A stretch of 64,000 nucleotides of DNA, from contig SRSI01000049.1 in assembly GCA_005656395.1 (NCBI GenBank), positions 558,001-622,000 on the forward strand, in the 5' to 3' direction. Source of the stretch: Strongyloides papillosus (lineage: Eukaryota > Nematoda > Chromadorea > Rhabditida > Strongyloididae). The first letter of the stretch is position 1. Every line of letters starts with the position of its first letter. Under the pieces are notes generated by a model, which saw only the letters and a program-made list of their open reading frames with translations, did no database searches and was not told the origin of the DNA. Of the stretch, positions 1 to 64,000 are shown piece after piece. The position numbers were made by a program, and so were the translations under genes.

Positions 1-539
1 AATTTACTATACACAGTTGTAATATTTTGATTAATAAAAATTGTTTTTAAAAATTTTCATGATTTTTTCATTTCTTACTAAACAAATATTATATATGATA
101 TCTATTTTCTCATTATCAGGGTTCACAAAAAAAGCTGACAAGCGTTTAGGCTGATGAAGCCTATGTTTAAAACGTTTTTTTCATTTTCTAATAGCATTAT
201 GTCGCTAATCTTTGAACATGCAATTAACTTGCTTTTATGAGTGCTTCACATTTTCTATAGGTTTTTTTCGTAATTGTAAATCATCGCTCCTACCAACGAA
301 CTGCTGCAAAAACCAAAAACAAACAAAGGTAGTAAAACTTCTAACATAGTAGACAATCAGCAACCCATTCAAAATAAAAAACAACAAACTTCTAAAAAAC
401 GTGGTAGACGAAAAGTTTCTCAAGAATGTCGTGAGCTTTCCAAGTAGTGTTTTGTGCAATTTCTTGAGACATTTTAATGTGTTAGAGGCAAAAGAATGTT
501 TTGCTTACGTCAATATAAATCAGGCATCTCAAGATTCAT
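1..539. other. AT-rich intergenic DNA, no gene seen
   Basis: Short open frames occur on both strands but none shows a family motif, a signal peptide or splice sites. The stretch ends where homology to the copy at 4228-4470 begins. Confidence 0.5.
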
Positions 540-790
540 ATCCTTAAAACATTTATTCCACAACTTTTTTATCTCAAGGAAATTTATTCTACCCGGTGGA
601 GAAGAATCATTCACAGTAATAGATCAAGGAATATTTACAAAAACTTTCAAATCTCAGAAAGTCATACAAATCAGATGTAAAAAAGATTTACTATCAACTT
701 TGACAACGATAGAAGATATTATGATAAAATATCTATTGATAATCATGTAGAAGAAGTACTTTCTGGTAGGGCTGTTCGAGCATCTTTTTT
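540..790 (+). pseudogene. Relic resembling aspartic protease N-terminus (copy 1)
   Basis: This stretch is homologous to 4228-4470 and lies just 3' of a GT31 gene on the opposite strand, as that copy does. One frame reads NFDNDRRYYDKISI, which resembles the start of mature pepsin or cathepsin-D-like enzymes (D..YYG.ISIG.P.Q.F). The usual G after YY is D here and the frame stops before any catalytic DTG. It looks like a decayed gene start that was duplicated with its GT31 neighbour. The family call is inference from one short motif. Confidence 0.4.
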
Positions 791-878
791 GCCATATATA
801 ATTTACAGTTAAAAAATGTTTACTTATTTTAAAAAATCGTTTATATGCATATATTTTTAAAAAATAAAGCTACTCTAT

Positions 879-1955
879 TTACTTTCTAAAGTTGTATTTT
901 GAAAATTGTCTTATTAATGCTAACTTCTTATTAACTTTCAATTTTGTGTAGATATTATCACTACTCTCCATCCTATTCAGTCTTGAATTTCTTCCTATTA
1001 CTTCCATATGGTACAAAAAAAACTCTAAAGCATACATCATCTCACCCCTAACATAGTGAAAAGTTATTGGAAAATCAGCCACAGCATTCATTGAAGTATT
1101 GTACTGAAACTTTGCCATTGCAATAAATCCCTGTTTGAAGCCATCAACTGCAGGGGACAGTGCTCTTGGAGGATCCAATACATTGAACAAAACTCTATCC
1201 CTACTATCAAGACTCTTACTTGGTATCGCACCTAACTTTTCTAAACATAACCCAACTTCGAGATCATCAAAAGCTTCATCTGTCTGTCTACAATACTTTG
1301 AGTCACTAAAGCCCTTTTCAACTAACTCCTTGACGCTTCTCCTACTCATAACATAACCAGCTCCACCACTATTGTAAGTATGAGGGTCGAACTTACCACC
1401 AGCGGCAACTCTAAAACCGTGATAACCATGCTTGTTTGGATCCTCATTCAACAGGAAAGCCCTCAAGTTTTCCATAACAACGTATGTATCGTCATCTGCC
1501 TTGATATACCAATCGTACTTGTTGCCATATTTTTTCCAAACATATCTCAAAGTATTTTTCATCTTCCCAAAAGAGAATGAATATCCATCGTTGTGATAAG
1601 CCTTGAAAGTTGGGATATCCTTATTTTCCTCTCCAGATCCAAAGATATAATTGTTACATCTTTTTATCCATGTCTGCTTTTGAAGTATGGCTCTCTCCCT
1701 GTTGACTTTTGATGTTAAAACGATGCAGAATACTTTCACTGTTTTTGTCATTTGTGAGTTTATTGTGCTAAACACTAACAAATAAAAAGTTGAAGTAAAT
1801 ATCAAAGAAAGTAACTTACCTGAATCATCAAAAGAGTTGTTAAAAAGTTTTTCATACTGTGGTTGATTAATACTATTCTTCTTTTTCCCACAGGAAGCAT
1901 AGTTAAGCAAAAAGAAGATTAAAATAATACAGAAAGGGCTGTTAATACTTATCAT
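879..1955 (-). CDS. GT31 core-1-like beta-1,3-galactosyltransferase (copy A)
   Basis: Two exons on the minus strand: 1820-1955 (ATG at 1953-1955) and 879-1774, with a 45-nt GT..AG intron at 1775-1819. The intron is a multiple of three and has no stop, so the unspliced frame is also open. The spliced product is about 343 residues, near the length of animal C1GALT1. It begins with a hydrophobic signal-anchor, as expected of a Golgi type II enzyme. The lumenal domain holds ADDDTY (metal/UDP-sugar DxD), SGGAGYV and a DDLEVG block, all in the order known for C1GALT1. The family adds galactose to GalNAc-Ser/Thr; the exact acceptor here is not known. It differs more from copies B and C than they do from each other. 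The frame is intact, so I take it as functional. Confidence 0.85.
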   Translation of the reverse strand: MISINSPFCIILIFFLLNYASCGKKKNSINQPQYEKLFNNSFDDSGKLLSLIFTSTFYLLVFSTINSQMTKTVKVFCIVLTSKVNRERAILQKQTWIKRCNNYIFGSGEENKDIPTFKAYHNDGYSFSFGKMKNTLRYVWKKYGNKYDWYIKADDDTYVVMENLRAFLLNEDPNKHGYHGFRVAAGGKFDPHTYNSGGAGYVMSRRSVKELVEKGFSDSKYCRQTDEAFDDLEVGLCLEKLGAIPSKSLDSRDRVLFNVLDPPRALSPAVDGFKQGFIAMAKFQYNTSMNAVADFPITFHYVRGEMMYALEFFLYHMEVIGRNSRLNRMESSDNIYTKLKVNKKLALIRQFSKYNFRK

Positions 1956-2763
1956 TACACAAATAATTTACTTATGTATCATTAATTTGTATTTATATCA
2001 ATAAGAAATATCCTCCACCAACAATGTAACAACGATATAAAATGAAAATGAAACAAATAGTTGATAATTGATACTTGACATAAAACTTTCTCTATGTTAA
2101 TAAGAAAACACCATCCTTTTGTGTAACTTTATGTTAAATACCTCGTTATTAGGTCAAATTTCGAATATATGAATAAAGATCTGATTTTTAGGTAGTTTAT
2201 TATAATTGTAATTCCCACGACCGCCAGACATTGTCCTTGAAGTCTTCATGATATTAAAATCCATATATGAATGCAGTAAAAGGCAACTTATGAGGAAGTT
2301 CACCATACGGTGGTTTCAATCTTCCGCTATCAATGAAAAAATTAGCAAAAATATACCTGTAGAGGATAATGATAACCAATACTCGACAGATCTATATCAT
2401 GAAGTTATCAGAGTATAAAAATTCCTAGTTATCTGATTGATCGAAATGATATTGAAAATTATATACTTCCTCCAATGTACCGAGTACCAGCAAAAAGTAA
2501 GAAAAAGACATATGTATATATTCTTAGATGAACATTCCACACAGAAAGAAAGATATTCATGAAGGCACCGATATACACTCTTGTATATCATAGTGAAAGA
2601 GAATTTAAAGATAATCGAATGCCATATTGAAACTGATAATTACTACCAAGTGACAGAAAGTAAGTAGATTAAAAGAAGGATAATATTCCATTCGGAGGAC
2701 TGGTTCAAAATATAACCATATTACGTACAATAACTCATTGATAAGAAAATAACCGAATAAAAT
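1956..2763. other. Intergenic DNA with unassigned open stretches
   Basis: A plus-strand open stretch near 2272-2415 and others near 2460-2620 are broken by stops. No motif allows a family call; a decayed gene is possible but unsupported. Confidence 0.4.
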
Positions 2764-3256
2764 ATTAAAATTTTTGACAAATTCAATATACTTCTATAAT
2801 GGGTTTTATCTTATGCGTGAAAAAGGAAAAAAAATAATTTTTTATTATTATATTATCACTACACCCGTCTTTATAAAAGTACCGTCGTTTCAGGCATTTA
2901 AAAATTCTTCGAAAAAAACTACAAAAAGATATCATTACATATGAATAAAAAAAAACTTTGCCCATAAAAAAAATGTAATTATATTTGATTCATCATTTTT
3001 TAATATTACAAGTATCTACAAAGAAAATATTTTAATTTCTAAAAAACAAAAGCAAAATGTAAATAATTTTTAAACATATTTTCTGCAATTATAACTTAAT
3101 CGAAAGTGATAAATATCCGAATACCTGAGATGACACTACTTTTTTAATTGACAGATAAAATGACAATATAAGAATCAAAATTTATTTTCATCTTTTAACG
3201 CGTACATAAGATAAAATCTATTAAAAAAATACATTGAATTTGTCAAAAATTTTAAT
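2764..3256. repeat. Foldback (MITE-like) element
   Basis: The stretch starts at 2764 with ATTAAAATTTTTGACAAATT and ends near 3256 with its reverse complement. The similarity runs inward for well over 100 bases, through TTTTATCTTATG and a (T)CAGGCATTT block, with mismatches. There is no coding capacity. The right palindrome arm (27340-27500) carries only one half of the structure, so it formed or was lost after the arms duplicated. Confidence 0.55.
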
Positions 3257-3401
3257 TTTTAATTTAGTTATTCAAATTAATGTAAAACGTAATTTTTAAA
3301 TATTTTTAATTTGTTTATTATATCACTATTTAATACGTCTAGAAAAATGAATTAATTTATATAGATTCTTATAAATTTATTATTTGTTTGGTCTAACTAC
3401 A

Positions 3402-3974
3402 ATGGTTGCAACAGAATTTAATCCACAAAAAATTTATGTAAACGAAGATGGTACAATAGGTAATTTTTATTATTGTCATATTTTAATTTTTAAAATAGAG
3501 TATTTAAAGACCAACAGACCAATTAAAATATATGCTGATGGAGTATTTGACTTATTTCATATTGGACATGCAAAATTATTTGAACAAATTAAAGAAATTT
3601 TTCCTAATAGTATTTTGTATGCAGCTGTTGTAAAGGATGAGGATACATTTAAATATAAAGGAGCATACCCAGTAATGAACTATCGTGAGAGATGTGCTGT
3701 TGTACAAAGTTGTAGACATATTGATAAATTTATTATGAATCCACCTTTCTACCCAACAATAGAATTTATTGATAACCTCAATATTGACATTGTTGCTCAT
3801 GATGGTATCCCTTATCCAGTTGATGGGATGGAGGATTCCTACAAACCATTCAAAGATGCGAATAGGTTTTTACCAACCCAACGTGAAGATTTTATTTCAA
3901 CAACTGACATTGTCAAGAGGATTTTGAATAACTATGAATCTTTGGTTAAATTAAAAAAATTCCAAAATATTTAA
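3402..3974 (+). CDS. Choline-phosphate cytidylyltransferase, catalytic domain only
   Basis: The ATG is at 3402. Exons are 3402-3459 and 3499-3974, with a 39-nt intron (3460-3498) that is itself in frame and stop-free. The spliced protein is about 177 residues. It shows the cytidylyltransferase fold signature: IYADGVFDLFHIGHAK with HxGH at residues 40-43, and the C-terminal substrate loop ending ISTTDIV (about 152-158). PCYT1 family enzymes make CDP-choline from CTP and phosphocholine in phosphatidylcholine synthesis. The roughly 360-residue animal enzymes add an amphipathic membrane-sensing domain and a phosphorylated tail, and both are absent here. The product may be soluble and unregulated by membranes, which is inference. 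The partner at 26615-27187 differs at two residues. Confidence 0.88.
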   Translation: MVATEFNPQKIYVNEDGTIGNFYYCHILIFKIEYLKTNRPIKIYADGVFDLFHIGHAKLFEQIKEIFPNSILYAAVVKDEDTFKYKGAYPVMNYRERCAVVQSCRHIDKFIMNPPFYPTIEFIDNLNIDIVAHDGIPYPVDGMEDSYKPFKDANRFLPTQREDFISTTDIVKRILNNYESLVKLKKFQNI

Positions 3975-4227
3975 TTTATTATAATATTAGCACTTAATCA
4001 TTCTATAACTCTTTTTTGTTTCTACAACATATTGAAAATATGGTTTACAATTAATAAAATTTTTGAATATTAAAAAATGGTATTTTTCTTTTAAAATCTT
4101 TATTTTCACCAACATTCGTTATAGTCAATTTAATATTATATTTGGTTATGCAACAATAATATGTTTTATATTTCCAAAGGAACAATTTTAAAAATATTTT
4201 TGGTATAATAAAAACATTACAAGTTCA

Positions 4228-4470
4228 GTGTATAGTTTAGGTTGTCTTACATTTAATCACAAACAATTATTCTGTCTGCTGGAGAGAATCGATCACAGTA
4301 ATAGATCAAGAAAAATCCACGAAAAGTTTCAAATCTCAAAAACTCATAGAAACCGGATTGAAGGAAGATCTACTATCGACGTTGATAACGATATAAGGTA
4401 CTATGGTAAAATATCTATTGGAAATACGAATCAGAAGTACTTTCTAGTAGAATTAATTCAAAATTTTTTT
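4228..4470 (+). pseudogene. Relic resembling aspartic protease N-terminus (copy 2)
   Basis: An open frame reads DVDNDIRYYGKISIGNTNQK followed by a short hydrophobic stretch. This matches the start of mature pepsin/cathepsin-D enzymes (YYGxISIGTPxQ), but the DTG active site that should follow is missing. Upstream residues are basic, as in a propeptide. There is no start codon with a signal peptide. It is tail to tail with the GT31 gene at 4559-5649 and recurs at 540-790 and 26150-26361. The protease call rests on this motif alone. Confidence 0.5.
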
Positions 4471-4558
4471 GTCATATGTAATTTCCAGTTCAAAAATTTT
4501 TTATTTATTAAAAAAATTGTTTATATGCATATACTTTTAAAAAATAAAGCTAATTTAT

Positions 4559-5649
4559 TTACTTTCTAAAGTTGTACTGTGAAAACTGTTCTATTAATGC
4601 CAATTTTTGATTAACTTTCAATTTTGTGTCGATATTATCGCTACTCTCCATCCTATTCAGTCTGGAATTCCTTCCTATTACTTCCACGTGGTATAGAAAA
4701 TACTCCATAGCATACATCATATCACCTCTAACGTAGTGAAAAGTTATTGGAAAATCAGCGACAGCAGTCATTGAAGTATTATACTGAAACTTTGCCATCC
4801 CAATAAATCCTTGTTTGAAGGCATTAACTGCAGGAGACAGTGCTCTTGGAGGATCCAATACATTGAACAAAACTCTATCCCTACTATCGAGACTCTTACT
4901 TGGTATCGCACCTAACTTTTCTAAACATAACCCAACTTCAAGATCATCAAAAGCTTCATCTGTCTGTCTACAATACTTTGAGTCACCAAAGCCCTTTTCA
5001 ACTAACTCCTTGACGCTTCTCCTACTCATAACATAACCAGCTCCACCACTGTTGTATGCATGAGGGTCAGATTTACCACCGACTGCCAATCTGAATCCGT
5101 GATAACCATGCTTATTTGGATCCTCTTTCAACAGGAAAGCCCTCAAATTCTCCATAACAACGTACGTATCATCATCCGCCTTGATATACCAATCGTACTT
5201 GTCACCATATTTTCTCCAAACATGTCTCAGTGTATTTTTCATCTTCCCAAAAGAGAATGAATATCCATCGTTGTGATAAGCCTTGAAAGTTGGGATATCT
5301 TCGCTCTCTTCTCCAGATCCAAAGATATAGTTGTTGCATCTTTTTATCCATGTCTGCTTTTGAAGTATGGCCCTTTCCCTGTTGACTTTTGATGTTAAAA
5401 CGATGCAGAACACTTTCACTGTTTTTGTCATTTGTGAGTTTATTGTGCTAAACACTAACAAATAAAAAGTTGTAGAAAATATCAAAACCGTAACTTACCT
5501 GAATCATCAAAAGAGTTGTTGAAAAGTTTTTCATACTGCGGTTGATTAATACTATTCTCTTCACCACGTAAAACACAAACAAATAGAAGAAAAATTAATA
5601 AAGTGCAAAGAATTAAAATAACACAGAAAAACTTTTGAATACTTATCAT
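4559..5649 (-). CDS. GT31 core-1-like beta-1,3-galactosyltransferase (copy B)
   Basis: Exon 1 is 5499-5649 (ATG 5647-5649) and exon 2 is 4559-5454, with a 44-nt GT..AG intron at 5455-5498. The product is about 348 residues: a short cytosolic start, one signal-anchor of about 25 hydrophobic residues, then the Golgi-lumenal catalytic domain. DDD of the DxD motif is at about 144-146, SGGAGY at about 186-191 and DDLEVG at about 220-225, the order typical of C1GALT1. Longer N-terminal reading without splicing would begin inside the intron, so the spliced model is preferred. It differs from the right-arm copy C at only two residues, unlike the DUF273 pair. Acceptor specificity cannot be read from sequence. 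Confidence 0.88.
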
Positions 5650-5689
5650 TTCACAAGTTGTTTAATTTTTCAAAATCATAACAAGTAAA

Positions 5690-7607
5690 TCTATAATAAA
5701 AAGAAATAAGAAAAAAAATTTGTCTTTATCATGACTCTCTTCAAAGTTAATCATTTTTTATAGGTAAATAGCCAAAACGTGTGTTTTTTCTTATGTTAGT
5801 AGGGAAAATAGGTTTCAAAACTTTTAATCCATTATTGGTCAAGTTATTTTTAAATACACTACTATTTTGGACATTTATTTGTATAGTTTATGAAGAGAAT
5901 AACTTTCTTCGAAGTTAAAAAAATAAATTGCTTAATTAATCATTTAAAAGGCTTACATCTGGAGTCCTGGTGAAAGACAATACGATAGAAATATATAGAA
6001 AAGTGGCCAAGTTATAGACCAAAGAATGGTCACCATTTTTTAAATAAAAATTAAAAAGTCCTAAGATTGTAACTTAAATAAAAAGTTGTTCAAAATAAAT
6101 AATTCCAAATTATTATGTAGATCAATGTCTAACTTAAAAAATAAAACTACAACGAATTATAGTCATTAGCAACATAGAGAGTTATATTTATTTACGTGCC
6201 AATTATTCCACATTTTCTTCATCTTTTTCACAAAAATCAATTTTGTGATTAACATAACTTTCTCAAACTTGGTCAATTTTTATGATTAAATAGTCATTAG
6301 ATGTATTTTTTTCTAAAAAATCTTTTTAGTCACTTTTTTGTAGAGTTTTGTCTTTTAGACGACTTTTGTAAAAGTAAATAGAATTTTTTGGTTTATAAAA
6401 AGTTCGAAAGATACACGTTACGAATAAAGGGAAAACCTAATATTGTTAAAATCGAAAAAAAGCCGATGAAGTTATAGTCCAAAGAGTGCTAACCATTTTT
6501 TCAATAAAAATTAAAAATTAGATATCTCTTATTTAATTAAAAATCAAAAAATTCATGTAGACATGATTATTTTATATAGATCAAAATTTATCTTAACAAA
6601 TAAAACTAGTACGAAGTTTATAGCTTACCGGCGAGACGAGTAGCACTTATTTTAGTGACGATTTTTTCACATTTCATTCGTTTTTTACACAAAAATCGGC
6701 TTTATATTCAGCATAACTCTATCCAAACTTAATAAATTTTTATATTTAAATAGCGAATGAACGTATTTTCTTATAATTTGAGAGGGAAAAATAGCTTCAA
6801 AACTTTTGGTCTATATGTGGGCAAATTATGTTAAAAAAACACTAGTTTTTTGGGCAAATTTTTGTATTGCTTTGTTTTAGGAGTTGTTCTTTTCAAAGTT
6901 AGTGAAATGTTTTGGATATTGACTCGTTTACAATGTGAAAGTATGTAATATGGAGGAAACTCAATATTTTAAAGATTCATAAAAAATTAGTGAAATTATA
7001 AATTAAAAGATGAGGACTTTTTTTCGGTAAAAATTAGAATTTTTTAATGCTGCAACTTTATGAAAAGTTTGTTTAAGTTAATAAAACTAAATTTAGTACA
7101 TAAAGTTTGACTTAAAAATTAAAACTATAACGAAGTTTTGAGCTTTAAAACGAAAGAAGTTATTTTAGGTATTAATTTTTTTGCTATTTCCAATTTTATA
7201 CTTGTAAAACTAAGGTAAATATGTAGTTAATAGAAGAATGATATTAAATAGTATATATCAATTTCAAAAATATAATGGGAAGACACCTAAATAAATACTT
7301 AGAATAATTCAAATATTCATGTTTATTCACCTTTTGGATATAAAAAGATTCTTTTTGAAGCGTAGATTTTTTAACTTAACCAGTTTCAATAAAGGCAACG
7401 TTATAAAATGATTCTCAAACTCAGAAATATTTCCTACACTAATATTTTATAACAATATATTGTCGGTTATTTTACTTCTCCATAAATATGTAATTCAATG
7501 AAACAATATTTATACAAACATTTTGATCATTAATTAAAAATAAAAATGTATTTTAAAAAATATGCTCTGCGAACCAGCTCTGACCTGCCGAAGGCGGTAT
7601 AAGGCTG
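5690..7607 (-). repeat. 525-bp-unit element with GC-rich hairpin end (copy 1)
   Basis: The element ends at 7561-7607 with a GC-rich segment containing CTGCCGAAGGCGG, a potential small hairpin. Its other boundary near 5700 is the A-rich motif AAATAAGAAAAAAAATTTGT. The body holds about three and a half diverged units spaced about 525 bp, recognised by recurring 'cataactctcttcaaactt', 'aaatagtcatttgatg' and 'aagtctaacttaaaaaat'-like blocks. There is no coding capacity. It lies between the GT31 and DUF273 genes in both palindrome arms. Confidence 0.7.
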
Positions 7608-8390
7608 ATTTAATAAAATGTTTTAACAATTTAGTAGATAAAACAATTTTTGAAGTTAAAAAATCAGATCACTTGTAGCCTTTAATACAACCAACAATTT
7701 TTTATTTTGCTTTGATTAAGCATAAAGAGGTGTTTTCTATCTTTACATAATTATACGGTAAAAACCGTATTAATTGTTTATGAGAAATTGATTATTACAT
7801 CAATTAGTTACTTATTTAACAACTAAAACCTAATTAAATAAAACATTTGTCTATATTTAAAGCAAAAGATGAATCTGAAAAAAATATACTTTAAATGTTA
7901 CAAACTACCTCTAAATATTTTTTTTATCCATTATAAAGATGTTCATTTTAGCAAACTAATTGCATCATTTAACTAATTAAAGTGGCTCCCTATTCTAAAA
8001 TTTAGTCCTAGCTTCAATTGAAATGTTGTCAGCTACAACATTTTAGATTCAAGGCGACTTTAGTTTATACTCCTTTCAGGGTTGTTTAAACTTCATTTTT
8101 TAGAAATATTATTCTAAAAATAAAATTTGTATTAAAAGTTTTTTATATACGTATATTTTTACATCAATCGAAGCACTTTAAAATTTTTGCCAATTTTTTT
8201 TGCAACTTACTAACTATTAATAATTAATGACTGGAAGTTTAGGAAGATAATTAAAAAAGTAAAAGCTTTATACATTATGCACTAATATAATTAATTAAAT
8301 TTTTTATTAATTTTAAAAATAGACAATAATAGGCAAAGTAAATAAAATTAATGCTTAATTATCTATATAAATTTTTTGATACTTTTATCA
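7608..8390. other. Shared 3' flank of DUF273, no gene
   Basis: This AT-rich stretch matches 22205-22980 in the right arm. No open frame of note or motif was found. Confidence 0.6.
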
Positions 8391-8391
8391 T

Positions 8392-9531
8392 TTAATCTTC
8401 TATTTTTGTTACATTACTTTCCTTAATATATTTCATATGTTTATCGTGGGCACGATCAACCTGAACTTTAAGTTTATCATTTATAGTTTTACAATCCGTC
8501 TTGAAAGACTTATCACAATCCCAAAGTTTCAAAAAATCGGAATTTTTACATATTTTTTCATCTGCTAAAAATTTTCTTTTAAATAAATTTTTACGAAGTT
8601 CAATTTTTTTTTCTTTCAAACCATGATGGAATAACTCATCATCACAAAATGTATAGTCAGAAAGCCATGAATCCCTTGACCACCTCTTTTTAGATAATTT
8701 TCTAACAATTTTTATTTTTCCTCCTTCATATGTATGATAATTAATATCATTTGGAGTTTCATCTATTAAATTTAAAATATATCTCATACACGAGACAAAT
8801 AACATATTCTCCTCAAGTCCATTTCCTATACTATTGTATATTTCCATACATCGCAAATATTTGTTATGATGTTCTACAATTCCTATGAATTCAGCAAAAA
8901 CTGCATGAAGAGCAACGTTATCTCCAAAAAAATTCTTCTTAGGTTTTTTGTATTGATAATCAGCAAAAATTTTCAAAAAATTTCTTGTGTAAAGCGTATT
9001 TTTTATTATATAACTTCCTGCCATTATTTCACTATTATGAGTTCTATCATAAAATAGAATATCTTCTTCACCTTTTGGAAGGTAATTTTCTATTCTATGT
9101 ACTGGGTTAACTACCATAATATCAGCATCAATTATTACAATGTACTTTATTTCATTTTTATACCTTTGTGCATAGTTAGCAACTATACAATGTCTTCGGA
9201 AAAAAAATTCAGGCTGATTGCAGTTATAAGTAAATTCCGGAAGTTCTTGCGTATTTAATATTGCAAAAGTATAATTATGATGCCAAGAATAACATTTAAC
9301 GGTTGCTATTGCTTGTTTATACTTGTATTCAACGGCACCATCAATTACTGTAACAATAGCGATTTGATGTGGTTGTAATGTATCCTTTATTGAGTTATCA
9401 GTAGTTGTTATATTATTTCTGAAATTGTAAAAATGTATATCCTTAGAAGCAGTAACCATTATTTGATATAATATAAAAAATGATAACAAAATTAAGAAGC
9501 ATGTTGAGAAATGGCGAGCAAACAAAATCAT
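8392..9531 (-). CDS. DUF273 nematode putative glycosyltransferase (left copy)
   Basis: A single-exon frame of 379 residues with ATG at 9529-9531. An N-terminal hydrophobic segment (about residues 8-25) fits a signal-anchor or signal peptide. The core has IIDADIMVVNP with the DxD-type metal site at 135-137. A conserved tail block, WSRDSWLSDYTFC..ELFHHG, lies at about 284-304. Both are hallmarks of DUF273, a nematode-expanded family related to GMA12/MNN10-type galactosyltransferases. The substrate is unknown. A cysteine-containing C-terminus suggests a secretory-pathway enzyme. Copies of the 525-bp-unit element flank it on both sides in opposite orientation. The right-arm paralogue is about 90% identical by eye. 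Confidence 0.87.
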   Translation of the reverse strand: MILFARHFSTCFLILLSFFILYQIMVTASKDIHFYNFRNNITTTDNSIKDTLQPHQIAIVTVIDGAVEYKYKQAIATVKCYSWHHNYTFAILNTQELPEFTYNCNQPEFFFRRHCIVANYAQRYKNEIKYIVIIDADIMVVNPVHRIENYLPKGEEDILFYDRTHNSEIMAGSYIIKNTLYTRNFLKIFADYQYKKPKKNFFGDNVALHAVFAEFIGIVEHHNKYLRCMEIYNSIGNGLEENMLFVSCMRYILNLIDETPNDINYHTYEGGKIKIVRKLSKKRWSRDSWLSDYTFCDDELFHHGLKEKKIELRKNLFKRKFLADEKICKNSDFLKLWDCDKSFKTDCKTINDKLKVQVDRAHDKHMKYIKESNVTKIED

Positions 9532-9589
9532 AGTTGAGATGTCTTTATTGAATGACTCGAAATTTCATAAAATTTAAACAATTCTATAC

Positions 9590-10540
9590 TAACCAGCTTT
9601 AGGACCACCTTCGGCAGGTCGGGGCTGGTTCGCAGAGCATATTTTTTAAAATACATTTTTATATTAAATTAATAATCAAAATGTTTGTATAAAAATTGTT
9701 TCATTGAATTACATATTTATGGAGAAGTAAAATAACCGACAATATATTGTTATAAAATATTAGTGTAGGAAACATTTCTGAGTTTGAGAATCATTTTATA
9801 ACGTTTGCCTTTATTGAAACTGGATAAGTTAAAAAATCCACCATCAAAAAGAATCTTTTTATATTCAAAAGGTGAATAAACATGAATATTTGAATCATTC
9901 TAAGTATTTATTTAGGTGTCTTCCCATTATATTTTTGAAATTGATATATACTATTTAATATCATTCTTCTATTAACTACATATTTACCTTAGTTTTACAA
10001 GTATAAAATTGGAAATAGCAAAAAAATTAATACCTAAAATAACTTCTTTCGTTTTAAAGCTCAAAACTTCGTTATAGTTTTAATTTTTAAGTCAAACTTT
10101 ATGTACTAAATTTAGTTTTATTAACTTAAACCAACTTTTCATAAAGTTGCAGCATTAAAAAATTCTAATTTTTACCGAAAAAAAGTCCTCACCTTTTAAT
10201 TTATAATTTCACTAATTTTTTATGAATCTTTAAAATATTGAGTTTCCTCCATATTACATACTTTCACATTGTAGACGAGTCAATATCCAAAACATTTCAC
10301 TAACATTGATAACAATAATTTCTAGGGAAAATCAATTCAAAAACGTACACAAAAAAGTGGTACTTTTTAAAGATAAATTTGCCATTTATGGCTAAAACTT
10401 TTGAGATCTATTTTCTTCAAAAAGTTAAAAACACATCTTTTGGCTATTTACTCATAAAAATCGGTTGAATTTGAAAAAAAGTTATGAGAGAGTCAAATTT
10501 TTTTTCTAATTTCTTTTTGTTATTGATATTTTGATAGTTT
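9590..10540 (+). repeat. 525-bp-unit element (copy 2, short)
   Basis: This copy begins with the GC-rich end (ACCTTCGGCAGGTC..GGTTCGCAGAGCATA) and continues as a near-exact inverted match of 7330-7607. It skips most internal units and ends at the A/T-rich inner boundary near 10530. Together with copy 1 it brackets the DUF273 gene with inverted ends. This flank is absent upstream of the right-arm DUF273. Confidence 0.65.
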
Positions 10541-11128
10541 ATCTTCGTTGGTATTTGAAAAAAATTTTGTGGATATTTTTATTTCTATCTGATAAAAAAT
10601 AATAATTTTCATTCTATCTTTAAAAAATATTGAAAAAGGAATAAAAGTATTTTATGATATGCGACAAAATCATGAGATGATAATCCCCATAATTAATATT
10701 GAGAAAGATCTTATGCAATTTCAATTTGGGGCAGAAAATTATGACATTAAGATTTTTTGTGTAAATGTATTTGTGTGTAGCGTTTGTGAACTTGTTTTTG
10801 GTATATCTTGACGCCAGAAACTTTAAAAAATTTTACTCCTAAGCCAAAAAATTAACTCAATTTATTTTTAGATTTATTGTATGTTATAAAGTTAATTGAA
10901 AAAAGTGAAACATCTTTTTATCGCAAAATTTGACTACTAAAAAATTTAAATGTGACATATAAATTATGAAATTTTAATATAAATTATTAAATTTAAATAT
11001 ATATATCTTGTAAGTGTAAAATACATATTTATTTTATATTATATAAGTCGTTGTTTTAAAATAAATTTTAAGATGCTTTGTTGGTGACAACACATATAAA
11101 GCGATAGAATAAGGAAGAAATCTACTTG
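10541..11128. other. AT-rich intergenic DNA upstream of DUF1647 gene
   Basis: No gene is visible. A TTGACGCCAGAAAC string at about 10809 recurs near 41641, a hint of a dispersed repeat. The promoter of the next gene should lie near 11050-11128, but no clear TATA box stands out. Confidence 0.4.
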
Positions 11129-12425
11129 ATGTCAGTTAGGAATATCTCACTTTGCCTCGATAACTTTAAAAGGATTCTATTCTTCATATTAACTATAGTT
11201 TTACTCAATGCCAATATAAGTGTATGTTTGTTTTTTATCATTAATATTTTCAAATTTTAGAGCTCTGTTAACAGTAATACCAACGAACGGTTATTTGACG
11301 GTGGTTCTTACCAAAAAGAAGAAGAATTAACATATAAACTTTGGAATTTTGATTCAACAAAAGGAAGAGCTTTTAATTTATCATTATATAAATATCTTGC
11401 AGAATTTAAATTAAGAAGTATTGATATTGACTATATAAATATTACTTCATCCACTATTCTAGAACCCATTATTGTTACGGCTTTTTCACAAAATCATTTT
11501 ACTGAATCATTGAGTCTATTTGAATCTATTCGTAAATATCTTCCAAATACCAAAATTATTGTTTATGATTTAGGATTAGATGATGAAACTATAAAGAAAG
11601 TGAAAACAATTTGTAATGTAAAATACAGAAAATTTAATTTTGACAAATATCCTTCTCACGTAAGAAGTTTGTTTTTATATTCATGGAAATCTATAATAAT
11701 AGCGGTAAGTAAGACAACTTTTTATTACTGAATTTTTTCACATTTATTTAGGAAACACTACGTGATTTTAAATCCATATGGTATGCGGATTCAAGTGTCA
11801 GATTTAAAAGTTCTGACCTTTCACGAATTCATTTCTAGTTACATGTCGTAGTAGGCATCCTAATTACAATAGATCATTAGAACGATTAAAAAGAAATCTG
11901 AAAAATGATAATAAAAAAAAATCAGAACTTTTTGATTGGAAATTAAATGTTGAACATTGCCAAAAATCATCATATCTCCTTCATAGTTTCACTGGACATG
12001 GAATATTACCTGCAACACATAATAGTGTTTTTAAATACCTCCCCAGTAACTTTTCTTTAATTGGGACAGAAAAAAATAAAATGTATGAAGCTGGGTTTGT
12101 TTTTGCTGTTAAAACAAAGGATACAGTAGATAAAGTATTAAAATGGTATTTATTATGTTCTTTAGAAAAAGATTGTATTTCTCCACCAAAGTCAAGTTTT
12201 AGACACTGTAATTTAAAACATATTGCTTATGATAAAATAAGCTATGACTGTCATAAGTACGATCAAAGTGTTTTAAATGTTTTGTTATCAAATGCAAACA
12301 ATTTTGATACTTCTAATTATGTAAGTCAACTCACGTATTTTTTTAAAATAAAACGTAGAGTAAACAGAAAATGGGATGAAGATCTTAAATGTTCAGTTGG
12401 TAATTCTCCACAAATAAATGTTTAA
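11129..12425 (+). pseudogene. DUF1647 family gene with apparent frameshift
   Basis: Exons 11129-11221, 11261-11704 and from 11752 are joined by GT..AG introns of 39 and 47 nt, all in phase 0. Residues 1-31 include a hydrophobic signal-anchor. Exon 2 carries SQNHFTESL, NTKIIVYDLGL and KYPSHVRSL..SWKSIII, and exon 3 adds IWYADSSVRF. All are typical of DUF1647 proteins, nematode putative glycosyltransferases. The frame then meets TAG at 11836-11838. A second open frame from about 11839 to 12425 carries the expected remainder (FTGHGILPATH, a cysteine-rich tail). Either one base is missing around 11835, or a 44-nt intron (11795-11838) removes SVRF. Loss of a conserved block makes the frameshift more likely. 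It could still be a real gene with a sequencing error. Confidence 0.75.
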
Positions 12426-12769
12426 AATTATATAAATCTTAGAAATAAAATATTTTTTGTATCGACTGCTGAATTTAATAATAATATAAAGTTAAAAAAT
12501 TTTTACTTTTTGCTGCACCTATATAAAATTTATACAATAAAAATACTAGTATAAAAAATTTACCTTAATATTAATGTTTCCCTATAACTTAATTAGGTTT
12601 CCTAACCTTACAAGCTTTAAAAAAGATAACCATTAGTAAATATAATGATATTTCCAATTTAACATAACATCTTTTTCTAGAAAATATAAAATATTTTAAA
12701 GTGTGATTTATACCATGTCAAACACTATCAAAACAACGAAAACAATTCAAATTTTAAAATCACCATAGT
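12426..12769. other. AT-rich 3' flank, nothing seen
   Basis: No open frame, motif or repeat was recognised here. Confidence 0.5.
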
Positions 12770-13528
12770 TTGACTAGAAAAACACATTTTAAAATACAAT
12801 ATTAGAATCTAACTTTATATATGATCACAAATATTTTTAGAAAGAGTATTTTTTGGCATTTGATAATATTTTTTTAAATTATTCTTTAATTGTTTGAATC
12901 ACTATAAATTAAATTTTTATACAAAGGTTTACGCATCTAATGACTCTACTTTTTTATACTGTTTTTCAAGATTATTTTTAAAAGTTTTAAAACATTATGT
13001 GTTTTGTTCAGAATGAAAGCAATTTTTAAGTAGTTTAATTTAAATAAGAAAAATAGCAAATACTAAAATAATATACTTAATTAATAACACTTTGTACTAT
13101 TAAATTATTATTGCTTCTCGTTATTATTTTTGTGAAATTTTAAAATTTCTATAATTATTGTTAGTAGAATATTTGAAGTAATGATTTTTGCTAAAACGTT
13201 AACAACTTCAAATAAAATTGATTTCTAATAAAGTATTTTATAATATATTATAATAAAACAAATTAGATTTTAAAATAAGTATAATATTTTTAAAACTTTT
13301 AAAGGTTTATAAATGTTTCATTACTTCGAAATATTAAAAGTATATATTTTTGTAAAAAAACGACCAAACTTATGCAAACATCTAACATTTTACATCATTT
13401 AGAACTTTTTTTTGTCATTTAATATATTAAAATTTGAATAATTATGAAATTTTAAAATAGGGGGACATTTTTATTGCATTTTACGTAATAATGTGAAATT
13501 TGTCCAATTTTTTTGTGTGAAAAAATGC
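12770..13528 (+). repeat. TIR element D, copy 1 (left end missing)
   Basis: This stretch aligns through its length with 31880-32649. It keeps the right terminal repeat (GGGGGACATTTTTATTGCAT...TTTTTTTGTGTG) at 13456-13526 but has no matching left terminus. It is non-coding. Inverted copies lie at 16078-16900 and 35637-36350. Confidence 0.6.
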
Positions 13529-13644
13529 TTTTTTAATTTACAGTATCCTGACAATTTTTAAAATGTTCTTATTACTTCTTTAAAAAGAGATTAACTTTAC
13601 GTTTACAATGAATAAAATAATATTGACAATTACAAGAAGCAATA

Positions 13645-15879
13645 TTACCAGTTGTTTGCATAATCAAACATAGCACCTTTTGAAATACGTTTGTTTATAT
13701 CCTCATATATTGGGTTAATTTTTTCTATAATCTTCTTATCCTCATTGTTTTGACGAATTTTTGAACATAAAGCACACAATCCATTGTTTAAATCATTCTC
13801 ACTGTCTGGTACCACAGTAATATTTTTTTCCTGTACTCAAAATATTTTAGATATTCTGATGGATTTTTTATTAAATAGTGCAAATAATCAGTCATTTGTT
13901 TACTCGTTTTAAAATCATCAATAGCTATAAACGAGGAGTTAGGAATACCAACGTCTGTGTAAATTGTTCTGTTTAGAACAATAGGAACTGAATCAAAAGT
14001 GTACCTTTTTCAATATTTTTCTGTTATATACCCAATGCATTGTAGATAGGGTCATCTTGTGTAGATCTGCACAAGACGTATCTGTTCTAGACATAAAGAT
14101 ATATAAAAGATGACCGCAGATCTGCACAAGATAGCCCATCTTACGACCATCTTACAGATGATAAAAGTTAAAACAATAACTGGCATTTCAAGCATTCTAT
14201 CAATCCTTTTTCACCTAATCCCTACAATCTTAACCCTCCCATTCTACCTAATCTATATTGTTATCACTGTCATCTTACCTCAATTGACATTTAAACCAAA
14301 CTACTCAGGGAAGGAATAGAACTCATCTCAAACTAATTGTAAACATACTCTTACCTAACTAAACTTCAGAAGTTAATTATTATTACTATAATTTAAGTAC
14401 CACATTTTTTATGGTAAAAATCTAATTTTTACTAGTGTTTTTAACAATTTTATTTTACAAAATTAATGTCAAATGTTTTTTTTTAAGCACTCACAAACAT
14501 TAATATCGTTAAATGTTAAAAAAAATTAGTTATATTCCTTAAAGTACTATTAGACTTTTTTTTTGCTTTGTTAATTTAAAAAAACAAATTTTATTCAATT
14601 TTGTGCTTTTTCTACTTTAAAAATTAAAAAATTACTATTCTCAGAAGACGGTCATCTTGTGGCAGATCTGCAAAAGAGAGACCTCTTGTACAGATCTGCA
14701 AAAGACAGCCATCTTGTGTAGATCTGCAAAAAACAGTTTTATCTTAGACAGATCTGCACAAGATAGTCCTATCTCAGGCAGATCTGCACAAGATGACCGT
14801 CTTATCTCAGGCAGATCTACACAAAATAATCAGTCTACTATGCGCTGGGTAAATAAATCTCTAAGAATACTATTAGACATTTTTTTTGCTTTGTTACATT
14901 AAAAATCAAATTTTACTCAATTGTATGCATTTTTTACTTTTAAAATTAAAAAATAACTATTCTCATTAGACGGCCATCTTGTGCAGATCTGTGTAAGATA
15001 GACGTCTTGTGTAGATCGGCAAAAGACAACATTATCTTACCCAGATCTGCAGAAGATGGCCTTTTCTTACGCAGATCTGCACAAGATAGTCGTCTTATGC
15101 AGATCTACACAAGAAAATCTGTCTACAATGCATTGGGTAATTATTGCATACAGCATTTTCTAAAGCAAAATAAAAATAATAACTATTAATCAAATTTTTT
15201 TCACATTAATAATCCAAAACAGCACACACCGATTTAGAGATAGTATTGATATGACAATTACCATAAACATTTACTTTAATATTTTTTTCTAATTTTCTAA
15301 TAATTAATTCACGAGCTGAATTTGACCAACAATTTTATATGTATCCTACAATTTCTTTATATAATTTCTTAGGAATTATTGTATCGTAAGTGTAATTTAA
15401 ATTTAACCGTTCATGGTTACCGTCAATTTTAATCCATTTACTTCTATATTCAAATAAAACATCCGATTTGTTGTTATAAGACATAATCCAATTAAATAGT
15501 TTTTTGGAGAAGATTCAGGTAAAATGGAAAATGGTGCTTCTTCTGTAAAATATACAAATTTTTGTAAAGGGAAAGCTCTAGTAGGAAGATCACTTTTATT
15601 CATATGAAGAAAATGAAATACAACTGCATCAGAGGTTGAAAATAATTTTTTATCTTGTGTAAATTCACAATTTATGGGTTCACATTTATCAAATAATTCT
15701 GTCTCGTTTGTGGAATAATATCGTGTATACAATAAAATTCTTTTTCTTTCTAATTTTGATGTTAAATTAAATTTGTTAACATATTCTTGAGTAAACACAT
15801 TATTAGAAAATAATATTGTACCAAATAATGTTGGAAATATAAGAACATAGTGCAATGCTTTACTTGAATAAGCAAACAT
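13645..15879 (-). pseudogene. Alpha-1,3-fucosyltransferase (GT10) pseudogene split by an insertion
   Basis: On the minus strand the gene starts at ATG 15877-15879 with a type II signal-anchor. GT10 blocks follow: FVYFTEEAPFS, then (after a frameshift near 15497) NWIMSYNNKSDV, NCWSNSAREL, VNVYGNCH, ALENAVCNNYITEKY, RYTFDSVPIVLNRT, and DDFKTSKQMTDYLHYL near the C-terminus. The end is TAA at 13645-13647. Lesions are in-frame stops at 15335-15337, 15206-15208 and 14010-14012, frameshifts near 15497 and 13840, and a 1.1-kb element at 14031-15137 sitting inside the codon run for NNYITEK. GT10 enzymes transfer fucose from GDP-fucose to glycans in the Golgi. This copy cannot encode one. Confidence 0.88.
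14031..15137. mobile_element. TA-flanked TIR element with internal short-repeat arrays
   Basis: The element starts CCCAATGCATTGTAGA and ends TCTACAATGCATTGGG, perfect 16-bp terminal inverted repeats flanked by TA on both sides (14029-14030, 15138-15139). That fits Tc1/mariner-type insertion. Removing it with one TA restores the fucosyltransferase reading frame exactly at that point. It encodes no transposase. Inside are about 13 copies of a palindrome-cored motif like GCAGATCTGCACAAGATAG, and two similar blocks (about 14538-14860 and 14866-15137) that look like a tandem duplication. Confidence 0.8.
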
Positions 15880-16077
15880 CTTATTATTGGTGACTAATCG
15901 TAAAAGAAAAAAGATAAGTTTAATAACATGATGATTTCAACTATATAATTCAACATATTTATATTCTTTTATAGTTTCTAATATTCAAATTTTTATAGGA
16001 ATATTAACATTTTATAATTAAAATTAATTTACTATGAATAGACTATATATTAATTAAGATAAATTTGAAATAAAAAT

Positions 16078-16900
16078 TTGACAATTCTTCAAAAGATGCA
16101 AAAACATTCCCTACCACTTAAAAAATTTAATTTTATTCGAATTTTAAAAATATCAAGTGGTAAAAAAATGACGTAATAGCACAAAATATTAGGTTGGCAC
16201 GTAAATTTAACCATTTTTTAAATATATTTGTTTGCCATCTTTAATTTATCTAACCCTTTTTAAATTTTAATATTTTTCTACGAAATTATCCTCATCTAAG
16301 AGTATAACTTGATTTTAAAATACATTTTAAAGCACATTACTTGAAGGAAATTTCGTTTAATGTTGTTAAGTTTAAACAAAAATCATTATTTTAAACAATC
16401 TACTGCCGACAATGAATTTAGAAATTTAAAAATTTTATAACAATAAGAACCAAAAACAGTAATTATTTAACTACACAAAGGATTAATAATCAAAACATTA
16501 TTTTTGTATTTGCTTCTATTTTATATTAAAATATTTAAATGTTTTTTCTTACTATGAACAAAAATGTATAGTGTTTTATAACTCATCATACGTTTGATTT
16601 CATAACATAATCTTAAAAGAAGTTATAGATGAAAGTTGGGCTATCATATGAATATAACTATATGAAAAATATAGATTATATGAGGTCAGCCTAATGAAAC
16701 ATATTTAAAAAGATACAGTAATATGTTAATAAATGTTATTTATTAAAGCATTTATAATTAAAAATAATAAATTCTGATTAAATGTTTTAAAATGTATTGT
16801 AAAAGGAACTTAAGCTTGAAAATAAAAATAATGTCACACAAAAATAGCGAATTATTTTAATAATCTTTTAATTATAGCTTTAATTTTTATATGCGAAATA
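16078..16900 (-). repeat. TIR element D, copy 2 (inverted, decayed)
   Basis: Reverse-oriented diverged match to 31880-32649. The order of recognisable blocks (ACATTTTAAAGCACATTA, CTACTGCCGACAATGAATT, TTTTATAGTTATAG-like) is retained. The terminal repeat at 16078 is eroded. It is non-coding. Confidence 0.5.
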
Positions 16901-17767
16901 TTTGAATTTTATAAATTAGAACAAAATCTACTTCATTTTAGATTGATCTGTGTTTTTTTGTATGTAGGCATACAGTAAAAGCTTTAAATCAGTTAGAAGA
17001 TGGATAAATGTTTTTATAAAAACTATAAGATAATGAAAAATGTACTGTTTTATTCTATAAAGAACAATTAATAATTCCAAAATCAATTTTTTTTAACATT
17101 TTTAACCTTTCAATCAACAGGTGTATTGATATATTTGTTTTTAATAATTTAAATCATAGTGGTATTAATAAAAGTGTCAAAAAGGTTTGTAAAATGATTA
17201 AGAATACTTAAAATAAAGAATGATAAATCAAGCATTGTATTAATATATTACGAAAATTAAAGAGATTTTCAAGACCTATTTATATGCTTTGCTTTATCAA
17301 TAAATTCTTAGTTGTTATAATTGGGTATTCATCATTGATAGTGATTTTTTGTGAGGATTTTCAAAGTTTTACAGAAGAATAACCATATAATGATGAAAAA
17401 ATATTAATTTTAAAAAATTATTAAAATTTTTAATAAGGTAATAATTTTCTATTATTCTATTATCTATTATGTTCAATATCAGATTCTTTTGGTATGATTT
17501 TTAATAGAATTTATATCAAAATATTCTTGACATTTTTAACTAAAAGAATCTTAACTAGTCACAAATTTAAAAATAATATTTAACTTTTTGAATGAAAATT
17601 CGGAATAAATGTTTTATTGAAAATTTCATTAAAATTATCATATTAACAAAATTTGAAATTTTTGTTACTTTAATAGTCAAATTTTTACCATTGTAGAAAT
17701 TATTTAAAATTTGGAATTCTAAATGAAATATAGATATATTTATCATCTCCAAGGCTGAAAATCAAAA
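16901..17767. other. AT-rich intergenic DNA, nothing seen
   Basis: This stretch is very AT-rich, with only short open frames lacking motifs. It should include the promoter of the DUF229 gene at its 3' end. Confidence 0.5.
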
Positions 17768-19863
17768 ATGTCTACTGAATCATCAATCAGCCATGAGGAT
17801 AATACAAATACTGAGGATGAAGTTAACAGAAGCATGAGTTAGTCCACTTTGTTTAATTAAATAAAAACCTTTTCATCATTTCAGGGTTAACTAAAAAGGA
17901 ATGTGTTTTCGTTGGACGTGCTAGTGTAGTATTTGCAATAACGTTGGTGGTTCTATATATATATTTTAATCCAGATATAGACCTGTCTTGGTTAGGACCG
18001 CTTATTTATAGTTTTTATGGTTTGATAGAACACAATTGTGATAAGATAGTTGATGCTAAGTATAGAATTAAAAATAATGATTTATCTTGTGATTTTAATG
18101 AGTGTAAACCATGGCCAAAGGATTATATACTTTGGTTTAATAGAAAAAAAAAATCTCCACCATGCAAACCTGTTAACAAGAATTTGTACTACTATATTAA
18201 AGATGACATGATATTCGTGAGAGATGAGGTGAAATCCAAAATTAACTGTAATTATACATGTTATTCTAAAAGAAATTACGAAAAACTTGATATTGCAAAA
18301 AATGTAACAATTAATGGTAAAGCTATTTTGGAGTGTGACGTTCCTTGGGTTAAATGTTATAATGAAGAAAACGAAAAAGTTTATGAAAATATAGAATTAG
18401 TATTAAAAAAATTGAATGCAACATTTGAGGAAAGAAGAGATTTCTTAAAACCAGGATATTCACTGCCAAATGATGTAAAAAAATACAGTTTTCATGTCAT
18501 AGTAATTGATTCATTATCATATTACAATGCATTAAGAGCACTTAACAAAACGAGAAGTGTACTATTAAAACACGGTGGTATAGAAATGAAGTATTTAAAT
18601 ATTCAAGGTGAAAACAGCATGCCAAATGCTTATGGTTTTCTTTTGAATAAATTCAAAGACAATGTTGAAGATAATTCTTTTGGTAGACCAACAAAAATAA
18701 ATGATTGGGGTTTAGAAGATCCATGTTATGTTCCATTAGACAATACAACATTCATATTTGATTACTACAAGAAAATGGGTTATTTAACTTTGTATGCTGA
18801 TGATTTCTTCCTTGAAACATTTGAGTGGCCTGATTGTGTTGGCTTCACCACCGAATACACTCATCATTCCACCAGAGTTCGTCAGCTTTTTAATAGTAAT
18901 GATACCAAAAAAATAATTCGGGGTGACTTCAAGAATAAATGTTACTTGTTCGGTCAGGATCTTTTTAAATATCATGAAGATTTCCTTCAAAGGTATTCAA
19001 ATCAACCTACAGCATCGTTGACTTGGCAGACTAATTTGGTACATAGTGATATAGATAACATTTTTGAACAGGATGAATATTTATCAGAATACTTTGAAAG
19101 AAATTCTAAATATTACAAAGATTCATTTTTAATTATTATGGCAGACCATGGTTTTCGATTAGGTCGATTTATGAATACAGAGATTGGAAGATATGAATAT
19201 TTAAATCCATACCTTCTTATCAAACCTCCAGCTGACTTGTTAGAGAATGAAGAATTAATTGGTAATCTTAAAGCAAACTCAATAAAGCATATCTCACACT
19301 TAGATTTATATGCTACCTTTCTTGATATTCTAACTGAAGGTCCTAAAAATAATTTTACAAACCTTAAACCATATGATTTATCTAATGTTGTAAATGATAA
19401 AATTAAGGGATTGAGTTTATTACGTCCATTACCTGATGAGAATCGTTCCTGTTACGATATGAATATCCCTTCTAGATATTGTTTATGCCAACCAAAATAT
19501 ACAAAATTGGTTAGAAGACAATCTACAGAAATTTTTAGAAAATTAGAAGAAGTTTTTATCAAAGATATAAACAAACAACTTGAACACGACAATTTAAAAG
19601 AGATTTGCTCTCAGTTAACACTCCAAAATGATGTGAAAGATTATTTTGTAGTACAAAGCAGTGAAGGAAAAAACACAATGTTGTATGAAGTTAACGCCAT
19701 AACGAAGCCAGGGCAAGGATCATTCAGAGCATATTATAATCAAAATTTTACCTTACTAGATGATATAATAAGGACAAACATGTATAAAGGTCAAGCAGAT
19801 GTGTGCGGTAAACCTTCCAAATATACCAAATTTTGCTACTGTAAAATCTTGCTTAAGAACTGA
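17768..19863 (+). CDS. DUF229 family protein (sulfatase/alkaline-phosphatase-like fold)
   Basis: Exon 1 is 17768-17837 and exon 2 is 17885-19863, with a 47-nt GT..AG intron. The ATG at 17768 gives an acidic cytosolic start of about 23 residues before a transmembrane segment (about residues 30-52). The product is about 682 residues, a normal DUF229 length. Family blocks are VIVIDSLSYYNALR (about 226), the DWGLEDPCYVP and YLTLYADDF blocks, SLTWQTNLVHSD, and MADHGFRLGRFMNTEIG (about 441) with the metal-binding DHG. DUF229 proteins resemble alkaline-phosphatase superfamily hydrolases, but their substrates are unknown. The C-terminus is cysteine-rich. It is the only intact gene in the palindrome spacer. 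A type II or secreted lumenal location is inferred. Confidence 0.9.
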
Positions 19864-21014
19864 TTTCAAAATGTAATTTAGTAAACGAAAAAAACTTTTT
19901 TAATGTTATTAAAATAATTGTATCATATTATATTGTCATCCATACGAGTTTGTAAATTCTTAGTTTAGAAAAAACAGTAGAAATTATCTCTAGATATATT
20001 GTAATGGTATGAAAGATAAATTTAAATTTCTTAAACTTTATTTATAGTTACTTTATTTTATACGATTTATCATAACACTACTTTTTTAATTTTTATATAT
20101 GAGAAGATTTTATGAACATAACAAGATAATACTTCATATCTTTTTAATTATAAATGCATTTAAAAATCATATTTCATATAGATAAATAAATTATTTGAGC
20201 ATTTTAATTATCAAATAGTGAGTAAAAAAATGATCCTAACATTACAATTATTAAAATTGTAGTTAGCTCATAAATTCCTAGAAGTTTAACATTTTTTTAT
20301 GTTTTTTTTCAATCGCAGGCTTCATATACTATGATTGACATATGTACCGAAAATAGACTATATTGAACAAGTTTAAAGCTTATAAAACATGTCTGGATTT
20401 TCATTTTTAGGATTTCATGAAATCCATGAGCATTTAAATTTCTTGAAAACAACCTCGAGAAATCAAAAAAAAATTTATATATGTCTATTTTAGTTCATAC
20501 AGCCCAAGGTTGAATAATTTTAAAAAATATATGTAGCCAACAATTCTCCAAAATTAGAACTCAAAATTTGGATCTCAAACATATCCCGTTGCACTTGCCT
20601 CATTAGATTACATATACCAAGAATTTATTATCCACGTTAAATATATACTTCTTGAAATGGAAACACCGATTTTTAGAATTAAAAATATCTAAGGATGAAT
20701 TTTGTTGTATTTATACTCGGACACGTTTGTCCATTGTAAACATTAGGATAATTGTTGAGAATATTTCAATAGTTTATCAAATACAATTTGATAATCTTGA
20801 TAACAAGTTTAAAATAAAATTTAAACAGATAATTGTCGATATATTCACTTATTAATATTGAGTAAAATAAAGTTTTATCTATGGTTGAGATTAGATCTTT
20901 CTGTGTATACATTCAAGATTATTGTTACGAATAAATTTAAATTATGAAAAAATTTAAATTATAGAAGACTTAAATATTGTTATGAAAATTTTTATTATAT
21001 TTATTATTATATAA
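19864..21014. other. AT-rich intergenic DNA, nothing seen
   Basis: No supported gene. A plus-strand open frame near 20652 has no motif and no relatives in the window. Confidence 0.5.
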
Positions 21015-21064
21015 TTGTTTAAATTTTATGGAATTTCGAGTTATTTAATAAAGACATCCCAACT

Positions 21065-22204
21065 ATGGCTTTGTTTGCTCGTCGTTTCTCGACATCCTTC
21101 TTAATTTTGTTAACATTTTCAATGTTATATCAAATAATGGTTACTGCTTCTAAGGATATACATTTCTACAATTTCAGCAATGTTAATACAACTACTGATA
21201 ACTCAATAAAGGATACATTACAACCACATCAAATCGCTATTGTTACAGTAATTGATGGTGCCGTTGAATACAAGTATAAACAAGCAATAGCAACCGTTAA
21301 ATGTTATTCTTGGCATCATAATTATACTTTTGCAATATTAAATACGCAAGAACTTCCGGAATTTACTTATAACTGCAATCAGCCTGAATTTTTTTTCCGA
21401 AGACATTGTATAGTTGCTAACTATGCACAAAGGTATAAAAATGAAATAAAGTACATTATAATTATTGACGCTGATATTATAGTAGTTAACCCAGTACATA
21501 GAATAGAAAATTACCTTCCAAAAGGTGAAGAAGATATTTTATTTTCTGATAGAACTCATAATAGTGAAATAATGGCAGGAAGTTATATAATAAAAAATAC
21601 GCTGTACACAAGAAGTTTCTTAAAATTTTTTGCTGATTATCAATACAAAAAACCTATAGGTAATACTTTTGGAGATAATGCTGCTCTTCATCCAGTTTTT
21701 GCTGAATTCATTGGAATTGTAGAGCATCGTAACAAGTATTTGCGATGCATGGAAATATACAGTACTCATAAATCGGGAATTGAGCCGTATATGTTATTTG
21801 TCTCGTGTATGAGATATATTTTAAATTTAATAGATGAAACTCCAAATGATATTAATTATCATACATATGAAGGAGGAAAAATAAAAATTGTTAGAAAATT
21901 ATCTAAAAAGAGGTGGTCACGAGATTCATGGCTTTCTGACTATACATTTTGTGATGATGAGTTATTCCATCATGATTTCAAAGAAAAAGAAATTGAACTT
22001 CGTAAAAATTTATTTAAAAGAAAATTTCTAGCAGATGAAAAAATATGTAAAAATTCCGATTTTTTGAAACTTTGGGATTGTGATGAGTCTTTCAAGACGG
22101 ATTGTAAAACTATAAATGATGAACTTAAAGTTCAGGTTGATCGTGCCCACGATAAACATATGAAATATATTAAGGAAAGTAATGTAACAAAAATAGAAGA
22201 TTAA
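21065..22204 (+). CDS. DUF273 nematode putative glycosyltransferase (right copy)
   Basis: Single exon, 379 residues, ATG at 21065. It has the same features as its left-arm partner: an N-terminal hydrophobic anchor, IIDADIIVVNP with DxD at 135-137, and the SWLSDYTFCDDELFHHD block near 290-304. Differences from the left copy cluster in the N-terminal anchor, at about 197-210, and at about 233-241, where STHKSGIEPY replaces NSIGNGLEEN. This clustering may mark a specificity loop, but that is inference. The coding frame is intact. Confidence 0.87.
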   Translation: MALFARRFSTSFLILLTFSMLYQIMVTASKDIHFYNFSNVNTTTDNSIKDTLQPHQIAIVTVIDGAVEYKYKQAIATVKCYSWHHNYTFAILNTQELPEFTYNCNQPEFFFRRHCIVANYAQRYKNEIKYIIIIDADIIVVNPVHRIENYLPKGEEDILFSDRTHNSEIMAGSYIIKNTLYTRSFLKFFADYQYKKPIGNTFGDNAALHPVFAEFIGIVEHRNKYLRCMEIYSTHKSGIEPYMLFVSCMRYILNLIDETPNDINYHTYEGGKIKIVRKLSKKRWSRDSWLSDYTFCDDELFHHDFKEKEIELRKNLFKRKFLADEKICKNSDFLKLWDCDESFKTDCKTINDELKVQVDRAHDKHMKYIKESNVTKIED

Positions 22205-22980
22205 ATGATAAAAGTATCAAAGAATTTATATAGATAATTAAACATTAATTTCATTTAATTTGCCCATTATTGTCTATTTTTAAAATTAATAAAAAATTTA
22301 ATTAATTATATTAGTGTATAATGTATAGAGCTTTTACTTTTTTAATTATCTTCCTAAACTTCCAGTCATTAATTATTAATAGTTAGTAAGTTGCAAAAAA
22401 AATTGGCAAAAATTTTAAAGTGCTTCGATTGATGTAAAAATATACGCATATAAAAAACTTTTAATACAAATTTTATTTTTAGAATAATATTTCTAAAAAA
22501 TGAAGTTTAAACAACCCTGAAAGGAGTATAAACTAAAGTCGCCTTGAATCTAAAATGTTGTAGCTGACAACATTTCAATTGAAGCTAGGGCTAAATTTTA
22601 GAATAGGGATCCACTTTAATTAGTTAAATGATGCAATTAGTTTGCTAAAATGAGCATTTTTATAATGGATAAAAAAATATTTAGAAGTAGTTTGTAACAT
22701 TTAAAGTATTTTTTTTCAGATTCATCTTTTGTTTTAAATATAGGCAAATGTTTTATTTAATTAGGTTTTAGTTGTTAAATAAGTAACTAATTGATGTAAT
22801 AATCAATTTCTCATAAACAATTAATACGGTTTTGACCATATATTAATGTAAAGACAGAAAACACTTCTTTATGCTTAATGAAAGCAAAATAAAAAATTGT
22901 TGGTTGTATTAAAGGCTACAAGTGATCTGATTTTTTAACTTCAAAAATTTTTTTATATACTAAATTGTTAAAACATTTTA
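22205..22980. other. 3' flank of DUF273, no gene
   Basis: Matches 7608-8390 in inverted orientation with scattered differences. No gene seen. Confidence 0.6.
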
Positions 22981-24905
22981 TTAAATCAGCCTTATACCGC
23001 CTTCGGCAGGTCAGGGCTGGTCCACAAAGCATATTTTTTTATAAACAATTTTTATACTAAAATATTAATCAAAGTCTGTGTATAAAAAATTGTTTCATTG
23101 AATCACATATTTCTTGAGAAAAAAAACCGAAAATACATTGCTATAATATATGAAATATCTCTGAGTTTGAGAATCATTTCATAACGTTTAATTTATTGAA
23201 GCAGTTTAGTTAGATAAAAATTTTACCCGTCAAAAAGAATTTTTTTATATCCAAAAGGTGAATAAACATGAATATTTGAATCATTCTAAGTATTTATTTA
23301 GGTGTCTTTCCATTATATTTTTGAAATTGATATATACTATTTAATATCATTCTTCTATTAACTACATATTTACCTTAGTTTTACAAGTATAAAGTGAGAA
23401 CTAGCAAAAAAATTAATACCTAAAGTAACTTTTTTCGTTTTAAAGCTCAAAACTTCGTTATAGTTTTAATTTTTAAGTCAAACTTTATGTACTAAATTTA
23501 GTTTTATTAACTTAAACAAACTTTTCATAAAGTTGCAGCATTAAAAAATTCTAATTTTTACCGAAAAAAAGTCCTCATCTTTTAATTTATAATTTCACTA
23601 ATTTTTTATGAATCTTTAAAATATTGAGTTTCCTCCATATTACATACTTTCACATTGTAAACGAGTCAATATCCAAAACATTTCACTAACTTTGAAAAGA
23701 ACAACTCCTAAAACAAAGCAATACAAAAATTTGCCCAAAAAACTAGTGTTTTTTTTAACATAATTTGCCCACATATAGACCAAAAGTTTTGAAGCTATTT
23801 TTCCCTCTCAAATTATAAGAAAATACGTTCATTCGCTATTTAAATATAAAAATTTATTAAGTTTGGATAGAGTTATGCTGAATATAAAGCCGATTTTTGT
23901 GTAAAAAACGAATGAAATGTGAAAAAATCGTCACTAAAATAAGTGCTACTCGTCTCGCCGGTAAGCTATAAACTTCGTACTAGTTTTATTTGTTAAGATA
24001 AATTTTGATCTATATAAAATAATCATGTCTACATGAATTTTTTGATTTTTAATTAAATAAGAGATATCTAATTTTTAATTTTTATTGAAAAAATGGTTAG
24101 CACTCTTTGGACTATAACTTCATCGGCTTTTTTTCGATTTTAACAATATTAGGTTTTCCCTTTATTCGTAACGTGTATCTTTCGAACTTTTTATAAACCA
24201 AAAAATTCTATTTACTTTTACAAAAGTCGTCTAAAAGACAAAACTCTATAAAAAAGTGACTAAAAAGATTTTTTAGAAAAAAATACATCTAATGACTATT
24301 TAATCATAAAAATTGACCAAGTTTGAGAAAGTTATGTTAATCACAAAATTGATTTTTGTGAAAAAGATGAAGAAAATGTGGAATAATTGGCACGTAAATA
24401 AATATAACTCTCTATGTTGCTAATGACTATAATTCGTTGTAGTTTTATTTTTTAAGTTAGACATTGATCTACATAATAATTTGGAATTATTTATTTTGAA
24501 CAACTTTTTATTTAAGTTACAATCTTAGGACTTTTTAATTTTTATTTAAAAAATGGTGACCATTCTTTGGTCTATAACTTGGCCACTTTTCTATATATTT
24601 CTATCGTATTGTCTTTCACCAGGACTCCAGATGTAAGCCTTTTAAATGATTAATTAAGCAATTTATTTTTTTAACTTCGAAGAAAGTTATTCTCTTCATA
24701 AACTATACAAATAAATGTCCAAAATAGTAGTGTATTTAAAAATAACTTGACCAATAATGGATTAAAAGTTTTGAAACCTATTTTCCCTACTAACATAAGA
24801 AAAAACACACGTTTTGGCTATTTACCTATAAAAAATGATTAACTTTGAAGAGAGTCATGATAAAGACAAATTTTTTTTCTTATTTCTTTTTATTATAGAT
24901 TTACT
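22981..24905 (+). repeat. 525-bp-unit element with GC-rich hairpin end (copy 3)
   Basis: Starts with the CAGCCTTATACCGCCTTCGG hairpin end and ends near 24905 at the TTTTTTTTCTTATTTCTTTT boundary, 35 bp before the GT31 start codon. The body matches copy 1 almost base for base beyond about 23330, but the first 350 bp are more diverged. Confidence 0.7.
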
Positions 24906-24939
24906 TGTTATGATTTTGAAAAATTAAACAACTTGTGAA

Positions 24940-26030
24940 ATGATAAGTATTCAAAAGTTTTTCTGTGTTATTTTAATTCTTTGCACTTTATTAATTTTTC
25001 TTCTATTTGTTTGTGTTTTACGTGGTGAAGAGAATAGTATTAATCAACCGCAGTATGAAAAACTTTTCAACAACTCTTTTGATGATTCAGGTAAGTTACG
25101 GTTTTGATATTTTCTACAACTTTTTATTTGTTAGTGTTTAGCACAATAAACTCACAAATGACAAAAACAGTGAAAGTGTTCTGCATCGTTTTAACATCAA
25201 AAGTCAACAGGGAAAGGGCCATACTTCAAAAGCAGACATGGATAAAAAGATGCAACAACTATATCTTTGGATCTGGAGAAGAGAGCGAAGATATCCCAAC
25301 TTTCAAGGCTTATCACAACGATGGATATTCATTCTCTTTTGGGAAGATGAAAAATACACTGAGACATGTTTGGAGAAAATATGGTGACAAGTACGATTGG
25401 TATATCAAGGCGGATGATGATACGTACGTTGTTATGGAGAATTTGAGGGCTTTCCTGTTGAAAGAGGATCCAAATAAGCATGGTTATCACGGATTCAGAT
25501 TGGCAGTCGGTGGTAAATCTGACCCTCATGCATACAACAGTGGTGGAGCTGGCTATGTTATGAGTAGGAGAAGCGTCAAGGAGTTAGTTGAAAAGGGCTT
25601 TGGTGACTCAAAGTATTGTAGACAGACAGATGAAGCTTTTGATGATCTTGAAGTTGGGTTATGTTTAGAAAAGTTAGGTGCGATACCAAGTAAGAGTCTC
25701 GATAGTAGGGATAGAGTTTTGTTCAATGTATTGGATCCTCCAAGAGCACTGTCTCCTGCAGTTAATGCCTTCAAACAAGGATTTATTGGGATGGCAAAGT
25801 TTCAGTATAATACTTCAATGACTGCTGTCGCTGATTTTCCAATAACTTTTCACTACGTTAGAGGTGATATGATGTATGCTATGGAGTATTTTCTATACCA
25901 CGTGGAAGTAATAGGAAGGAATTCCAGACTGAATAGGATGGAGAGTAATGAAAATATCGACACAAAATTGAAAGTTAATCAAAAATTGGCATTAATAGAA
26001 CAGTTTTCACAGTACAACTTTAGAAAGTAA
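24940..26030 (+). CDS. GT31 core-1-like beta-1,3-galactosyltransferase (copy C)
   Basis: Exon 1 24940-25090, a 44-nt intron, exon 2 25135-26030. The product is about 348 residues with signal-anchor, ADDDTY at about 143-148, SGGAGY at about 186-191 and DDLEVG at about 220. Only two residues near the C-terminus differ from copy B (ESSDN versus ESNEN). The first ATG is 35 bp downstream of a repeat element boundary, so the core promoter must lie in or overlap that element. The same arrangement holds for copy B. All GT31 copies in the window share the position and phase 1 of the intron. Confidence 0.88.
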
Positions 26031-26149
26031 ATAAATTAGCTTTATTTTTTAAAAGTATATGCATATAAACAATTTTTTTAATAAATAAAAAATTTTTGAA
26101 CTGGAAATTACATATGACAAAAAAATTTTGAATTAATTCTACTAGAAAG

Positions 26150-26361
26150 TACTTCTGATTCGTATTTCCAATAGATATTTTACCATAGTACCTTATATCG
26201 TTATCAACGTCGATAGTAGATCTTCCTTCAATCCGGTTTCTATGAGTTTTTGAGATTTGAAACTTTTCGTGGATTTTTCTTGATCTATTACTGTGATCGA
26301 TTCTCTCCAGCAGACAGAATAATTGTTTGTGATTAAATGTAAGATAACCTAAACTATACAC
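26150..26361 (-). pseudogene. Relic resembling aspartic protease N-terminus (copy 3)
   Basis: Mirror copy of 4228-4470 with the same YYGKISIGNTNQ block and no catalytic DTG. It lies tail to tail with GT31 copy C, as part of the duplicated arm. Confidence 0.5.
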
Positions 26362-26614
26362 TGAACTTGTAATGTTTTTATTATACCAAAAATATTTTTA
26401 AAATTGTTCCTTTGGAAATATAAAACATATTATTGTTGCATAACCAAATATAATATTAAATTGACTATAACGAATGTTGGTGAAAATAAAGATTTTAAAA
26501 GAAAAATACCATTTTTTAATATTCAAAAATTTTATTAATTGTAAACCATATTTTCAATATGTTGTAGAAACAAAAAAGAGTTATAGAATGATTAAGTGCT
26601 AATATTATAATAAA

Positions 26615-27187
26615 TTAAATATTTTGGAATTTTTTTAATTTAACCAAAGATTCATAGTTATTCAAAATCCTCTTGACAATGTCAGTTGTTGAAATAAAAT
26701 CTTCACGTTGGGTTGGTAAAAACCTATTCGCATCTTTAAATGGTTTGTAGGAATCCTCCATCCCATCAACTGGATAAGGGATACCATCATGAGCAACAAT
26801 GTCAATATTGAGGTTATCAATAAATTCTATTGTTGGGTAGAAAGGTGGATTCATAATAAATTTATCAATATGTCTACAACTTTGTACAACAGCACATCTC
26901 TCACGATAGTCCATTACTGGGTATGCTCCTTTATATTTAAATGTATCCTCATCCTTTACAACAGCTGCATACAAAATACTATTAGGAAAAATTTCTTTAA
27001 TTTGTTCAAATAATTTTGCATGCCCAATATGAAATAAGTCAAATACTCCATCAGCATATATTTTGATTGGTCTGTTGGTCTTTAAATACTCTATTTTAAA
27101 AATTAAAATATGACAATAATAAAAATTACCTATTGTACCATCTTCGTTTACATAAATTCTTTGTGGATTAAATTCTGTTGCAACCAT
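26615..27187 (-). CDS. Choline-phosphate cytidylyltransferase, catalytic domain only (right copy)
   Basis: Exon 1 27130-27187 (ATG 27185-27187), a 39-nt intron 27091-27129, exon 2 26615-27090. The 177-residue product matches the left copy except for K to R near residue 10 and N to D in the VMxYRERC segment. HIGH and ISTTDIV motifs are intact. The membrane-binding C-terminal domain of full-length PCYT1 is absent in both copies, so its loss predates the duplication. Confidence 0.88.
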   Translation of the reverse strand: MVATEFNPQRIYVNEDGTIGNFYYCHILIFKIEYLKTNRPIKIYADGVFDLFHIGHAKLFEQIKEIFPNSILYAAVVKDEDTFKYKGAYPVMDYRERCAVVQSCRHIDKFIMNPPFYPTIEFIDNLNIDIVAHDGIPYPVDGMEDSYKPFKDANRFLPTQREDFISTTDIVKRILNNYESLVKLKKFQNI

Positions 27188-27626
27188 TGTAGTTAGACCA
27201 AACAAATAATAAATTTATAAGAATCTATAAATATTAATTCATTTTTCTGGACGTATTAAATAGTGATATAATAAACAAATTAAAAATATTTAAAAATTAC
27301 GTTTTACATTAATTTGAATAACCAAATTAAAAATTAAATTGTTTGACAAATTCAATGTATTTTTGTAATAGATTTTATCTTATGCACACGTTAAAAGATG
27401 AAAATAAATTTTGATTCTTATATTGTCATTTTACTTGTCAATCATAAAAGTAGCGTCGTCTCAGGCATTTGAATATTTATCACTTTCGATTAAATTTTAA
27501 TTGCAGAAAATATGTTTAAAAATTATTTACATTTTGCTTTTGTTTTTTAGAAATTAAAATATTTTCTTTGTGGATACTTGTAATATTAGGAAATGATAAA
27601 TTAACTATAATTACATTTTTTTATGA

Positions 27627-28400
27627 GAACCAGCATTAGACCCCCGTTTGGCAAATCAGGGCTGGTCTGCAGAGCATATTTTTTATAAAAAGCTTTTTTA
27701 TACTAAATTATTAATCAAGTATGTGTATAGAAATTGTTCCATTGAATTATATATTTCTGAAGAAATTAAATAACCAAAAATACATTGTTATAATATATAT
27801 ATGAAATTCTTCTGAGTTTGAGAATCATTTTATAACGTTTAATTTATTGGCACAGTTTATGTTAGATATGACACGTCAATGTCATCATAAAATTAGAATA
27901 TAAAAGAACATTGACAGAGCTTGTCAACCACTTATTCTACTTACTAACCTCGGTAAAATAACTAGTTAACAAGCTCTGTAGGTTTACTTGTTATACAACA
28001 TTTATTGTATGTTTTTTAGAGTATTAAATAAAATCCTTTCTTTGAAATGATCTCCAGAAGCATGAATAGTAATGAGGAGAATGTCGGAGCTAATGTACGT
28101 CTCCGTATCCTTAACAGTTTAGTTAAATAAAAAATTTACCGAAAAAAAAGAATTTTATTTATATCCAAAACGTGAATAAAAATGAATATATGAATCATTC
28201 CAAGTAAATATTTAATTGACTTTCCATTATATTTTTGAAATTGACTTAAACAATTTAATATTCTTGCTCTATTAACAACATATTTACCTTAAATATATAA
28301 ATCAAAAAAATTAATACTAAAAAATAACTTCTTTCATTTTCAATCTACAAACTTCGTTGTAGTTTTCATATTTTATGCTAGTCTTTGATATTGTAAAACG
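27627..28400 (+). repeat. 525-bp-unit element (copy 4) carrying an LTR insertion
   Basis: Begins with a diverged hairpin end (GGCAAATCAGGGCTGGTCTGC) and follows copy 3 up to 27859. A 257-bp LTR then interrupts it, and it resumes at 28117. It decays near 28400. Confidence 0.6.
27860..28116 (+). mobile_element. Solo LTR (family 1)
   Basis: The sequence starts TGTTAG, ends CTTAACA, and is flanked by a 5-bp direct repeat GTTTA (27855-27859, 28117-28121). The interrupted host repeat continues on both sides. A TATA-like AATATAAAAG and AATAAA lie inside, as in an LTR. No internal retroelement sequence adjoins. It is homologous to 54408-54666. Confidence 0.82.
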
Positions 28401-30123
28401 TAGCCTAATTTAGTATATATTCATTGATATAAAAAAGCTAAAATAAAGAGAATATATTTGATTACAAGAAAACCATTATTAACCCTTATCCGGATACAAG
28501 CCTTTATGGTAAGTAATGATTTTCTATGCGCCTTTATACTTGTAATAAAGTGAAGAAGCTGTGATAAAATGAATGATTAAATTCGAAATAGGAGAACAAC
28601 AGTATGTTAATATCATCAAAGTTATTCAATTTATAAACTAAAGATATTGCTTCGTATAGTGATTATTATTAATATTAAGTGTTAATTACACTATTTGTTA
28701 ATTATGTGATTATAGGCACGAGATCACAAATAAAAATATTTTACTTATAGTAAAATATTTTGTTCGTCTTATTAACCTTAAAAATTAGATAAGTAAGAAC
28801 AATAACAGAATTTTATTATCTTTATTTACTTTTGAATCTATCCATATTTTTTTAAATAATTCTGAGTTATCCTTCTGAATCCTGATTGAATGATTCTACA
28901 ATTAAAGTTGTTAGTTGATTTGGAAAAATAATAATGATTTTTCTTATCAGTTCTCTGATTATTTATAATCATTTTAATATCATAGTCATTCTTTTTTTGT
29001 TAGATAGAGTATATTCATTAATAATTTTTAGTAGTGATGTAAATTTAATTTTTCTTAGTAACTTATTTTTTTAAAATGGTGAATGAGTAAAATTAGAAGC
29101 AAGAAACGGACCACATTGTGGAGAGAAAAATTCTTTAAGGGAAAGTGGAACAAAAACAAATACGTTTACCATTCACCAAGATATTTTAATAATTTTCAAT
29201 ATAAAATTAACATTTGACGTTGTTGATTTGCATGCAACAATATTTTGAATGACAGGAGTTGATATTCGAATTTATGGAGACGGAATTGAATCAATGGTTT
29301 AGCATAAAAAATAATAAAGATAAAAATAAAATAGAAGAATTTTCATTTATCTATAACATAGTTAAAGGTCAGTCAGCAATGAGAATAGGAATTTTTAAAA
29401 CAATCTTTGAAGGTACTTCTTTTGTAACATCAAAAATAGAAGAAGTTTAGTTATTTAATTTGTTTGGTGATGAAGCAGAAAGAAAGATCTCTCTAAAACA
29501 TATAGACTGATAATTAATGTTTTAATAATAAGGATGGGAGAATTTATATGTAACAGCGTTTTTACAGTTCGTAAATTAACATCAATCGTATGACCTCCAA
29601 AGTATTTCAACGGGTCATATAAATCATACTGTTGCTAAATATTTTTAGCTTTAATTTTTACTAATTTGATTAAATATTAAAGTTATATTTTTTTTATTAA
29701 AATTTAAACTAAACTTGTTTGTCTATATTTGGTATAAAGACTGATAATGTTTTTATTTATGTATATGCCTTATCACAAACCGTTTATCATAAAATTTAAA
29801 AAAAATGTGGATGTAAAAAAACACAATATAATTTTACATGACCCTGAAAAAAGATTAGCTATTGATACTAATAAAATGAGAATATCTTACTATCATTGAT
29901 TAATAGCTATAGTATCAAAACGTTTTCTTTGAAAATATTAAATAGTATCTATAATATAAATAATGTAGCTTATATCTAAAAAACTCTTTTGCTTTTATGT
30001 AAGCTAAATAGTTTAATTTGAATAATAAAACAAGATTCTAAAAATTGTGACATACTATCAAGTTTCTAATGATAAAATCTTTATTTAAGATTGAAATTTT
30101 CAATCATCTTATTAAAAGTAGAA
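28401..30123. other. Intergenic DNA, no supported gene
   Basis: A diverged segment around 28780-29050 resembles 36390-36640, possibly an old dispersed repeat or exon relic. A 63-codon plus-strand frame near 29259 has no recognisable motif. Nothing else is supported. Confidence 0.4.
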
Positions 30124-31212
30124 ATGCTCAAGCTTTATGATCTTATATTCATATGTATTTTTTTATTGTACCTATTAAATTCTGTTGGAGCAGTTTTCAC
30201 AAATGATAATGATGACACATTGAAATCTGAAGAACATGATAAGTTCCAAAAATCATATAACAACTCAGGTAAGTAATTACATAATATATTGAGATAAAAT
30301 TTTTCTTTTAAAGTATTTGAGGGCATATCACGAAAATTGCAAAAAGACATTCGAATATTTTGTGTTATTTTAACATCACCGAAGTTTAAGTTCAGTAAAT
30401 GCATTTCTCAAAAAGCGACATGGTTAAAAAGATGTAATGGCTATGTTTTTGCTTCATCTGAAGATGATCCAACATTACCATCAATAAAAGCATTTCCACA
30501 AGATAATTATAATTATTCATTTGGTAAAGTAAAGAATGGACTAAGATGGGTATGGAAAAATCAAAAAAATGAGTATGATTATGTTTTGAAAGCGGATGAT
30601 GATACATATATTGTTATGGAAAATTTAAGAGCATTTCTTTTAAATGAAAATCCAGATGACCATAGTTATTTAGGTTTTACAATATATAATCCACCTGGAA
30701 ATATAACAAACGGATATATACAAGGTGGAAGTGGATATGTTTTTAGTAGAAAAACATTTAACACTTTGGTTGAAAATGGGTTAAGTAATAAAAAATATTG
30801 TACTCAAAGGGATGATGCGTTTGATGATCTGGAGATTGGAAGATGTTTATTTAGAATGGGTATTTTTCCCACATTTTTAAGTGATGATAGAAATAGATTT
30901 GTATTCAATCCTGAACTAATACCATCAGTTCTTGCTAGAAAAAAGAATGTTATGAATTTTTATACAGTATACTCATTGTTTCAACCTAAGAGGGGCATGA
31001 ACTCTTTTGCAGATTTTCCAATAGCATTCCATCGTATTTATTCAGATCTTATGTATTTCCTTGAATATTTATTCTACCATGCTCGAGTTATCGGTACAAA
31101 TTCACGTCTCTTTAGAATGGAAGACAATGATCAAGATGATAGAAATAAAAAAATCCAAAAAAGAATGAAACTAATTAAAGCATTCTCAAAATACAATTAT
31201 AAAAAATTGTAA
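30124..31212 (+). CDS. GT31 core-1-like beta-1,3-galactosyltransferase (copy D, diverged)
   Basis: Exon 1 30124-30268 (ATG 30124), a 45-nt intron 30269-30313, exon 2 30314-31212. The product is about 347 residues. The intron position and phase match copies A-C, so it is a true paralogue. It has a signal-anchor, KADDDTYIVMENLRAFLL with the DxD, GGSGYVFS and DDAFDDLEIGRC. The conserved DFPIAFHRIYSD near the C-terminus corresponds to the FHY block of C1GALT1. An earlier in-frame start would need a non-ATG codon. It lacks the adjacent protease relic and is much more diverged than copies A-C. Confidence 0.87.
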
Positions 31213-31498
31213 TTACAAGTAAAAGAATAATTATACATTTATAAATGTCTCATTTATAAGTATATAAGCAAAATATTAATACAAATGTACATTTATTTAA
31301 CTTTAATTCTTATTATTATATTGAAGCATGAAAATAAAAATAATTTTTAGTTATTAGTTTAAATTTAAAGAATAATAATTTAAACGAATGAGCGTTTAAT
31401 TGATGATATTGTAAAAAATTTTCATTTTCTTTCATTTTTTGTAAATATAACATCAATTATACTTCAAATAGTTTTTCATTATTTAGCTATATATTGTA

Positions 31499-33173
31499 CG
31501 AGGGTCATTCAATAAGTAAAGGGACAAATCATCGTAGGTAAAAAAATAGCAAAATAAAAACAATAATAAAAAATAAATCATGAATTAAGAACTTTTTTCG
31601 TCATTTTTACATAATTTGCAATAAAAATTTTTCGCTATAAATAAACTATATTTAACTATCTAATGATAGTATTCCCACTTAAAAACTGTAATTTGTACGC
31701 ACAAAAAAAAAATGGGACACACATTTGCGTAAAATGTAATAAATTTGTCCCACCTAATAAAATTTGAATTTTCTTGATTTGCGATAATTTTAACGCAATT
31801 ATTTTGTACAAAAAATTAAGACAATAATTAAAATTAGTTTTTATTTTATATTTTATTGTTTTTATTTTAAAACTTAAGTTATTTTTTACAATACATTTTA
31901 AAATACAATATTAGATTTTAACTTATTATAAGATTAAAAAATGCTTTTATAAAGAGTATTTATCGATATATGATAGTATTTTTTAGATATTCTTCAATTG
32001 TTTGAATAACTATAAATAAGATTTTTATAAAAAGTTATATTCATCTGATGACTCAACTTTTTTATACTGTTTTTTTAAGATCGTCTTTAAAAGTCAAACT
32101 GATTAAAAGTATTAAAACATTATACATTTTGTTCATAGTAAAAAAATTTTTTAAATATTTTAATTTAAATAAGAAAAATAGCAAGTACTAAGATAACATT
32201 TTCAATAAACATTACTTTGTATGGTTATATAATTATCACTCTTTCTTATTGTTGTTGTTAAATTTCTAAATTTTTCAATTTACTGGTGTTAATGGGTTGT
32301 TTAAAAGAATGATTTTTGTTGAAACGTTAACAACTTTACACGAAATTGACTTTTGATAACTCACTTTACAATATATTATAAAAACAAATTAGATTCTTAA
32401 ATAGGTGTAATATTTTAAAAATATCTAAGATTAAATAAATGTTTCATTACTTCAAAATTTTAAAAGTATATATTTTTGTAAAAAAACGACCAAATTTATG
32501 CGAAAATCTAACATTTTGCCTCATTTAAAACATTTTTTTTGTCGCCTGATATTTTTAAAATTTGAATAAATTTTGACATTTCAAAGTGGTGGGACATTTT
32601 ATTGCATTTTATGTAATAATGTCAAAATTTGTCCCATTTTTTTTGTGTGTAGTAACAACGTTTTGTAAAAAGATTCCATGTCTCATAAAAGGTTAAACCT
32701 TCCGAAATCTATTCCCGGATGCTTAAGCAATATGGTAGAAGCTGTATGAAACGTGAAAATTTCTAAAAAAAATATGGTACAAGTGTAATCACAGTTCATT
32801 TGCTAATTCAAAGTAAACTGAACTATCGTAAAAAAAGAAACGAAAAGGCTTGGTTGAGAGATTTTTTCACATTCACAGTACAGTCCAGACCGTTAACAAT
32901 CAGATTTTTATTTTGTCTTGGCTTCTCAAAGATTCTTTTCGTTGAGTAAGATTTAACGATAATGAAGAGGTAAAGAAAAAAATACTGAAAATGACTAAGA
33001 TCTTAGAGTAGAAATTTCATTGCCATTGGCATTAGAAAGATCGTGGGGAAGATCGGACAAGTGTATAAATATAGCAGGGGATTATATCAAAAAATGAGTA
33101 AAATTTGTGATTCATACGATAGTAAATTCTTGAGTTCTAGTCATTTGTCTCTTTACTTATTGAATGACCCTCG
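31499..33173 (+). mobile_element. Decayed mariner element
   Basis: Terminal inverted repeats (CGAGGGTCATTCAATAAGTA at 31499 and its near-perfect reverse complement ending at 33173) are flanked by TA (31497-31498, 33174-33175). Near 33030 a frame reads ALERSWGRSDKCINIAGDYI, which matches the mariner transposase C-terminus (ALE.RW.KCI...GDY). The rest is broken by stops and internal loss. A second element is nested at 31698-32649. Confidence 0.8.
31698..32649 (+). mobile_element. TIR element D, full-length copy nested in mariner
   Basis: Terminal inverted repeats of about 55 bp hold a run of A, then ATGGGACA, then GTAATAAATTTGTCCCACC on the left, with a matching reverse complement on the right. 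TA flanks both ends (31696-31697, 32650-32651). About 950 bp with no transposase frame makes this a non-autonomous element. Three decayed relatives occur in the window. Confidence 0.75.
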
Positions 33174-33379
33174 TATATATTATAATTGTGATGAATTTTA
33201 AAACACATCATTTTCTATATAGTACTTTTACTACAATTTTTAATAAGAATTGATTTTATTTGATTTTAAAAAATATTTATTGAAAATCGTTTAAAAACAG
33301 TTTTCATTTTTAAACAATTTTCGTTTAATAAAAAAATGTTTTTACAAAACTTTTATAAATATAAAATTATTTTGAATTG

Positions 33380-33869
33380 TTAATTACTAGTATTTTTACT
33401 AGTATCTTTAAGTAATTTCTTTTCCTTGTTATTTTTATAAGCTTCTATAGCTTTAGTAGTATCGGTTGAATTCACCACACTCTCATATATAACTTTACCA
33501 TTATAATATGAAATTTTGCATATACCGACAAAGTATCATACCTACAGTTTTCTCCATCTGTTACCATGGGACTACAATCAAAAGTTGCATTGAATTCTAC
33601 TCTCAATAAAAGTCCATTACTTCTGCAGCTTGTTTTGTATCTAAAACACTACTAATTGTATAGTTTGTACTCTCTCTACAATTGTATTTATTTATACACT
33701 CTGAAGCACACAACAAGGGTTCATTACCTAATCCACTTGCTAATTGCCATTTTGGTTATGTAGTTGTGGTAGTATGAGTAGATGTGCTACTTACACCTTC
33801 TTCAGATCTTCCATTTATAGTTATAAAGATACCAATTGATAAAACAATCAAAGTAATTATATATTTCAT
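33380..33869 (-). pseudogene. Broken small secreted cysteine-containing protein gene
   Basis: The ATG at 33867-33869 starts a clear signal peptide (MKYIITLIVLSIGIF). A Ser/Thr-rich linker and a domain with spaced cysteines follow (CASECINKYNCRES, later FDCSP..GENCRY and CKISYYNGK). The reading frame is lost three times: a TAA after the Thr run, then shifts near the segments DTKQAA/GLLLRVEF and SVYA/CKIS. The end is TAA at 33380-33382. The domain was not recognised. It is a recently decayed member of an unknown secreted family. Confidence 0.65.
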
Positions 33870-34493
33870 TTTAAAATTTGATGAAATTGATAAGTTTGAA
33901 AGCCTTATATACCTTTAATCGGATTTGTATTTTATTATTAATATAAATTTTTAAATTAATATTTTCAAGAATTCTAGCAAAATTATTAAAGTATTTATAT
34001 TAAACTTTTGTTTTTTATTACTGATTTATGATATTCAAAAGGTTAAATCATTTTAACTTTAACAATATCTAGGAACTTAGATTTTATATAAGAAAAAAAT
34101 ATTTGCAATAAAAACTATTTTTTGTAACCATTATACAGATTTCAAAAAACAATAAGAATAAAATGTCTAAAATTAAAGTTAATGTCGTAGGAAAATTATA
34201 TCATTCTACATGGAATGTAAAAAATTTTTGTAAATTATATAGTTGAATTGAAATAATAGATAGAATAAAACTAATATATAAAATATTACTACATATTCAA
34301 TTTTTACTTTTCTCTAAATTTGAAGTAAGCAAGAATAATTAAATTACCGGTAGTTTAAAATATTTTTTATTAGTTGAAATAATGTAAATAAAGGTATAAA
34401 ACGTTTAGACAAGTTAAATTTTACTATTTTTAATAAACATTATGTTCTGTTAGTAACTTTATTAAATTTAGCAATATTTTTATTGACTTTCTA
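33870..34493. other. AT-rich intergenic DNA, nothing seen
   Basis: No supported gene or repeat. Confidence 0.5.
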
Positions 34494-35256
34494 CAGTGTA
34501 ACTTCTAAATAGGAAACCACTAAATAAGAGAAACCTCACTTAGTAACTGCAAAGTGTATTCACGACTTATATTTTTAAAATTTCAATACAAAAGAATTTC
34601 TTTATATAGACCTCCAAATAAAAAACCTCCAATTGATAATGGTGATAAAGAAAATCATATGCATTTTTGTATGTATTTTAACCTTTAAATAGTCTCTTCG
34701 TCAACTAGAAGCATGAATTTACTGAAAAATTTTCTAAAATTGAATTATTAGAGAGTTGAGAAAATACTTGTATTAATTTAAAATTGGATGAATGTCTTGA
34801 TCGTAGTAATAATAAAGTCAGTAATTCTGAAAGTGATGAAGAAATTATTCGAAAAATAGCAAAGGATTAAATTTTTAAGGATCTTTACTATTTAAGAACT
34901 TATATCAAAAATCCCAAAATAGATGATTGTTTTCCTCTTATAGCTCGTTTAGAAGATAAAATAGTAAATTATATCACTAATTACAGTTTTCAATCTAAGC
35001 TCACTGACTAGTTTGAAAAATATTCCTAAAAATAAATAATTATAATTACACAATATTTAATAATAATTTCTTTTTGTTTTTTACTTTATATGGCACTTTT
35101 TTATCGTTGAACTTTGCCTGGTAAATATTTATACATACTATTAAATTTTAGTCATCATTTTTAATAATATATTAAATAACTTTTAAATTAGTAAAACCTC
35201 TAAATAGTTGCCAAAATCTTTGGTCCAGACAAGGCGGTTATTTGGAGGTTACACTG
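34494..35256 (+). mobile_element. pogo/Tigger-like transposon remnant
   Basis: The terminal repeats CAGTGTAACTTCTAAATA (34494) and the reverse complement of CAGTGTAACCTCCAAATA (ending 35256) are flanked by TA on both sides. These fit the CAGTR-AACCTC ends of pogo/Tigger elements. A broken plus-strand frame near 34870-35010 reads YLRTYI..IDDCFPLIARLE and ends FQSKLTD, like the C-terminus of Tigger transposases (QSKITDFF). The catalytic DDE core is missing, so this is an internally deleted copy. Confidence 0.75.
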
Positions 35257-35636
35257 TATATATTTATAAAGCTTTTTAAATCTTTTGTTATTGAAAATAA
35301 TGTTATATATAGATATTTTTATCTTATTTTACATAAATTGCTACTGACAATTATTTTAAACAATATTAAAAATACTTATTATATTTTAAAACATCCATTT
35401 TCTGTAGTTGATACATTGTATAAGATGGTTTTTTTAAATTTTATACTATTACAAAATTTTTCAATATTTGAAATTTAAACAATTAATCATTATTACATAA
35501 ATATTTTATTATTTTACAAAAAAACATTAAAAGTTTTTTTAACTAAATCACATTAGCAATGGCATTATTATATATAAAACATAAGCACTCAAAATGAGTA
35601 TAAAAATTTTACTGCAAATAAAATAAAAAAAGAAAA

Positions 35637-36350
35637 AATTTTGACAAATTTATGAAAAATGCAAGGAAATGTGTCATCATTGGAAAAATTGAACTTTATT
35701 CAAATTTCAGAAATATCAAGCGACAAACAAAAATGTTTTAAACGATGCAAAATACTATGTTGTCGCATACATTTTGTCGTTTTTTACAAAAAATATATAT
35801 TTTTGACACTTTAAATTATTGTTACTGATATTTAATCTTAATATCCTTTTATAAATTATGATCATCATGAATCTTTAATTGTTTTTTATTTTTAAAAATA
35901 CGTTATTAAAAGTCAATTTCGTGAAAAGTTACTAACGTTTTAATTAAAATCATTATTCTAAACAACGTACTAACAACAATAAGTTTAGAAATTTAAAAAT
36001 ATCATGGCAGTAATAATGAAAAGCAATAATTATTTAATAACATAAAGCATTATCAAGTAAAAATATTTTTTCAGTATTTGCTCCTATTTTAAATTAAAAT
36101 ATTTAGAAGATATTTTTTTACTATAAATAAAAATCCATATTATTTTATAGCTTTTCAAAATTTTGAATTTTAAGAATGCATCTTTAAAGATATTATAACA
36201 AAAATTTGGACTATTAGATGTGTAAAATTTCATAAGAAAATATAAGTTATAATAATTTAAACTACTAAAGATATTACAAAAGATACAATGATATTTTAAT
36301 AAATGCTCTTTATAAAAGCATTCATAATTTTGCCTAAGACTCACTTTTAA
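35637..36350 (-). repeat. TIR element D, copy 4 (inverted)
   Basis: Reverse-oriented match to 31880-32620. It begins near 35637 with a remnant of the terminal repeat (GACAAATTTATGAAAAATGC) and decays near 36350. Non-coding. Confidence 0.55.
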
Positions 36351-37308
36351 TCATGTATTTTGAATCGTAAAATATATTTATTGGTCTTATCGATCTTTCA
36401 TAAACAATAAAAATAATAAGAACAATAATTAATTATAAATACCTTGGAATCTTTTTATTTCTTCTAAATTTCAAACAGTTATCCTTCTGATCTTTATTTG
36501 ATGATTCTACAATAAAATAGTTAATATCCCTATAAAATAATAATGATATTGTTCATGACTTTCCAGGTTATCTATATTCCCTTTCAGTCACAATGTCATT
36601 CTTTTTTGTCTTTTTCTTAAACGGAGTTTACTTTATTATAGACTTAATAAAGATAATAAATTTTACTTCCAAAATAGTGAAAAAACATTCAAATTATAGA
36701 ATCTCAAAGCATTCGTTACATAATTTAAAACAAATCAAATGGAAATATTTTAAAAAAAGTTATTTTTCATTTGTTTTTTTCTATCATCTTAAAAAAAAAT
36801 TAAATGTTTAACTAAATTTATAGATATTACGTTCTCCAAATATTTACAAATAATGATAATAAACTTTAATAGGTTAAATAATGAAACTTTTTTTATATGT
36901 ATAGTAATGTTTATAATAATTAAATAATTATTAATATTTACAAATATTAAATACTTCTACACTTTTTAAAGTTGTTATAAAATAAACTATTTAAAGAATT
37001 GCTTTAATTTACATTTTTGTACACATCAAACATGTTTTTTACATTTATATTTGGTCTATATATCTAAAGATGTAGCTTTGGTTTTTTTTGTAAAAATTAA
37101 ATAATATATGCTATTTCAATGTAAATTACTATATTAAAATATTTTTAAATTATGATTCACTAATTAAATTGTTTACTTTTTGTATCTATTAAGTAATTAA
37201 TGGTAGCAAAAAGTCGGGTAATTAATTGTAAGATGAAAAAAAAAGTTTAAATAACTTAATTTATTTAAAAGATGATGAAAGTATTCACATTACTTATCTA
37301 TACGTATA
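36351..37308. other. AT-rich intergenic DNA
   Basis: Apart from the 36390-36640 segment that resembles 28780-29050, nothing was recognised. Confidence 0.45.
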
Positions 37309-38170
37309 CATGGTCTGTCCCAAAAGTAATGAGAATGAATTCACTACGACCCCCACAGGCATCGGATTTAAAAGGTGAGGATACCGTTTTGTAGACAAAA
37401 TTCTCCTCTACAAAATGGTATATATCACATTTAAATCCGAGCACTACAAAATTTTCTATATTAAAAAATGTAGACCCATGTTTTGTACTCTCGTCACGGC
37501 AAAAAAATCATCATCGTCACAAACTAAAAATTTTTTAATTTCTTTAACGATGAACATGCAAAAAGTGTAAAAATCGTTGAGCATTTAAATTTTGTGCAAA
37601 ACATGAAAAAAATGTTCCAGAAACTTAGAAAATTTGAAAACAAAATATAAAAGAAAATTTTTGTGATCAATCCAAATTCTTCATGTATACGACCATTTAG
37701 AGCACTTGTCGAAGATAATCGTACATTTTATAAATTCCCAAAGTAATTTCCTTTTAGATAGTTTTTAATTTTGAAGAGTAGAAAGAAATTAAACGTTGTA
37801 AGTTGGGGCTATAGGGAGCAACAAGCAAAGTGGGAATAATTGCCGAACATTAAAACTCTTCAAAGGCAATTATGAGTGACTCAATGTATAATCAATAATT
37901 GGCTTGTAGATTTTTTGCCTTTGACGTCTTGTTTTTATTTTTGAAAATTTTTTCCCATCTAAAAATATGATATTTTTGAGCGTGACAAAACTACCAAACA
38001 TGGGTTCACTTTTTTTAACATAAAAAATTTTTTATTGCTCGGATTTAAATGGAATATATACCATTTTGTAGAGGAATATTTTCTCTACAAAACGGTATCC
38101 TCACCTTTTAAATTCGATGCTTATAGAGTTTGTAATGAACCCATTCTCATTACTTTTGGGACAGACCACG
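37309..38170. mobile_element. Foldback TIR element with arms of about 190 bp
   Basis: The left end CATGGTCTGTCCCAAAAGTA and the right end (its near reverse complement) are flanked by TA (37307-37308, 38171-38172). The inverted arms extend inward about 190 bp, through a shared ACCGTTTTGTAGA / TCTACAAAACGGT pair, with few mismatches. The middle of about 480 bp has no clear transposase frame. The end sequence and TA site fit a mariner-derived non-autonomous element. Confidence 0.75.
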
Positions 38171-39381
38171 TATGTAATTTTCTAAAAGCACCAATTATTT
38201 ATTACAGTGAACAAATTCATTTTATTAAGAGTAACATTACAGAAGGTTTTTTTTCGTTGACCAACAATAAAATATATTATTTCTTGTATTTAACATTTAT
38301 TCTTTTTATGGTAAAACAAAAGAATTAAAATCAAATAGATTAGAAGAATATTCTATCTAACAAAAAAAGTGATACATATTTTCGAAAGATTATGAACTAA
38401 ATAATAATATAGAAGTTAAAGTATTTTTTAAAGCTATAAAGTAATATGATTAAAGTAATAAAAAATTATTGCAAATTAAGAAAATTTTCGTTTATAGCAA
38501 AACTCAAAATTTCCATTTTAAAACATTAAAGTAATGTAGAATTCATTTTTGTAAAAGAAACAGAATACTTAAGAAATTGCAAGCGATTATAAATTATAAT
38601 AAAGTACGTAAAATGTTTAAAAGATTTTATTTTTTTTCTACTTGCTATATGAGCTTAAAAGTATTAAAGCACATCTATTTTATGCATAAAACAAAATGAA
38701 TAATTTATTAATTTATAACTTATGTGTATTAAATTTATAATAATAAGTATTTCTAAATAGTTTAAAATGATTATAGTAAAAAGCAACAGGTATTTAATGT
38801 TTACTATTTAAATTACTAAAAAAGAGATATTTTTCTTAAAATTTATCGATTTAATAAAGAAAAAATTGCTGCTGAATAAATTTTTTTTCAAGTCAATTGA
38901 AATAATTAAACTTATTTTATAATAATAGTTCAAAATAAGTTTTTTAAAGCTTTCAATTTTTATGAATAACTATTCTACATGAATATATCAAAAATAAGCG
39001 ATTGGAATTAAAAACATATAGCTATCAAAAAATTATAAATAATATAAAGATATTTTGTAATTAGCTATATCTTGGTACTTAATATATCGAGATATTAAAT
39101 AATTTAATAGACAATTATAGTTAATTTAGTTATTCGTGGTCTATTTTATCAACAAATATTATTTTATAATATTTTATTTTCAAGTATTAAATAATAGTTA
39201 AACATTTTTTTGATCTTTTATAAAATTAAAAAATTTCTGCTAAATTAATATTAAAAAAGATAATATTTGTATATTTAAAAAAAAGTTCACCATAAATGAT
39301 ATATAATCACGAAGTTCATTGTAAAATCAAATCATTTGTTAAATTTAATATTCTATTTATTTGAAACACTTCTGTATAAGC
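38171..39381. other. AT-rich intergenic DNA, nothing seen
   Basis: No gene or repeat was recognised. The 3' end should hold the astacin promoter. Confidence 0.5.
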
Positions 39382-40871
39382 ATGAAAAATAAAAACATTG
39401 TTTTATTGCTTATTTTTCTTTTTGTTATATTTAGCTCTGTAAGTTAGTAGTTAAATTTGACTATAAAATAATTATTAAAGTTCCAAGCAAATGATTTAGT
39501 ATCCATAAATGAAGAAAAGGACTTAGAAAATACTAATAAAATAAGTGCAATTTTAGAAAAAATTGTACAGAAAGTACTAAAAATAAGTGGTGGATTCGTA
39601 GAAAAATTTACACAAAATAATAACAAAATTAATGAAATAAATAATAATATTGGTAAAAATCCAAGACTATTTCAAGGTGATGTAGTTCTTAGTTCACAGG
39701 AAGGAGAAGAAATATTAAATCAGGTTGTAGAAAATGTTGAAAATGCAGGAATTGATGTTTCTGAAATTATTGGTGAAACAGAAAGAAGAAAAAAAGAAAA
39801 ATGAGTGGTAATATGACTCTTGCCTGGGACTTTCCTATACTATATATTGTTGAAGAGGGAGTCAACGATACATTAGTTGATGTAGCTCTAAAAAAAATGG
39901 AAGAACAAACATGTATAACATTTAGAAGAGAGTTTGCCTTAGTTCCTAATAAAGCAGGTTTAAGATTTTTTAAAGGAACTGGATGTTATAGCTACATCGG
40001 CAGAAAGTTTCTAGATATATTTCAAGATGTAAGCATTGGAGAAGGGTGTGAAACTATTGGAACAATTCAACATGAGACGATGCATGCATTAGGGGTTTAC
40101 CATGAACAAGCAAGAGCTGACAGAGATAAGTATTTAAAGATATTTTTAGAAAATGTTGAAGAAGGAAATGAATTTAATTTTCTTAAAGTTGAGCCAAATT
40201 CTTCATTTACTTATTATACAAAATATGATTATGGATCTGCTATGCAATATCCCAGCAATGCATTTAGTATGAATAATAGCATAACAATGTTGCCAATTAA
40301 ACCGCACTATAATAAGACTCTTGGTGTGAATAGTGGAATGACTTTTGTTGATGTCAAATTGTTAAATAAACATTACTGCAAAAATAATTGTCCAAAGGAA
40401 ATTAAGTGCGAAAACAAGGGATATCAAAGTCCCATAAACTGCAGTAGGTGCATTTGCCCAGATGGTTATTTTGGAGATTATTGTACTGAGTTACCTCAAA
40501 AAAAACCAAGTTGTGGAGATCCAGTTATTGAAATTACAAAAAGAAAAAAATATTTGTACACTGCTGGTAGTGGAAATTGTATTCATCACCTTAATACAAC
40601 ATCAGATAAAAAATTAAAAATAACTTTTACATTTTTAAATTATTATCCCGGTTACGAAGGTCGTTGTAAATTGGAAAATAGTCTTGAAGTAAAATACTTG
40701 AAAGATAAAACAGTGACTGGAGCACTCTTTTGTTTAACAGATAATGCTACAATAATATCTAGAAATAATCATGTCATTGTTCATCACAGGAGTACTCAAA
40801 CCAATAATGGTGCGACTTTAGTAATTGAAAGTATTGAAGATTCAAGTACAACAAGTTCGAAAAAAAATTAA
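39382..40871 (+). CDS. Astacin-family metalloprotease with EGF and CUB domains; one apparent frameshift
   Basis: Exon 1 39382-39438 encodes a signal peptide. A 42-nt intron (39439-39480) precedes a propeptide exon whose frame stops at TGA 39802-39804. The mature enzyme continues in the next frame from 39801 to 40871. The break sits in an A-rich run (39784-39801), so a one-base indel, real or technical, is likely. The catalytic domain has HETMHALGVYHE, with zinc ligands and catalytic Glu, about 91 residues into the second frame, and YDYGSAMQY as the Met-turn. Then come an EGF-like segment (C..CICPDGYFGDYC) and a CUB domain starting CGDPVIE. This order is that of nematode NAS proteins. Secreted astacins are expanded in Strongyloides and used in tissue invasion. 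A short Ser-rich tail ends it. Confidence 0.85.
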
Positions 40872-40919
40872 TTAAAAATATATTATTTATATTATTTAAA
40901 TAAGCATATTTAATTAAAA

Positions 40920-41115
40920 TTATATTATATTTTTTATATAATATATATTCAGTAAAAAAGATTTTTCATTTTTATCAATTTTTTTTAAATTTTGTAAAGG
41001 ATTTACACGATTCCCCTCATGATCAATGATTTGGTAGGACGTTGGAGAAGTACCAATGTTTAAATAATGTAAAATTTGTCTAGTGAGTTTTACTTTAGTA
41101 AATACATATTATGTC
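40920..41115 (-). other. Short conserved-looking open stretch, perhaps retroelement pol tail
   Basis: A minus-strand frame reads about 50 codons, including LTRQILHYLNIG and YQIIDHEGNRVNPLQNLKK. It resembles the C-terminal tail of retroelement integrases (Y.I.D..GN....NLK). Stops lie just upstream. The assignment is weak. Confidence 0.25.
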
Positions 41116-41749
41116 AAAAGCACATTAATAAACTACTTTTATCAGTACATAAAGAAATTTTTCCATAATTTTCTTTCCCAAAATAATACTCAATTTTATT
41201 AGTTTTTTCAAAACTTCTTCATTTTGTTTCTTAAAAAATTACTAATATTCAAACATAATTAAAAAATATCCAATGTTTTTATTAATAAAATATATTTTAA
41301 AATAAACAATTACCAATAAAATTGTGTGATTAAAATATATTATCGACAACGAATAAGATATAGTCATATCTTAAGTAGAAGTTCTGATTTTCGTAATTTT
41401 GGAATAAGGTTTAGGGCTCATTTCAAGGTTTTTATTCATTTATTTTTAAGTAATAATTATCTAAATTGTAAATTTGGAGATCTTATACTGTTAAAAATTT
41501 AACTTCTTGTATTGCGTAAGTATAATATTGTCTTAAGTTTAATATTGTACGTGTTTCTCTCTAGATGGCCACAATAATACTTTACTTATAGTTAATAAAT
41601 AAAATTTAAATACAGATTTAATTTTTTGTTCTAATAGGAATTGACGCCAGAAACACACTAATTAAATTTTTACCAATGGATAAATTTCAAATAGACTTAA
41701 TTTATCTACTTAATTAAAGCATTAACTAGTTAAAAATAAAACATAAAAG
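41116..41749. other. AT-rich intergenic DNA
   Basis: Contains TTGACGCCAGAAAC near 41641, shared with 10809. No gene. Confidence 0.4.
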
Positions 41750-43200
41750 TTATTTATATCTATAATAAAAAAAATTTGTCTCTCTCATAACTTTTCTCAA
41801 ACTTAGCCAATTTTTATGAGTAAATAGCCAATGGATGTGTTTTTTTCTAACTTAGTGAGGAAATTGGTCTTAAAAGCTTTGGGCCATAATTGACCATGTT
41901 ATCTTCAAAAAATACTCTTTCATTGTTCTTTTTTAAACATAGATTTGATCAGGGTATAACATTATTTTAAAAAAAAATAAGATACAATGGTTTATATATC
42001 ATTTTAAAGGTCTAATTTCAGAATAGTGGGAAAACACAATACTACAGAATTGTATTAAACAATAGCCGAGTTGTGGTCGAAGAGTGGTGATCATTTTGAA
42101 AAAAAATCATAGAATTTAAATAGGTAAAACTTAGTCATACCTTGATGAAATAAAATAGTATTTGTTATATAGATCTAAGCGTAACTTAAAAAACAAGTAT
42201 CTAACAAACTTTATAACTCAACTACGAAAGAAGTTATATTAATTTGAATGCCATTTTTTTCGCCTTTTTCCATTATTATTGCAAAAATTAATTTTGTTCC
42301 AGAATAACTCTTTTCAAACTTGATCAATTGTTATGGACAAATAGTCATTTGATGTATTTTTTTTAACTTATAGAGGGAAGTAGATCTCAAAACGTTTTGT
42401 CCATAACTGGCCAAGTTATGTTTAAAAAACATCCCTTTTTTGACAAATTTTTGTATGGTTTTTTCTTTCAAATAACTTTTGTAAAAGTAAATAAAACCTT
42501 ATGTTTTATGATTTACTTAGAAGGTACGAGTATGAGATAAGGGGAAAACCTAGTATTAAAAAGATTATTAAAAGATGAATCAAGTTATATGGTAAAAAGT
42601 GATGATCATTTTTCTAGTAAAAATTAAAATTTTCTCATGTTATAACTTTATGAAAAGTTGTTTAAAATAAATAAAATTAAATTTAACACTTATATGAAAG
42701 TCTGGCATAAAATATGAAAACTACAAAGAAATTGGTAGATTAAAAACGAAAGAAGTATTTTTAGATATTGATTTCTTGATTTTTTTTATTTATATATTTG
42801 TAAAATTAAGATAAATATTTAGTTAATTGAGCAATGATATTAAATTGTTTATATACATTTCAAGAATATGATAGAAAGTCACTTAAATTGTTACTTGGAA
42901 TGAATAAAATATTCATTTTTATTCATCTTTTGGATAATAAATGAGATTCTTTTTGTTGGGTAGATTTTTTTAAAACTAAACAGTTTAAATAAATGTAAAT
43001 GTTATGAAATGGTTCTCAAACTCAGAAATATTTTATAATAATGTATTTTAGGTTATCTTAATTTTTCAGAAATGTATAATTTAATAAAACAATTTTTTTC
43101 TTACACATACTTTTACAAATAATTTAGTATAAGAATTTTTCTATAAAAAATATGCTCTGCGGACCAGCTCTGATCTGCCGAAGGCGGGTCTAAGGCTGCT
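41750..43200 (-). repeat. 525-bp-unit element with GC-rich hairpin end (copy 5)
   Basis: It starts at the A-rich boundary (about 41768) and contains about two and a half units. It ends at 43150-43200 with TATGCTCTGCGGACCAGCTC..CTGCCGAAGGCGGGTC, the same hairpin end as copies 1-4. Its body is in the same orientation as the tandem array at 59475-64000. Confidence 0.7.
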
Positions 43201-43214
43201 TATCAAAAAAATAC

Positions 43215-44765
43215 TATACTGTAGATGTGTTTAGTAAATTTACGTACATTGGTCTATTGAAATATATGATGTAGAGAGTTTTATGAATTTTCTCGATAAA
43301 ATTTTTGATAAATACAAGTTTATGTACGTAGTTAGTGATAATGAACCAAGTTTAGTTAGTGAAAAGCTGACAGAATATTTTCAAGGTAGAAAGAATTTTC
43401 CATATTTCAAGTGTACCATATAATCCACGTTCTAATGGTGTTGCTGAGCAAAGGATTGTTGTTGCTAAAATGAGAATATAGAATTTCATGCTAGAATATG
43501 TAAGTTTGAGGAAAGCAGTTATCAAAGCTACAAAATCAATAAACTATTTTTCGTGTTTTAAAGAAATGGCTACGCTAGTTCAAATTTATTTTACTAATTC
43601 AAAATCAAGGGAGCTTTTTATACCAAAAGAAGTTAAAGTATCACCAGTAAAGGTTTATTTTAAACTTAAAGATGACCAGCCTAGCTTGTATGAAGAGGGA
43701 TTGATTGTAGCTAAATTGGATATAGGAACAAACCTGATTGAAACAGAAGCAGTTCGTTACTATGTTGGTATTGATTTTTGTCATTTTGAGTTCACTTCTA
43801 CACTAAGAATGAAGTATTTATCTGATTTAAAAAATTTATGGGAAGAAAGCAGTGATAGGAGAAGTATAAGTACGATCATGGAAGTGGAAGGAGATGTTGA
43901 AGAAGAAAGAGAGGATGATATACAAGAGAAGAAACAAAGCGAGGTAGTCTGTCAATAGAAAAAAAGTCGAAGTTGTTGTTGATAATGAATGTGTTGTGAG
44001 GAATAAAGGTGATGGTGCAGCTAAAAATGTTGAAATAATACATTAGAAGATCCTGATAAAGGTATAAATTATGGTGATACATTTAGTGATGTCCTTGTGA
44101 TCCAAGAATTTTTGGTCAAGAAAAAGTAAATGATGGTGAAGTTGATCAAAGTCTTGTTTGGGACTATGAAAAAGAATTTGATGAGGAGAATGTAGATCAA
44201 GATTGGGCTTTTACATCAGCTCCTATATGTGCTAAAATAAAATGATGATAAGAAAATGAAAGAAGTATTTATGAGTAATAAAAATGTACTAATGACTGAT
44301 GGTTCGGTAAAAAATGGTCATGGAATTGCAGTTTTTGGAAGATTAGGTGATGTTATTGTTTAAGAAAAAAGAAGAGAGCTTTTAAGAGATATAATTACTG
44401 CTTTTAGAATTAAATTTAAATGAATGAAAAATTTATCAGTCCTATAGTGAAGAATAAAAGTTTGAAATCAGATGAGAAAATTGTGGTAATATCTGATAAT
44501 GCGTATGCACTAAATAGTTTAACTTATAAAAAGTATGAAAGATGGATTAAAAAAAACTATCTACACTAGAGGTAAACCAATTCAACGTTTACAAACTCAG
44601 AAGAAGATTGAATAATTGATAAACTTTGTTGGACATACTAGGTTAGTTTCTATACATGTATCAGCACATAAATCTAAACCTCGTGATGTTAGTAATAAGA
44701 TAGTCAAGAGTGAAAAACCTGAAATATCACACATACTTTCCTACAAGCCGGAATGTTATAAATGC
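43215..44765 (+). pseudogene. Decayed retroelement pol: integrase then RNase H-like segment
   Basis: Broken frames read DVFSKFTYIGLLKY, SDNEPSLVSEKLTEYFQ and, at about 43413-43457, VPYNPRSNGVAEQRI. These are integrase core motifs (D, SDNG.., YHPQSNG..E). The frame 43488-43958 continues as a probable integrase C-terminal region (VYFKLKDDQPS..., GTNLIE). Further downstream are RNase H-like motifs: MTDGSVKNGHGIAVFG (about 44293), ISDNAYALNSL (about 44490) and HVSAHKSKPRDVSNK (about 44660). Many stops and frame changes make it non-functional. No reverse transcriptase was seen between or before them. It starts right at the hairpin end of the repeat element copy 5. Confidence 0.7.
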
Positions 44766-45407
44766 CAATTTTAATGACTTTGAAACTATGTAATGTGCTT
44801 TTTATCTATGTAAATTAGTTGTAATAAAGATTTTTTACGCACAGTCATGTGTTATTTCGTTAATATATATTAATTTAACAATTTAAAATTATAGTAATTC
44901 ATTTTTGTGAAAAATAAATAGTTAAAACAATTTTTTACATTAGTTTTTAACATCAAATTTGATTGATAAAATGTATAGTGTTTAGTATTTTTACCATTTG
45001 TTCGATACTGATTAACAATAATGATATCAAAGCACATTGTAGAAATAGTATTTCTATAAGACAATAAATATTTAAAAGTGTAATAATAGCTATTTAAATT
45101 AAAATAATTTTGCTTTTTTAGACAACTTGTAACATTTAATTGAAATCATCCATTATTACATATTTCTATAAAATTGTTAAACATTTTTATATTTGCAAAC
45201 AAAATTTACTTTAAAAAAGAATATAATAAAAAACGAACTTTTTGATGAACAAAAATAACATTTTTTAAACAAAGAAAATATTTTAGCAATAAACTAATAT
45301 GGATTAATTATAAAAAATATATAAGCTTTGTCTTTTTGGAACAACTGTTATATTTAGATCCTAAATACAAAATATTTTTTCTTTTTAGTCAAATACATTG
45401 AAATTGG
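44766..45407. other. 5' flank of small secreted gene 1
   Basis: No gene. The part from about 45080 onward resembles the 5' flanks at 47220-47613 and 52020-52406, showing that the promoter region was duplicated with the genes. Confidence 0.5.
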
Positions 45408-45415
45408 TATAAATA
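45408..45415 (+). promoter_or_regulatory. TATA box of small secreted gene 1
   Basis: TATAAATA lies 40 bp upstream of the ATG and is followed by the conserved GGAATGATTTCAATTGAGA. The same box and spacing occur at 47614 before the paralogue, and the box recurs at 52407. Confidence 0.65.
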
Positions 45416-45447
45416 TGGAATGATTTCAATTGAGAACCAACATCAAA

Positions 45448-46044
45448 ATGCATTTTATTAAATATTTTGCTATTTTTGTTCTTTTAGCTGTTCAATACAG
45501 TTCCCAAGAATCTTCCTCATCATCTGAAAGTCTTTCTTCATCTGAAGAGCAACAATTAGAAGTTACTAATCCAATAGAAATATCATCAACTATTGATGAA
45601 GTACCAGTTGATACAGATAAACGAAAGAAATTTTTCTTTAAAAACCTTGGAGCTAGTATTAAAGAAAAAAGTAAAAAATTTAAAGACAATTTGAAACATA
45701 AATTTAGTGAAGATAATATTAAAAATGAATTGGTATGTACTTAAGTCATTTCATAGCTATTTTTTTTAGAAAAAAACTAATAATTTATTGAGTGAAGCTC
45801 TTAAAAAAGGAAAAAATAAGCTTAAGGATAGCGCAAAAAATATGAAGAAGAATCTTGCTAAATTTTTTAAAGGTAAAACCTTCAATAAATCTGGTTCAGA
45901 TGAAAACGATACTAGATTAAAAAGATCAATTATTACAAAAATTGTAAGTTATAAACAATTGTTTTTAATTTTCTTTACTAGGGAAAAGTAGCTAAAAATG
46001 CTGTAGTTACTAAAGCTAAGAAGGCATTAAAAAAGTTATTCTAA
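45448..46044 (+). CDS. Small secreted Lys-rich precursor 1 (putative cationic peptide precursor)
   Basis: Three exons (45448-45732, 45770-45943, 45982-46044) with 37- and 38-nt introns, all phase 0, give about 173 residues. The ATG at 45448 starts a signal peptide (MHFIKYFAIFVLLAVQYSS). A Ser/Glu run follows (ESSSSSESLSSSEEQQ), then Lys-rich segments that can form amphipathic helices. There are two dibasic sites, DTDKR and TRLKR. The last 26 residues after TRLKR are strongly basic with a hydrophobic spacing and end KKALKKLF. Acidic pro-part plus basic helix after KR is the layout of many antimicrobial or membrane-active peptide precursors. The function is inference; no named family was recognised. 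The paralogue is at 47654-48245. Confidence 0.8.
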
Positions 46045-47613
46045 AAAAGTTTCAGAATCTTATGAATAAAAATATATAGAACTGGATTGTTTAATGATAA
46101 ATATTTTTGATTTACATCAAACATTACACATAATAAAATCCATCATTAAAAAGTAAATTATTTAATTAACTAAAAAGATAAATAATAGAATACATGATTT
46201 TGCTATGTTTTTGTAAATCTTTTATATTTTTTTAATAAATTATTGTCATTTAATTTGAACATTTTCTAATTATTAAAACTTTTTTGTTGAATTTAAAAAA
46301 ATCTATGCTTACGACAAATTTACTTATAACTATTTCATTTTATTATATTCTTACAAATATTTGTGTTGTTCCATGTAAAACTCTCCATAATTCTAAATTT
46401 ATAGCTTTGTTTATTCTGAGATACAAGTGTGATATTATGTTCATCTTTTAGTCAAGAAATATACAACCATATCTTATGGATTCCATATTAAAATCGAAAT
46501 TTTAAATAACGTTATTAATCTTCAAATTTAAAGAGCATTTTTAAGATTATAACCAAAGTAACTTTTTTATATAAAAGATTGTTGTTGAAAGGTTAGCTTA
46601 TTTCTATGCATTTATAAAATACCATTTACGTAGAAGTCTGATAATTATGGTTAATATTTTTATTACATTTCTTCAATAATTCAAGAAATTTAATGCAACA
46701 ACTGTAAAAAATCATATAAGAAAATTATTTTAAATATTTCTTTATAATTTTTTACAAAATCTAACACATTTTTAATAAGAATATTCCGAATTTTAGAAAT
46801 TTGTTTCAATGAATAGATAATAGAGTTTTACATAAAAATCTTTTTGTAGTTTTATCTGTGTATTAAAAATCATTAAAAATAAAAATTGGTAATAATTCTG
46901 TTTCTTTTAATGTTTCTCAAAAATATCACAAACTTCAAAATTTGGATCAAAAAGAAGTTTAGAGGAAAATTTGCTTCGAAATATACGTAAATTACATGTA
47001 AATTCATTCTTAAATGTTTAGTAGTTCATTGATAGACATCATAAAAAAGTTTGAAAAATTACTATTTTTCTTATTTTTTAGTTGTCACAGAACATTTGCG
47101 ACATATTGTCACAAAATTCTCACAAATGTTTTTATTGTATGATGATTGGTATTCTACAATTTTGTTTGATGTTAACATCTAAGAATCACCTTAAAATATA
47201 CTATAAAAACATGTCAAATGTAACATAATAAAATATTTTAAGTACGATAAAAGCTATAAAATTAGGAAAAATACATTTTATTTTGTAAAATGTGCAGCTT
47301 GTAATTAAATCATCGACGATAGATATTTTTTATAAAATTGTTAAATATTTTTAGTATTTATTTGTTATTTCAAATCCATCGTAACTATTTTAATATTTAT
47401 AGATAAAGTTTACTTTGAAAAAGAAGATAATAAAAAAACAACTTTTATAATGAACTAAGTTAATATTTTTAAAAAATAAATATATTTTAACAATAAACTA
47501 ATATAATTAATCACAAAAAATATTGTAATCCTTGTCTTTTTGCATAAAATATCATGTTTATTTTATAAATATAGATTGATTTTTTCTTTTAAATTAAAAT
47601 ATATTGAAATAGG
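46045..47613. other. Intergenic DNA between tandem paralogues, part of the duplicated unit
   Basis: The first 400 bp resemble 48260-48640 (3' flank). The stretch 46620-47600 resembles 51400-52400 (5' flank of the third unit). No gene. Confidence 0.55.
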
Positions 47614-47621
47614 TATAAATA
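47614..47621 (+). promoter_or_regulatory. TATA box of small secreted gene 2
   Basis: TATAAATA lies 40 bp before the ATG, with the same downstream AGAATGATTTCAATTGAGA block as gene 1. Confidence 0.65.
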
Positions 47622-47653
47622 TAGAATGATTTCAATTGAGAAGCATCATCAAA

Positions 47654-48245
47654 ATGTATTTTACAAAATATTTTGCTATCTTTGTTATTTTGGCTGTTCA
47701 ATATAGTTTCCAAGATTCTTCATCATCTGAAAGTCTTTCTTCCTCTTCTGAAGAGAGACAATTAGTTGATGGTAGTTTAAACGAAATGTCGTTACCTGAT
47801 GCTAACGTAGAAAAGCAAAAGAAAGGTATATTAGGAAAAATAAGAAGTGGTATTAAAGAAAAAACTAAAAGCGCAAAATATATTTTGAAGAAACAACTTG
47901 GTAAAGAAAATCTTAAAAATAAATTTGTATGTATTAAATTCTTTTTTTAATTATTTATATTTAGAATGAAGTAAAAGAAAAATTGGATAATAGTTTAAAA
48001 AAAGATAAGAAAAAAATAGAAAAAACTTTTAAAAATTTGAAAGAACGCGTTAGCGGACTCTTAAGGAAAAAACTTTCTGCTAAATCTGATTTAAATGAAA
48101 ATGAAACTAGACTGAAAAGATCATTTCTTGGAAAAGCCGTAAGTTACGATGGAATATTTTAATTTTTTCTTAGGGAAAAGGAGCTAAAAGATTACTAGAC
48201 AAAGGAGCCAGTAACACTAGAGCATTATTAGAGAAACTATTTTAA
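47654..48245 (+). CDS. Small secreted Lys-rich precursor 2 (putative cationic peptide precursor)
   Basis: Exons 47654-47926, 47965-48138 and 48174-48245, with introns of 38 and 35 nt in the same positions and phase as gene 1. The product is about 172 residues. A signal peptide is followed by DSSSSESLSSSSEERQ, then Lys-rich helical stretches. The TRLKR site is conserved and precedes a basic C-terminal peptide of about 28 residues ending LLEKLF. The second exon keeps its length (58 codons) while its sequence has diverged strongly. The KR site, the Ser/Glu run and the signal peptide are the most conserved parts. This supports processing at KR, though nothing here proves it. Confidence 0.8.
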
Positions 48246-48959
48246 GAAAAGTCCAAAATACTATAGATAACAAAGTTTCGAACTGGATTGTTTAGTGGTA
48301 AATATTATTAGTTTACATCACACATAATATAATCATTCATCAGAAAATTAGTTTTAGATGAATCAAAAATACCAAAATATAAATAATAATAATTTTATTA
48401 AGTTTTTGTAAAATTCTAATATTTTATCATTTCTTTAATAAATTATAGTCATTAAATCTAAATATTTTCTAACAAGTAAGAAATTTGGTTAAGTTTAAAA
48501 ATATTTATGTTTACGACAAATTTACTTATTCTTATTTCTTCATATTTAATTCTTTTAAAATATACATTATGTTATATGCAATGTTGTTTATATTTCTATA
48601 TTAACAACTTTGTTTATTCTTGGGATATAAATGTGATATTATTGCTAGATAATTGATGTTTTATTATCCAAGAACTATAATTTTTACAATTATTATAAAA
48701 GAAAATATTAAAATTACCCCAAATAAGTTGGGTTCTTTTCAAACTAAAACTGATTTGAGGTAGTATAAATAAAGATATTGTAATTAAATTTTAGACTTTT
48801 TATATTTAAATTTTTAAAAATATTATTTTTAGATATTTGAATATTCAAATATCTAACAATTATATGCATCTTGTAGTCAAGAAACATAACACTATATCTT
48901 GCAAATTCTATTTAAAAATCTAGATTTCAATTAAAGTTATCCTCTATATTTATAGAGGA
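48246..48959. other. 3' flank of small secreted gene 2
   Basis: Starts with homology to the 3' flank of gene 1, then AT-rich DNA with no gene. Confidence 0.5.
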
Positions 48960-50280
48960 GAGATTTTGGCCTGTAAATTATTTTTGAATTTCTGGGTTTT
49001 TTTTAGTGAAATATATCTAGGAAAACATGGTAAAACAAAATATCAAATATTAGCTCCATACGATATGCCGTTCTTGAGATACATCGACTTAAAGGTACCA
49101 AATTCCAAATTTTGGTACCTCCATATCTCCCTCAAAAATTAATTTTTTTGTTCGAAATTTCGCAATTAGTCATCATTTTTAATGCTTATTACGTATAAAC
49201 AATAAAATCCAGCAAAAGAAAAATTCAATCTCCAGATTTGGGATATCGTCGAAAATGATACTTTTTACCCCAAATTTTACCTCTTTGGAGCGACATATCT
49301 CGCTACAGAAAACAAAATTCAAAACAATTCAAAAATGCTCCCGGGGTAATTAATTTCTCTACATTTTAAGACTATTTTCAAAGAAATCTGACAACTTTGA
49401 GAATGAAAAACCTTTGACAAACCTTTTTTTGGGATTTTCTATTTTTGTAAAAATTTCGACTTTGAGACTAAATAGATATATGAAGATGTCAAAATATTTA
49501 TATAGTTTCTTTGGCAAAGTTATTCATAAAATAATTCTCTATCAAATGACGTTAAGCATGATTTGATAGAACCACCCTGTCCCGAGATATAGTGATTTAA
49601 AAAATCTACCAAATTTTTGGCAAAAAAATTTTTTTTGATTTTGAGGTAGAAAAAAAGTACAAAAATGAAAAGCAATCAAAAAAACAAAAAAAGTATATCT
49701 GGAGAATTTTGTTGTGAACATTTCAAGGGTATTTTCAAAAAAATCGGATAACTTTGAATATGAGAGAACTAAAAAAAACTTTTTTTGGGAATTTTTTTCT
49801 TCGTAAAAATTTTGACTTTGAGACTAAATAAATATATGAATATGTCAAAATATTTATATAGTATCTTTGGCAAAATTATTCAAAAAACAATTCTCTATCA
49901 AACGACGTTAAGCATGATTTGATAGAACCACTCTGTCCCGAGATATAGTGATTTAAAAAATTTACCAAATTTTTGCCAAAAAAATTTTTTTTGAATTTGA
50001 GGTAAAAAAAAGTACAAAAATGAAAAGCAATCGAAAAAACAAAAAAAGTATATTTCGAGAATTTTGTTGTGAACATTTTAAGATCATAAGCAGCAATATA
50101 TGTTATACTGTTCTTGAGATATCTGGGGAAATGCTGAAACATGTTTCCAAAAAAATGTTTAAAAATTCTCTAAAAGTCGTATTTTTTCTAACTTTTATAC
50201 GACTTAAACATCTATTTTCTATATTATTATGCAATTTAATTTTAAAAATAAGTTTTAGTGATTATTTGATGCCATTTTAA
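48960..50280. repeat. Non-coding repeat region with 356-bp tandem pair
   Basis: Two direct repeats of about 356 bp lie at about 49380-49735 and 49736-50090, seen for example in GACGTTAAGCATGATTTGAT at about 49549 and 49905. Each contains ACTTTGAGACTAAAT and CTGTCCCGAGATATAGTGAT. Similar phrases (ATATCTCCCTC, GCGACATATCTCGCT) continue upstream to 48960. Open frames here are short and follow the repeat. Confidence 0.65.
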
Positions 50281-51239
50281 TGTAAAAAAGTCGGAACAGT
50301 AACATAACAAATGATGGTCAATATTTTCATTTTAAATTAAGAAACAATTTTATACTTTATCTATGATGTCTTATGCATCAAGCATAATGACAAATCAAAC
50401 AAATTTAGACATTTCAAAAAATTTTGGCGGCGCAAAAGCTGTATTTTTATAATAAATGTCACATTTAATAATATAAACGGGGATGAATTCCTGCGATCTA
50501 GAAAAATATAGCAAATCATCAAACGGTAAATGTATTTTTATATATAAATATACACATGCCCTTTAATGACCCTACTTGAGTACTTAATGAAGAAGATGTG
50601 ACGCGTCAAAAAATTACGCTATAAATAAATTTTTTATAACGCAAAGATACATTTTTGAAATGATTCATGATAAAAATGTTTTACACAAGTCTTTAAACAA
50701 CACGCAAAATTTTTTTGAAATGAATAAACTGAAGATAATCTTGAGAATCTCGACATTTGTAGCGCATAACCTTCCCACCCCTCTAACCCTTTAAACATTT
50801 CAAAGGTATAAACAACTACTCTCATTGTCATTTGTAATTAGTTAAACATATTATTTATAATATTTACTGATAATTGCAAAAAAGCTAATAAATTAAAATT
50901 TTTATTTTGATAATCAACAAAACAAAAAAGAATTAAAACAAATTAACGCATAAAACTAAATTTTTTAAAATCTTTCTTTTTTTTAACCACGCACAAAAAA
51001 TTAAGATTAAAAAAATCACGAAAATTAGATATCAAATGATATATGATAAAGTGTAAAGCCTAAAAGCAAAATGTTTGAGTAGATTAAGAGAAGCGTCATG
51101 TAAAAAAAAGATCAACGAAAATAACATTCAAAATTAGCTTTATACATCTGTCAGGTAAAAGTAAATTTTTTTTAATTAAGCAACTATATCTATATTTTAT
51201 AAATTTAAAAAAAGAATAAATGAAGGATAGAGATATATT
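50281..51239. other. Intergenic DNA, nothing supported
   Basis: No gene. A minus-strand frame near 50634-50831 shows no motif. Confidence 0.4.
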
Positions 51240-51251
51240 TTATGTAAAAAA

Positions 51252-51302
51252 TCCCGGCCCTGCGGGCAAGCAACGACGAGCGAAGCGAGGTCGTTGCTTG
51301 TT
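51252..51302. repeat. GC-rich hairpin island
   Basis: CCCGGCCCTGCGGGC is followed by a perfect 11-bp stem (CAAGCAACGAC / GTCGTTGCTTG) around the loop GAGCGAAGCGAG. In DNA this AT-rich it stands out sharply. It resembles the GC-rich hairpin ends of the 525-bp-unit elements in style, but the sequence differs. Confidence 0.6.
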
Positions 51303-51399
51303 GAAATTCAAAATTTAAACACATTTATAAAATTAGTTTAAATTTTTTGAATAAAAAATTTATTGTTTTAAGCCAAGCTTTTTTTTCAATATATTGGGA

Positions 51400-52440
51400 A
51401 TATACCTTGAACATAAGAATCTGATAATTATGATAAATTATTTTATGTTAACAAACTTTATTTATTCAAAAAGATCTTTTGTAAAGGTTTTGAAAAAACT
51501 AGAAAAATGAAACGAAAGTTAATTTTTTTTTATAATTATTTACAAAATCGACCACTCATCTAATAAGAATACTCAGAATACTTTAAAATTATTTCCAACA
51601 AATAGATAATTAAGTTTTACATTATAATCTATTAGTAGTTTAATAAAATATATCGAATAATCAAGAGAAATACAATAAAAATTAGAAACAATTCTGTTTA
51701 TTTTAATGTTTCACAAAGATATGAGGCGCTTCAAAATTAAGATCAGAAGGAAGTTTGCGAATAAAATTTACAATTGAAATATACATAAATTATATGTAAA
51801 TTTACTACTAAATGTTAGTGCTTCATTGACAGACAGCATCAAAAAGGTTTAAAAAAATTACTTTTTCTTTATTTTTTAGTTATCACAGAACGTTGGTAAC
51901 ATATTGTCACAAAATTATCATAATTTATTTGTGTGATAATTACATTTTACAATTTTGTTTAATGTTTATTTTTTTAGGGTGATCTTAAAATATCCTACAG
52001 AAACATAATGACTATAACACTATAAAAAATTATAAGTATGATAAAAGTTATAAAATTAAGATAAACATAAATTTCTTTGAAAGAAGTGCAGCATTTTATT
52101 AAAATCATCTACAACAAATATTTTTTTAAAGATTGCTAAATATTTCAAATATTTTCTTTATTATTTCAAATCTAATGTAACTATTTTAATATTTATAAAC
52201 ATAGTTTACTTTAAAAAAGAAGATAATAAAAAAACAAATTTTTAATGAACTAAGTTAATATTTTTAAATAATAAAAATGTTTTAACAATAAACTAATATG
52301 ATAAATTATAAAATACATATTAGCTTTGTCGTTTTGATTAAATTATCATATTTATATTATAAATATGAATAATTTTTTTCTTTCAAATCAAATACATTGA
52401 AATATATATAAATACGGAATGATTTGAATTGAAAAGCCAC
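51400..52440 (+). other. Third copy of the small secreted gene promoter region, coding part absent
   Basis: About 1 kb matches 46620-47640, including TATAAATA at 52407-52414 and GGAATGATTTGAATTGA. Homology stops at about 52440, where the signal peptide should start. The sequence that follows is an unrelated inverted-repeat element. Confidence 0.7.
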
Positions 52441-53520
52441 ACTATGTTGTTTTCTCGGTCGAATACTTTGACCCCTGCCGTAGCGACATTTTTCTAAATT
52501 AATAAAAAACCCATTTATAGATTATAAAAGTTTATGAAACCCTTACAGGACATTGTTTATGATGTGTAAAGGTAGATTATTAAAAAAAATGGTAAAACTT
52601 TCTAAAAATGGAAATATTTTCTTTTGAAGCTTTATATCTCTGTTGTTAAACGTGATATCTTATTTGAAATCTATATATTCTGATAGCCCTTGATCTCCTC
52701 TACAAGAATATACCAATGGCATATCAAAGCTATTGACCATTTTCGAGATAATTAGATTTAAAGTTAATTACCTATAATTTTTCAATATTTATGATATTAA
52801 AAGCCAATTTTTTGACTGTCAAATCTCAAAAATTCTGTTAGTACATATTGTATAAGCTATGTTAATAAGTTTAAAGTAAAGAAAAATTCCTTAAATGATT
52901 AATTTATATTGAAAAAAATTTTACTTTCACTTTTAAAAAAATGATAAAATACTTTGGCTTTAGCATTGGAAAACTTTTTAAAGTGCTTAAAATTGTTTTT
53001 TACGTAAAAAAATATTATCATATGTTTCTGAGCTATAGTAGAACACAATTTAAATTTGTTCAAGCCATAAGATGTAATGCCTTTTTTAAATAGGAATAAT
53101 AAAAATATATACAGTTCAAGCATGATTTGATTGTAATATACAAATATCAACTTATAAAGGTTCATGATTAGATGTTTAAATAAGTTTTTCTGTAAGCATT
53201 ATTACTTAAAATATTTGACTAAAATGATCATTTATAGATAGAATTTTGCAGTAACATTATCTTTTTTTAATATAGTATAAAATGTAATCCATGCTAGAAC
53301 AATTTGTAAATTCTAATAATTAAAAAAATTGGCTTTTAATATCATAAATATTGAAAAATTATGAGTAATTAACTTTAAATCTAATTATCTCGAAAATGGT
53401 CAGTAACTTTGATATTTATAAGTATATTTTTGTTGAGGAAATCAAGGGTTATCAGAATATATAGGATTCATATACACACAGAGAAATTTACATAAAAAAC
53501 ATCCTTATGCCATAATCTTT
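52441..53520. repeat. Inverted-repeat element replacing the third gene copy
   Basis: The stretch 52650-52815 is the imperfect reverse complement of 53320-53475, for example AATTATCTCGAAAATGGTCA on the right arm. The middle has no gene. Its left edge coincides with the loss of homology to the tandem genes. Confidence 0.6.
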
Positions 53521-54407
53521 AGTTCTCAAAATAAAATTACATAAAATTTTATTCATTTTTAAATGTATGAATTACCATCTTATTATTTTGTCGCAGATTG
53601 TAAAATATGTCCGCATTTTTGCAATATTTTTTCTTGAACAAAATATAAAATATTATTTTTTACCAGATATAAATAAAAATTTTTACTAATTTATTTCCAA
53701 TAACAAAGAGGACAAAATATCTAAGCAAACTTTATCATGAATTTAGTTCTAGGCATTTAAAGTTAATACATTATAGATAACTAAATATTTATATTTTCTT
53801 TAAAATAAAATGTCTAGAAGTTACTAAGATTTAAATAATTTATTTTGCCTTGTGGTTATCTAGATTTCAATGACTCTTTATTATTTTAAAATATTATACA
53901 ATAGAATTTATTAATAATTATAAAAATTTATTTTTATTGGTAACTGACTTATGGATATTTTATTTTCTGTATAAGCACAACATAAAATCATAAAAAGAAT
54001 ACGTTTATATTTAATAGAAATTTTATATTAAAAAGTTTGACATTAAAAAATATGGTATTATTATGTTGGTGCAAAAGTTCTGTCTTTTTTTTCAATATCA
54101 CTTTCTATCATCAAAAAAATATGATCACAATTGACAAAAAATTAAGTCATTAAAATAGACAGATTGTACCACTTCTTTACTTTAAAATTTGTATAATAGC
54201 AAATTGTTGTATTGTCTATGCTACATTTTCTTTTGCTAAACATGAAAGCAGTCAGAAGTCATTTATGACATTATGTCTTCTAAGAGCTCCAACTAAAACA
54301 AATGACAACTGATGCTTCTAAAAATTTATGTGTAGTATTAGGGGGAAATGTAGAAAATGTTGGGACTATATAAAGATCGTTCTTAAAAGATTTAAGAAAA
54401 AGAAGTA
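53521..54407. other. AT-rich DNA with a possible mariner end
   Basis: GTTGGTGCAAAAGTTCTGTC at 54065-54084 resembles a mariner terminal repeat, but no partner end or transposase was found. A minus-strand frame at 54280-54477 runs into the LTR that follows and shows no domain. Confidence 0.35.
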
Positions 54408-54666
54408 TGTTGAATGTTCGGAGACGTACATTAGCTCCAATATTCTCCTCATTACTATTCATGCTTAGAGTGATCATTTCAAAGAAAGAATTTTATTTAA
54501 TACTCTAAAAAACATACAATAAATGGTATATAACAAGTAAACCTACAGAGCTTGTTAACTGGTTATTTTACCAGGGTTAGTAAGTAGAATAAGTGGTTGA
54601 AAAGCCCTGTCAATGTTCTTTTATATTCTTATTTACGATGGCACTGACAGCGTCATGACCTAACAA
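54408..54666 (-). mobile_element. LTR (family 1), second copy
   Basis: About 259 bp, homologous over its length to the solo LTR at 27860-28116 in reverse orientation. It starts TGTTAG (54666) and ends CAACA. Flanks show no target-site duplication, so it may be one LTR of a longer decayed element or have lost a flank. Confidence 0.65.
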
Positions 54667-54796
54667 TTTGTAATTATATTTGTCCTTCTTTGATTTATCA
54701 GAATTTAAATATTTATTTTCCAATAATTTTTTACAGAAATTTTTAGTATTTGAGGAAATTTTATTTTTAAAATATTATAGTAAAATATTCTGAAAT

Positions 54797-55047
54797 TGTA
54801 AACCCCAGAGAAGGATGAGTCAAAGGAATACCAGAGAAAGAGGAGGACATAACTAGGAGGCACAATATATAAAGAACATACTTTTTAACTATATCATTAT
54901 CTTTACTTTTTGTGTATGTTGTAACAGACAACACATATTATTTTATATTATACAATTATTTTAAATAAAAGTTTGAATAAAACCTCAAGTGTAATTTATT
55001 ATATTTGGAACCCCTTTAGGGGTTCCCCAGGATCCATCTGGATTACA
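54797..55047 (+). mobile_element. Solo LTR (family 2) abutting a gene start
   Basis: Begins TGTAA and ends TTACA (5-bp inverted termini), with a 4-bp direct repeat AAAT on each side (54793-54796, 55048-55051). AATAAA signals occur in the middle and a GGAACCCCTTTAGGGGTTCC palindrome lies near the end. No pol sequence adjoins. It is 251 bp and unlike family 1. Confidence 0.75.
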
Positions 55048-55049
55048 AA

Positions 55050-55457
55050 ATGAGAGCTTTAAAAATATTAGTAATATTTCTAATTATTTCAATATCTAAA
55101 TATTTTGGATCGGCTGCTTTTGAAAAATACTTTGTTATTCTAAATCCTAATTGTAATTGCCCAAACGAAAATACTACAATGGAGATGAAAAATTACCACT
55201 GGTCTACAAAATTTTTTGAAAAAAAAATGGAAGCTGTAATAAACTCTACGGTCTTCAAGCTTGTTGCATACCAACTTGGTCATATCGAGGTGAGTAAATA
55301 TATGAAAAAATAATTAATTTATTAAAAAGTACAATATGTTGAAATTACTCATACTTGTCCTGAAACAAAGATTGTTAAAATGTATATTGATGGCGATTGT
55401 GAATTTAGCGATAATAATGACAATATTCATACTTATCATTGTTATGAACCTCGATGA
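55050..55457 (+). CDS. Small secreted cysteine-containing protein, unassigned
   Basis: The ATG at 55050 overlaps the target duplication of the adjacent LTR. Exon 1 is 55050-55293 and exon 2 is 55330-55457, with a 36-nt intron whose donor is GTAAAT. This splice joins ...GHIEV to QYVEITHTCPETK and gives about 123 residues. An N-terminal signal peptide (MRALKILVIFLIISIS) precedes a domain with cysteines in NCNCPN, HTCPE, DGDCEF and HCYEP. Exon 2 vaguely recalls the C-terminal half of nematode transthyretin-like proteins, but no firm match is claimed. The LTR probably supplies or disrupts its promoter. Confidence 0.6.
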
Positions 55458-56819
55458 AATTAAAAGAAACGTTATTGGTAAAAAAAGAGTTTTCAATAAT
55501 AAATTATTTTTCCTGATGAATAATAACTACGAAAAATAACAATTTAATCATCATTTATTGTTTAATAAAATCTAAACTTTGTTACATTTATGAAAATAAA
55601 TATTTTTTAACATTTCAGCATTTTCAATTAACAATTGCCTAATAATTTAATAATGATAAAATACAGCAATAATTTGAAAGTATTGTTTGAGTAATTTGGG
55701 AACAAAGACACGAATACAAGTAAATATTAAATAAAGACTATTAAAGAATAATACTAAGCGGTTTAATACTAAAAAAATTACAAACCGATTTATAAGTTTT
55801 TAATCCAGATAAAAAATAATTGACAACTCTCTTTTGTTTTCTTTTTTATAAGAAAAACACCGACACATTTTTCAAGTCTTAGATGGTTTTCATAATACAA
55901 ACATTTTCCCTATACAAATAAAGTCAACTTTTACATGAATAAATTGTCTTTTGAGATGAATTCTAAATATTTTTAAGTATATAAAATATAAAAAATATGG
56001 TAAATGCGTTTAATATTTAGAACTTTAAGGTACCAATCTTTAAAAAAAAGACAGTATAGAAAAAATGTATTGTTCTGGAGCCCCACTCTCTAATTGGAAT
56101 GCCAAAGATAGGTTAGAATAATATTTTATTAGACAAGAAAAGTACGATGTAGAGAAAATAAAAAAAGAATGACAATAAAAAAGTTTTGTGGGTATTTATA
56201 CCCTAAAAATCGTTACATTTAGATAATGATAAACTAAAATATTATGCTTTACGCTTGATTCACAATAGCTAAGGTAAAAGAACAATTTTAACAATCTACA
56301 ATATTCCACAAATAAGCTTAATATATAAACTAAATATTTCACTGTATAAAGAATTTATTCAGTCCTTATAGTATAAAAAATCTCAGCTTTATCATCATAG
56401 CAATTTAAAAGAATGCAACATTTATTAACGTAAACATTTTTTTTATGATTTTTTATTTATTTAAAAGCTTAAAATCTTCTCTACAGGGTGGCCAGCGAAG
56501 GCTTTTGTTTAAAAGTTCTTTTTTGATCTTTTTTCCACATAGGAGTACTTTAATTTACTAGAAGCTGTTATTACTTTTTAAATATAGCAAAGATTTGTTT
56601 AAAAAATACAGTAAAAATGTTAGCTAAAAGCAAGTTTAGTTTATCTATTGATGATGGCATAATAATTGTCGGCAGTTGACGCATTATATCAACTACCTAT
56701 GAAAATTTACATAACATACAAATTTTAATATAAACATTTAATATATATATCGTTAAAATTATAAAGTAATTGTCTTATTAATATATAACAAATTTATAAG
56801 TTTATTTCCAATATGACCA
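55458..56819. other. AT-rich intergenic DNA, nothing supported
   Basis: No gene, repeat or RNA was recognised. Confidence 0.45.
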
Positions 56820-56904
56820 CGAGCCAGAAGCTGATGAAGCTGATGGCTGACAAAAACAATTTACCATTACTGGTGATACATCAAAAATAAATTAGATTTT
56901 TTGA

Positions 56905-57075
56905 AAATTTCTTCATTTGACAAATTGGAAACCTTTCCACGTGTTGATATTGGCTTAAATGCAATTGTACGTGGAGAAGTTACTTTGATGGTATTATCAG
57001 AAGGTCAAGGTACAAGACTTGGTATACCACATGTCAAAGGTGTTATCGACTTAAAACTAAGTGACATCAAGGATT
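56905..57075 (+). pseudogene. Fragment of UDP-N-acetylhexosamine pyrophosphorylase
   Basis: A short frame reads LNAIVRGEVTLMVLSEGQGT followed by RLGIPHVKG. It matches the nucleotide-binding loop of UAP1 family enzymes (LxGGQGTRLG..xPKG), with E in place of the first G. Only about 55 residues are recognisable. There is no start or continuation. UAP makes UDP-GlcNAc, the precursor of chitin and glycans. This piece is non-functional. Confidence 0.6.
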
Positions 57076-57275
57076 TTATTACTTACATCTACAGACATTT
57101 TTGTTTATTAGGATGGAAATTTTGTATATTTTTAATTTCCTATGTTTGTTACTGATAAATTAAAAATATTTTTTGGTACTATCTCATCTTAATTTTGTCG
57201 ATAAAATTTTTAATCAAAATGATTCTAAAGCATTAATTTCTAAAACAATCTCCTACAATGACTAGAAATAATAAA

Positions 57276-58245
57276 ATGGTAATTTATAGTATTATTAAGA
57301 TAATTATAAATTTTAATTTTTATAGAGGGAGATTGTCTCCAATCATATAGAACAAGCTGGAGTACAAATTGGTAATGCTTGTTGGGAACTTTATTGTTTA
57401 GAGCATGGGATTGGTTCGGATGGTTTAATGGAGACCCTATACACTCACCCAGCGAATAAATATTATTCCAACAGATCGGATATTTTATACCAAACACACT
57501 GAGTACATGTACCAATAATAAAAAATTACATTTTTATTTTTACAACTTTCTTATGAAAGAGAAAGTTCATGATCCATATATGTATTTAACTTTACCAGAA
57601 AGTGACATACAATGATGTTAAAAAAATTTATATCAACAACAAACAAATTTATTTAGAAATAGTAAACCCACCTTTTTTTTCAACAAAAAATGTTAACATT
57701 AAAATTAATATTTTTAATGAAATATTTAATTTCTTTTGTAAAACGTTAATTTTTTTTATTAAAATCGGGTAGGGGTCATGATCAAATGCAGTGCAATCAT
57801 AAAATGAATCCAAAAGATGTCAAAAAGTACGTTTACTATTCTAAAATGAAACTTTTAAAATAATGTATAATGACTAAGTTCTTTTAAACTAATTATTGTT
57901 ACTACTGTTAAATGTTTTTTACTATAAAATAATGTCTGTAGTAATAATTTATTATTTTGATTTTCGTGACGAAACAATTTGTATTTTCGTAGTGAAACAT
58001 GCATGACAAAATTTGTTAATTTACTGGGTGAGTGTATAATAAGCCGGTATAATACCGTCAGACACCACTGTTGGTGTTGAGGATAATTCTTATAATACGT
58101 TTTTTAGTGAAATTCAAAGTGGGAAACATTGTCTAAGAGCTCTTGTACCTTATCCAAGGATTCATTTTCCATTAGCTACAAATTCTCCTATTATTTCAGC
58201 TGAGAAAGCTTATCATGAACAATTGTCTATTTCTGAGATTACTGC
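57276..58245 (+). pseudogene. Alpha-tubulin pseudogene with internal deletion
   Basis: ATG at 57276 is followed by a 47-nt intron (57279-57325), the position where many animal alpha-tubulin genes have one. The next exon encodes [20 protein letters not shown] and ELYCLEHGI, then decays. At 58055 a frame resumes with [18 protein letters not shown] and SGKH. It passes directly into [13 protein letters not shown] and [17 protein letters not shown]. In known alpha-tubulins these lie near residues 60 and 260, so about 200 residues are missing in frame. About 540 bp of foreign AT-rich DNA separates the two parts. The kept intron argues against a processed copy. Confidence 0.85.
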
Positions 58246-58960
58246 TCTGCTCAAGATTTTGAACCTGGACTTCAAATTCCATTGAGAATTCTTCCTCATT
58301 AAAAATTTCTTTTAGTCTACTATGAGCATACTCAAGAGCTGCATTCAATTGAGCATCATTAATAATCGTTTTTTCAAATATTGAATTCATTAAATACTCT
58401 TGAGATGTTTTTGCACGAGGTTGAAGATGAGTTGCCAATGTATAGATTAATTTTTCCTGATAAAATTAATATCTAATACTCATACTAAAATAAACTTACA
58501 ACACTTTTCTTTCGTTTTCAAAGGATGAAATAACACTCCTGGCCTTTTCTATTTGGTTGGACATGACTAATGACTCAACTAATGCAGTAAATATCTTGAT
58601 TGTAGGTGACAAATCAATTTCCTTCGTCGAACTAATCAATCATAAACATTCTTACTATCACCTCTCTTGACAAAATAATCACCGAGGATTTCAAATGTTT
58701 CCACATCAGGTTCAACTTCACATTTCGACAAAAGTTCAAAAAACTCCCCCATCGATATTGGATTTCCATTCTCGAGTTTTGTTTTATAGTAACTATTCAA
58801 ACCCAAAATTCCAAACCTAACATTTCTTTTCTGTAAAATAGCAAAGTATTTATTCGTAAATTTATCCTTATAATCAGAATCTCAGTAATAAGCCAAATCT
58901 CCGGAAGCTCTAAAAATCAACGCAATCTGCCTATCAGACAACAAATTTAAAAAAATTATA
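58240..58960 (-). pseudogene. PPR-like (LRPPRC-type) gene fragment, broken
   Basis: Read on the minus strand: ALIFRASGDLAYY, a stop, then GILGLNSYYKTKLENGNP, VEPDVETFEILGDYFVKRGD, a stop with shift near NVYD, then LSPTIKIFTALVESLVMSNQ and IEKARSVISSFENE. After a 43-nt GT..AG intron comes EKLIYTLATHLQPRAKTSQE and later LNAALEYAHSRLKEIF. The spaced helix pairs with P-D-V-E-T-F resemble pentatricopeptide repeats of animal LRPPRC-type mitochondrial RNA-binding proteins. It ends abruptly at about 58245, against the tubulin fragment. The family call is tentative. Confidence 0.5.
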
Positions 58961-59089
58961 TTTTATTTACTAAATATACAATCACAAAGTTATGTTTAAT
59001 TTTAAAGATATAGACACTTATTAAAAGACTAAAAAATTAAATATATCTATAAATAAAATTTGTATAAGATATTTGTTATGTTCAGATGT

Positions 59090-59336
59090 AGCATAAAATG
59101 TAAAAAGATTTCAAATAGGCTATGCATCAATACCTAACATAGCATGTTCCCGTGTGTATTTAATTGGATGTCTTGATTTACTATCTTTTAATTTACCATC
59201 ATTTGGCGTTCCAATTTCATAAATGAAACCATAAAGAAATTCTACATATATTTTAAAATCCTCCTCTATCAATTAGTAGTCATTATATACATTAGCAAAT
59301 TTTTCGAAAAGTTGATCACGACGAAGACGTAACTCA
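59090..59336 (-). pseudogene. Unassigned coding fragment with one in-frame stop
   Basis: A minus-strand frame reads ELRLRRDQLFEKFANVYNDY, a TAA, then IEEDFKIYVEFLYGFIYEIG and SRHPIKYTREHAMLGIDA before TAG. Codon use and composition look protein-coding. The family was not recognised. It sits in the same cluster of broken gene pieces. Confidence 0.4.
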
Positions 59337-59474
59337 CAAAAAATTTAAATATATACGAGTTGTCAAAAAGATTTATCCAAAAAGCCATGAAGATAGTTAT
59401 TATTTTAAAATCGCACGACGACAACAAGGCAATTGTCTTCTCATAAGAAATATATGAAATTTTATCACCAAGAA

Positions 59475-62400
59475 ACATAATCTATAACAAAAAGAAATAA
59501 GAAAAAAAAATTTGTCTCTCTCATAACTCCTCTCAAACTTAACCGATTTTTATGAGTAAATAGCCAAAAGATGTGTTTTTTTCTAACTTAGTGGGAAAGA
59601 TAAGTCTTAAAAGTTTTTGGACCATAATTAGCCATGTTATTTTTAAAAAACATCGTTTTTTTTTGGCTTTTTTTAGCATGGATTTGACCAGGAGTAAACG
59701 TTATTTCAAAATAAATAATATACAATGGTTTATATACCATTTGAAAGGTCTACTACCAGAATAGGGGGGAAACACAATCCTATTGAATTGTCATAAAAAT
59801 TGGCCGAGTTACGGTCCAAAGAGTGGTGACCATTTTAAAAAAATTATTAAAAAGTTAAATAGGTATAACTTAGTCATAACTTAATAAAATTAAATAAAAT
59901 AGTATTTGTTATATAAACCTAAGTCTAACTTAAAAAACAAGTATCTAACGAAGTTTTTAGCTTAACAAAGAGAGGAGTTATATTAATTTGAATGTCAACT
60001 TCTTCGCTTTTTTTCATTTTTTTTCACAAAAATCAATTTTGTCTTCAGCATAACTTTCTTTAAACTTAATCAAATTTTACGGTTAAGTAAAGATTAGATG
60101 TGTTTTGTTCTAACTTAGTGCGGAAAATGGGTCTTAGAACTTTTAGTCTATAAATGGCCAAGTTATGTTTAAAAAATACCACATTTTTGGACAATTTTCT
60201 GCATAGTTTTGTGCAGAAAATAACTTTCTTCAAACTCTATGAAATAAATTGTTTTTTTTTATCGTTAAACAGATTAAAGTCTGGAATCCTGGGGAAACAC
60301 AATACAATAGAAATATATGAAAAAGTGACTAAGTTATGGACCCAAGAATAATCACCATTTTTTAAATAAAAACAAAAATTTTTTAATGCTGTAATCTAAA
60401 TGAAAAGTTGTTTAAAATAAATAAATTTAAAGTATTTTATAGATCTATGTCTAACTTAAAAAATAAAACTACAACGAATTATATTCATTAACAAAATAAA
60501 GAGTTATACTTATTTAGGTATCAATTATTCCATTTTTTCTTCATCTTTTTCAAAAAAATCAATTTTGTGATTGACATAACATTCTTCAAACTTAATCAAT
60601 TTTTATGATTAAGTTGTCATTAGATGTATTTTTTTGTAACTTAGTGGGGACAAAGGTCTTTGAAAATGTTGGTTCATAACAGGCCATGTTATTTTTAAAA
60701 AACATCATCTTTTTAATCACTTTTTTGTGTAGTTAAGTCTTTCAAAGAAACTTTTGTGAAAGTAAGTGAAATGTTATAACTGATGACTTTTTTGAAGGTA
60801 CGAGTCAGGAATAAGAGCGAAACACAGCAGCATTGAGATTAGTAAAGAATCGCTCAAGTTATGTGTCAATAAGTGACGACTACTTTTTTGGCAAAAAATA
60901 AAAAGTTAAATAGTTATTACTTAATGGAAACTTCAAAAAATTAAGTAGCCATGCTTTCTTTTATATAAATTAAAGTCTAACTCTAAAAATGGAACTATTG
61001 CGAAGTTTACAGCTTATAAATAAAACGATTTATACCAATTTTAGTGTCATTTTTCTTGCTTTTTTCTTTTTTTTTTTGCAAAAATCTATTTTGTTCCAGA
61101 CATAACTCTTTTTAAACTCGATCATTTATTATGATTAAATAGTCATCAAATGTATTTTTTTCTAGCTTAAAGGGAAAAACAAATCACAAAACTTTTAGTC
61201 CACAATTGACTAAGTTATGTTAAAAAATGTTACTTTTTGGTATAGTTTTTCTCTTTCAAATAACTTTTGTAAAAAGAATTAAAATTTTATGATTTATTTA
61301 AAATGTACGAGTATGAAATTGAGAGGGAAACTGAGTATTTAAAAGATTAATTAAAGATAAATCAAATTATGGACCAAAAAGTGATAACCATTTTTTTAGT
61401 AAACATTAAAATTTTCTCATGTTATAACTTTATCAAAGTTGTTTAAATAAAAAAATATTAAATTTAGTACATATAATAAAGACTGGCAAAAAATATAAAA
61501 ACTATAACGAAGTTTGTAGATTAAAAACGACAGAATTTATTTCTAGATATTAGTTTCTTTGATTTTTCTTCATTTATATATCTATACCTAAAAGAAATAA
61601 GGAAAAAAAATTTGTCTCTCTCATAACTCTCTTCAAATTCAACCGATTTTTATGGGTAAATAGCCAAAAGATGTGTTTTTTTCTAACTTAGTGGGAAAGA
61701 TGGGTCTTAAAAGTTTTTGGGCCATAATTGGCCATGTTATCTTTAAAAAACAGTGTTTTTTTTGGCCTTTTTTAGCATAGTTTTGTACAGGGAATAACGT
61801 TATTTTAAAATATATAAGATACAATGGTTTATATATCATTTGAAAGGTCTAATTCCAGAATAGTGCGGAAACACAATTCTATTGAATTGTATTAAAAATT
61901 GGCTGAGTTATGGTCCAAAAAGTGGTGACCATTTCGAAAAAAAATCTTAAAAAATTAATAGTTACAACTTAGTCGTAACTTGACGAAACCAAACAAAATA
62001 GTATTTATTTTCTAGATCTACGTGTAACTTAAAAAATAAGGGCCCAACGAAGTTATTAGCTCAACTACGAAAGAAGTTATATTAATTTGAATGTCAACTT
62101 TTTTGCTTTTTTCCCATTTTTATTGTAAAAATCAATTTTGTTCCAGACATAACTCTCTCCAAACTTGGTCAAATTTTATGGTCAAATAGTCATTTGAAGT
62201 ATTTTTTTTCAACTTAGTGCGGAAAATGGGTCTCAAAACTTTTGGTCCACAAGTGGCCAAATTATGTTTAAAAAATACCACATTTTTTGATAGTTTTTTT
62301 GCATAGTTTTGTTCCAAAAATAACTCTTTTCAAAGTTAATGAAATTTTTTGGTTTATCACTCATTTGAGAGATACAACTCCAGAATAGTGCGGAAACACA

Positions 62401-64000
62401 GCAGCATAAGGATTGATAAAGAATTGGCCAAGTTATAGATCAACAAGTAATGACTATTTTTTTGGTGAAAATTAAAAAGTTAAATAGCTATTAATTAATA
62501 GAAACTTTATAAAATAAAGGAACTATGGCTTGCTTATATAGATTTAAGTTTAACTTAAAAAATGAGACTATTGCAAAGTTTACAGCTTATCTAGAAGACG
62601 ATTTATGCCAACTTTAGTGCCATTTTTCTTGCTTTTTTCCATTTCTTTTGTAAAAATCAATTTTGTTCCAGACATAACTCTTTTCAAACTTGATAATATT
62701 TTATGGCCAAATACTCATTTGATGTATTGTTTTTCAACTTAGTGCGGAAAGTGGGTCTCAAAACTTTTGGTTCATAAATGGACAAATTATTTTTAGAAAA
62801 CATCACTTTTTTAGACACTTTTTTGTATAGTTTTGTCTTTTGGATAACTTTTGTAAAAGTGAACGGATTTTTTTTGTTTTTTAACTCATTTGAAATGTTA
62901 AAGTTAGGAAAAAGGGGGAAACTTAATAGAATTTAAATTAATAAAGAATTAGCAAAGTTATGGTTTAATAAGTGATGACCATTTTTTTCGTAAAAATTAA
63001 AAAGTTAGATAGATATAACCTTATTAAAACTTCATAAAACTAAGTTTATATAGTTTTTTTTACATAGATTTAAGTCTAACTTAAAAAAAGAGGCTATTGC
63101 GAATTTTATAGCTTATCTATAAAACGATTTATGCAAATTTTAGTGTCATTTTTCTTGCTTTTTTCTATTTCTTTTGTGAAAGTCAATTTTGTTCTAGACA
63201 TAACTTTTTTCAAACTTAATTAATTTTTATGTTTAAATAGCCATTTGATGTATTTTTTTTCATTTTAGGAGGGAAATCAAATTTCGAAACTTTTGATATA
63301 TAATTGGCCAATTTATTTTTAGAAAACATCGCTTTTAAGACACATTTTTGCATAGTTTTGTTCCAGAAATAACTCTTATCAAAGTTAGTGAAATTTTATG
63401 GTTTATGACTCATTAGAAAGATACTAACATAAAATAAGGGGGAAACACAGCAGTATTAAGATTGATAGCGAATTAGTTAAGTTATGGGTCAACAAGTGAT
63501 GACTATTTGTTTGTTAAAAATTAAAATGTTAAATAGCCATTACTTAATGGAATCTCTATAAAATTATATAAATATAGTTTCTTTTATATAGATTTAAGTC
63601 TAATTTAAAAAGTCAAACTATTGCGAAGTTTATTGCTTATTTGCGGAGCGGATTATACTAATTTTAGTGACAATTTTCTCATATTTTTTTCATTTTTTAC
63701 ACAAATATCGGTTTTGTTTTCAACATAACTGTATTCAAACTTGATTAATTTTTATGGTTTAATGTTCAGTAAATGTATTCTTTTCTAACTTAAGAGGAAA
63801 AAATAGCTTTTAAATTTTTTTACTAAAATTGACAAATTCACCTTTTAAAAATATCAATTTTTTGAACACGTTTCGTTAAGGTTTGCTCTAGAAATATTTC
63901 TTTTCAAAATTATAAAAAATTTTGTTTTATTACTTATCTAGAAGGTACAAATATGGAATAAAAAAGAAATTCAATATTAAAAAGGTTAATAAAAAATTAG
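59475..64000 (+). repeat. Tandem array of ~525-bp units, running off the window
   Basis: The block 'cataactc....caaacttgatcaattttta' recurs near 59524, 60049, 60575, 61101, 61621, 62147, 62671, 63199 and 63725, a spacing of 522-528 bp. At least eight and a half diverged units are present. The A-rich lead AAAAGAAATAAGRAAAAAAA occurs near 59488 and 61590, four units apart, hinting at a four-unit higher-order repeat of about 2.1 kb. Open frames in it are unit shadows. The same units form the bodies of the hairpin-ended elements. Confidence 0.8.

Follow-up and report, generated by a model that had tools for sequence, protein, structure and literature searches.

Organization of the gene pair

The window, a stretch of 64,000 nucleotides from Strongyloides papillosus (G000:C33:558001-622000; the assembly searched comprises 58.2 Mb), contains two open, three-exon paralogues arranged in tandem on the plus strand, at 45448-46044 and 47654-48245. 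Their spliced genomic models encode proteins of 173 (gene 1) and 172 (gene 2) amino acids, identical at 71 of 179 aligned positions. The two have a common layout: behind a putative signal peptide comes an acidic Ser/Glu stretch, then a strongly cationic middle and an RLKR site, and each protein ends in a cationic tail, of 26 residues in gene 1 and 29 in gene 2. Every element that the first-pass annotation had described at this locus is present in open frames, from the signal peptide, Ser/Glu run and Lys-rich segments to the TRLKR motif and the basic tail ending in LF.

Gene 1 is preceded by a TATA-like box (45408-45415) and a 5' leader, which together span 45408-45447; the same block precedes other members of the family. 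Exon 1 (45448-45732, 285 bases) codes for the signal peptide (45448-45507), the acidic stretch and the first Lys-rich part. Exon 2 (45770-45943, 174 bases) continues the Lys-rich part and includes the RLKR site (45914-45925) and tail residues 1-6 (45926-45943). A phase-0 intron (45944-45981), whose sequence is conserved across subfamilies A, B and C, follows six codons past the site, and exon 3 (45982-46044, 63 bases including the stop) supplies the remainder of the tail. Gene 2 repeats this plan with a TATA-like box (47614-47621) and leader at 47614-47653, exon 1 at 47654-47926 (273 bases; signal peptide 47654-47713), exon 2 at 47965-48138 (174 bases; RLKR site 48109-48120, again followed by tail residues 1-6), the phase-0 intron at 48139-48173, six codons past the site, and exon 3 at 48174-48245 (72 bases including the stop). 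Introns of the pair are 35-38 bases long with GTATGT or GTAAGT donors. The TATA-like boxes may act as promoter elements. The exon lengths, earlier said to be kept, are kept only in exon 2; between the two genes there is a difference of 12 bases in exon 1 and of 9 in exon 3.

The charge is distributed unevenly along the precursors. Acidity is confined to the first 30-odd residues behind the signal peptide, where the net charge is -10 in gene 1 and -7 in gene 2. The next 81 residues carry +20 in both genes and are amphipathic too, in gene 1 more so than the tail. The pro-part as a whole is net positive (+10 and +14), and the earlier description of it as acidic applies to its beginning alone. A copy of gene 2 is found at C42:209701; its open frame diverges and stops early within exon 1.

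A family headed by a common 5' cassette

Searching with a 28-residue signal-peptide query identified 108 places on 15 contigs, all 108 candidates being scored: 86 at E <= 0.001 and 22 above 0.001, the weakest at E 0.19, and three with an internal stop. A query of the divergent C39/C44 type added six more places, four with stops. These are places rather than independent genes, since the C39/C44 and C33/C42 sets and a mirror array on C31 may be allelic or recent copies, and the pair counts in the family comparisons below are likewise not independent. The pair in the window is tandem, as first proposed, but with 108 signal-peptide places the family is not a two-gene one. The C31 array (G000:C31 426676-469618, L009-L013) consists of subfamily A genes in mirror image, five plus-strand members facing six on the minus strand.

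Gene models were built from 83 of the 108 places, the others having less than 300 bases of DNA or none, and gave 81 models, 80 of them distinct. C10:723422 and C10:725067 were dropped because no ATG stood at the expected spot after shifting to codon 1. C31:465111, in which a single intron was found, was left out of subfamily A, and C1:793626 was left out of the trees, which used 19 of 20 subfamily B models. C16:549005 and C16:540992, whose last exons are doubtful, were retained among the 41 tails described below.

Members of other subfamilies match gene 1 over the first 60-133 coding bases only (40 of 66 candidates scored). These first coding bases and the 75 bases upstream of them are the most similar part between subfamilies; the upstream 75 bases are 87% identical in the window pair. 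When the 84 bases upstream of gene 2 were used as the query, 15 places were found, 14 of them directly before subfamily A start codons and the 15th upstream of another member, C28:253781. A hydrophobic N-terminus, the presumed signal peptide, is kept across the family.

What follows this 5' cassette is more varied. No RX[KR]R motif past residue 25 was found in 36 of the 80 distinct models, some of which are cut-short models, so the cassette heads other proteins too. The site-less types include a 112-residue type on C28/C37, acidic types on C1 and C19, the C39/C44 type, whose ends are Lys-rich, and two long acidic proteins, C7:1577876 and C3:898241, in which the same signal peptide stands ahead of open frames of about 220 residues. 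What all members share is the cassette, and of the proteins that it heads the peptide precursors form the largest class.

Three protein searches of a 5.8-billion-protein set yielded 32 proteins; the 31 named ones comprise 25 from S. papillosus and six from S. venezuelensis, two species that form one subclade (PMC5979966). S. ratti and S. stercoralis were not among the 32, in searches that depend on shared five-residue words and similar length and may miss distant relatives. RLKR or RKKR and a basic tail are retained in each of the six named S. venezuelensis relatives, all of which were compared. UniRef proteins P0001, P0006 (both subfamily A) and P0008 are identical to spliced genomic models of sister genes (3/32 UniRef proteins compared). 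The UniRef models P0021, P0023 and P0026 resemble fusions of tandem B genes or forms of them with a retained intron, whether by annotation error or real splicing; P0023, for instance, combines an exon 1 like that of C1:193589 with an exon 2 like that of C1:4041274.

Putative cleavage site, intron and tail

An RX[KR]R site past residue 25 is present in 44 of the 80 distinct models and is followed by at least 18 residues in 41. The site is tied to the last intron. Among the 61 distinct models with a phase-0 last intron, 41 have RX[KR]R at most 14 codons upstream of it, against 0.16 expected from shuffles, and in 27 of these 41 the gap is exactly six codons. The arrangement noticed in the window is therefore not due to chance. 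In the UniRef alignments RXKR shows no variation at its R, K and R in any of the seven A hits or the 15 aligned B hits (15 of 19 B hits; P0021, P0023, P0025 and P0026 were left out). Two subfamily C genes carry RREQR at the site.

The phase-0 intron is 0.72 identical between subfamilies A and B, 0.75 between A and C and 0.78 between B and C, compared with 0.52 after shuffling; that of the C16 group is less similar, at 0.61-0.66 with A, B and C. Nucleotide identity of the pro-parts between subfamilies is 0.23-0.54 (A-B 0.23, B-C 0.28, A-C 0.50), values that are lowered by unlike lengths and are to be set against 0.51 for shuffled upstream DNA. As the intron is recognizable across subfamilies and the pro-parts are not, the site, intron and tail appear to have been inherited as a unit. 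The earlier proposal that a secreted precursor is processed to a peptide finds good support in this pattern, in which the putative RX[KR]R cleavage site and the phase-0 intron after it persist as the remaining sequence changes. A hydrophobic N-terminus and an RX(K/R)R motif ahead of a C-terminal peptide, the features by which furin/kexin-type prepropeptides would be recognized, are both found, and the genome has seven subtilase-family matches.

The 41 tails are mostly basic and linear: 36 have a charge of +5 or more, 39 are Cys-free and 35 lack proline. The C-terminal triplet is KLF in 18, KLL in five, KLA in four, KVF in three, KLH in three and something else in eight. The helical moment at 100 degrees exceeds that of composition-matched shuffles (mean z +1.6; p<0.05 in 23 of 41), with no excess at the strand angle of 160 degrees (mean z -0.57). 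Cationic, Cys-free and amphipathic, the tails have the sequence characters of linear alpha-helical antimicrobial peptides. Within the window pair the excess holds for the tail of gene 2 (p 0.024) but not for that of gene 1 (p 0.24 against its own shuffles). Nor are the tails alone in this property, because the middle of subfamily A (13 models) is likewise amphipathic (z 1.1 to 2.8), with a charge of +16 to +22, which counts against a special role of the tail. AlphaFold models of the sister proteins P0001 and P0008 are of low confidence, with mean pLDDT of 57 and 59.

Tails of subfamily B (19 models) fall into six short ones, of 25-27 residues with 0-1 acidic residues, and 13 long ones, of 37-51 residues with 5-8. 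The short type has more hydrophobic residues than the long and nearly no acidic ones. A neuropeptide reading was rejected, as the tails reach the stop without an amidation glycine before a basic site.

Divergence and exon exchange

Between the window paralogues dN/dS is 0.17 in the signal peptide and 0.69 in the tail. Pooled Nei-Gojobori estimates for the subfamilies agree. The signal peptide is constrained (A 0.16, B 0.12, C 0.34, D 0.20), and the tail is not, with values of 0.70 in A, 1.06 in B, where unlike tails are mixed, 0.72 in C and 1.37 in D, which is based on five pairs. The pro-parts lie near the tails (A 0.74, B 0.84, C 0.94, D 1.04). With pairs whose tails are more than 97% identical excluded and gaps counted, the peptide-coding DNA shows lower conservation than the adjoining intron in 67 of the 70 pairs from A, in 14 of 15 for short B and in 75 of 77 for long B; the numbers are 67, 13 and 75 when gaps are ignored. 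The 3' flank, too, is better conserved than the peptide-coding DNA, in 57 of the 70 A, 14 of 15 short-B and 63 of 65 long-B pairs. These comparisons show that the peptide DNA is accelerated relative to its flanks. They are not proof of positive selection, because short introns carry splice constraint.

In subfamily B the two ends of the genes have different histories. Judged by exon 2 and 3' flank, four of the short-B genes, all on C1, group as a clade (96/96), but the same grouping is rejected by the 5' flank and exon 1 (AU p 0.00036). This four-gene subset was chosen after the exon 1 tree. The six-gene short-B class, which was set by tail length before any tree, is rejected as a clade too (p 0.00033). 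The two regions conflict: in subfamily B, recombination or conversion has moved the peptide exon from one first exon to another.

Relation to known peptides

Pfam searches placed the proteins in no known family. The Pfam Cecropin profile matched none of nine proteins and ten tails, the frog antimicrobial peptide profile PF08023 hit one of ten tails at 13.7 bits against a cut-off of 22, and DUF148 or Ani s 5 was not listed for nine spliced models (E up to 1) or for P0001-P0007 (E up to 10). Sequence search of the PDB gave nothing for one short B tail or for the gene 1 tail, and the B alignment gave only hits of E 0.072 or worse. With the A alignment, syntaxin was hit at E 0.0027 through the Lys-rich helical middle; this was read as charged-helix likeness.

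A published description of the family was not among the matches listed in literature searches aimed at it. Irvine et al. mined helminth proteomes for antimicrobial-like peptides in 2023 and added eight new active linear-type helminth peptides (PMC10414684). One of the peptides in Table 7 of that paper, the 50-residue nAMP-LP-13, agrees with the C1:640370 tail at 37 of its 50 positions and shares 23 identical residues with that of C1:4039758; the match scores 182, compared with 70 for the best of 200 shuffles. By this match, nAMP-LP-13 as tabulated is a long B-type peptide of the present family. The earlier statement that no described family was recognized stands for Pfam, but a long-type sister peptide has this published match. 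Its reported activity is low, with MICs of 512 ug/ml on E. coli K12 and 256 ug/ml on A. baumannii; four other strains were unaffected. Cecropin P1, by comparison, had an MIC of 8 on both E. coli K12 and A. baumannii (PMC10414684). A general antibacterial claim is weakened, at least for the long type, because nAMP-LP-13 is weak. The published pipeline, as described, excluded proteins above 150 amino acids, which puts the 172-173 residue type of the window outside its scope. The string 'Strongyloid' is absent from the main text, and in the account consulted no superfamily, gene structure or exon swap is described.

Several multigene systems are similar in part. Conotoxins are disulfide-rich peptides. 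Their superfamilies, like the family here, combine a conserved signal peptide and introns conserved within the superfamily with a fast-changing mature-peptide exon (PMC3862624). Conotoxins however have a cysteine framework, whereas 39 of the 41 tails are Cys-free, and no relationship by descent is claimed. Mussel myticalins are likewise multigene, hypervariable, linear, cationic and lineage-restricted, but their mature part lies between the signal peptide and a C-terminal propeptide where the tail here is C-terminal, and their activity has been shown where that of the peptides here is a prediction (PMC5577615). In Schistosoma japonicum a family of dispersed genes shares a common core promoter and signal sequence. 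It belongs to a flatworm, has another signal peptide and, in the account consulted, neither a furin site nor a cationic tail is reported (PMC3434034). A 2023 survey recognized five nematode antimicrobial groups, of which the linear helical one is the cecropins; these share the linear amphipathic helix with the present tails but are reported only in Ascaridoidea (PMC10506718). As that survey describes them, the Strongyloides family is none of the five.

Proposed function

The reading preferred here, at a probability of about 0.6, is that the window genes belong to a large S. papillosus superfamily of secreted prepropeptides, furin-type precursors that release membrane-active peptides. The signal peptide would direct the precursor into the secretory pathway and a furin/kexin-type convertase would cut after RX(K/R)R. 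The C-terminal peptide so released, linear, Cys-free and cationic, would fold as an amphipathic helix and act on microbial or host membranes outside the worm cells; the acidic N-terminal stretch may help to mask the basic parts until cleavage. Duplication, fast peptide change and exchange of peptide exons behind a fixed 5' cassette could then generate a varied set of peptides. The architecture of the sequences, the conservation pattern, the exon swap in subfamily B and the limitation of the named hits to two species are observed; secretion, cleavage, the helix, membrane action and the tissue are predictions of differing strength. Secretion and cleavage of the precursor by a convertase are very probable, membrane activity of the tail is somewhat favored, and an antibacterial role in nature is rather doubtful. 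Against this reading count the weak activity of nAMP-LP-13, the gene 1 tail at p 0.24, an amphipathic middle that is more basic than the tail, the 36 site-less models among 80, the low-pLDDT AlphaFold models and RREQR in two subfamily C genes.

The released peptides might, rather than breaking microbial membranes, be venom-like ligands that signal to host cells or modulate immunity, their variety tracking hosts and not microbes. The fixed signal peptide with a fast tail, as in conotoxins (PMC3862624), and the low antibacterial activity of the long B-type match (PMC10414684) are consistent with such ligands, as is an ORF for an astacin metalloprotease (39777-40871; PF01400, E 1.8e-53) 4.6 kb upstream of the pair, astacins being among the families reported as raised in Strongyloides parasitic females (PMC5979966). 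Against them, there is no cysteine frame and the C-terminal triplet varies. This alternative is unlikely, if the strongest of the others. Less probable still is that the proteins stay uncut and serve as Lys-rich helical secreted proteins binding lipid, DNA or sulphated sugars, perhaps apolipoprotein- or LEA-like. The amphipathic, highly charged subfamily A middle and its syntaxin hits fit such proteins, as do the 5-8 acidic residues of the long B tails and a weak apolipoprotein hit of P0002 (E 0.00066, 19.9 bits against a cut-off of 90). An uncut protein leaves unexplained the invariant R, K and R of RXKR and the distance kept between them and the intron. Adhesive secretions of S. venezuelensis do bind sulphated carbohydrates, but they are reported to consist mainly of trypsin-inhibitor-like proteins (PMC6327390). 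Membership in DUF148 (SXP/RAL-2, Ani s 5-like) is suggested by automatic UniRef names of several hits and, with no such model listed in the searches above, is hardly credible.

A wider form of the membrane-active reading is possible, if tentative. The mammal-parasitic S. papillosus/S. venezuelensis lineage may have evolved a conotoxin-like arsenal of about 100 secreted loci, in which a single promoter and signal-peptide cassette serves repeatedly and the exons for C-terminal membrane-active peptides change places and are driven apart; its targets at the host surface would be the microbiota or the cells of the host. The combination of a fixed signal and a likely cutting site with a changing cationic end peptide is more familiar from cone-snail venoms and mussel antimicrobial peptides. 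A large, fast-evolving superfamily of linear peptides in Strongyloides would open the question of how the worms deal with bacteria and with the tissue of the host, and the family is a natural series for following cassette swapping of mature peptides. The weak result for the long type (PMC10414684) can now be compared with the short type, which is more hydrophobic and nearly acid-free. S. papillosus, a threadworm of livestock, has been reported as a cause of sudden death in calves (title cited in PMC11662772); no link to these genes is implied.

Other features of the window

Directly downstream of the pair, at 49448-50092, lies a tandem repeat with a 356-base unit, present in 1.8 copies with 92% matches. 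Farther from the pair, an inverted block (3375-5494 versus 25095-27214, and also 8392-9564 versus 21023-22204) is near-identical by eye. It contains a cytidylyltransferase-like ORF and a Fringe-like ORF, identified by Pfam on one copy each, and DUF273-type ORFs are also found in opposite orientation.
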